Shown: positions 1-33,088 of the stretch, piece by piece
Layout: every line of letters begins with the position of its first letter
How positions within the stretch are numbered: position 1 is the stretch's first letter
From: Candidatus Cloacimonadota bacterium
GTDB lineage: Bacteria; Cloacimonadota; Cloacimonadia; Cloacimonadales; Cloacimonadaceae
Assembly: GCA_029565595.1 (NCBI GenBank)
Contig: JAKQNV010000037.1
Coordinates: 1-33,088 of the forward strand
Direction: 5' to 3'
DNA: 33,088 nucleotides
The notes under the pieces: generated by a model
The model's input: the letters and a program-made list of their open reading frames with translations, nothing else
Told to the model about the DNA's origin: nothing
The model's database searches: none
Translations under genes and position numbers: made by a program

Positions 1-2
1 AG

Positions 3-947
3 TTGGGCGACGATCCCAAGGCCTATCTCGTGAGCGCCTACACGCAATACGACAACCTCTATTTCCTCTCCCTTTTCCGCAATATCGACGTGGATTTCGA
101 CAATCCCTACAGCAACGCCTTTTCCGAGCACGAACGCTTCAACGACACCATCCTGGAAAAGAACGTCTACGCGCTTACCAATCCGACGCTTTCGGATATC
201 TATTTGAATTGCCCGCAAGCCCAACCGGAACGCGGAATCTATTTCGAGACCAGATACAAGTTCGACCGCTTTTTCACGATCGGACGCAGCTATCTGGACA
301 TCTGGGAACGCCTGACGGACGGGCGCCGTTCTTCACGGCTGCAGACGGAACTGGAATTCCGTCCGCTGTTCCAGCTCTCCCTGCGCCTGCGTTTCAAGGA
401 CCAGACGAACCGCTACGACGACCAGGCTGAGCGCGGAGTTTCCAAGACTGACGAATACACTGCCAGCGTCCGCACTTTCCTGTCCAACCGGGATTTCCTG
501 GAATTCGAATACCGCTATAACACGGTTCTCAGCCCGCCCTACACCTCGCTAACCAACCCGGGCGAATCCGTGGAAAACAATACTATGGCGGCAGCCCAGA
601 CCCTCATGACCGGTGATTACATCGGAGTGAACTACACGCACAACTTCAACGATAACCTGAAGCTGCAGGGTTCCTTCATTTACTGGTACGGACATGGGAT
701 CTCGCATTGGGACTGGGAGGACATGGAGATCGACTTCATGGGTGAAAAGGGCGCCAAAGCCTGGGTGGCCCTGCACACGCGCGTCTCGCAAAACATGTAC
801 CTGACCCTCAAATATAGACATAAAACCTACCAAACCAAGGAACTTTCCATCCGCCAGTACAATGTGCCCGTGGAAGGCGAGAACCTTTTCGAGCGGGTGG
901 AACACTCTGAAAACACCATCCGCCTTGACCTTGAATACCGTTACTAA
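3..947 (+). CDS. Outer-membrane beta-barrel-like protein, C-terminal part (5' truncated by window edge)
   Basis: Open from the window edge; alternating amphipathic strands with many aromatics and a C-terminal 'RLDLEYRY' ending in an aromatic residue, typical of OM barrels. Confidence 0.55.
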   Translation: MGDDPKAYLVSAYTQYDNLYFLSLFRNIDVDFDNPYSNAFSEHERFNDTILEKNVYALTNPTLSDIYLNCPQAQPERGIYFETRYKFDRFFTIGRSYLDIWERLTDGRRSSRLQTELEFRPLFQLSLRLRFKDQTNRYDDQAERGVSKTDEYTASVRTFLSNRDFLEFEYRYNTVLSPPYTSLTNPGESVENNTMAAAQTLMTGDYIGVNYTHNFNDNLKLQGSFIYWYGHGISHWDWEDMEIDFMGEKGAKAWVALHTRVSQNMYLTLKYRHKTYQTKELSIRQYNVPVEGENLFERVEHSENTIRLDLEYRY

Positions 948-959
948 TGTGGAGGAAGA

Positions 960-2366
960 ATGCCCAGATATAGATCATTGATCATCATCGCACTGCTTTT
1001 AGCCGCGGCGGCCGGACTTTCAGCCTGGTCGATCACGGACACCTATTTCGGAAATAAATTCAGCGCTTTGGACGCCCGCGATTTTTCGATGGGCGGAACC
1101 GGCGCCTTCGACGACATGCGTCCCTTCGGGATCGCCGTCAATCCGGCCAACCTGACCCTCATGCATAGAAAGATCGGCCTGGCGGGAAGTCTCTTCCTCG
1201 ACCGCAACGAAGACAACCGCATGCTACCGCTCTACAATTCCTTCGATAATTACATCGACGACGCTGTCTACGCCTCCAACATCAATATCTACGACGACTA
1301 CGCCGCCGCGGGCTTCGGTTCCTATCAACTGGGAAAATTCCGCCTCGGCCTGGGAGCGTATTATCAGCCAGTGTTAAGTTTCGACGGCAATTACGGCGAA
1401 CAAATCCGCAACAACCGCAACACTGACTATGACGGCTATCCGGAAAAGGTAGCGGACAATGCGATCGCCAACGAAGGCTTGCTGCAACAGGCTTCCGGCG
1501 TTGCCAGCCTGGGCTTTCAGGCAGGCGATTACTTCGATGTGAACCTCGGCCTTGATTTCGGCATGCTTTTTGGCAAGCTGGAAAGCAGCAAAACCATCCG
1601 CTGGAGCCAATGGGCGATCGATCAGGTTGGTGATGGCGTTTTACCTAATTACACCCAATCCCAGGACATCGACCTGGAAGGCTCGCGCCTGAAAGCCGGG
1701 GCTTCCATCCGCATCGACGACCATTTCGGAATCGCCGGAACCTTCACCAACAAAGCCACTCTGGACCGTACCGGAGAGGCGACAATCCTGCAGGACGCCT
1801 GGTTGAACCACGCCGCGATCGATACGACAGCTACTGTTTCCGAAGACTACATCCTGCCCCTGGAAATCCGCCTGGGCTTGAACTACCAGCCCCGCAACAT
1901 CATGCGCACCTGGTTCAACATCGAAGGCGAATATGTGAAATATAGCGACGTCGATGAGAAGTACGCGGACGTGTTCAATATTTACGCCGGCGTGGAACAT
2001 CATGTCAAAAACCGCCTGCCCCTGCGCCTGGGCTTCCAGGCCGTTTCCACCTATCTGCGCGTGGTGGAGGACGACGGCGCGGTCATCGCCAAAAAGATCA
2101 TCACGCCCACGATCACGGCCGGCAGCAGCATCCATCTGACGAACAATCTCTTTCTGGACCTGGGTTTTGGCTATTCCTGGCGCGAATACGAAGCCCTCGA
2201 TCTCTTCGGCGACGCCTATTACAATGACAAACTATACACCGGCGACAGCACTTACGCGCTATGGCCAAATTCGCACATCAACCTGACAAACCGCGGCTGG
2301 GAAAATCCCGACAAGGTGCGGGAAAGCAACGTCAGCCTCAGCACCAGCCTGAGTTTCACCTGGTAA
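960..2366 (+). CDS. Outer membrane protein, PorV/FadL/UPF0164-like barrel
   Basis: Signal peptide (MPRYRSLIIIALLLAAAAGLSAWS), 'SALDARDFSMGGTGAFDD...GIAVNPANLTL' motif typical of this barrel class, C-terminal 'LSFTW'. Confidence 0.6.
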   Translation: MPRYRSLIIIALLLAAAAGLSAWSITDTYFGNKFSALDARDFSMGGTGAFDDMRPFGIAVNPANLTLMHRKIGLAGSLFLDRNEDNRMLPLYNSFDNYIDDAVYASNINIYDDYAAAGFGSYQLGKFRLGLGAYYQPVLSFDGNYGEQIRNNRNTDYDGYPEKVADNAIANEGLLQQASGVASLGFQAGDYFDVNLGLDFGMLFGKLESSKTIRWSQWAIDQVGDGVLPNYTQSQDIDLEGSRLKAGASIRIDDHFGIAGTFTNKATLDRTGEATILQDAWLNHAAIDTTATVSEDYILPLEIRLGLNYQPRNIMRTWFNIEGEYVKYSDVDEKYADVFNIYAGVEHHVKNRLPLRLGFQAVSTYLRVVEDDGAVIAKKIITPTITAGSSIHLTNNLFLDLGFGYSWREYEALDLFGDAYYNDKLYTGDSTYALWPNSHINLTNRGWENPDKVRESNVSLSTSLSFTW

Positions 2367-2370
2367 GATT

Positions 2371-4029
2371 ATGAAAAAGTTAGCTTTCATCGCGGCGCTC
2401 AGCCTGCTTTTCCTGGCTGGCTTGACCGCAGAGGACCTGCGCCTGGACATCATGTTTTCCAACGACGTCCATGGCGGCATCGACCGCTCGCAGGCCACGT
2501 TCATGAATCCGGATTTTCCGCCCCAACTGGGCGGAGGAGCTACCGCGGCCACGCTAATCAAATACGTGCGTTCGTTGAGCGGTCCGACCCGTGAATCCAT
2601 GCTTTTGGACGCCGGGGACTTTTTCCAGGGCCGTCCCGTGGGAACCGTCACCAAAGGCCGCGCCGTGATTGAATACATGAACACCATCGGCTACGACGCC
2701 ATGACCATCGGCAACCACGAATTCGACATCAAAACGGAGGATCTGGTTAAAACGCTGGAACTGGCCAACTTCCCGATCCTGTCCTGCAACATCATCGACA
2801 AACGCACCGGCGAATTGCCCTGGTTCGTGGTGCCTTATCGCATGTTCAACCGCCTCGGCGTGCGGATCGGCATCATCGGATTCACCACCACGGACACGGA
2901 AAAGATGAGCTTTCCGGAGAACATCAAAAACATCGATTTCACCGACGAAAAGGTGGCTGTCTCCAAGTACGTGGACATCGTGCGCAACCAGGAAAAGGCC
3001 GATATCGTGATCGTCCTTGGCCATGCCGGCCTGCCTTACGACATCGAACCGACTTACCTCACCCGCTACGACAAGGAAGGGAATCCGCTTTCCCAGGAGC
3101 GTTACGCTTCCTGGGGCTACGACGCGCAAGAGATCGCGCGCGAGGTGCCCGGCATCGATCTTTTCATCGGCGGCCACATGCACCGCGGAGTCGCCAAGCC
3201 GTGGATCGATCCCTACACCCATACCATGGTCATCCAGGGCTACGCTTACGGCTCAAACCTGGGCTGGATCACGCTGAAGATCGATCCGGAAACCAAAACT
3301 GTTAGTGGCTACGAAACCCCGGCCCTGCGCGAAGGCAGCATGATCACCCTCTTTGAGGACGAATTCATCCCCGACGAACAAATATCCGACACCATCGAAG
3401 CTCAGGTCGCAATTGCCGAAAAAGGCATGGACGAGATCATCGGAAGCGCGGGAGTCTATCTTTCCCGCACCAATGTGGACGCCCAAAGCCTGATGGGAAA
3501 TACGATCACGGATGCCATGCGCAACGAGGTCAAGGCCGATTTCGCCTTTCTGAACCTGGGTGGCGTGCGTGCCGACATCAAGAGCGGCCCCGTCACCTAC
3601 CGCGACATTTTCGCGGTCATGCCGTTCGACAACATGGTCGTAAGTTTCAAATGCACCGGAGAATTCCTGCGCCGCATCATCGAAACCCGCGTGGAAGGCT
3701 CGCGCCACGGCTTGGTGGTCTCCGGATCCAATGTCGTCTATTCGAAAAAACGCCCCAATTACGACCGGGTGACCTCGCTCAAGATTGGTGGCCAGCCTTG
3801 GGATCCCAAGAAGATTTACACCTGCACCACCACGGATTTTCTGATGCAGGGCAACGCCGGGCTTACGCTGTTGACGCAGGTTCCGGAAAAGGACATCACC
3901 TACCATCAGATCAATCTGCGCGACGCGATCGTCCATTATTTCCAGCAGCACAGTCCGATCAAAACCAAGATTGACGACCGCTGGAAGCGCGACGACAACG
4001 CGAAACCAACCCAGGAGATGCTGCCATGA
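2371..4029 (+). CDS. Secreted bifunctional metallophosphatase / 5'-nucleotidase (UshA-like)
   Basis: Signal peptide; 'MFSNDVHGG', 'LLDAGDFFQGRPVG', 'MTIGNHEFD', 'FIGGHMHRG' metallophosphoesterase motifs; C-terminal 5'-nucleotidase domain ('NLGGVRADIKSGPVTYRDIFAVMPFDN'). Confidence 0.88.
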   Translation: MKKLAFIAALSLLFLAGLTAEDLRLDIMFSNDVHGGIDRSQATFMNPDFPPQLGGGATAATLIKYVRSLSGPTRESMLLDAGDFFQGRPVGTVTKGRAVIEYMNTIGYDAMTIGNHEFDIKTEDLVKTLELANFPILSCNIIDKRTGELPWFVVPYRMFNRLGVRIGIIGFTTTDTEKMSFPENIKNIDFTDEKVAVSKYVDIVRNQEKADIVIVLGHAGLPYDIEPTYLTRYDKEGNPLSQERYASWGYDAQEIAREVPGIDLFIGGHMHRGVAKPWIDPYTHTMVIQGYAYGSNLGWITLKIDPETKTVSGYETPALREGSMITLFEDEFIPDEQISDTIEAQVAIAEKGMDEIIGSAGVYLSRTNVDAQSLMGNTITDAMRNEVKADFAFLNLGGVRADIKSGPVTYRDIFAVMPFDNMVVSFKCTGEFLRRIIETRVEGSRHGLVVSGSNVVYSKKRPNYDRVTSLKIGGQPWDPKKIYTCTTTDFLMQGNAGLTLLTQVPEKDITYHQINLRDAIVHYFQQHSPIKTKIDDRWKRDDNAKPTQEMLP

Positions 4030-4511
4030 ACGTTGCTATAGTCGTTTTCTCCGAAACGGGAAAAACACTGAAATTGGCCGAACTGGCCAGGGAAAAGCTG
4101 CTCGCGGACGGACACAGCGTCCAGCTGACCAGGCTGCAGACCGATCCCGTGTTTGACTCCAAACACAACCTGCCCGAGGATCAGATCAAATTTACCAATC
4201 TGCCGGATCTCGATTCGGCCAGTGTACTAATTTTTGGAACGCCGGTTTGGGCCTTTCGCCCCTGCGCCGCCGGCAGAAAGGCCCTGCGCGATCTGGGACC
4301 GCAACTCAAGGGCAAATCCGTGCTGCCTTTTATCACGCACGGTTTTCCCTGGGCCTGGCTGACGGGGACCTCGTCGGCGAACGCCCTGCGCCGTCTGGCT
4401 GCCGATTTTGGCGCCAAGGCTCTGGCCGGAGTGGTGCTGTCCGGTTCCATGAAAAAAGGGGAAGAACGCTACCAGGCAGCTGCGGAAAAGATCCGCAATC
4501 TGCTGAAATAG
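4026..4511 (+). CDS. Flavodoxin family protein
   Basis: N-terminal 'VAIVVFSETGKTLKLAELA' FMN-binding loop and 'LIFGTPVWAFRPC'; ATGA overlap with the upstream gene. Confidence 0.7.
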   Translation: MNVAIVVFSETGKTLKLAELAREKLLADGHSVQLTRLQTDPVFDSKHNLPEDQIKFTNLPDLDSASVLIFGTPVWAFRPCAAGRKALRDLGPQLKGKSVLPFITHGFPWAWLTGTSSANALRRLAADFGAKALAGVVLSGSMKKGEERYQAAAEKIRNLLK

Positions 4512-4573
4512 CTGCTTTTCCCGATGCGGGTTATGGGAAGCGAATCCCCACCTGTAACCGGTAGCAGGATTTT

Positions 4574-5146
4574 TCAGAGGCTCCAGTAAAACCGGAAGTT
4601 GGCAAACAGGTCATGTAGGGGTTCTTTGCCCAAACTGTGGCGCAGCAGGACGATCTGCCGCGCGAGGGCGTTGCTTTCCTTTGGGGACTGGCAGTGCGCC
4701 ACCAAATAGGGGATGTTCACGCTTTCCGCAATTCTGCCCAGAACCATTGCCGCGCAAAGCTGATAGGAATTCAAGCCCGAAATCCAGGCCCGGCCTTCAT
4801 CCACCCGCGTTCGAACATCACCGAAGACTTCGTTCCAGCGCTGGGCGTGGAGCTTGGGAATATCCGTTTCTCGCAGGGTCCAGTCGTTGAGTGGGTCGAA
4901 GCCTAAAATCAAGACCTTTTCGGTGCGGGAGCGGGTGTATTTGAGGACGAAATCCTGCATGGGATAGTGATACAGGGCGATGGAATAGCGGTTGTCGGGA
5001 TCCGCGCCGTGGGTTTCTAGGTGGCGGGCCAACTTTTCCGCTAAAGCCTTGTGTTCGGTACGGACGGTGTTTCCGGCCGGGGTAAAGACCGGCGCGCCGT
5101 CGGAGAGGATGTGGAAAACGCCTTCCTCTTGAAGTACCTGATACAT
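4574..5146 (-). CDS. Conserved hypothetical protein; weak resemblance to ATP12-like chaperone
   Basis: Start at MYQVLQEEG with a GGAGG Shine-Dalgarno (the track start is longer); 'GAPVFTPAGNTVRTEHKALAEKLARHLE' and 'DPLNDW' resemble ATP12 motifs by eye. Confidence 0.5.
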   Translation of the reverse strand: MYQVLQEEGVFHILSDGAPVFTPAGNTVRTEHKALAEKLARHLETHGADPDNRYSIALYHYPMQDFVLKYTRSRTEKVLILGFDPLNDWTLRETDIPKLHAQRWNEVFGDVRTRVDEGRAWISGLNSYQLCAAMVLGRIAESVNIPYLVAHCQSPKESNALARQIVLLRHSLGKEPLHDLFANFRFYWSL

Positions 5147-5166
5147 GTCATACCTCCAGATCGATG

Positions 5167-5328
5167 TTACATTGATTGTTCCAAAATAGCCATATCGCCC
5201 GTTCTGCCGGGGATCCGGACCCATTTCCGGACAGATCGCTCCCGCGGAAAACGGGCATAATTACACACAGACGCTATGCCGGCGCGGTTTGATTTTGCAG
5301 GATCGAAAAATCCCGGACGCCCGTACAT
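5167..5328 (-). CDS. Possible small ORF (53 aa), MYGRPGFFDPAKSNRAGIASVCNYARFPRERSVRKWVRIPGRTGDMAILEQSM
   Basis: Manual translation; strong SD AAAGGAGG 7 nt before ATG; ends just upstream of the 4574-5146 gene; below the apparent length cutoff of the track. Confidence 0.3.
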   Translation of the reverse strand: MYGRPGFFDPAKSNRAGIASVCNYARFPRERSVRKWVRIPGRTGDMAILEQSM

Positions 5329-5574
5329 AGATCAACCTCCTTTCACAATCACTATGTCTTGCGTAGCCTTCCAACAATCGCATCCCAATACATCCCACAT
5401 TTTTTGTCAAGTAAAATTCACTCTTTTTTCTGCAATTCTACCCTCGGCTCCCAGACGGTTTGCCTAATGCTGAGGCGTCCCACCTGGCGATTGCAGCGAG
5501 AAAGGGAGGAAGTGGTTGACAGCTTGAGCCAGGCCGGAAATTGAGAATTAAGGATACATACAAGAGAGGATCTC

Positions 5575-6339
5575 ATGAACAGACCGCAAGTCGTGCTTTA
5601 TGTCGGTGCGTCAGTCGATGGCAGGATCACCCTGGGCTCAAACTCAACCATGTTTGACTCTTTCAAGCAGCCGGAGCTTTATGACATGCTCTGCACGCGG
5701 GAAGAATGGGAAAGTTTCACCAAGGCGGTCTGCGATATCCATAAACCGGACATGTTTTTGGAGGGGAGTAACATGCTGGTGGCGGAAAATCAAGAATTGG
5801 CCGAGCTTCCCGAATTTCATGGAGATCTTGGATCTCTTTATCAGGATTTTTTGCCGGAGGATATTGTCAACCATCCCGGCAGGAAGACATGGACATCGGT
5901 GGTCGATGGCAGGGGGAGGTTCAGAAACGGCTATACGGCTGATTGCGACGATCCGGAAACCTATATGATCCATTTGACCACAGAGACTGCGCCGCCGGAG
6001 TATCTGGCCTTTTTGCGCGCACGCAATATACCTTACCTGATCGAGGGGCAAAAGTGGGTAGATCTGCCGAAAATGCTGGAAAAAGTGAAAACAAAGCTGA
6101 ATGTAAACACGATTGCCACCAGTTCCGGCGGGCGTCTGAGTGGCGCATTGATCAGATATTCGCAGCTTGATGAGATCAATATCCTGCTGAGTCCGATCGT
6201 GATCGGCGGCTATACGGTCCCCACTCTGTTTGCGTCTCCGGAGCCGAAATGGCCGGAGATCGAACCCAATAAACTCCAGTTAATGGAAGTTAAGAACTTC
6301 CCGAAGGACAAGCTCTGGCTGAGATATAAGACTGTTTAA
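5575..6339 (+). CDS. RibD C-terminal / dihydrofolate reductase-like domain protein
   Basis: 'VVLYVGASVDGRITLGSNS' N-terminus and 'SSGGRLSGALIRYSQLDEINILLSPIVIGG' typical of the RibD-C reductase family. Confidence 0.75.
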   Translation: MNRPQVVLYVGASVDGRITLGSNSTMFDSFKQPELYDMLCTREEWESFTKAVCDIHKPDMFLEGSNMLVAENQELAELPEFHGDLGSLYQDFLPEDIVNHPGRKTWTSVVDGRGRFRNGYTADCDDPETYMIHLTTETAPPEYLAFLRARNIPYLIEGQKWVDLPKMLEKVKTKLNVNTIATSSGGRLSGALIRYSQLDEINILLSPIVIGGYTVPTLFASPEPKWPEIEPNKLQLMEVKNFPKDKLWLRYKTV

Positions 6340-6355
6340 ACTCCTTTCGGAGTTT
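6338..6355 (+). terminator. Terminator-like hairpin after the RibD-C-like gene
   Basis: AAACTCC-TTTC-GGAGTTT followed by GTTATATT; weak T tract. Confidence 0.35.
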
Positions 6356-6458
6356 GTTATATTCCTTACTGGCTAAGGGTTTATCCCCATTTGCCCGCGT
6401 TATGGAATCTTGGATCCCGGAGTGACATTTTTCCCATTTTTTCGCCATCCTCCCGCCT

Positions 6459-6529
6459 ATCAATACGGGATCAATACGGGATCAATACGGATGAAACCCG
6501 TATTGATCCCGTATTGATCCCGTATTGAT
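6459..6529. repeat. 71-nt element E1: three 11-nt ATCAATACGGG units, 5-nt centre, three inverted CCCGTATTGAT units
   Basis: Direct reading: 32-bp perfect inverted repeat with a 7-nt loop (ATGAAAC). Confidence 0.95.
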
Positions 6530-6619
6530 CGCCAGGAAGGTCAAAGAAAAGAGAAAATGTTTTATAGGTTGGGCAGCCGTGGGAAGCAAGGGCCGGGGCT
6601 GGCCCGATATCGGAAAGGC

Positions 6620-6625
6620 TTGACA
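6620..6625 (+). promoter_or_regulatory. Candidate -35 box TTGACA upstream of tyrS
   Basis: Exact TTGACA in GGCTTGACAAAT about 60 nt before the tyrS ATG; no convincing -10. Confidence 0.35.
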
Positions 6626-6682
6626 AATAGCACCTCGCATTTTTGTGGTCAAAAACAATGTAATTATTACAAAGATAATAGG

Positions 6683-7891
6683 ATGCAAATGCGTTTCGAG
6701 AGCGAATTGAAAGTGATCCGCCGCGCCGTGGACGAGATCATCCCGCTGGAAGACATGGTCGCCAAACTGGAAAAAAGTGCCCAAACCGGAACTCCGCTCC
6801 GGATCAAATTCGGGATCGATCCGACGGGTTACGACGTGCATATCGGGCATCTGGTCCCGATCCGCAAAATGCGCGATTTCCAGGATCTGGGACACACCGG
6901 CGTGATCATCATCGGCGATTTCACCGCCCAGATCGGCGATCCCACCGGACGCGACGAATCCCGCCCGCCGCTGACCCACGAAGAGATCCTCGCCAACAGC
7001 GAAAAATACATGGACCAGCTGTACACCGTCCTCAAACCCGAACAGACCGAAGTCCGCTATCAGAGCGAATGGTTTGGCGCGATGGGTATGGCCGATGTTT
7101 TAAAACTGATGGGCAAATTCACTTTGGCGCAATTTATGGCGCACGACACCTTCCGGACCAGATTTGAACAGGGTTTGGCGCTCGGGATGCACGAGATCAT
7201 GTATCCCATCCTGCAAGGCTACGATTCCGTGGCGATCCGCAGCGACGTCGAATTGGGCGCCACCGAACAAAAATTCAACATCCTCTGCGGTCGCGACATG
7301 CAGCGCCATTTTGGCCAGGAACAGCAGGTGGCGGTTCTTTCCCCGATCCTGACCGGCACGGACGGTGTCAGCAAAATGAGCAAATCGCTGAATAACTACA
7401 TCGCCGTTTTTGATCCGCCCACCGAGAAATTCGGCAAGGTGATGTCCATTCCGGACGAGCTGATCCTCAATTATTTCAAATACGCCGCGGACGCCGACGA
7501 AGACCTTTTGAACGAGGTGAAAAGCGAGTTGGCGAAGGGCACCAATCCCATGCTGCTCAAAAAACGCCTGGCGCGCGAGATCGTCGGTTTCTACCATGGC
7601 GAAACAGCTGCCAATGAAGCCCAATCCGCCTTCGAACAGATTTTTTCCAAACGCGAGTTGCCGGAAGATATGCCGGAGTTTGCGGTCTCCGGGGAAAAGA
7701 TCCGGATCAGCAAACTGCTCCTTGACAGCGGCCTCTGCGCTTCCGGGGGCGAAGCCAAACGCCTGATCCAGGGCGGCGGCGTGACCCTCGACGGCGAAAA
7801 AGTGGCTTCGCCGGAAACCGAGGTCGAAATAGCTGACGGGCAGGTGCTGCGCGCCGGCAAACGTAAGTTCCTCCGGCTGAGGAAAATGTAA
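6683..7891 (+). CDS. tyrS: Tyrosyl-tRNA synthetase (TyrS type with C-terminal S4 domain)
   Basis: 'HIGH' class I motif (DVHIGHLVP), 'KMSKS', C-terminal S4-like domain. Start moved from track 6557 to ATG 6683 (MQMRFESELK). Confidence 0.93.
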   Translation: MQMRFESELKVIRRAVDEIIPLEDMVAKLEKSAQTGTPLRIKFGIDPTGYDVHIGHLVPIRKMRDFQDLGHTGVIIIGDFTAQIGDPTGRDESRPPLTHEEILANSEKYMDQLYTVLKPEQTEVRYQSEWFGAMGMADVLKLMGKFTLAQFMAHDTFRTRFEQGLALGMHEIMYPILQGYDSVAIRSDVELGATEQKFNILCGRDMQRHFGQEQQVAVLSPILTGTDGVSKMSKSLNNYIAVFDPPTEKFGKVMSIPDELILNYFKYAADADEDLLNEVKSELAKGTNPMLLKKRLAREIVGFYHGETAANEAQSAFEQIFSKRELPEDMPEFAVSGEKIRISKLLLDSGLCASGGEAKRLIQGGGVTLDGEKVASPETEVEIADGQVLRAGKRKFLRLRKM

Positions 7892-7893
7892 TC

Positions 7894-8544
7894 ATGGACC
7901 AGTCGCAGATCCAATTGATCAAATTCGGCCTCAACGCCGTAGTAATTTTCCTGGTTTTTTATTCCATCATCCTGCACGAGATCAGCCACGCGGTCGTTTC
8001 CCAATGGCTGGGCGACGACACCGCCAAACGCCTCGGGCGCTTGAGTTTGAATCCCTTCAAACACATAGATTGGTTTGGAACGGTCCTGCTGCCGCTGCTG
8101 ATGTATTTTACGGCCGGCGTCATTTACGGCTATGCCAAACCGGTGCCGATCAATCCTTATAATTACCGCAACATGAAACAGGGCTCGGGCCTCACGGCGC
8201 TGGCCGGACCGGTCACCAACCTGTTGATCGCGATCGTGTTCGCGCTGCTCTACCACCTCAACGCCGGCACGCTCATCATTTCCGAAGTTTGCCGCATGGT
8301 GGTGTTTTTCAATCTGCTGCTGGCTTTTTTCAACCTGCTGCCGGTTCCGCCGCTCGACGGCTCCAAGGTTTTGGGGATGTTCCTCTCCGATGAGGCCTAT
8401 TACAAATGGACCGCGCAGGAGCAAAAAGGGATGCTGATCCTGTTTGGGGTCATCATCGTTTCCAGCATGCTACACCTGAACATCGTGGGAAAACTGATCA
8501 TGCCGCCGATCATGTTTGTGATGAAGTTGCTTGGCGTGGGCTGA
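7894..8544 (+). CDS. Site-2 protease family (M50) membrane metalloprotease
   Basis: HExxH ('LHEISHAVV'), 'NLLPVPPLDGSKVL', multiple hydrophobic segments. Confidence 0.88.
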   Translation: MDQSQIQLIKFGLNAVVIFLVFYSIILHEISHAVVSQWLGDDTAKRLGRLSLNPFKHIDWFGTVLLPLLMYFTAGVIYGYAKPVPINPYNYRNMKQGSGLTALAGPVTNLLIAIVFALLYHLNAGTLIISEVCRMVVFFNLLLAFFNLLPVPPLDGSKVLGMFLSDEAYYKWTAQEQKGMLILFGVIIVSSMLHLNIVGKLIMPPIMFVMKLLGVG

Positions 8545-8592
8545 GCTGCGGGCGTCTGACAAGACAGAAAATAACTGACAAGGACATAGAAA

Positions 8593-10014
8593 ATGGACAA
8601 GACCAAACTCATGGACCAAGTGAAAAAACAGGGGATCAAAGCGATCGACCTGAAATACTGCGGCCTGGACGGGCGCTGGTATCACATCACCTTCCCCGCG
8701 CGCAGGCTGGAAAAGGTTTTGGAGCGCGGCGTGCCCTTCGACGGCTCATCAATTCCGGGCATGCGTTCCGTGGAATCGGGCGACATGGTGCTGATGCCGG
8801 ATATCGAAACCGCGCATCTCGATCCGTTTTATGAAGTGCCGACGATGCGTTTCATCTGTTCCATTTGCGACGCCGACACGCGCATCGGAGTGAAGAAAGA
8901 TCCGCGCAGCGTGGCGCTCCGGGCGCAGGAATTTTTGCTGGCCACAGGGATCGCCGACCTCAGTACCTGGATCCCGGAACTGGAATTCCACCTCTTTGAC
9001 ACCGTCGAATTCAACAGCGACGAATTTTCCTCCGGTTACACCGTCACCTCCGCCGAACACAAAGACGCGCTGCCCTACGATTTTGAAGACGATGACGCAG
9101 TCGCACAGATAGGCCGCAAAGGATACCACATGGACACGCCTTTCGACCGTTATTACGAGATCCGCCAGGAGATCGTGGACCGCATCGAAGACCAGGGGAT
9201 CCGCGTCCGCTACCACCACCACGAGGTCGGGCTGTCCTCGCAGCAGGAGATCGAGACCGAACTTTTGGCCTTCCCCAAGATCTGCGACGACACGATGGTG
9301 ATGAAAGACATCATCCGCCGCACCGCTCTGGAATACGGACTCACGGCGACTTTCATGCCCAAGCCGGTGTACAATCAGGCCGGAAACGGCATGCATTTCC
9401 ACATCATGCTGCAAAAGCGCGGCCGCAACATTTTCTACAAGAAGGGCGGCTATGCCGACCTTTCTGATAACGCGATCTGGTTCATCGGCGGCGTGCTGAA
9501 ACACGGGCGTTCGCTGGTGGCCTTAACTAATCCCAGCACCAACAGCTTCAAGCGTTTGCTGCCGGGCTTCGAAGCCCCCGTAAAACTATTCTACGGCCTG
9601 GCCAACCGCAGCGCTGCCATCCGCATCCCCAAATACGCCAACACGCCGGATAGCAAACGGTTCGAATTCCGCACCGGCGACGCCACCTGCAATCCCTATC
9701 TGGCCATGAGCGCCATGCTGCTCGCGGGTTTGGACGGCATCCTCAACAAGATCGATCCCGGCAAATACAACCTCGGGCCTTTCGACGACAACGTTTTCGC
9801 CTGGAGCGAACAGAAAAAGACCAAGTTGCTCTCCATTCCGACCGACCTGAAAGAGGCCATGCATTGCCTCGAGGAAGACCACAAATACTTGTTGCTGGGC
9901 AACGTCTTCAACGAAGAGCTGATCGAGTCCCACATCAAACACAAACTCCTTGAGCACGAAGCGGTTACGAACAGGGTCCATCCCCACGAACTACTGCTCT
10001 ATTATAATCTGTAG
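8593..10014 (+). CDS. glnA: Glutamine synthetase, type I
   Basis: 'PFDGSSIPGMRSVESGDMVLMPD', 'PKPVYNQAGNGMHFH', 'NRSAAIRIPKY', 'RFEFRTGDATCNPYLAMSAMLLAGLDGI'. Confidence 0.93.
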   Translation: MDKTKLMDQVKKQGIKAIDLKYCGLDGRWYHITFPARRLEKVLERGVPFDGSSIPGMRSVESGDMVLMPDIETAHLDPFYEVPTMRFICSICDADTRIGVKKDPRSVALRAQEFLLATGIADLSTWIPELEFHLFDTVEFNSDEFSSGYTVTSAEHKDALPYDFEDDDAVAQIGRKGYHMDTPFDRYYEIRQEIVDRIEDQGIRVRYHHHEVGLSSQQEIETELLAFPKICDDTMVMKDIIRRTALEYGLTATFMPKPVYNQAGNGMHFHIMLQKRGRNIFYKKGGYADLSDNAIWFIGGVLKHGRSLVALTNPSTNSFKRLLPGFEAPVKLFYGLANRSAAIRIPKYANTPDSKRFEFRTGDATCNPYLAMSAMLLAGLDGILNKIDPGKYNLGPFDDNVFAWSEQKKTKLLSIPTDLKEAMHCLEEDHKYLLLGNVFNEELIESHIKHKLLEHEAVTNRVHPHELLLYYNL

Positions 10015-10077
10015 TTTTCGGAACGGTTATTGCTTGTAAGGCTGGCAAAATCCCACTCTACTTACAGAGGTAAGTCC

Positions 10078-13000
10078 ATGAAAAGTATGATGCTCATACT
10101 CTTGTTGAGTATTGGCGTGTGCCTCGCTTTCGCTTCAACCGGTGAATACGTACCCACTCAATACAAACAGGCTTTTACCATCACGGCTAAAAGCGCCGAT
10201 CATATGGATATCCGGTTCACCCTGCCGGAATACAATGTTGAAGAAATCCAACAGGGCGATCAGGTTTTTCACCGCGTCATCATCCCGGATACCGGCAGCA
10301 CCTTGACCAGCGGACTTCCGCAGCTGCCGACGATCAGTATGACCCTGGCCATCCCGCGCCAGGGCGGGATCCAGATCCAGGCCCTTTCCTCACGCCAGAA
10401 CCAATTGACGCAGTTTCACGCCTATCCAGTCCAGGAAGGCGACGATCTGGAAAGCCCCAAGTCCTTCGTGATCGATTCTGATTTTTACGCTTCCGGTTCG
10501 GCCTATCCCGCGGCGGCGATCGAATACAGCGATCCCATGATCCTGCGCGATTTCCGCATCGTCAACGTGCAGATCAATCCTTTCAGTTACGATCCCGTTT
10601 CGCAGGCGCTGACAGTGCGCGAGAGCGTGGATTTCCGCGTCAGTTTCACCAACGAGCCCGGCATTAATGAGCTGGAAGGCGAGCTGGTCACCGTGTCGCC
10701 GGCCTTTGCCAACCTCTACGAATCGTTCATCCTCAATTTCGACGATTACCGGTCCGCGCTTTACGCCCACACGCCTCCGCGCTACTTGATCATTTACGGC
10801 AACAACACCGATCCGAATTTCGTCAACGCTTTGAACGACTATGTCCTCTGGAAACGCCAGAAAGGCGCCAACGTCGATCTGGCCAACACTTCTTCCGGAT
10901 CGGCGGGCAGCTCGACCACCACGATCAAGGCCTATATCCAGACGGCTTACAACAACCCCGACACGCGCCCGGATTTTGTCGTCCTGATCGGCGACACCAG
11001 CGGCTCCTACACCATTCCGACCTACACGGTTTCCAGCGGCGTGGGCGATTATCCCTACACGCATCTGGCCGGCAGCGACGGCTTGGGCGACGTTTTCATC
11101 GGCCGCATCTCAGCGGAGAATTTGTCTCAGTTACAGACGCTTTTTGCCAAGATCTACCTCTACGAAAGGGACCTCAACCTCGATACAGCCCAGTGGCTGG
11201 ACCGCATGCTGCTGATCGGCGATTCGGCCCATTCGGGCGTCTCCACCTATTACGTGAACAAATACATCAAGGAACGGGCGCTCTTCATCAATCCCAATTA
11301 CACTTTCACCGAACTGCTGCAGTCCGGGCCCTCCGTCTCGGCGATGAACACCGCGCTCAACCAGGGCGTCGGTTTTATGAACTACCGCGGCTACATCGGC
11401 ATGAGCGGATGGTCGCCTTCCGAGTCTTCGCTAACGAACGGTTTCCGTTTGCCCCACGCGGTCATCATCACTTGCTCCACTGGCAATTTTGGCAGCACCG
11501 GCACCACCGAGTCGTTCATCCGCCTTGGCACCGCGGCCGCCCCCAAAGGCGCCGTCACCGCGATCGGCATGGCCACTTCCAGTACGCACACCACTTTCAA
11601 CAACTGCCTCAACTGCGGGATTTTCTCCGGCATCCTGGGCAACAACATGCGCACGATGGGCGAAGGGTTGCTGCATGGCAAGATCTACCTTTATCAGCTT
11701 TTTGGAGTTTCCTCGCCCTCGAACGCCACCAATTTTGCCCACTGGTGCAACCTCATGGGCGATCCCACGATGGAGGTTTTCACCGGCATTCCCGACCATT
11801 TCAGCATCACGGTGCAGGACAGCATTCCGCTGGGACTCAGCCTGCTGGATATCGCAGTGCGCAATGGCGACGACGTATCTGTGGAAGGAGCCTGCGTCAC
11901 CATCACGCAAAACGGCTCGATCATCAGCCGGGGCTACACGGACTCCGACGGCAACGTGATCATGGTCCTGCCTCAAGCGATGACCGCTGCCAATTGCACG
12001 ATCACGGTGTCCAAGCATGATTTCAAACCGCTGCAGCAAGCGATCGGAGTTTCCAGCACGGGAACCCTGGTCCCGGGCTCAGTGGTCGTGGACGACGACA
12101 ACACCGGTTCGTCAGCCGGAAACAATGACGGGATCATCAACGCCGGCGAGACTCTCGAAATGCTCTTTGGCCTCACCAACACCGGAACTGCCACGATCAG
12201 CGGGATCACCGGCCACGTGGCCACCAACAGCCCTTACGTGACTTTCTCCGATTCGCTGGTCACCTACGTACCCATCGCCGGGAATTCCCTCGGTTTCAAT
12301 TCCCTGCCTGTGGTGATGCACATCGATCCCGCGGCCCCACACGAAGCCATGATCCGGATGCATTTGCTTCTGACCGACGACATGGGCGGGACCTATAACG
12401 TTTCGGAATTCCTGCAGATCCACAATTCCAAGATGATGTTCAACTCCTGCCTCGTGACCAACGGCGGCAACCAGGTCCTCGATCCCGGCGAAACAGCCGG
12501 TTTCACGGTCACGGTCAGCAACATCACACCGACCACAGTGAGCAACATTTACGGAAGGCTCTACAGCCTGAACGACCTGGTGTCGGTCACTGACAATATT
12601 GCCTACTACGGCGACCTGCTGCAAAACGTGCAGGTCACTCCTTCCGCAGATATGTTCGAGCTTTACGGGCGTCCGATGCTGCTGCCCGGAATGATAATTC
12701 CCATGCAGCTGAAATTGTATAACGACGCCGGATTCGCGCAATGGCTGGATTTCACGCTCACCATCGGAGTGGTGGACGTCCACGATCCGCTCGGCCCGGA
12801 TGCATACGGTTATGTCATTTATGACGATCAAGACACCGAATACGCCGAATGCCCGGTTTACGACTGGGTTGGGATCGCACCCGCGGAAGGCGGCGTCGGC
12901 ACCCCTCTGGCGATCACGGATTCCTATTCCAGCGGTGACGAAGGCGACCAGGTTGGTTCCGATCCCCTGGAGGTCGTGACGCTGCCGTTCCCATTCCAAT

Positions 13001-15534
13001 TCTACGGGCAGACCTACAACCAGATCACCGTCTGCTCCAACGGTTTCATCGCCATGGGCGTTTCGGCCAATCCGGAATTCCGCAACGGGCGTTTGCCCGG
13101 CGCCATGGGACCCGGACCGATGATCGCCCCGTTCTGGGACGACCTTGCCACCGTGGCCGGATCGGGTATTTACACTTGGTTCGACCGCAATAACCATGCT
13201 TTCGTGATCGAGTGGTACAATCTCAAAAACGGCCACAACGGGACTTCCACAGAGACTTTCCAGGTCATCCTCTATGATCCTTCGGTGCACGCAACCTCGC
13301 TGGGAGACGGCCCGATCAAATTCCAATACAACACCTTCAACAACGTGAACTCCCAAAGCGGTGCCGAGCACGGAAACTTCGCCTCCATCGGGATCGAGGA
13401 CGCGACAGAATCCATCGGCCTGGAATACAGCTTTAACAACCAGTATCCCACTGCCGCCTCGCAGCTCGGAAACCAACGCGCCCTCTACATCACGAACGTT
13501 CCGATCTATCACGAGGAAGCGCACGTAATTCTCGGCGAGACCTACATCGACGACGCCAACGGCAACGGCGTCTGCGAGCCGGGAGAGACGGTTTCCCTTG
13601 GCGTGCAGCTGCAAAATATCGGCAACATGGTCGCCAACAACATCGTTGCGACCCTCACCACGGAAGACACGAACATCACCATGGTCAGCGATTCCACCAG
13701 TTATTATCCCCTGGCCGGCGATGCTTACGGAGTGAACATCAATCCTTTCATTTTCACGGTTTCACCCACTTGTCCGAACGGCACGGTCGTGAATTTCGTG
13801 TTGACCATAGTGGCCGGCGAAGATACCTGGACGCGTAACTTCAGTTTGCGCGTGGACGCCTCGGTGATGATGTACAATTCTTTCATGGTTAACGACGCCG
13901 ACGCCAATTACAACGGCATCATAGATCCGCTGGAAACTGTAAAGATCATCATCAACATGAACAACCACGCCGATGTCCAGGCCCGTGACGTGCAGGCGAC
14001 GCTTAGCACCGCCAGCCCGGACGTGATCATCAGCGAACCGATCATTACTCACAACACCATCGAGGCCAACGCCGTGATGCAGTTCGTTTACGAGCTGCAG
14101 TTTATCGGAACTGCTTCCGTGGGCAATTATGTGCCTTTCCAGTTCAACGTTTCGATGTCCAACGGCCTCCCCGTGAACACAAATCTCATGATCCCCTACA
14201 ACATGGCCAACATCTTCAACGACTTCGAGACCAACAACGGGAATTTCGTCTCTGAAATGGGCTGGGAATGGGGCGTGCCATCGCAGGTCACTCCGTATTC
14301 GGGACAGAAACTCTGGGCGACAGGACTGAGCGGAAATTATCCCAATCTGGTGAATTACACGCTCGTGACGCCGCTCTTCTCGCTGGAATCAGGCAGTGTG
14401 CTGACTTTCCGGCACCGCTACGGCTTCGAGACCGGCTACGACGGCGGCAATATCAGCATTTCCACCAATAACGGAGACACCTGGACGCTGCTGACCCCGC
14501 CGAGCGGTTATCCCTATTCCAATCTGGGCGGCCTGGACGGCGAACCCGGATATTCCGGCAGCATCGCCAACTGGGAACAGGTTTCCATCAGTTTGAACCA
14601 GTATGTCGGCCAGCAGGTCATGTTCCGTTTCCGCATGGGTTCGGACGGAGCCTACACCAACATCGGCTGGTTCATCGATAATTTCGAGCTCAGCCATGTT
14701 AATCAGAAATCCGGATATTTGCACGGAACAGTGATCCCCACCTCGAACACCCCAGTTACGGACGTGCTGGTCATGGCCAATAATTACTACGCCACACACC
14801 CGCAAAGCGACGGGACCTACAGGCTTTACCTGCCCAACGGGACCTTCTCCGCGACGGCTTCGCTGCCCTACCATCAATCCTCCACGGCGAACAACATTGT
14901 CGTCACTCCGGACGATCCGATCCACGTAGCGGATTTTACGCTGATCAATCTGCCCAAACCCGAAGGGATCAGCTTCGATGTGGATAACGACAGCGGACTG
15001 GTCTCCCTGGCCTGGAATCCGCCCTACGACCCGGTTTTGCCGGTGATGACCTACCATGTGTTTAAAAAATTCAATGCCGGTCCTTTCGAAATGATCCAGG
15101 AAACCACCTCCCCAACGTTCAGTGAAACTATTTCCCTGCACGGGCTTTACGAGTATTACGTGAAGGCGGTTTTCCTCAATACGGAAGGTTGTCCCAGCGA
15201 TACCGTGTCCTTCAGTTTCCCCTACGTCGGAGAGGGCGAAGAAACAGCGCCCGGTCTGGTCACCAGGTTGAACGGCAATTATCCCAATCCGTTCAATCCG
15301 ACCACCACGCTTTCTTTCGACCTCGCCCAGGGCGGCAACGTGAAACTGAGCATTTACAATATCAAGGGGCAGCTGGTGAAAGTCTTGCAAAACGGAGTCC
15401 TTGAGCCCGGAATGCACCGTTTGGTGTGGGACGGACGGGATTCAGCAAACAGGACCGTGGCTTCCGGCGTCTATTTCTACCGCTTCGAAACCAAAGGTTA
15501 CTGCTCAACCCGCAAGATGCTGATGCTGAAATAA
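10078..15534 (+). CDS. Very large secreted C25 (gingipain-like) family protein with Ig/CARDB-like repeats, MAM-like region and Por/T9SS-type sorting tail
   Basis: Signal peptide MKSMMLILLLSIGVCLAFA (track start 10030 is longer); C25 core 'YLIIYGNN...PDFVVLIGDTSG...GDVFIGRISAEN...VIITCSTGNFG...GAVTAIGMATSSTHTTFNN'; C-terminal 'NGNYPNPFNPTTTLSFDL...SGVYFYRFETKGYCSTRKMLMLK'. Confidence 0.85.
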   Translation: MKSMMLILLLSIGVCLAFASTGEYVPTQYKQAFTITAKSADHMDIRFTLPEYNVEEIQQGDQVFHRVIIPDTGSTLTSGLPQLPTISMTLAIPRQGGIQIQALSSRQNQLTQFHAYPVQEGDDLESPKSFVIDSDFYASGSAYPAAAIEYSDPMILRDFRIVNVQINPFSYDPVSQALTVRESVDFRVSFTNEPGINELEGELVTVSPAFANLYESFILNFDDYRSALYAHTPPRYLIIYGNNTDPNFVNALNDYVLWKRQKGANVDLANTSSGSAGSSTTTIKAYIQTAYNNPDTRPDFVVLIGDTSGSYTIPTYTVSSGVGDYPYTHLAGSDGLGDVFIGRISAENLSQLQTLFAKIYLYERDLNLDTAQWLDRMLLIGDSAHSGVSTYYVNKYIKERALFINPNYTFTELLQSGPSVSAMNTALNQGVGFMNYRGYIGMSGWSPSESSLTNGFRLPHAVIITCSTGNFGSTGTTESFIRLGTAAAPKGAVTAIGMATSSTHTTFNNCLNCGIFSGILGNNMRTMGEGLLHGKIYLYQLFGVSSPSNATNFAHWCNLMGDPTMEVFTGIPDHFSITVQDSIPLGLSLLDIAVRNGDDVSVEGACVTITQNGSIISRGYTDSDGNVIMVLPQAMTAANCTITVSKHDFKPLQQAIGVSSTGTLVPGSVVVDDDNTGSSAGNNDGIINAGETLEMLFGLTNTGTATISGITGHVATNSPYVTFSDSLVTYVPIAGNSLGFNSLPVVMHIDPAAPHEAMIRMHLLLTDDMGGTYNVSEFLQIHNSKMMFNSCLVTNGGNQVLDPGETAGFTVTVSNITPTTVSNIYGRLYSLNDLVSVTDNIAYYGDLLQNVQVTPSADMFELYGRPMLLPGMIIPMQLKLYNDAGFAQWLDFTLTIGVVDVHDPLGPDAYGYVIYDDQDTEYAECPVYDWVGIAPAEGGVGTPLAITDSYSSGDEGDQVGSDPLEVVTLPFPFQFYGQTYNQITVCSNGFIAMGVSANPEFRNGRLPGAMGPGPMIAPFWDDLATVAGSGIYTWFDRNNHAFVIEWYNLKNGHNGTSTETFQVILYDPSVHATSLGDGPIKFQYNTFNNVNSQSGAEHGNFASIGIEDATESIGLEYSFNNQYPTAASQLGNQRALYITNVPIYHEEAHVILGETYIDDANGNGVCEPGETVSLGVQLQNIGNMVANNIVATLTTEDTNITMVSDSTSYYPLAGDAYGVNINPFIFTVSPTCPNGTVVNFVLTIVAGEDTWTRNFSLRVDASVMMYNSFMVNDADANYNGIIDPLETVKIIINMNNHADVQARDVQATLSTASPDVIISEPIITHNTIEANAVMQFVYELQFIGTASVGNYVPFQFNVSMSNGLPVNTNLMIPYNMANIFNDFETNNGNFVSEMGWEWGVPSQVTPYSGQKLWATGLSGNYPNLVNYTLVTPLFSLESGSVLTFRHRYGFETGYDGGNISISTNNGDTWTLLTPPSGYPYSNLGGLDGEPGYSGSIANWEQVSISLNQYVGQQVMFRFRMGSDGAYTNIGWFIDNFELSHVNQKSGYLHGTVIPTSNTPVTDVLVMANNYYATHPQSDGTYRLYLPNGTFSATASLPYHQSSTANNIVVTPDDPIHVADFTLINLPKPEGISFDVDNDSGLVSLAWNPPYDPVLPVMTYHVFKKFNAGPFEMIQETTSPTFSETISLHGLYEYYVKAVFLNTEGCPSDTVSFSFPYVGEGEETAPGLVTRLNGNYPNPFNPTTTLSFDLAQGGNVKLSIYNIKGQLVKVLQNGVLEPGMHRLVWDGRDSANRTVASGVYFYRFETKGYCSTRKMLMLK

Positions 15535-15581
15535 ACTGAAATAGCTGTCGCGACCGCGTGTCGGGCAAGCTGGATAATCAG

Positions 15582-15615
15582 GCCCCGGAAGAGATTCCGG
15601 GGCTTTTCTTTTTTC
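15582..15615 (+). terminator. Rho-independent terminator after the C25 gene
   Basis: GCCCCGGAA-GAGA-TTCCGGGGC then TTTTCTTTTTTC. Confidence 0.88.
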
Positions 15616-15741
15616 GGTATTGGGGCGGAATAGCCTTTCTTTTTTTTGTTTGTTTTTTGGTATTCCCACTGTCCGGAATCCTCCAGCAGAGTGGGGAAAT
15701 CCCTGAAATCACCACCCTTTCGCCCTAGTATGCAGGCGTTT

Positions 15742-15812
15742 ATCAAGTCATTATCAAGCCTTAATCAAGTCTTAATAATTAACGCTTGATTAAGGCTTGA
15801 CTAAGAAGTGAT
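15742..15812. repeat. 71-nt element E3: ATCAAGTCATT/ATCAAGCCTTA/ATCAAGTCTTA, 5-nt centre, inverted units
   Basis: Direct reading: inner 16-bp perfect inverted repeat TCAAGCCTTAATCAAG/CTTGATTAAGGCTTGA; three 11-nt units per arm, outermost degenerate. Confidence 0.8.
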
Positions 15813-15828
15813 CAAGGCTTGGACGCAA

Positions 15829-15975
15829 GGGTGCTTGGGCACCAGCAACGGAATGGCTTGTGTTGCAAACGGAAAAGGAATAAGATTGTCATTGCCCCAA
15901 GATCTTCCTGCGGAACAATTCGGTGTGCAGGAAGGTCAGTCGAAATTGCCATTCCAGAGCACCGTAAAAGCACCC
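15829..15975. other. Long-range imperfect inverted repeat / structured intergenic region
   Basis: GGGTGCTT-13-GGAATGGC (15829-15857) inverted as GCCATTCC-12-AAGCACCC (15948-15975); nested GATCTTCCTGC/GCAGGAAGGTC (15901-15911/15927-15937). Confidence 0.5.
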
Positions 15976-16001
15976 AGTCAGGCGGAAAACAACGATTTTC
16001 C

Positions 16002-16030
16002 TTGACATTTTGGAAATTCACAAAATAAAG
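16002..16030 (+). promoter_or_regulatory. Candidate promoter for the 16064-22423 operon
   Basis: TTGACA, 17-nt spacer, ATAAAG, about 34 nt before the ATG. Confidence 0.4.
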
Positions 16031-16063
16031 TGCAGGAAACGAAATTGGCGGTAATGTCACAGC

Positions 16064-17731
16064 ATGATCTCGATCTTCATTGACTACAAGCTGACCCGGT
16101 TCCAGCATGAGATTAAATATGCTTTCAGCTTTATTTTCCAGACGCTTGGCTACAGTTTTTGCTTCATCTCCGATACCGGCAAGCTTAAGGAAAATGATGT
16201 CCTCATCATCTACGGCTACACCGATCCCACGGTCGAGGAACTGAAAAGCATTGCCCAGCATTACATCACCATTTTCATCCAGAGCGATCCCGATCTCTTC
16301 GATCCCAAAGCCTACAACGTCGAAAAACTCCGCCGTTCGCTCAAGACCATAAAACTGCTCTCGCAAACGCCGGTGATCTCGGTGCGCAAATTCGACTATC
16401 CAGCTGAAAACTACTCCGAATCTTCGATCCAGGCTGGCAAGATCAATTTCGACCTTGTGGGCAACGTCTTTTTCCACCTCGCCAATCTGGAAGAGCAGAT
16501 CGACGCCACCCGCGACGCGGAAGGCTGCTATCCCGAAGAATCCAGCCAGTTCGACGCGCATCGCGAAACGCCCTACGTGGATAATCTGCTTTGGCTATTG
16601 GACAGCATGATCAAGGAACACACGCGCACACGCGGGATCTATATCGTCCAAAAGCACTACTGGCCTGAGGCGCAGCAAGCCGCTGCCACGCTCTCCCACA
16701 GCGTGGACAATTTGCAGAAATGGAATTACTCGTCGCTGTTTTTATCAGTCGCCACCGACCTTGCGATGCTGTTCACTTTGAATTTCAAACAACTTTTTCA
16801 CACCCTGGCTGGCAAGATCCGCTATCTCTTCACCAATTACGAACAGTACTGGAATTTCGACGAGTTTCGCGCCCTTGAAGAGGATTCCGGCTTCCGCAGC
16901 ACTTTTTACGTAGCCGCGGATAAAGATGAATTTATCAATTACAACCTCGACGATCCGGACCTGCAGGAGGAGATCCAGCTGATCCAGCGCGGCGGGGGAG
17001 ACGTCGGCCTTTTGTTGACTCCGGTAAAAATGAACCGCGACGATTTCGTCACCCGCAAGCAGATCATGTTGCACCAACTGCACAAGGAACAGCTGGGGAT
17101 CCGCCAATTAAACTACAAGATGAATGATATCTTGCGCGACCTGCATAAAAGCCTCGTCCCGGGCTTCAGCCAAAGTTCCGCGCGGAAAGAAGTTCCCGGT
17201 TTCGTCAATGGCGTCTCGGTTCCTTACCAGCCCTGGATCTCCGGCTTGAAGGCCGATTTTTGGGAACTGCCGACGGTGTTCCACCACGACCAGCTCAAAA
17301 TCAACAATTTCAAAGTATTACAGCTGGATGCCGCCAAACAACTCTTTAAGAAATTCCTGCACAACACTATGCGCACGCGCGGGGTCTGCGGTCTGGATTT
17401 CAGCCTGGCCAGCTATACCGACATCCATTACTGCCCCAAGCTTTATACCTATATCCTGGCTATGGTCAAAGCCGGCAAATTGTGGGTTCCGACCGCGCAG
17501 GAACTTGTCAACTGGTGGGAAAAACGGATCCGGGTGACCATCGAGGAAGGCGAATTCGAGATCAGCGTCTATTTTCCGGACGACCTCGACAACATCGCCC
17601 TGCAGATCTATAACGACCCCAAGATCAAAGAGATCGAGGGCGTTCCGGGCAGGCTGGAAAACGGCCTGGTGCGATTCAGCAACGTGAAGGCCGGCTCCAT
17701 CGCCGTGATCCGCTTGAGCAGGGAAGTTTGA
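16064..17731 (+). CDS. Polysaccharide deacetylase-like protein (DUF7033-type architecture)
   Basis: 'ATLSHSVDNLQKW' in the position of the usual SHDVD motif, 'GVCGLDFSLASYTDIHYCPKLYTYILAMVKAGKLWVPTAQELVNWWEKR'. Confidence 0.55.
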   Translation: MISIFIDYKLTRFQHEIKYAFSFIFQTLGYSFCFISDTGKLKENDVLIIYGYTDPTVEELKSIAQHYITIFIQSDPDLFDPKAYNVEKLRRSLKTIKLLSQTPVISVRKFDYPAENYSESSIQAGKINFDLVGNVFFHLANLEEQIDATRDAEGCYPEESSQFDAHRETPYVDNLLWLLDSMIKEHTRTRGIYIVQKHYWPEAQQAAATLSHSVDNLQKWNYSSLFLSVATDLAMLFTLNFKQLFHTLAGKIRYLFTNYEQYWNFDEFRALEEDSGFRSTFYVAADKDEFINYNLDDPDLQEEIQLIQRGGGDVGLLLTPVKMNRDDFVTRKQIMLHQLHKEQLGIRQLNYKMNDILRDLHKSLVPGFSQSSARKEVPGFVNGVSVPYQPWISGLKADFWELPTVFHHDQLKINNFKVLQLDAAKQLFKKFLHNTMRTRGVCGLDFSLASYTDIHYCPKLYTYILAMVKAGKLWVPTAQELVNWWEKRIRVTIEEGEFEISVYFPDDLDNIALQIYNDPKIKEIEGVPGRLENGLVRFSNVKAGSIAVIRLSREV

Positions 17732-18870
17732 AAAAACTTTTACATCTGCAACTTTTGCCCCTGCTCACGGGCGTCCAGAATTTCAGCCTGCACCTGCTGG
17801 AGGGGCTTCCCCAGGACGAATTTGAGATCTGGGTGGCCAGCCAGCCGGGCGGCGAATTTGTGGACGCGATACGTTCGCGCGGATATAAATACATTCCTCT
17901 CAGATTCTTGAAACACCCGATCTCGCCTTGGGACTTGCTGGCCTTTTGTGAACTGTTGTGGCTGATGAAACGGCACCGTTTCGACATCGTGCACACCAAT
18001 TCCTCCAAACCCGGTCTGCTGGGACGCCTGGCCGCCTGGCTTTGCAAAGTTCCGCTGATCCTGCACACGGCGCACGGAACCTCTTTCCAGGCCGGGCAAA
18101 GCTTTTGGGCGCAGAGGTTTTACATGATGATGGAGCGGCTGGGAAACCGGTTTTGCCACAAAGTTGTCTTCGTCAACAACTCGGACCGGGAAAACTGCCT
18201 GCGTTTGCGTCTGCTGCCGGAAAGCAGGGCGCTGACGGTTTACAATGCCCTGCCGCCGCTGCTGGCTTCGCGTCTGAAGGCAATTGCTGAAAAAAGGACC
18301 TTCGAACCCGATAAACCGGATTTTGTGATCGGCTCCACACTGCGCTTTTCCAGACAGAAAAATGTCGTCAACATCGTCGCCGCGGCTTGCCGGGCCTGTG
18401 CCCTGAGCCCCAAACTGCGTTTCATTCTGCTCGGGGAGGGCGAATACCTCGAATTATGCCGCCAGATCGTTCATTCGCACGGACTCAACGAGCGGATCCT
18501 GCTTCCGGGTTGGGATCCGGAAGTCGTAAAATGGCTGGCGCGCTTCGACGCTTTTATCCTTTACTCGCGCTGGGAAGCGCAGCCTTTCAGCATCATCGAG
18601 GCGATGCAATCCGGACTGGCCATCGTAGGTTCGGACATCCCTTCCATCCGCGAATTGGTGGATGGCCAAAGCGGTTATTTGATCAAGTTGGACGACCATA
18701 AAAATCTGGTCCAATGTCTGGCCGGCATGGCCGCCGATCCGCGCGGGGCCTTCATCAAGGGACAGCGTGCGAAACAACGTATTGAAGGGCTTTGCGACCA
18801 CGCCAGGATGGTGGAAAGTTACCTGAATATCTACCGGCAGGGCGCAACCCCGGCAGAGGTTGGGTCGTGA
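17728..18870 (+). CDS. Glycosyltransferase family 4
   Basis: 'TGVQNFSLHLLEGL', 'DIVHTNSSKPGLLGRLAA', 'FDAFILYSRWEAQPFSIIEAMQSGLAIVGSDIPSIRELVDGQSGYLI'; TTG start overlaps the upstream stop. Confidence 0.9.
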   Translation: MKKLLHLQLLPLLTGVQNFSLHLLEGLPQDEFEIWVASQPGGEFVDAIRSRGYKYIPLRFLKHPISPWDLLAFCELLWLMKRHRFDIVHTNSSKPGLLGRLAAWLCKVPLILHTAHGTSFQAGQSFWAQRFYMMMERLGNRFCHKVVFVNNSDRENCLRLRLLPESRALTVYNALPPLLASRLKAIAEKRTFEPDKPDFVIGSTLRFSRQKNVVNIVAAACRACALSPKLRFILLGEGEYLELCRQIVHSHGLNERILLPGWDPEVVKWLARFDAFILYSRWEAQPFSIIEAMQSGLAIVGSDIPSIRELVDGQSGYLIKLDDHKNLVQCLAGMAADPRGAFIKGQRAKQRIEGLCDHARMVESYLNIYRQGATPAEVGS

Positions 18871-19916
18871 CCTCGGATCTCGCGTTGCAGATCTTTATTT
18901 TCAGCCTGGGTATCCATCTGCTCACGCATCTGTTGGTACCTCTAAACATCAGGTTTTCGAGCCGCTTTCGCATCATCGCGCAACCCAGTGCCCGCAAGAT
19001 CCATCTGGAGCCCAAACCCGAGGCTGGCGGCCTGTCCTTCGCTTTGCCCATCCTATTTGCGCTGGTGGCGACGGGTTTGTGGGTGCTGCCTGTCCCGCTG
19101 GGAAAAAGTTACATCGCGCTGGCCGGAGTGGGGCTGCTGGCCCTGGCTTTCGGAGTTATCGATGACCGCTACGAAAGCCAGGCGCGCTATAAATTCCTGG
19201 GTCAGTTGGCGATCGGTGTGCTGATGTATTTTATCGGCTTCCGCGTCGCGAAGCTCACCAATCCGTTCGGGCCCGAATTTGTTTTGGGCTGGATGTCCTT
19301 TCCGGTCACGCTGGTTTGGTATCTCGTCGTGATGAACGCGATCAACCTGATCGACGGCATTGACGGACTGGCCTGCGGCGTCTGCGTGATCGTCTGCGCG
19401 GTGTTGCTCGTCGTGGGGATCAAGGAACGCAACGCGCTGGTGATCGGGCTGGCAGCCTTTCTGCTGGCGGGCAATCTGGCTTTTCTACGCTACAATTTCT
19501 TCCCGGCGCGCATTTTTCTGGGCGACACCGGCTCGCAGTTCAACGGGCTGATCATCGCGGCGATCTCCACGGCGGGCGCGACCCAGTTCAAAGGCATCAC
19601 CTCGATGACGCTGCTGATCCCGCTTTCCGTGCTGGCCATCCCACTGATCGACATGGCCCTGGCCGTTTTCCGCCGCTTGCGCATGGGCAATATTTTCTCC
19701 GCCGACAAAGCGCACCTGCATCACATCATGCTCTCGCTCGGCCTTTCGCAGCGGGCGATTTCGCTGATCGTGTATGTCGTTACCCTGCTTTTTGGCCTGA
19801 TCGCCATTGGTTTTTCCTTTTCGTCCAAAAAGATCCTGTTCCTTGTGCTGTTGGGGCTGTTGGTGCTGACTGTGGTGGCCGCGTATCTGATCATGCGGCA
19901 GGGGAGGAAGAAATGA
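18867..19916 (+). CDS. MraY/WecA-like undecaprenyl-phosphate glycosyl-1-phosphate transferase
   Basis: 'MNAINLIDGIDGLACG', 'RIFLGDTGSQFNGLIIA', 'DKAHLHHIMLSLG'; GTGA start overlapping the GT4 stop (track start 18792 is longer). Confidence 0.9.
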   Translation: MTSDLALQIFIFSLGIHLLTHLLVPLNIRFSSRFRIIAQPSARKIHLEPKPEAGGLSFALPILFALVATGLWVLPVPLGKSYIALAGVGLLALAFGVIDDRYESQARYKFLGQLAIGVLMYFIGFRVAKLTNPFGPEFVLGWMSFPVTLVWYLVVMNAINLIDGIDGLACGVCVIVCAVLLVVGIKERNALVIGLAAFLLAGNLAFLRYNFFPARIFLGDTGSQFNGLIIAAISTAGATQFKGITSMTLLIPLSVLAIPLIDMALAVFRRLRMGNIFSADKAHLHHIMLSLGLSQRAISLIVYVVTLLFGLIAIGFSFSSKKILFLVLLGLLVLTVVAAYLIMRQGRKK

Positions 19917-22423
19917 AGAAGTTTTTGCTGATCCTTGTTCTCGCTACTTGCGGAGCTTTCCTTTCCGCAGCAAAGTGGCAAACCATGACCAATACCAGCC
20001 ACGTTTACGACCTGATGGTGCTGAACGACGGCGACATCTGCTTTTCCAGCTGGGGCGGCGTGATGCAGGTGGGCTTGCCCGCCAACTCGCAGAACTGGCA
20101 AGACTTGGAAGAGAAAAAAATTTGGACCACGGCGGACGGACTGGCCTCCAATGATGTGCGCAACGTGGAATACATCAATATGTCCCAGAGTTTCTGGTTT
20201 GGCAGCGCTTTCGACGGCATCAGCATCGTCAGCCCGCTGGGGGTTCAGCAACTGAACACCAGCCTGGGCCTGCCTTCCAACCGCGTGACCAAGATCGTGG
20301 AACGCGGCTCCGACATCCTGGTCGCGACCTCTGCCGGCCTGGCTTCTTATTATTATCTGGAAGGGGTGAATTTCCCGCTCCTGCTGCATCTCTACACCAC
20401 GCAAAACACCAACGGGGGCCTGCTTTCCAACCAGATCGACGCGATGCAGCTGGTCGCCAACAACTACCTCTATCTGAACAGCACTGAAGGTATCAATTTC
20501 GTGCATTTGGATTCCCTGGATGTCGATTCCGCCTGGCACCGTCTGCCCGATCCGCCGATTGGGGATGGCAGCGTTGGCATCCTTTATGCCAACGAAACGA
20601 AGTTGCTTGCGGCGACGGCCGGCTCCGTGCACCTGCACGATATCGATCCCTGGGTGGACGGCTGGCAAAGCTATTACGCTGACGTTTTGTTGGACGAGGT
20701 GATTTCCAGCGCCTGCATCGACGCCTTCAACAGCGTTTGGGTTTCCTATGGCTATTGGGATGAAGATTTCCAGTATTTCACGAGGAACACGGACACCTTG
20801 ATGACCTGCGTTTTCGATGACGGAAATGTCAAGCACTGGAGCGAGTTTGAGTCCGGTTTAGGAGACAAGACTGTAAGCAAGATAGTCCCCTCGCCGAACG
20901 GTCAAATCGTCTATCTCTGCACCTGGGGCGACGGAATTTACCGCAATCAGGACCTCCAGGCCGGAGGGCGCGAATCCACGGATTTGGACACCTGGCTGAA
21001 TTTTCAGCCCAATACCATCGGCTTTCCCAAGATCCGCAATATCTGCACCGACGAAGATCTCGCCGTCTGGTTCTCCAGCGGCAACATGAACCACCTTCCG
21101 CTGAAAAAAAGCGCCATGGGAGCCAGCCGCTACCTCGATGGAGACTGGCAAACCTACACTATCTCCAACAGCCCAATCCACACCGACAACATCCTCTGCG
21201 TGGCGGTGGACAGCCGTAACCGCAAATGGTTTGGCACTTACGACGTCACAACCGGCAGCCCCGAAGGCTGGGACAACGGTTTGACCGTTTACGACGAAGT
21301 GACCGGGATCTGGAAACTTTTTGACAACGACGGTATCCGCGTCTGGAATCCGGAAACCCAGGCCTGGGGCTCGGTCATTCCCGGGTCGCCGACCCTATTG
21401 GGTAATACCGATGTCTACATTTCCCGCGACCTGCATGGCAATATGCTCGTTTCCTGCTACGACGACGGTTTCAGCGTTTTTGACGCCAACGACAACCTGA
21501 TCGCCGAGTTTACGGTTCCCAACAGCGTTTACCAGCGGTCGATGTACAGTTTCCACAACGGTCGGCAATACTTCATCGGCATGGAAAACGATCCCGGCCT
21601 GGTGATCTGGAACGACGATTCGATCCCCGTGACCGGCGGAGAATACTGGCTCACACCTGATCCGTCGGAACTCAGCAATTGCGAGATCTACGGCGTCGTC
21701 ACCGTGGAAAGCCCCTACGAAGGCACACAGCATTGGATCGCCGCCAGCAACGGCCTCTTCATGTGGGACGAAACGCACTGGTACAAATGGGACACCGCGA
21801 TCAAGCGCTACATCTACAACAAAGCGACCGGCCTCTGGGACAACGACATTCTGTATTACGTGGACGAGGAAAGGCTTTACGGATCGGTGCGCACGACCCC
21901 GACGGCGATCTTTCTGGATCCCTTCAACCGCGTCTGGATCGGCAGCCTGGAACACGGCCTGAGCATGTACGATCCCCAGACGGAGCGTTTTACAAACTAC
22001 TTCAAGGAAAATTCGCCGCTGCTTTCCAACTACATCACCGCGCTGGGTTACCAACCCGAGGAAGGCGTCCTGCTGATCGGCACTCCGGACGGTTTGAACA
22101 TGCTTTCCATCGGCCGGACCGTCAAGCCCGAGACCAAACTGCAAACCCTCAAGATCTATCCCAATCCTTTTGTCCCGGACGCGAAATCCTCAGTCGTGAT
22201 CAGTAATTTTCCTAGTCAGATCATGCCCCGGGGCCAGAACCGGTGCCGGATTTACGATGCCTCAGGCGCTTTGGTGATTGAACTGGAAGAGAACGAATTC
22301 TCGCGCTTCGAGTGGAACGGCTTCAATGCCACGGGGAAGAAATGCGCCAGCGGAGTGTATTTTGTGGTCGTAAACGACGCTAAGGGCAAGCGCCTGAGCG
22401 GAAAGATCGCGCTGCTGAACTGA
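19913..22423 (+). CDS. Secreted beta-propeller (two-component regulator propeller-like) protein with Por/T9SS-type sorting tail
   Basis: Signal peptide; repeated 'VWFSSGN', 'RKWFGTYD', 'VWIGSLEHGLSMYD' propeller motifs; C-terminal 'LKIYPNPFVPD...ASGVYFVVVNDAKGKRLSGKIALLN'. Confidence 0.8.
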   Translation: MKKFLLILVLATCGAFLSAAKWQTMTNTSHVYDLMVLNDGDICFSSWGGVMQVGLPANSQNWQDLEEKKIWTTADGLASNDVRNVEYINMSQSFWFGSAFDGISIVSPLGVQQLNTSLGLPSNRVTKIVERGSDILVATSAGLASYYYLEGVNFPLLLHLYTTQNTNGGLLSNQIDAMQLVANNYLYLNSTEGINFVHLDSLDVDSAWHRLPDPPIGDGSVGILYANETKLLAATAGSVHLHDIDPWVDGWQSYYADVLLDEVISSACIDAFNSVWVSYGYWDEDFQYFTRNTDTLMTCVFDDGNVKHWSEFESGLGDKTVSKIVPSPNGQIVYLCTWGDGIYRNQDLQAGGRESTDLDTWLNFQPNTIGFPKIRNICTDEDLAVWFSSGNMNHLPLKKSAMGASRYLDGDWQTYTISNSPIHTDNILCVAVDSRNRKWFGTYDVTTGSPEGWDNGLTVYDEVTGIWKLFDNDGIRVWNPETQAWGSVIPGSPTLLGNTDVYISRDLHGNMLVSCYDDGFSVFDANDNLIAEFTVPNSVYQRSMYSFHNGRQYFIGMENDPGLVIWNDDSIPVTGGEYWLTPDPSELSNCEIYGVVTVESPYEGTQHWIAASNGLFMWDETHWYKWDTAIKRYIYNKATGLWDNDILYYVDEERLYGSVRTTPTAIFLDPFNRVWIGSLEHGLSMYDPQTERFTNYFKENSPLLSNYITALGYQPEEGVLLIGTPDGLNMLSIGRTVKPETKLQTLKIYPNPFVPDAKSSVVISNFPSQIMPRGQNRCRIYDASGALVIELEENEFSRFEWNGFNATGKKCASGVYFVVVNDAKGKRLSGKIALLN

Positions 22424-22425
22424 GT

Positions 22426-23529
22426 TCAGTATAGCGCCAGACGCTCGAAAATCCTGACCCCGACTTCGATGCAGGCCGCGTCAGGCAGGAATTTGTCCGA
22501 ATGCAGGGGATGTTCGCAGCCAGATCCCAGCCAGAACAGCAGGCCCGGATAGCGCGTTGTGAAAAAGCCGAAATCCTCTCCGGCGAGCGCGATCTCCGCC
22601 TCTTCGTAATGTAAGCCCAGCTCCGCGCAGACCTCTTTCAATTCCAGCACCAATTCCTCAGAATTGACCACCGGATCGTAGGTTCCTAAAAAATCCAACT
22701 GATACTCGGCGCCGGTTTGGGACGCTGTGCGGGAGCAGTTTTCCAGCATCAGAGCGTTCACTCGGTCGCGGACGGATTTGGAGAGGGTGCGCTGCGTGCC
22801 TTCCAGTTTGCAACGGTCCGGAACGACGTTGCGCACGGTTCCCGATTCCATTTTGCCCACATGCCAGATCACCTTTTCCGAGTGTGCCAGCTCTGCAATG
22901 TCAGCCTGCATACGGGCGATAAAATCAAGTCCGGCCTGCAGCGCGTTGATCCCTTTTTCCGGAAAGGCCGCGTGCGCAGACTTGCCTTTGAAAGTGACGT
23001 CAAATTCCTGCGGGATACCAAAAAAAGTACCGGCCCGGCTGGCAACGGCGCCCACCGGCAATCCGCTGGCCACGTGTAAGGCGAAAACACTGTCCACGGG
23101 AAAACTCTGGATCAGTCCCTCGCCCAACACCGATTCCGCGCCGCCCTGGCCCTCTTCGGCGGGCTGGAAGAGGAACAGTAAATTCTTTTCGGGTTTGGTC
23201 TGCGCAACTTTCTCGATCAGGCCCAGGAGCACGGTCATGTGGACGTCGTGCCCGCAGGCGTGCATGATTCCGGGATTGCGGGACGTAAAACCGCAGCCGG
23301 TGTTTTCGGAAACCGGTAGGGCGTCCATGTCCGCCCGGAAAAGCCTGTAGCCGCCTTCGCCGCAACTGTATTCCACCAAAAGTCCGGTGCTCTTGGCAAA
23401 CTCATGGATCCTGATCCCTTCCAGTTGCTTCAGTTGTTCCAGCAGCAAGGCTTTGGTCTGATTCTCATCAAAGGCGGTTTCCGGAATTTGGTGCAATTCC
23501 CGGCGGAGGCGGATCAGATCCAAACTCAT
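22426..23529 (-). CDS. M20 family amidohydrolase (amino-acyl/hippurate hydrolase-like; candidate N-acetyl-diaminopimelate deacetylase)
   Basis: 'RRELHQIPETAFDE', 'RADMDALPVSENTG', 'GIMHACGHDVHMTVLLG', 'PAEEGQGGAE', 'LAGEDFGFF'; true start MSLDLIRL overlaps the asd stop (ATGA). Confidence 0.88.
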   Translation of the reverse strand: MSLDLIRLRRELHQIPETAFDENQTKALLLEQLKQLEGIRIHEFAKSTGLLVEYSCGEGGYRLFRADMDALPVSENTGCGFTSRNPGIMHACGHDVHMTVLLGLIEKVAQTKPEKNLLFLFQPAEEGQGGAESVLGEGLIQSFPVDSVFALHVASGLPVGAVASRAGTFFGIPQEFDVTFKGKSAHAAFPEKGINALQAGLDFIARMQADIAELAHSEKVIWHVGKMESGTVRNVVPDRCKLEGTQRTLSKSVRDRVNALMLENCSRTASQTGAEYQLDFLGTYDPVVNSEELVLELKEVCAELGLHYEEAEIALAGEDFGFFTTRYPGLLFWLGSGCEHPLHSDKFLPDAACIEVGVRIFERLALY

Positions 23530-24506
23530 ATCCGGCCTGCAGATTTTGCGTGGCGCAGCAAGATGCGCACCGCGTTGGTAGCCGCGCCCAAACGCACGTT
23601 GTGGCCTACATTCCAGAAGCAGATGCTGTTCGGTCCTGTCCCATAGCGCAGGCGGCAAACGTGGCTGTCGTTGGATTGGCCCAGCCCGCGCGGGGTGATG
23701 TAAGTGTTTTCCTCGTAAACGATGGATTCGCTCTGCGCCAGGGCCGCAGCCGCTTCTGCCAGATCGACTGGCTGCGCGAATTCCGCGTAGATGCTTTCGC
23801 TGTGGCCGAAGATCACCGGCACCCGCACGCAGGTGGCGCAAACTTCCAGGTCAGGCTGGTCCAGGATCTTCCGGGTTTCGAAATGAATCTTTTCCTCTTC
23901 CTGGCTATAGCCGCTGTCTTGAAAAGCGCCGATCTGCGGGATGACGTTGAGGTCGATCAATTCGGGATAAATTCCTATATCGGTTTCTCCGGTGCGTTGA
24001 TTTTCCATCGTCACGATTCCCTTGTGTCCGCTGCCGGAAACGGATTGGTAGGTGCTGACCACCACTTTCCGCAATCCGTAAAGTCTGTCCAAAACCGCCA
24101 GCGGCAGGACCATCTGGATCGTGGTGCAGTTCGGATTGGCGATGATGCCCGTGTAGCCGGAAAGCAGGCTGCCATTGATTTCCGGCACGACCAGCGGAAT
24201 TTCTTTTTCCCGGCGGAAGGCGGAGGAATTGTCGATCACCACGGAACCTGCCGCGGCCGCTATGGGAGCGTAATTCAAGGCCACTCCGGCACCCGCGGAA
24301 AAGAGCACGTAATCAAATGGCCGGCGCAGTGAATCTTCATCCAGGATCTTTACGGTTATGGCCCTGTCTCCGAAGTAGAGCACGCTGCCGGCGGAGCGGG
24401 GGGACGCTAAAAGATCCAGTTCCGTAACCGGGACATTGAATTCCGCGAGGCAGTTCAGCATCATTCTGCCGACTTCGCCGGTGGCGCCTACGATGGCAAT
24501 TTTCAT
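23526..24506 (-). CDS. asd: Aspartate-semialdehyde dehydrogenase
   Basis: 'MKIAIVGATGEVGRMMLNCL', 'VIDNSSAFRREKEIPLVVPEIN', 'IIANPNCTTIQMVLPL', 'STYQSVSGSGHKGI'. Confidence 0.93.
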   Translation of the reverse strand: MKIAIVGATGEVGRMMLNCLAEFNVPVTELDLLASPRSAGSVLYFGDRAITVKILDEDSLRRPFDYVLFSAGAGVALNYAPIAAAAGSVVIDNSSAFRREKEIPLVVPEINGSLLSGYTGIIANPNCTTIQMVLPLAVLDRLYGLRKVVVSTYQSVSGSGHKGIVTMENQRTGETDIGIYPELIDLNVIPQIGAFQDSGYSQEEEKIHFETRKILDQPDLEVCATCVRVPVIFGHSESIYAEFAQPVDLAEAAAALAQSESIVYEENTYITPRGLGQSNDSHVCRLRYGTGPNSICFWNVGHNVRLGAATNAVRILLRHAKSAGRI

Positions 24507-24562
24507 CTGTTATTCCTTTCTGATGTGCTAAGAACTCTCCACATCGGCCAAGCGGCCGCTTT

Positions 24563-24582
24563 TGTCAATGCAAAACTTGACA
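24563..24582. promoter_or_regulatory. Back-to-back TTGACA boxes between asd (-) and tRNA-Arg (+)
   Basis: TTGTCAATGCAAAACTTGACAA is an inverted repeat giving TTGACA on both strands. Confidence 0.45.
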
Positions 24583-24619
24583 AAAAGGCCCTCCAGGGAA
24601 TTTTAACCCGCGAAGTCGC

Positions 24620-24695
24620 GCCCCAGTAGCTCAGGGGATAGAGCAGCGGTTTCCTAAACCGTTGGTCGGATGTTCGATTCATCTCTGGGGCGCCA
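24620..24695 (+). tRNA. tRNA-Arg(CCU), CCA encoded
   Basis: Cloverleaf by eye: GCCCCAG...CTGGGGC acceptor, GCTC/GAGC D-arm, anticodon loop TTCCTAA, T-arm GGATG-TTCGATT-CATCT, 3' GCCA. Confidence 0.93.
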
Positions 24696-24706
24696 TTCTA
24701 AAGGAC

Positions 24707-26617
24707 ATGATGACAATTCTTGAACCGGGGCGGGTCGTGCTTTTCTATCGACAGGCGCAGCTTTGCACAGGTTTTATATGCGCCTGTGCGGACCAACGTT
24801 GCGAGATTCTGGACGAGTCCGGCGTCCTGCAATACCTGCCAAGCGCCCGGCTGGTCTTGGTTTCCCAAAAGTCCTACAGCCCCTTATCCCTTGCCACGTT
24901 GCACGGCTTTACAGAGGATCTGCGCGTGGAAATCCACCAACTATCAGAGCAAGAAATCACATCTGGTTTGGCAAGATTATCCGCTCCGTTCAGCTTCGCG
25001 GAGGCCTGCGCGGCGCTGGGTTGGGACGATGACATACGAGTGTTCGCGCTGTTCCATTTTATCAAAAACCGGGAAGATCTGTTCTCCCACAAAAAAGGAC
25101 TGATCCAGCTCCGCGGCGATTCCGAAAAGCAGGATTATCTTCAAGAACGGCGTCGCGACGAAGAAAGGAAAGAATACCTGCAACGCGTCGCCGCCTGGCT
25201 GGACGGCCTTTCCGCCGGAGCCGAGGAAGCCCTTTCCGAAAGCCACAAGAGCATTTTTTTAGCCGAGCTGCGCGAATTGCTGAAATCCCAACAGCCCAGG
25301 GATCTGGCCAGGCTGCTGCGTTCCCGGGAGGAGGGAAAAAATCAGGCGGAGCTTATCAATCGCTTGCGGCTCAGCTTGGGAGACATCAGCTCCGATACCG
25401 ATCCAGTGGCTGCTTCAAGCGGAATTCCCATCCTTTTTCCGGACGGGATCTGGCGCCAGGCGACAGCGTTGGAAAACCCGGGATCCGCATCAGTCGAGGC
25501 TTTCAGCATCGACGCGGTTGACTCGCCCGATCACGATGACGCCATTTCGCTTAGAGAAACCCATGACGGGTGGCTCCTGGGAATCCATATCAGCGACGTG
25601 GCTTCCCGGATTCCGTTTGCGTCAGAACTTTGGGCCATGGCACGGGATCGGGTCTCATCGCTTTACCTGCCGGGCGAAACCGTTCCTATGTTGCCGGAGC
25701 AACTTTCGCATGTCGATCTGAGTTTGGTGGAAGGGACTGAACGTCCGGTTTTATCGCTCTACGCCAGGCTGGACCGGGATCTGAACCTTCTCGGCCATGA
25801 GTTTCGCCGGGACTGGGTAAAAATAGCGGAAAATCTCAGCTACGAAGAAGCGGACAGCCAGTTGCAGAAAAGCCCCTTGGCCGTTTTGCATCGGATCTGC
25901 CAGCTACTGAGACAAAGCCGGAATGAAGTCCAAAACCGGCCGAGACAACGTTTTTTCTGGAGTCTGAAAGTCCGCGATGGCGACATCCAGATGCGCCGTG
26001 AGGACGTTCTCAGCCCATCGAGGTTCATCATCGAAGAACTGATGATCCTTTACAACCGTCTGGCGGCCGAACGCGCGCTGCGCAAAGGATTGCCGGTTTT
26101 TTTCCGCAACATCGCGCAGTATCCCGAGCCGGAAGACGAAGCAGAGGCGCAGTTTCCGGGCATCCAGGCCTATCTATCCACACAGGGAAAATTTCATCCC
26201 GGGATCGGCTCCGAAGCCTATCTGCACGCCACTTCGCCGATCCGCAGATTCACTGACATCGTCAACCAGGCGCAATTCGAGGCTTTGCTGGAAGGGGAAA
26301 AACCGCCATTCGCTAATTGTCAAATCGAAGAGCTGATCCCACCGCTGGAAAAGCGCTTGCTCAGCCTGCGCGCGGTCGCCCAACGCAGCGAAAGGTTTTG
26401 GCTTTTACGCTATTTGGAACAGAAACATTTGCACAGCCCGCTGGACGCGATATTGTTGAAAAAGCTCAAGCAGGGCTACCTCGCGGAACTGACAGCTTGG
26501 GATAAAAGGCTGCAAGTGCTCTGCGATGACCGCCCGCCCCTGCAGGTTCCTGTCAAATTGGTGATCACGTCCGTGGACCTTGCAGAAATGACTGCGCGGG
26601 TGGATGTGATCAACTAA
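24707..26617 (+). CDS. RNase II/R family exoribonuclease (RNB domain)
   Basis: 'FSIDAVDSPDHDDAISLRET', 'LGIHISDVASRIP', 'SRFIIEELMILYNRLAA', 'ATSPIRRFTDIVNQAQFEALL'. Track start 24662 overlaps the tRNA; ATG 24707 used. Confidence 0.88.
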   Translation: MMTILEPGRVVLFYRQAQLCTGFICACADQRCEILDESGVLQYLPSARLVLVSQKSYSPLSLATLHGFTEDLRVEIHQLSEQEITSGLARLSAPFSFAEACAALGWDDDIRVFALFHFIKNREDLFSHKKGLIQLRGDSEKQDYLQERRRDEERKEYLQRVAAWLDGLSAGAEEALSESHKSIFLAELRELLKSQQPRDLARLLRSREEGKNQAELINRLRLSLGDISSDTDPVAASSGIPILFPDGIWRQATALENPGSASVEAFSIDAVDSPDHDDAISLRETHDGWLLGIHISDVASRIPFASELWAMARDRVSSLYLPGETVPMLPEQLSHVDLSLVEGTERPVLSLYARLDRDLNLLGHEFRRDWVKIAENLSYEEADSQLQKSPLAVLHRICQLLRQSRNEVQNRPRQRFFWSLKVRDGDIQMRREDVLSPSRFIIEELMILYNRLAAERALRKGLPVFFRNIAQYPEPEDEAEAQFPGIQAYLSTQGKFHPGIGSEAYLHATSPIRRFTDIVNQAQFEALLEGEKPPFANCQIEELIPPLEKRLLSLRAVAQRSERFWLLRYLEQKHLHSPLDAILLKKLKQGYLAELTAWDKRLQVLCDDRPPLQVPVKLVITSVDLAEMTARVDVIN

Positions 26618-26715
26618 TTCTCTCGAACCCAACCTTCTGAACTATATTTTCCACCATCTTCATAACAGATTTTATATCAGTAAAATGCTTTATCTTTCCT
26701 AACTCCCCCCTCTCT

Positions 26716-26786
26716 ATCATTACGGGATCAATACGGGATCAATACGGATAAAACCCGTAATGATCCCGTATTGATCCCGTAATGAT
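26716..26786. repeat. 71-nt element E2, second copy of the ATCAATACGGG-unit family
   Basis: ATCATTACGGG ATCAATACGGG ATCAATACGG-ATAAAAC-CCGTAATGAT CCCGTATTGAT CCCGTAATGAT; 32-bp stem with one mismatch, loop ATAAAAC. Confidence 0.95.
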
Positions 26787-26917
26787 CATAAGGGCGGAGA
26801 AGGCAAATTAATATAAGTCATGCGTTTGGCAGATGGCTACGGAATATCATTTCACACACGGCATTTTGTCAGTGGATCGATTTACACAGCCTGCCCCAAG
26901 AACCACGCATTTTTTAC

Positions 26918-26923
26918 TTGACA
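26918..26923 (+). promoter_or_regulatory. Candidate -35 box TTGACA upstream of gatE
   Basis: ACTTGACAAAA 36 nt before ATG 26954; the track used this TTG as a start codon. Confidence 0.35.
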
Positions 26924-26953
26924 AAATCCGCTTCCTATGGGGATTTGGCTTTA

Positions 26954-29146
26954 ATGACAGTGCATACAAAGCTGCGGATGGAAAATCCCCATCTGCGGAA
27001 TTGGTTGCTCAGCCGGGAAAACGTTGGCTGGGTCAGCCTTTCGGACGCCGTGCAAGCGACCTGGCGAACGCTTGGGTTCAAGTGCGGCCTGGAAATCCAT
27101 CAGCAGCTCAAAACGGATAAAAAACTCTTTTGCCGCTGCGCCGCGGGCATCTATCACGATTTTGACGATTATGACGCCGAAGTCGTGCGCCACATGCGGC
27201 CGACGCTTTCCGAACTTGGCGAGTACGACGGCACCGCGTTGATGGAATTCAAAACGCGAAAAAAGATCGTCTACCGCATCAAAAACGACAGCGCCTGCAC
27301 CTATGAAGTGGACGACACCCCGCCGTTTCCGCTCAATCGCGAGGCGCTGGACCAGGCCATGCGGATCGCGCTTCTTCTGAAAATGAAGATCGTCGGCGAG
27401 CTGCATATCACGCGCAAACAGTACTTGGACGGCAGCATCCCCACGGGTTTTCAGAGGACCACGATCCTGGGCATCGAGGGCGCATTTCCCATCTCCACCA
27501 AAACAATCCGAGTCATCCAGTTTTCCGTCGAGGAAGACAGCTGCCGCGAGGTTTGCGATATCCGACATACGCGCGTTTATTACGCCGACCGTTTGGGCAT
27601 GCCGCTCATCGAAACCGTCACCTATCCGGACATGCTGACCCCCTGGGAGGCGGCCGAAGCGGCGCAAAACATTCGCTTTATCGCCCGCAGTTCTGGATTG
27701 GTGAGGGTTGGCATAGGCGCCGCGCGCGAGGACGTCAACGTTTCCATCGATGGCGGCACGCGGATCGAGATCAAGGGCGTGGCACACATCGCCTGGATCC
27801 CCAAACTCACGCACAACGAGGCTTTCCGGCAAAAGTCGCTGCTGCTGATCCGGGATGAATTGGCAGCGCGGAAAATCGACCCCGCTTCCTGGAAAATCCG
27901 CTATACATTGCTGGATCCTGCCGACTGGCGCCACATTCCGCTCCTGAAAAAAGCCTCTGCGGAAGGCTGGAAACTTGTTGCGGTCAATCTGCCCGGATTC
28001 TCTGGGATCCTGAGTTTCTTCAACCAACCTGGGCGTAGCTTTGCCGATGAAATTTCCGACCGCCTGAAAGTCATTCCCTGCCTGGAAAAACCGAATATGC
28101 TCCACTCCGAACAAATTGATTTTTCCCTGCTGGAGCCGAGCAAGGAACGAGATTCGGTTTCTGCAAATGACACCACACTATCAAATGATGTCATTCCGGC
28201 GCCGGGGTCCTCGACAGACAGCTTGCTGGCTGGTGGGGTGGATCAGACTGGAATCCAGGTCTTTTCTGGATCCCGGAACAAGTCCGGGATGACAGCTCCG
28301 GAATTTGCTGACAGCGTTTGGGACAAGGTCCGCAAAGAACTCAAAGCGACTTCTGAAGACTCGCAGATCGTGTTCTGGGCACCCGATGAGGACATAAAAA
28401 CCGCCCTTGAAACGATCTCCGAACGCTGCCTGCTGGCGTTTAAGGGCGTTCCCAACGAAACCAGAAAATCCCTGCCGGATGGCATCACCCTGTTTGAACG
28501 TGTTTTGCCGGGTGCGGACCGCATGTATCCGGATACCGATTCGGCGCCGATCCCGATCGCTGAAGCCCAGATCGAGGCCGCGCGGGTGGAACTGCCCCTC
28601 GGATTGGACCAAAGGCTGGAGCAGCTGGCGCAGTGGGGCATCCCGTCCGATGCCTACACTTATCTGCTGCGTAATAATTTAATGCCCACGGTGGAAGATC
28701 TTTCCAGCAAATATCAGATCGCTCCGAAGCGTCTGGCGCTGTATTTCGCGCATCTGCTCAAAAACCTGCAGGGCAAGGATCCGCTGCCCTTCGATCCGCA
28801 GCGCGTCGAGGACCTGCTCATCTATATCCGCAAAAAGAAGCTGGCTCTGGACATCCTGCCCGAGATGCTGAAAGTGCTTTTTGCCAATCCCAATATGCAG
28901 TTCTCCTCCGTGCTGGCCGTTCTGAACTACAAAGAGATCACGGTCCGCGAAATACTGGCGGAGATCCCGCTTCTGCAACAAATGTGGGCGCGGGTGAAAA
29001 CCAACGGCCTGAAGCGGCCTGACGCCCTCAACACCTGGATGATGGGGCGCCTCCGTTATCTTGCCTTGGGCAATATGCCGCTGGCTGAACTGCGGCAGGC
29101 TGTGGAAAAAGAACTGTCCACGAATTATACGAATTCCACTAATTAA
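26954..29146 (+). CDS. gatE: Glu-tRNA(Gln) amidotransferase subunit E (archaeal-type GatE)
   Basis: 'FKCGLEIHQQLKTDKKLFCRCA', 'RPTLSELGEYDGTALMEF', 'DDTPPFPLNREALDQA', 'DGSIPTGFQRTTILG', 'DRLGMPLIETVTYPDM', 'REDVNVSIDGGTRIEIKGV', 'LPGADRMYPDTDSAPIPI'; C-terminal tail-domain helices. Start uncertain. Confidence 0.92.
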   Translation: MTVHTKLRMENPHLRNWLLSRENVGWVSLSDAVQATWRTLGFKCGLEIHQQLKTDKKLFCRCAAGIYHDFDDYDAEVVRHMRPTLSELGEYDGTALMEFKTRKKIVYRIKNDSACTYEVDDTPPFPLNREALDQAMRIALLLKMKIVGELHITRKQYLDGSIPTGFQRTTILGIEGAFPISTKTIRVIQFSVEEDSCREVCDIRHTRVYYADRLGMPLIETVTYPDMLTPWEAAEAAQNIRFIARSSGLVRVGIGAAREDVNVSIDGGTRIEIKGVAHIAWIPKLTHNEAFRQKSLLLIRDELAARKIDPASWKIRYTLLDPADWRHIPLLKKASAEGWKLVAVNLPGFSGILSFFNQPGRSFADEISDRLKVIPCLEKPNMLHSEQIDFSLLEPSKERDSVSANDTTLSNDVIPAPGSSTDSLLAGGVDQTGIQVFSGSRNKSGMTAPEFADSVWDKVRKELKATSEDSQIVFWAPDEDIKTALETISERCLLAFKGVPNETRKSLPDGITLFERVLPGADRMYPDTDSAPIPIAEAQIEAARVELPLGLDQRLEQLAQWGIPSDAYTYLLRNNLMPTVEDLSSKYQIAPKRLALYFAHLLKNLQGKDPLPFDPQRVEDLLIYIRKKKLALDILPEMLKVLFANPNMQFSSVLAVLNYKEITVREILAEIPLLQQMWARVKTNGLKRPDALNTWMMGRLRYLALGNMPLAELRQAVEKELSTNYTNSTN
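28189..28294. repeat. Palindromic repeat element inserted in frame within gatE
   Basis: Termini TGTCATTCCGG...CCGGGATGACA (10/11 inverted match), nested GGAATCCAG/CTGGATCC; reads in frame as VIPAPGSSTDSLLAGGVDQTGIQVFSGSRNKSGMT. Confidence 0.7.
29115..29144 (-). repeat. AATTCGTG-type repeat, inverted copy at the gatE 3' end
   Basis: Reverse complement AATTAGTGGAATTCGTATAATTCGTGGACA closely matches 29567-29597. Confidence 0.8.
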
Positions 29147-29175
29147 AAATAGAGTGTGTGAAAGTCAGTAGGTCT

Positions 29176-29559
29176 ATGGATTCAAATCAAGAGCTGCTGT
29201 ACAAAGACGAGTGCTACAAGATCGTGGGTGCCTGCATGGAAGTGCACAGCAATTTGGGATGTGGTTTTCTAGAACCTGTTTATCAAGAAGCGCTAGCCCT
29301 TGAACTTCAGCAGAGAGGGATTCCTTTTGAGAAAGAGAAAGAATTTGAGATCAAATACAAGGGATTTGTTATACCGAAGACCTATAAAGTGGACTTCCTC
29401 TGCTACGAACACATAATAGTTGAATTGAAAGCACTCAGCCAACTAACCAGCGATCATATAGCTCAGGTCCTCAACTACCTGAAAGCCTCCCAATTGAAAC
29501 TAGGTCTTCTAGTAAACTTTGGTATCAGCAGCCTTCAGCACGAACGTATAATCTTGTAA
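29176..29559 (+). CDS. GxxExxY family protein (PD-(D/E)XK-like)
   Basis: 'GCGFLEPVYQEALALEL', 'YKVDFLCYEHIIVELKAL', 'QVLNYLKASQLKLGLLVNFG'. Track start is 29158. Confidence 0.9.
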   Translation: MDSNQELLYKDECYKIVGACMEVHSNLGCGFLEPVYQEALALELQQRGIPFEKEKEFEIKYKGFVIPKTYKVDFLCYEHIIVELKALSQLTSDHIAQVLNYLKASQLKLGLLVNFGISSLQHERIIL

Positions 29560-29566
29560 ACCTTTA

Positions 29567-29617
29567 AATTCGTGTGAATTCGTGTAATTCGTGGACAGCC
29601 TAACCCATGCTTAACCT
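29567..29617 (+). repeat. AATTCGTG-type repeat copy A, extending into a duplicate of the gatD start region
   Basis: Ungapped match to 29674-29724, about 44/51 identical by eye. Confidence 0.85.
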
Positions 29618-29673
29618 GCGTAACGTAGCATGCCAATACCACTGATTGTGCTTTAGATCTCTTAAATCCTATT

Positions 29674-29724
29674 AATTCGTGTGAATTCGTGAAATTAGTG
29701 GACAGATCAAACCATGCTTGACCT
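29674..29724 (+). repeat. AATTCGTG-type repeat copy B, including the gatD start codon
   Basis: AATTCGTGTGAATTCGTGAAATTAGTGGACAGATCAAACCATGCTTGACCT. Confidence 0.85.
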
Positions 29725-31096
29725 CTTCAAAGGCTACAAAGGCCGCGCGCTGGAGGTCCTCAAGCATTTCCAGGCCAGGGTTTGGGGCGATACCACGGTC
29801 CAGACGACCCGCGGCGATTTCCAGGGCATCATTCTGCCCCGCAGCGAAAACGACGACGACCGGCATATCGTGATCAAACTGGTCACTGGCTACAATGTCG
29901 GCATCGATGTGGACACCGTCTTGGGTATGCGCGAAACTGGCTACAAAGAAGCGCACTACAAGATCCCGGAAAAGGAATTTCCTTTCACTCCGGGCCTGCC
30001 GAAAGTGAAGCTGCTGGGCACTGGCGGGACCATCGCCTCGCGCCTCGATTACCGCACCGGAGCCGTGATTCCGGCTTTTTCGCCGGGCGAGTTGTATGGC
30101 GCGGTCCCTGAATTGGCCGAGATCTGCAACCTCGAAACTGAAAAGCTCTTTGCCGTTTTTTCCGAAAACATGGGGCCCGAACAGTACAAAAAGCTGGCCG
30201 TCTCCATCGGCAAGGAGATCCACAAAGGCATCGAGGGCATCGTCATCGGGCACGGCACCGACACCATGCACCACACCGCGGCGGCGCTTTCCTTTATGCT
30301 TCAGGACCTGCCGGTTCCCGTGGTAATGGTGGGTTCGCAACGCTCCAGCGACCGTCCTTCCTCCGACGCGGCCTTGAATCTGATGCATGCCGCCTTCACA
30401 GCCGGACACTCCGACATCGCCGAAGTGATGGTCTGCATGTTTGGCCCCACCAGCGACGAATATGGTCTGTTGCATCGGGGCACGCGGGTGCGTAAAATGC
30501 ATTCCTCCTACCGCAGCACTTTCCGCACCATCGGCGATGTTCCGATCGCCCGCGTGACGCGGGATTCAGTGCTTCCGATCAAAACCGATTACAACAAGCG
30601 CCGCCGGGACAACAAGGTCAAAGTCCTGCCCTTCTTCGAGGAACGGGTGGCCCTGGTTTATTACTATCCGAATATGCATCCGGACATCATCGACTCCCTC
30701 GCGGAAAACGGTTATAAAGGCATCGTGATCGCCGGCACCGGACTCGGCCACGTGAACAAGCCCGTCTATCCCGCCATCCAGCGAGCCGTGGCCAAAGGCG
30801 TGCAGATCTTTATGACCGTGCAAACCCTCTGGGGATTCGTGCATATGTTCGTCTACGACACCGGCCGCGACCTCATGAGTATGGGCATCGTACCCGGCGA
30901 AAACCTGCTGCCCGAAGTCGCTTATATAAAGCTGGGCTGGGCTTTGGGACAAACCGCCGATCCCGACCAAGTCCGTGAACTTATGCTCACTCCCATTGCC
31001 GGGGATATCACTGCCGGCGAGCCCTACAACGGCTATCTCATCTTCCAAGGTGGGATACCGGAAATGGAGGAGTTTATTCGGACCTATCATAAATAA
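29714..31096 (+). CDS. gatD: Glu-tRNA(Gln) amidotransferase subunit D (archaeal-type GatD, asparaginase-like)
   Basis: N-terminal GatD domain ('TTVQTTRGDFQGIILPRSENDDDRHIVIKLVTGYNVGI'), asparaginase motifs 'KLLGTGGTIASRLDYRTGAV', 'IVIGHGTDTMHHTAAALSFML', 'VMVGSQRSSDRPSSDAALNL'. Confidence 0.95.
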   Translation: MLDLFKGYKGRALEVLKHFQARVWGDTTVQTTRGDFQGIILPRSENDDDRHIVIKLVTGYNVGIDVDTVLGMRETGYKEAHYKIPEKEFPFTPGLPKVKLLGTGGTIASRLDYRTGAVIPAFSPGELYGAVPELAEICNLETEKLFAVFSENMGPEQYKKLAVSIGKEIHKGIEGIVIGHGTDTMHHTAAALSFMLQDLPVPVVMVGSQRSSDRPSSDAALNLMHAAFTAGHSDIAEVMVCMFGPTSDEYGLLHRGTRVRKMHSSYRSTFRTIGDVPIARVTRDSVLPIKTDYNKRRRDNKVKVLPFFEERVALVYYYPNMHPDIIDSLAENGYKGIVIAGTGLGHVNKPVYPAIQRAVAKGVQIFMTVQTLWGFVHMFVYDTGRDLMSMGIVPGENLLPEVAYIKLGWALGQTADPDQVRELMLTPIAGDITAGEPYNGYLIFQGGIPEMEEFIRTYHK

Positions 31097-31156
31097 ATAT
31101 ACACCTGCACAGGCAAAAAACATTTTGTTTTATTCTAGATTATACGTGAGGTATGC

Positions 31157-32635
31157 ATGAGAACAAGAAGTACTAGAATCCTACATCAAATGCAAAGAGT
31201 ACTCATACTTATTATAATGACAGTGTGTTTCTTCTTGGTCGGTTGCAATTCTTGCAGCACAAATCCCAAAACCGGTTCTATATCCGGAAAAGTGATCCTG
31301 ATTAATGATACTGGAAATCCACAACAAGATCCTGTTGATTTTTCCGGAGTCACGGTCGCCGTTTATGAATTGGCGCAACTGGACACTTCATTGGTAAGAC
31401 TCAACCATAAATATCCCCAGAGCGGTATTCCAATTAACCAGGAGACGGAATTTGACCACCGCGAGTTTGATCCAATAACAACCGTTACTACGGATGCGGA
31501 GGGGATATTTATTATTGAGAATTTAAATGCCGGTGAATATAACGTCGTGACTACAAAAGAAGGGTGGTCAGTTAAATACGTTTATTCAGTTCTTGTAAAT
31601 GAGGGCAGTGAAGTTAGCTTACCGAATATTCAGATGTATGGAGCAATCTATATAAGCCAGTTTGTAGCCGATCCCATTATATTTAAAACTGATAGAATGT
31701 ATGTTTTTTCTGAAGATACTAATGTATATGGAGATGTACAAATAGAAGCGGGCTCTCATATGGTTGTAACCCCAGGCAAAACAGCTCGTTTTTATGGCAA
31801 CATTAGCTGCCCAGATGCTGGTTGGTGGAGAGTGGACACATATTATTCTATCTATTCAACACAGATGATCAACATTGAACATGCCAACTATTATTATGCA
31901 CTAATATTTTATAACGCTTCATGCACCGTGAAGAATATGCTTGCCTGCCATGCTGAAAACGCCATCATAGTTAATTCTGAAATAGTTGCGCTTAATCATT
32001 GTTATTTCAAGAATAATGGTTTGAGTGTGGAAGTCAGTCAAGCAAATACGACGATATCTAATACTGTTTTCAAAAGTGGGTATGGTATTGCTGTACGGGC
32101 ACGTCCTTTCGGAAATCCAGTCTCGATTAACCATAGTATATTTGCATATAACAGCACTGGGATTGATCTTATATCACAGTCATCGATTATAGAAAATTGC
32201 TACTTTTTGAATAATGATCGTGCTGTAGTCAGTCAGGAATCTCATGGATCGATTCAGCATTGCGAATTTGACAGAAACAACTTTGATATATCTATTGCAA
32301 CATCATGTTACAATGTGGTATACAATGATTTCTACTATAGTACCTATAAATCAGTAGTTCCGGGCTCTTTCAGCCAAACAGAACAAACAATTGTCAATAA
32401 TAACAACTTCTTCGCCACAGACGATGTATTCATCTCTATACGGAGTGAGCGAACTCCTTATTCAACAGTGTACCAAGATCTTGATGCAACCAATAATTAT
32501 TGGCTGCCTAATGACATAGATTCATATATTCTTGATGCCGGTGATAACTTCCTATATCCTAATGCTCCCTGTCCCAGATCAATCATATATATTCCGAAAA
32601 GAATATCAATGGTGTTAACGGCTGGAATCCAGTAA
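31157..32635 (+). CDS. Lipoprotein with carboxypeptidase-regulatory-like domain and right-handed beta-helix repeats
   Basis: Lipobox 'FFLVGC'; 'SGKVILINDTG...GVTVAVYE...TDAEGIFIIENLNAGEYNVVTTKEG'; beta-helix repeats 'SIIENCYFLNNDRAVVSQESHGSIQHCEFDRNNF'. Confidence 0.78.
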   Translation: MRTRSTRILHQMQRVLILIIMTVCFFLVGCNSCSTNPKTGSISGKVILINDTGNPQQDPVDFSGVTVAVYELAQLDTSLVRLNHKYPQSGIPINQETEFDHREFDPITTVTTDAEGIFIIENLNAGEYNVVTTKEGWSVKYVYSVLVNEGSEVSLPNIQMYGAIYISQFVADPIIFKTDRMYVFSEDTNVYGDVQIEAGSHMVVTPGKTARFYGNISCPDAGWWRVDTYYSIYSTQMINIEHANYYYALIFYNASCTVKNMLACHAENAIIVNSEIVALNHCYFKNNGLSVEVSQANTTISNTVFKSGYGIAVRARPFGNPVSINHSIFAYNSTGIDLISQSSIIENCYFLNNDRAVVSQESHGSIQHCEFDRNNFDISIATSCYNVVYNDFYYSTYKSVVPGSFSQTEQTIVNNNNFFATDDVFISIRSERTPYSTVYQDLDATNNYWLPNDIDSYILDAGDNFLYPNAPCPRSIIYIPKRISMVLTAGIQ

Positions 32636-32706
32636 GCTGTGTCACACAAATAGCAGATATTTAAAAGCACGCCCATGCGATATTTAGATAAATATTGTAA
32701 TAATAT

Positions 32707-33088
32707 ATGATAAATAAAAAATTAATAAGATCCATATATGACATTGTTCCGAGCTACTACAAGGAGGGACATACTTATAGAAAATATTATAACTTAGCCC
32801 AAAGAAACGATTACTTGACGAGAGAAGAATTTGATAGAGTGCAGCTGCGTCATTTAACGGGAATATTGCGGTACGCTTCTATCCATGTCCCATACTATTC
32901 AAGATTGTTTAAGGATATTCGATTCCATATCGATAAAGTAGATTCCCTAAATTGTATGAAGGATATACCCATTACGTGCAAGGAGCAAGTTCAAGAGAAT
33001 CTAAGAGATTTTCAATCCAAGATCTACCCATCATCCCGAATCAGAGCTATATACTCAGGTGGATCGACAGGAATACCGGCCGAATATC
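32707..33088 (+). CDS. CapK/PaaK-like adenylate-forming enzyme, N-terminal part (truncated by window edge)
   Basis: Manual translation MINKKLIRSIYDIVPSYYKEGHTYRKYYNLAQRNDYLTREEFDRVQLRHLTGILRYASIHVPYYSRLF...DIPITCKEQVQENL...AIYSGGSTGIPAEY; 'YSGGSTGIP' is the phosphate-binding loop of the family. Not in the track. Confidence 0.8.
   Translation, partial: MINKKLIRSIYDIVPSYYKEGHTYRKYYNLAQRNDYLTREEFDRVQLRHLTGILRYASIHVPYYSRLFKDIRFHIDKVDSLNCMKDIPITCKEQVQENLRDFQSKIYPSSRIRAIYSGGSTGIPAEY

Follow-up and report, generated by a model that had tools for sequence, protein, structure and literature searches.

The hairpin at positions 6459-6529, referred to here as E1, is one copy of a dispersed palindromic repeat family of ~105 bp, which we name F1. 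E1 lies in a stretch of 33,088 nucleotides from a Candidatus Cloacimonadota bacterium (the window). The reading that we hold to be probable is that F1 is non-autonomous mobile DNA, REPIN- or MITE-like, serving as a landing pad for IS elements, although no enzyme could be linked to its mobilisation. F1 is ordinary in kind, being a dispersed palindromic repeat and an IS target; it is unusual in build, with 11-nt modules, families unrelated in sequence and concerted change at orthologous sites. The preliminary description had listed a non-autonomous element among the candidate roles, and this proposal is supported by copies that are dispersed, all intergenic, lineage-specific and homogenised.

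The left arm of E1 reads ATCAATACGGG twice followed by ATCAATACGG, and the right arm is its exact reverse complement; re-reading the sequence confirmed the coordinates and letters of the 3+3 array of 11-nt units and its perfect 32-bp hairpin. Perfect arms of this length are far beyond chance: the longest in the window is 32 bp, compared with 8-10 bp in eight mononucleotide shuffles. The degenerate outer units, ~17 bp on each side of the stem, are part of the element. Table 1 lists the features of the window together with the related families. The preliminary description treated E1 as a single copy; it was exact for E1 itself and missed the F1 copy at 26716-26786, the F2 relative at 15723-15831 and the outer units. 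Elsewhere in the window, positions 29558-29724 hold two copies of ~60 nt (83% identical) of a different repeat with ATTCGTGTGAATTCGTG and ATTCGTGGACAG motifs, and an inverted piece, CTGTCCACGAATTATACGAATTC, is found at 29114-29136, 440 nt upstream of them.

Table 1. Features of the window and families built of 11-nt units.
Feature	Position in window	Strand	Basis	Description
E1 left degenerate outer unit	6442..6458	.	end consensus	family motif RAGRGCSR, read outward; other copies have the IS3-family left end on such a side, 11 nt beyond the stem
E1 left arm (F1 copy)	6459..6490	.	sequence, inverted repeat	three 11-nt units, the third of 10 nt
E1 loop	6491..6497	.	sequence, RNA fold	7 nt, ATGAAAC
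E1 right arm	6498..6529	.	sequence, inverted repeat	three inverted units, perfect complement of left arm
E1 right degenerate outer unit	6530..6546	.	end consensus	
Degraded F2 copy	15723..15831	.		11-nt units of TTAATCAAG type, imperfect hairpin
Second F1 copy	26716..26786	.		3+3 units with some A/T mispairs; RNB-domain gene and GatB_N-domain gene on either side
Family F2				TTAATCAAGNC units
Family F3				GCGGGAAGTN; about 22-27 copies in G003, intergenic save one
Family F4				CCTTAGTATAA; one locus, in G013
Family F5				TAGACAAGTGA; at least 12 sites in G007
Family F6				ATATGGGAANN; about ten or more sites in each of G021 and G031

In a search of E1's own genome, the 71-bp pattern of F1 was found at 38 distinct places with up to three mismatches, and the reversed control gave none; a 22-bp piece of F1 gave 79 forward and 78 reverse matches. 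The copy number is therefore at least 38 in this genome and at least 42 in the relative G003, counts that rest on pattern searches and, for G003, on 1.95 Mb of sequence. F1 units are present in 9 of 50 genomes of the bacterial family, spread over five genera. With the linker bases left free in the search, F1 is abundant in five of the genus's 13 genomes; it also occurs in four further genera, of which one (G024) has just two matches. Across 85,488 species genomes the exact pattern occurs only in Cloacimonadota MAGs and in one 1.2-kb contig labelled Omnitrophota (L053, JAKQKX010000077.1), which holds an F1 hairpin of G003 type and two tandem decayed IS ends and is probably a Cloacimonadota contig placed in the wrong bin. 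Phage and plasmid records gave no F1 match, and the papers searched included none on repeats in Cloacimonadota. The preliminary description had allowed that the array might be absent from every other locus and related genome, or that an assembly error had collapsed or duplicated its units. The dispersed copies clearly contradict the first; the second does not hold either, because independent assemblies of several species show the same structure and the one-contig assembly G021 has the same architecture with other units. One F1 copy, with its 40-bp flanks, is identical between E1's genome and G012 (L036 and L039), while tyrS differs by ~21% between the two, a pattern that reflects either recent transfer or shared contamination.

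Conservation of F1 runs ~17 bp beyond the stem on each side and then ends: core identity within genomes is 95% and 98%, and the flanks decay past this point. The ends are of two types. About one copy in three has its core in the opposite orientation to the ends, and the loop may likewise be reversed with respect to the stem mispairs. Pairing in G003 extends into the outer unit, so that the arms reach 43-46 bp. Arms without any mismatch, as first described, hold for E1 and are no rule for the family: in other copies A.A and T.T mispairs are frequent at pairs 5 and 27 of the stem, which correspond to the fifth base of units one and three, and pair 27 is mispaired in 33 of 44 F1 copies of G003. 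Among 98 copies, F1 showed no flanking target-site duplication for k = 2-9, matches being no more frequent than in shuffled pairs.

Every F1 copy analysed in E1's genome and G003 is intergenic and none lies within a gene, with gene boundaries taken from simple codon-usage gene calls. The copies in E1's genome, like E1 itself, are mostly located between co-directional genes (three divergent, three convergent). The 33 G003 copies with both neighbours known comprise 13 tandem, 11 convergent and 9 divergent contexts, a mix close to what large intergenic spaces offer. This placement, with its nine divergent copies, speaks against the idea that F1 acts through a long RNA hairpin, as a transcription terminator or mRNA 3'-end stabiliser, for which one could cite the very stable RNA fold of E1 (-67.2 kcal/mol, z = -12.9) and its co-directional neighbours. 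F1 has no T-tract, the nearest gene is usually 60-450 bp away, and the arrangement that marks an intrinsic terminator (hairpin plus T-tract just past a stop codon) was not found. On the transcribed strand there is no G.U preference, A.C mispairs (12) outnumbering G.U pairs (3), and loop orientation is mixed. We regard such a function as highly improbable, and on the same counts, loops and divergent contexts the long dsRNA hairpin proposed earlier gains no support.

The position upstream of tyrS given in the preliminary description is correct, but the link is incidental: none of 12 congeneric genomes has the hairpin in front of tyrS, while the promoter-like TTGACA box of tyrS is kept. Regulation of tyrS was rejected on these grounds. 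CRISPR and Rfam families gave no match, and Rfam covariance models found nothing over threshold in the window except a tRNA.

Next, the copies were compared between species. Five F1 sites are common to E1's genome and G003 on at least one flank. The flanks at these sites are 67-75% identical or unalignable, and the core is intact in both genomes; the linkers are GGG in E1's genome versus GGT or GGA in G003, complementary on both arms. The same two-arm linker switch was found at another site, shared by G010 and G003, with flanks of 80-87% identity. Among eight copies from five genomes, two-sided changes occur in 8 of 34 stem pairs and 98% of cells pair, with a covariation score of 0.202 versus 0.071 for shuffled data (0 of 500); copies within one genome are not independent observations. 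We concluded that F1 evolves in concert, orthologous sites switching to the genome-specific version with both arms changing together. Linker bases vary among the units of one element and agree over the copies of one genome (GGT then GGA in G003), so copying from a master appears to explain the pattern better than selection acting repeatedly for a single binding site. The concerted pattern could also result from long-range gene conversion alone.

The linker pattern bears equally on the possibility that F1 is a functional array of the host, in which a chromosomal protein with a role in regulation or in organising the nucleoid would bind the 11-nt units along one helical face, and gene conversion plus selection would keep the copies alike. 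The F1 core is far better conserved than its flanks, F1 sites are kept between species whose intergenic DNA is unalignable, and the 11-nt register is common to unrelated families, all of which such an array would explain. A uniform binding rule does not predict GGT followed by GGA, which fits master copying; moreover, families are absent or replaced in close relatives, and the tyrS site of F1 is not conserved. A host array is in our view unlikely. F1 copies turn over between species. Counting against mobility, a truly recent F1 insertion with a clean empty site was not found, and two of three sites without F1 in G003 hold an F3-type hairpin in the same intergenic space.

IS elements adjoin F1 in a fixed arrangement. 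The IS beside F1 encodes an HTH_Tnp_1-like OrfA (just below the Pfam cut-off) and an rve-domain OrfB, with an A-rich shift site between them. All 11 of its left ends in four genomes of three genera lie exactly 11 nt outside an F1-type stem, a count from which a decayed double IS end on L053, near an F1 hairpin and not at the 11-nt spacing, was left out. Left ends of two related ISs lie 20 nt from F5 (twice) and adjoin F6, different ISs pairing with the different hairpin families F1, F5 and F6. Right ends never adjoin these hairpins; one right end next to a different 11-nt array (L099) may be an exception. The trinucleotides preceding left ends in G003 (CGA, GGT, GGC) are found again on other contigs, where CGA follows a right end twice and GGT and GGC once each, and ACG recurs likewise at left and right junctions in E1's genome, the pairing of junctions across contigs having been read by eye; in G021 the duplication is TAC, on a single contig. 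The same insertion position in independent IS copies and a target duplication, by which a target repeat of an IS3-family element is recognised, were thus both found at F1. We concluded that IS3-family elements target F1: they insert at a point 8 nt beyond the stem, duplicate 3 bp and always have the orfA-side end toward the hairpin. The 3-nt junction matches denote insertion beside a pre-existing hairpin; F1 as a part of the IS was ruled out on this basis.

Could F1 instead be a MITE that belongs to the IS3-family element beside it and is mobilised by the OrfAB transposase of that element? The constant 11-nt spacing and the pairing of different ISs with F1, F5 and F6 would be expected, and TGT is enriched at the same offset in solo F1 copies. 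The 3-bp duplications and single fixed orientation point to an IS that arrived next to a hairpin already in place. In addition, F1 has no inward terminal repeats of IS type, and orfA was not detected in the F1-rich genomes G010 and G012, both incomplete assemblies. Movement by OrfAB is accordingly very unlikely. MITEs such as RUP, ERIC and Correia are ~100-bp non-autonomous palindromic intergenic elements present in tens of copies, and F1 is like them in these respects; unlike them, F1 showed no target-site duplication, its likeness to the termini of a possible parent transposon is limited to a weak similarity of some solo ends to the IS tip, and its arms consist of tandem 11-mers.

The use of F1 as a target resembles the behaviour of the REP-targeting IS3-family elements IS1397, ISKpn1 and ISPsy8, which insert sequence-selectively at intergenic palindromes with one IS type per repeat type (PMC1525189). 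It differs from theirs in that every insertion seen lies at a single exact position beyond the stem, always in the same orientation, and in that several hairpin types with no sequence relationship, all built of 11-nt units, serve as targets.

F1 is repetitive, extragenic and palindromic, as REPs are by definition. It shares with REPs and REPINs, which are associated with RAYTs, the short, intergenic, many-copy and lineage-specific hairpin palindromes, the replacement of sequence classes between relatives and the insertion of IS elements into the repeats (PMC3116915; PMC3733652). A REP unit is 20-40 bp long with a GTAG or CGTC tag at one end (PMC3733652). Neither the base of the F1 stem nor the consensus of 64-88 ends shows such a tag, and F1-type stems are 32-46 bp of tandem 11-nt units, not two short REPs. 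A REP/REPIN system proper would have a Y1 (HUH) RAYT transposase that recognises the single-stranded hairpin and copies it to new sites. Y1 genes are the only genes for hairpin-DNA transposases that were found, 11-nt hairpins lie within ~1.5 kb of them in G000, G003, G007 and G010, and both the lack of target duplication, as expected of Y1 enzymes, and the conserved mispairs of the F1 stem are compatible with such a system. The distribution is less so: two genomes carrying F2, G004 (95% complete) and G009 (93%), gave no PF01797 match, and orthologous Y1 genes lie beside F1 in G010 and G007, beside F2 in G000 and without any hairpin in G001. The RAYT beside F1 in G003 and G010 is flanked by its own, different CCGGATGAATCCGG repeats, and the repeats at the G000-type Y1 gene are CCCTACGGG. 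We consider a REP/REPIN system with a Y1 enzyme unlikely; the proximity of some Y1 genes had looked promising, but a cognate RAYT for F1 and F2 became doubtful, given the closer repeats of other types around Y1 genes and the two F2 genomes with no Y1 match.

Two further observations concern the Y1 genes themselves. IS200-like Y1 genes at L083:1045-1420 and L084:75-301 are preceded by many short palindromes of GAGTCCCGTAGGGACGGCAT type, probably their own REPs. A 211-aa RAYT with an MPNHVH motif (L100:815-1150 and 1835-2065; L098), 98% identical between G003 and G010, is surrounded by CACCGGATGAATCCGGTGTTCCG repeat arrays, and F1 lies immediately beyond them.

At least five further families, F2-F6, are unrelated in sequence and follow the same 11-nt-unit palindromic plan (Table 1). 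All use the 11-nt register, and the six families have three or four units per arm. F1 and F2 are largely mutually exclusive within the genus, E1's genome holding both. Of 47 F3 ends, about half have AGGGC at a distance of 50-52 nt from the centre (background for A[AG]GGC of 4% in windows of the size searched), and a RAGRGC-like motif also occurs at the ends of F1, F2 and F5; this comparison of end motifs was made after the data had been seen and is given moderate weight. Tandem 11-mers of CTGATCCTAAG beside an IS right-end-like sequence (L099:2190-2232, G007:C48) are a possible seventh family. The register is real and general across families, and the units might form a protein-binding array or a cruciform, as first proposed. 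We put forward only tentatively that F1-F6 make up a single superfamily of palindromes that replicate, with swappable 11-nt cores, an outer RAGGGCSG motif and an unrecognised hairpin-copying machinery that needs the exact register, in which families would succeed one another at the same sites and each would be parasitised by its own IS3-type element.

For F1 as non-autonomous mobile DNA, the following scheme may be suggested. New copies, or the conversion of old ones, would derive from a donor hairpin whose single-stranded or cruciform form is probably copied by a candidate enzyme acting in trans, and the 11-nt units would be contact sites of this enzyme or of another protein. Intrastrand template switching, which is established at quasi-palindromes in E. 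coli, would keep the arms complementary and flip the loop, and some of the homogenisation may come from gene conversion between copies.

Bacteria commonly carry short palindromic repeats, and how these spread and how their identity persists is poorly understood. Here an uncultured phylum presents at least six sequence-unrelated families with one architecture, concerted evolution and, for F1, F5 and F6, an IS3-type partner. The copying mechanism is testable, since any candidate enzyme must account for the 11-nt register. The IS/hairpin pairs are ready-made specificity switches, and they add a clear example, from the IS3 family, of the known tendency of IS elements to hide in extragenic palindromes.

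Follow-up and report, generated by a model that had tools for sequence, protein, structure and literature searches.

The segment E3 of a Candidatus Cloacimonadota genome (G000) is probably a copy of a dispersed element, miniature, palindromic and non-coding, that resembles REPINs or MITEs in behaviour, spreads as selfish DNA and is recognized by a protein as a hairpin. The element is a modular hairpin built of 11-nt units, with many near-identical intergenic copies per genome; its sites turn over between species, its arms evolve by compensatory change and it is restricted to one bacterial family. Unusually, the modular geometry stays fixed while the sequence changes and pairing is preserved, all of this within a single family. 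In this study, E3 was analyzed together with two related elements, E1 and E2, that lie in the same window, i.e. the whole stretch of 33,088 nt that forms contig 65 of the 2.06 Mb draft genome. Other G numbers denote the further genomes that were compared. The features discussed are listed below.

6459 to 6529, unstranded: core of E1, family A (unit ATCAATACGGG), located 27 nt ahead of tyrS; about 6448 to 6540 when the end motif is included
15580 to 15612, forward strand: intrinsic terminator belonging to the upstream gene and distinct from E3
15720 to 15834, unstranded: full E3 element, about 115 nt, comprising the core with a degenerate fourth unit and a terminal motif on each side, delimited by flank conservation, end consensus and fold
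15742 to 15812, unstranded: core of E3, inverted array of 3x11 + 5 + 3x11 nt, family B (unit ATCAAGYCTTA)
16002 to 16031, forward strand: promoter-like site (TTGACA type) of the DUF7033 gene that follows E3, at a distance of 190 nt from E3
26716 to 26786, unstranded: core of E2, family A, between an RNase R-like gene and gatB; with the end motif, about 26705 to 26797

The initial annotation described positions 15742 to 15812 as a 71-nt array of three 11-nt units mirrored across a 5-nt gap, and the sequence agrees with this to the base. The 5′ arm consists of the units ATCAAGTCATT, ATCAAGCCTTA and ATCAAGTCTTA and is followed by the loop ataat and by the inverted units TAACGCTTGAT, TAAGGCTTGAC and TAAGAAGTGAT of the 3′ arm. 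The two arms are complementary at 26 of 33 positions in E3, at 32 in E1 and at 31 in E2. On a score for 11-periodic inverted arrays that is independent of the unit sequence (agreement with the majority base of each of the 11 columns over the 66 letters of six units), E3 reached 57, E1 65 and E2 62, and the top score among 60 Markov windows of 33 kb, matched in length and dinucleotide content, was 46. Matches of at least 50 were found neither in a 636-kb Markov control nor in 100 kb of the Escherichia coli genome, which contradicts the notion that such arrays are equally frequent in control sequence. Folded as single-stranded DNA, E3 gave a z-score of −8.0.

Copies of the element were surveyed in 636 kb of the genome, picked in part for carrying matches, and fell into two families: family A, to which E1 and E2 belong, with the unit ATCAATACGGG and the loop TGAAA, and family B, to which E3 belongs, with the unit ATCAAGYCTTA and the loop ATWAT. 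Scaling of the unit counts gave a genome-wide estimate of about 42 copies of A and about 19 of B (about 60 in total). All 36 complete copies that were scored (22 A and 14 B) have three units per arm and a loop of 5 nt; E3, which is additional to these, has the same 3-5-3 arrangement plus one extra overlapping unit match, and two further copies are short of one unit, owing to a contig end or to decay. The earlier description of E3 as differing from E1 and E2 in its unit is thus correct, but E3 is one of the roughly 19 family-B copies and not a lone variant. Within genomes, family A copies are 95–97% identical in the host genus and 94% identical in G003, and family B copies are 91% identical in G000; those of G009 are decayed, with 79% identity. 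Many copies lie near contig ends, and the element probably also breaks the assemblies of these metagenome genomes.

The 71-nt core is not the whole element, since paired and conserved flanks extend it to about 15720–15834. Conservation of these flanks was seen among 16 family-B copies. On each side of the E3 core there is a degenerate fourth unit (GCAGGCGTTT and CAAGGCTTGG) followed by a terminal motif (CGCCCTAG and GCAAGGGTG), and the 115 nt fold into a single hairpin on either strand. This arrangement holds for family B in general, the copies of which carry the degenerate fourth unit CGAAGGCGTTA and then an A-like end motif, CCGCCCTTGC, and total about 115 nt, while family A copies end directly in an 11-nt motif (GGCYCTYNC / CCGCYCTTGCG) and total about 93 nt. 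A TCCGCYCTTGC-like terminal inverted motif is therefore common to both families. Across the bacterial family the end consensus is tTtCttcCTtgcTTgaagGcgTTA and pairing is raised 15–17 nt outside the core; the sharing of the terminal motif outside the host genus is weakly supported.

Pairing between the arms was examined in a gap-free alignment of 20 elements, nearly all from different genomes and mostly representing a single species each. The pan-family form is that of the family to which E3 belongs, ATCnnnnnTTN ATCnnnnCTTA ATCAAGCGTTA ATWAT followed by the mirror image. In the middle unit one arm reads AAGC, TAGC, CCCC, TACC, ATCC or CCCT, and in nearly all of the 20 elements the other arm carries the matching complement. 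Double (compensatory) changes occur at 18 of the 33 stem pairs, and at 24 of 33 when families A and B are taken together. The covariation score was 0.293, against 0.116 for shuffled and at most 0.073 for slid alignments; kinship of the sequences inflates such counts, yet the slid controls retain this kinship and score far lower. The middle unit is nearly always paired, and mispairing is frequent at some positions of the outer and inner units, the mismatches concentrating at unit position 5 in family A and at positions 5–8 in family B. The outer mismatch of family B occurs more often than independent arms would predict. The unit junctions and the central asymmetry are conserved. Template-switch repair could be an alternative means by which the complementarity of the arms is kept.

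The class extends well beyond this genome. When periods from 7 to 16 were scanned in 2.04 Mb of sequence from this genome and its relatives, period 11 gave 79 matches at a threshold of at least 78% and the nine other periods together gave 5, so that period 11 alone is enriched. Unit sequences vary widely among genomes (ATCACTTGTCT, ACTTCCCGCTG, CTCTCTTAGCT, AGCTTATGTCC, ATAACCTTAGT and CCACCCTTGTC), and variants other than ATCAATACGGG are abundant both in this genome and in other genera; the earlier proposal that the class is structural and its unit sequence variable is supported by this, and the prospect that no further variants would turn up is dismissed. The E3 type of unit is in fact widespread across the family, and it is the E1/E2 type that is seen mainly in the host genus. 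A covariance model built on A plus B had matches in 38 of the 50 host-family genomes, covering ten of ten genera and often with at least 40–46 matches per genome, and in none of 75 genomes from elsewhere in the phylum; the outgroup families were examined with this model only, and because it favours units related to A and B, the absence outside the family refers to this superfamily and not to every possible unit. The viral contigs of IMG/VR contained no exact match to the pattern of either family, and a literature search yielded no description of such elements in Cloacimonadota.

Several further arrays were observed among the sequences compared. A third unit family, ACTTCCCGC, has the 11-nt inverted architecture at L080:5162, L087:12538 and L145:1085 (G003 and G002). 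The 11-nt families CTCTCTTAGCT and AGCTTATGTCC include some arrays that are tandem instead of inverted (L121, L124, L127, L129 and L132 in G009, L133 in G011, and L208 and L210), and in an element at L266:11966 (G016) each arm apparently exceeds three units of 11 nt. A G003-type copy of family A lies on a 1.2-kb contig labelled as Omnitrophota (L174:426–496), by misbinning of the contig or by horizontal transfer. Within the window, a different dispersed repeat occupies positions 29114–29136, 29558–29617 and 29665–29724, its AATTCGTG(TG) motifs occurring in both direct and inverted orientation. In addition, the GatB-like ORF at 26918–29146 spreads the 277-position GatB_N profile over about 500 residues, a profile match that suggests a large insertion in the GatB_N domain.

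A simple ORF rule was used to call genes, and on this basis 46 of the 52 elements lie between genes. Co-directional, divergent and convergent gaps hold 22, 9 and 10 elements, compared with 20.7, 11.8 and 8.5 expected, and the 52 elements showed no bias towards promoters or 3′ ends or with respect to gene orientation. Occupancy of individual sites was followed by synteny in up to 12 relatives, the absence calls being rechecked with a looser hairpin scan. E1 was not found at the orthologous gap in any other species in this comparison. E2 has a counterpart only in the closest relative, G005, where the orthologous gap contains a diverged A-like hairpin (L205:12071–12143, unit nTCAnTGCGCT) below the threshold of the unit scan; this gap had been considered as a clean empty site for E2 and was rejected as such. 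Family-B counterparts of E3 are present at the same locus in G001 and G004, and none was found there in G002, G003 or G007. Among G000, G001 and G004 the element is 86–96% identical and the flanks much less so. The likeness of copies within genomes, their decay and the patchy occupancy of loci fit dispersal followed by decay; selection or repeated insertion is hinted at most strongly by the E3 locus.

The same-locus copies of E3 with diverged flanks could reflect selection for a host function, and they are the starting point of an explanation in which E3 is a host-functional site, either six phased 11-bp sites for an abundant DNA-binding protein in nucleoid organization or regulation, or a regulatory or processing RNA hairpin. 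The fixed number and spacing of units and the conservation of the unit junctions and central asymmetry also favour such a site. Against it stand the lack of any promoter, 3′-end or orientation preference among the surveyed elements, the differing site content of congeners and the free compensatory change in the units, which would be unexpected for purely double-stranded recognition; for a host RNA, Rfam gave no match above the gathering score and only sub-threshold, miRNA-like hairpins. On balance a host-functional site is unlikely. A bidirectional transcription terminator or mRNA-stability hairpin, suggested by the strength of the hairpin on both strands, is highly improbable: E3 does not show the GC stem and following T tract at a gene end that characterize intrinsic terminators, the T tract being absent, and convergent gaps are not enriched (10 observed, 8.5 expected). 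On present evidence E3 is neither a terminator nor a 5′ UTR, because the upstream gene already ends in a canonical terminator ahead of E3, and the promoter-like site of the DUF7033 gene, with a TTGACA block conserved in G001 and G004, follows 190 nt beyond E3. Nothing beyond the shortness of the units speaks for chance or an artefact of simple tandem-repeat slippage, the probability of which is practically negligible; it is refuted by the simulation (maximum of 46, compared with 57 for E3), by the fixed 3-5-3 architecture without copy-number variation and by the sharp boundary of the family (38 of 50 genomes inside, 0 of 75 outside).

Another rival to the preferred reading is that the element is a genuine member of the REP family, a REPIN mobilized by a RAYT (Y1 HUH) transposase. 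In G000 only one Y1_Tnp gene was found, and a family-B element lies 88 nt downstream of it; similar adjacency occurs in G007 (31 nt), in G010 (260 nt) and at a long-type pair in G003 and G010. At least 20 copies are present in 15 of 25 genomes with a Y1 homologue, compared with 5 of 25 without, and the absence of a target duplication is as expected of HUH elements. Pfam and protein searches across the genus and family nevertheless led to the demotion of RAYT as the mobilizer. The link is weak because the short-type Y1 genes adjoin short hairpin repeats of their own (GAGTCCCnnnGGGACGGCATTTT and GAGTCTCGGAGAGACG), even where no 11-nt element is nearby, because an 11-nt hairpin is missing beside the gene at most long-type RAYT loci, and because G004, G009 and G035 carry 14–18 elements each with no Y1_Tnp match found. 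The end consensus moreover contains no GTAG or CGTC tag. We therefore regard mobilization by RAYT as a poor prospect, with a probability close to that of the host-functional site. The short hairpins, GAGTCTCGGAGAGACG in tandem, occur beside the short-type Y1 genes of several genomes (L233:1061–1331 on C47 of G000, L234, L235, L238 and L240), and this combination is likely to be a true REP/RAYT pair in this phylum.

Under the preferred reading of a dispersed selfish element, copies would spread within a genome and the object recognized would be the folded strand, as a single-stranded DNA hairpin or a cruciform. A putative protein, for which a nuclease or transposase acting in trans is the likeliest candidate, would make one contact per helical turn, at the conserved unit junction (TTAATC in family B), the 11-nt step corresponding to one turn of the bound hairpin, and would also contact the terminal, CCTTGC-like motif. 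If the bases in the middle of the unit need only to be paired, unit sequences could drift by lineage while geometry and pairing are kept. Effects on neighbouring genes would probably be incidental. Against mobility, neither an excision nor an insertion event was directly observed. No enriched direct repeat marking a target-site duplication was found at the element borders, no transposase was tied to the element and no clear candidate for a parent transposon with matching ends was present in the 636 kb of the genome, in which the 28 distant pairs of end motifs were mostly one-mismatch matches. It is conceivable, and we propose it only tentatively, that these elements form a new class whose defining property is geometry (modules of 11 nt, mostly three to an arm, a loop of about 5 nt and common ends) in one Cloacimonadota family, in which the modules turn over in concert with pairing kept and a putative dedicated protein reads the hairpin once per helical turn. 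The repeat class was found through structure and not through similarity, and occurs with changing sequence in all ten sampled genera of the family. It makes testable how a hairpin element holds a fixed modular geometry and what moves it, and it is a warning that similarity-based repeat annotation misses such elements.

Among known systems, REPIN/REP sequences (BIMEs) are extragenic, palindromic and non-coding, number tens to hundreds of copies, form hairpins in single-stranded DNA or RNA and are near-identical within a genome, with a unit that differs between species (PMC3116915, PMC3733652, PMC6006769). In the definition of a REP, one end of the hairpin carries a GTAG or CGTC tag (PMC3733652). 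The 11-nt element resembles them in being an extragenic (46 of 52), high-copy (about 60) palindrome that is non-coding, hairpin-forming and near-identical within the genome, and in having units that vary from species to species. It differs in that each arm consists of at least three tandem 11-nt units instead of a single REP of about 20–25 nt, in that no GTAG or CGTC tag is present, in that RAYT genes are not consistently flanked and in that the short-type RAYT carries other short hairpins. Flanking of RAYT genes in the manner of a REPtron occurs at some loci and not at most. The 11-nt element is probably not a REP, since the tag is unseen and RAYT genes are inconsistently flanked.

With MITEs and composite repeats such as ERIC/RU-1 (127 bp), Correia and NEMIS it shares a length of about 93–115 nt, an intergenic and dispersed distribution and end motifs common to several families. 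Unlike these, neither a target duplication nor a parent IS was found for it, and it is a single palindrome composed throughout of 11-nt modules. Arrays of 11-bp iterons, such as parC of the ParR partition systems, have an 11-bp repeat phased with the helix. The present element has a repeat of matching length, which may be similarly phased, and differs from parC in its inverted 3+3 arrangement, its roughly 60 chromosomal copies and the base-pair covariation between its arms.

Follow-up and report, generated by a model that had tools for sequence, protein, structure and literature searches.

Introduction

REPINs are doublets of REP sequences that form hairpins; they are associated with RAYT transposases and are thought to be non-autonomous, and compensatory changes have been reported in their arms too (PMC3116915, PMC2817692). 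REPs tagged with GTAG or CGTC have stems of 5-13 bp and one of these two tetranucleotides as an end tag (PMC3733652). Several insertion sequences, ISPpu9, ISPpu10, ISPa11 and ISRm19, use REP palindromes as precise and preferred targets (PMC1525189).

The repeat analyzed here, E2, is located upstream of the gatE gene in a contig of an uncultured Candidatus Cloacimonadota bacterium, all 33,088 nucleotides of which are referred to as the window. We report its architecture, copy number and intergenic location, its covariation between species, its patchy distribution and its use as a target by an insertion sequence. Like REPINs, the E2-type repeats are intergenic, dispersed and symmetric, form hairpins and fall into genome-specific families. 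However, a REPIN consists of two REP palindromes around a spacer, whereas each arm of the E2 element repeats an 11-nt unit in fixed phase with a small loop. With the GTAG/CGTC REPs they share the form of small palindromes with alternative complementary stem bases, a patchy occurrence among species and an intergenic location. In contrast to these REPs, the E2-type arms are 33-46 bp long, single and made of iterated units, and they carry no tag: neither GTAG nor CGTC was present in the flank consensus or footprint of 38 copies. As in the case of the IS-targeted REPs (PMC1525189), an insertion sequence uses the E2-type repeat as a precise target, but the insertion sequence is IS3-like and its entry point is the hairpin foot, at 11 nt from the core.

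Literature searches combining Cloacimonadota with palindromic or repetitive intergenic DNA returned nothing relevant, and no report of an 11-nt iterated hairpin architecture. Clusters of 11-bp iterons are also found in the parC centromere of plasmid R1, where ParR-bound 11-bp direct repeats are clustered at one plasmid site; E2-type units differ from these in forming mirrored arms dispersed through the chromosome. Dispersed palindromic repeats are already known, and the new part is the arms, which are iterated with an 11-nt unit and phase-locked.

Results

Architecture of E2 and of its genomic copies

E2 covers 71 nt (26716-26786). By direct reading, a 7-nt loop separates three 11-nt units from three mirrored ones, in the order ATCATTACGGG ATCAATACGGG ATCAATACGG ATAAAAC CCGTAATGAT CCCGTATTGAT CCCGTAATGAT. 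The repeats of the window are as follows.

6441-6458, no strand: left flank of E1, inside the conserved footprint
6459-6529, no strand: E1, another copy of the E2 element with 3+3 units, upstream of a tyrosyl-tRNA synthetase gene
6530-6546, no strand: right flank of E1, inside the conserved footprint
15723-15831, no strand: hairpin of a second class, built from other 11-nt units (ATCAAGNNTTA type); outer sequence GCCCT...CGCAAGGG
26703-26715, no strand: left outer stem/flank of E2, pyrimidine-rich CTCCCCCCTCTCT, pairing with 26787-26799
26716-26747, plus strand: left arm of E2, with units L1 (26716-26726, ATCATTACGGG), L2 (26727-26737, ATCAATACGGG) and L3 (26738-26747, ATCAATACGG), from direct reading and the alignment of 38 copies
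26748-26754, no strand: loop of E2, ATAAAAC
26755-26786, minus strand: right arm of E2, with units R3 (26755-26764), R2 (26765-26775) and R1 (26776-26786)
26787-26799, no strand: right outer stem/flank of E2, purine-rich CATAAGGGCGGAG, complementary to the left flank; the flank consensus is from 38 copies

Pairing is perfect for the outer and middle units; in the inner pair (R3 against L3) there is one mismatch, at a site occupied by A or T. This reading agrees with a preliminary description of the window, which had reported the 71-nt geometry, the mirrored units, the single inner mismatch and the identical geometry of E1, now confirmed at 6459-6529. The pyrimidine-rich left and purine-rich right flanks that it had also noted turn out to be complementary outer arms; they belong to this palindrome as its outer portion and are not separate features. 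With its flanks, the inverted pair has arms of 45 nt that are 87% complementary. Where the two flanks meet, about four bases (CCCT versus CGCA) form an internal loop, followed by a GGCTCT/AGAGCC stem. The hairpin energy of E2 is -68.8 kcal/mol, versus -26.6 +/- 3.4 kcal/mol in shuffles (z = -12.4).

The window belongs to a Candidatus Cloacimonadota MAG assembly of 2.06 Mb in 190 contigs, 84% complete, in which a search for the full-element pattern gave 36 copies. A relaxed scan of 753 kb, selected to contain the copies, gave 38 full or near-full, near-identical copies, all of them (38/38) with 3+3 units. Their alignment shows conserved flank positions from about -18 to +17 around the core, a footprint of about 107 nt with the flank consensus GGCTCTCCCT / CGCAAGAGCC. 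The loop varies between copies (GTGAAAT, ATGAAAT, ATGAAAC, ATCAAAT and others), the terminal loop being mostly of 3 nt, and the outermost unit was swapped for an unrelated sequence in 2/38 copies. Only two isolated units were present in the 753 kb scanned.

An unbiased search of these 753 kb for long hairpins found 43, namely the 38 of the E2 class, four of a second class with ATCAAGNNTTA-type units and one different hairpin. Four further second-class copies were found on other contigs, giving 8 in the sequence examined. The 11-nt period is common to these families: among the 48 unique long hairpins in all the sequence examined, the best self-similarity lag was 11 in 42.

Location relative to genes

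According to simple gene calls, essentially all of the approximately 38 copies are intergenic, the few called inside open frames lying in contig-edge or insertion-sequence frames. Neighboring genes were codirectional, divergent or convergent in 19, 8 and 6 cases, versus a background of 54, 28 and 18%. The copies are located near the middle of the gaps, usually 75-250 nt from gene ends, which fits an exclusion of about 70 nt of gene-proximal sequence.

These positions bear on a possible role as RNA, in which the hairpin would be transcribed and would terminate or stabilize transcripts or mark them for RNase III. The predicted RNA hairpin is very stable, G-U pairs are tolerated in some copies and a copy adjoins the RNase III gene in three species. 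A role in RNA nevertheless appears very unlikely, given a placement that is independent of gene direction, with divergent gaps used at the background rate, and the usual distance to gene ends. An intrinsic terminator was rejected as an identity of E2: no U-tract (T-tract) or terminator call was found there, and the use of gap orientations at background rates argues against it. Known RNA families were also discarded, since nothing exceeded the Rfam threshold except a tRNA in the window; E2 itself gave sub-threshold, chance matches to miRNA hairpins.

Downstream of E2, gatE (26918-29146) and gatD (29714-31096) score above cut-off against NCBIfam gatE_arch and gatD_arch, Glu-tRNA(Gln) amidotransferase genes of the archaeal type in a bacterium; gatE is present in only 6/13 genomes of the genus. 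A GxxExxY (PDDEXK_3) gene is located between them (29114-29724) and resembles a small inserted cassette, with AATTCGTG-type repeats along its borders (29114, 29558 and 29665).

Covariation of the arms

The preliminary description had proposed that a base change in the outer units of E2 was compensated on the opposite arm. Within this genome, the arms commonly vary at unit position 5 only, where A or T occurs, and mirrored A/T sites do not covary. In the outer pair, 35 copies comprised 12 AA, 11 AT, 9 TA and 3 TT (odds 0.36, p 0.28); in the inner pair, the trend was opposite to matching (odds 0.19, p 0.07). The site was matched in 15/35 copies for the outer pair and in 11/34 for the inner pair. 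The matched outer T/T of E2 is one of the three among 35 copies, and its apparent compensation is a coincidence of one copy. With no excess of compensatory changes at the A/T site among the genomic copies, the compensation claim fails there.

A different picture emerged between species. Conserved features are the core CAWTACGG, the 11-nt period and the spacing to the loop, whereas the spacers are genome-specific and altered on both arms together. Gapless alignment from the loop centre showed the same core, period and phase in elements from other genera. By genome consensus, spacer types are, for example, GGG, GGT/GGA or GGTGT/GGACT. In three genomes of the same genus (G003, G007 and G010), copies number in the dozens per genome and have spacers specific to that genome, complementary between arms. 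The spacer pairs 23/73, 34/62, 35/61 and 46/50 contained no unpaired cell between genomes.

For 21 elements from 16 genomes, double changes occurred in 39/46 pairs (0/500 shuffles), with 198 doubly changed cells versus 66 in shuffles, a count that overstates independence because related sequences have common changes. The covariation score was 0.556 versus 0.187 in shuffles for these elements, a set partly chosen for being palindromes. A search using one arm only served as control: 331/335 matches had mirrored units and four were lone, three of them on one viral contig. Spacer identity was 0.85 between mirrored units, 0.57 with the next unit of the same arm and 0.47 with other elements, and 102/138 deviating spacer bases were mirrored. 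Mirrored covariation is thus greater than within-arm homogenization, a contrast that the preliminary description had raised. Its suggestion that pairing is selected is partly supported, by the comparison between species (39/46 pairs), and finds no support at the within-genome A/T site. Altogether, these comparisons support a maintenance of arm pairing between species.

Correction of quasi-palindromes is an established mutational process, and template switching alone could perfect the palindrome in the absence of any selection for a hairpin. Relative to the flanks, the loop occurs in either orientation (27 versus 11 of the 38 copies), as template switching or recombination between arms would give. 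However, frequent correction should match the A/T sites, and this most variable position is left uncorrected, about half to two thirds of the copies being mismatched. These mismatches count against a purely mutational origin, which we consider quite unlikely.

Distribution and orthologous positions

We determined the distribution with a covariance model of the element, which detects the unit family of E2 only. Within the genus, 6/13 genomes were rich, with dozens of copies, and 7/13 had none detected; within the family, 20/50 genomes matched the model. Among 125 genomes of the phylum, this model matched none that lies outside the family. Model-negative genomes can contain hairpins with other 11-nt units (for example at L267 and L270). 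The other genomes with the unit pattern are Candidatus Cloacimonadota MAGs. The single own-type copy of one genome, G012, lies on a contig (C70; L149/L151) that is 99.9% identical to the genome of the window and is probably misbinned. A viral origin was rejected: in IMG/VR the strict unit pattern had no exact match, and the one loose match was not palindromic.

Orthologous gaps that differ in the presence of the element could be compared (G010 L147 versus G000 L075; G007 L165 versus G000 L127), and the gap upstream of gatE contains it in G000 and G005, with none in G002. Flanks in orthologous gaps were too diverged to align, and no exact empty site was found at the strain level. Direct repeats in the flanks showed no excess over permuted pairs that would indicate a target-site duplication. 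In a first test of shared positions, the same side was used in 13/34 cases versus 1/36 for the opposite side. This excess shrank to 8/26 versus 4.5 expected when gap length was controlled (p 0.06, not significant), and positional conservation was therefore rejected as evidence. The gap between the RNase III and radical SAM genes holds a copy in three species (L084 5911-5981, L256 6040 and L234 3803), each in the unit spelling of its own species; recurrence at positions in three species would also fit a retained function.

The repeats could be functional duplex DNA sites, in which each helical turn carries one 11-bp iteron and the array is bound by a host protein with which it coevolves in each lineage, with roles in nucleoid organization, segregation or regulation. 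The conservation across genera of CAWTACGG, the 11-nt period and the phase to the centre, while spacers vary, is consistent with such a site, as are the 11-nt period of other unit families and the recurrence of copies at some orthologous positions. On the other hand, the sharing of positions is not significant when gap length is taken into account, and the covariance model detects no copy in seven genomes of this genus. Duplex recognition of the core would also leave the complementarity of spacers between arms unexplained, and lone units or arms are nearly absent, unlike ordinary binding sites. A duplex site thus seems unlikely.

Insertion sequences and transposases

At 4/4 assembled ends, an IS3-like insertion sequence adjoins the element at the very same base, 11 nt away from the core; its assignment to IS3 is from a weak HTH_Tnp_1 match, below the curated cut-off. 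Its locations are as follows.

L063, 13876-14286: IS3-like insertion sequence, with its end 11 nt from the hairpin core
L066, L067 and L092, first 140 bases: IS3-like insertion sequence, with its end always 11 nt from the hairpin core

A second insertion sequence, with an rve-type transposase, has two known sites (L065 8909-10170 and L151 117-1378), where its distance to a hairpin element is 52 nt and 112 nt.

Strong IS200-like Y1 genes were present in 16/20 element-positive versus 7/30 element-negative genomes (genus-stratified p about 1e-4), element-positive genomes tending to be larger. Each of the Y1 genes inspected lies amid its own palindrome family: CCCTACGGGACTC at L117 (6750-7160), GGTGGCTGAAGCCACC at L182 and CACCGGATTCATCCGGT at L192/L194, where the gene is RAYT-like. 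At these four loci, an 11-nt-unit hairpin was found on one side at most, and no RAYT gene was flanked by inverted E2-type repeats (L117, L182, L192, L194). Two genomes, G066 and G020, have many copies of the element and no strong Y1 gene. An IS200-like Y1 transposase was thus rejected as the mobilizer, the association being a correlation only; we do not name Y1 because the genes inspected are surrounded by other palindromes. No dedicated enzyme was identified among the Y1 genes whose surroundings were read. The contigs read, which are part of the genome, contained no gene-bearing element with the same ends; the outer arms are complementary.

Discussion

We consider it probable, with some reservation, that the repeat to which E2 belongs, palindromic, non-coding, dispersed and about 71-107 nt long, is REPIN- or MITE-like and spread in this lineage as a folded hairpin. 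Its arms are 11-nt arrays in fixed phase with the loop, and the repeat would have propagated within the lineage as a hairpin-forming, non-autonomous element, recognized in a folded form, either single-stranded or cruciform. We infer both the mobility and a mobilizing enzyme, for which no candidate was identified. Propagation in folded form would explain why the arms kept pairing while unit spacers drifted by lineage, and why copies are near-identical within a genome. It would likewise account for the intergenic location regardless of gene direction, and for dozens of copies in some sister species and none in others.

In its working, the E2 class is most like a REPIN or MITE. It is nevertheless not filed as a member of the REP group because it has no GTAG/CGTC tag, no RAYT gene flanked by the same repeat and far longer arms.

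A more specific proposal is that the phase-locked 11-nt array is itself a ruler for recognition, which a coevolving protein or RNA-duplex enzyme reads at every helical turn. This is a tentative idea, to which we give a rather low probability. If true, each species of this family would have its own code of a genome-wide system of hairpin sites, and the system would be acquired or lost in its entirety.

Long near-perfect palindromes are usually thought to be unstable in bacteria, and how dozens of them are retained in each of these genomes is a concrete question. The all-or-nothing distribution within a genus could point to the responsible gene by presence and absence. Finally, the occurrence of the same phase in several genera, together with lineage-specific spacers in both arms, provides a natural covariation dataset on whether such repeats are recognized as folded strands.
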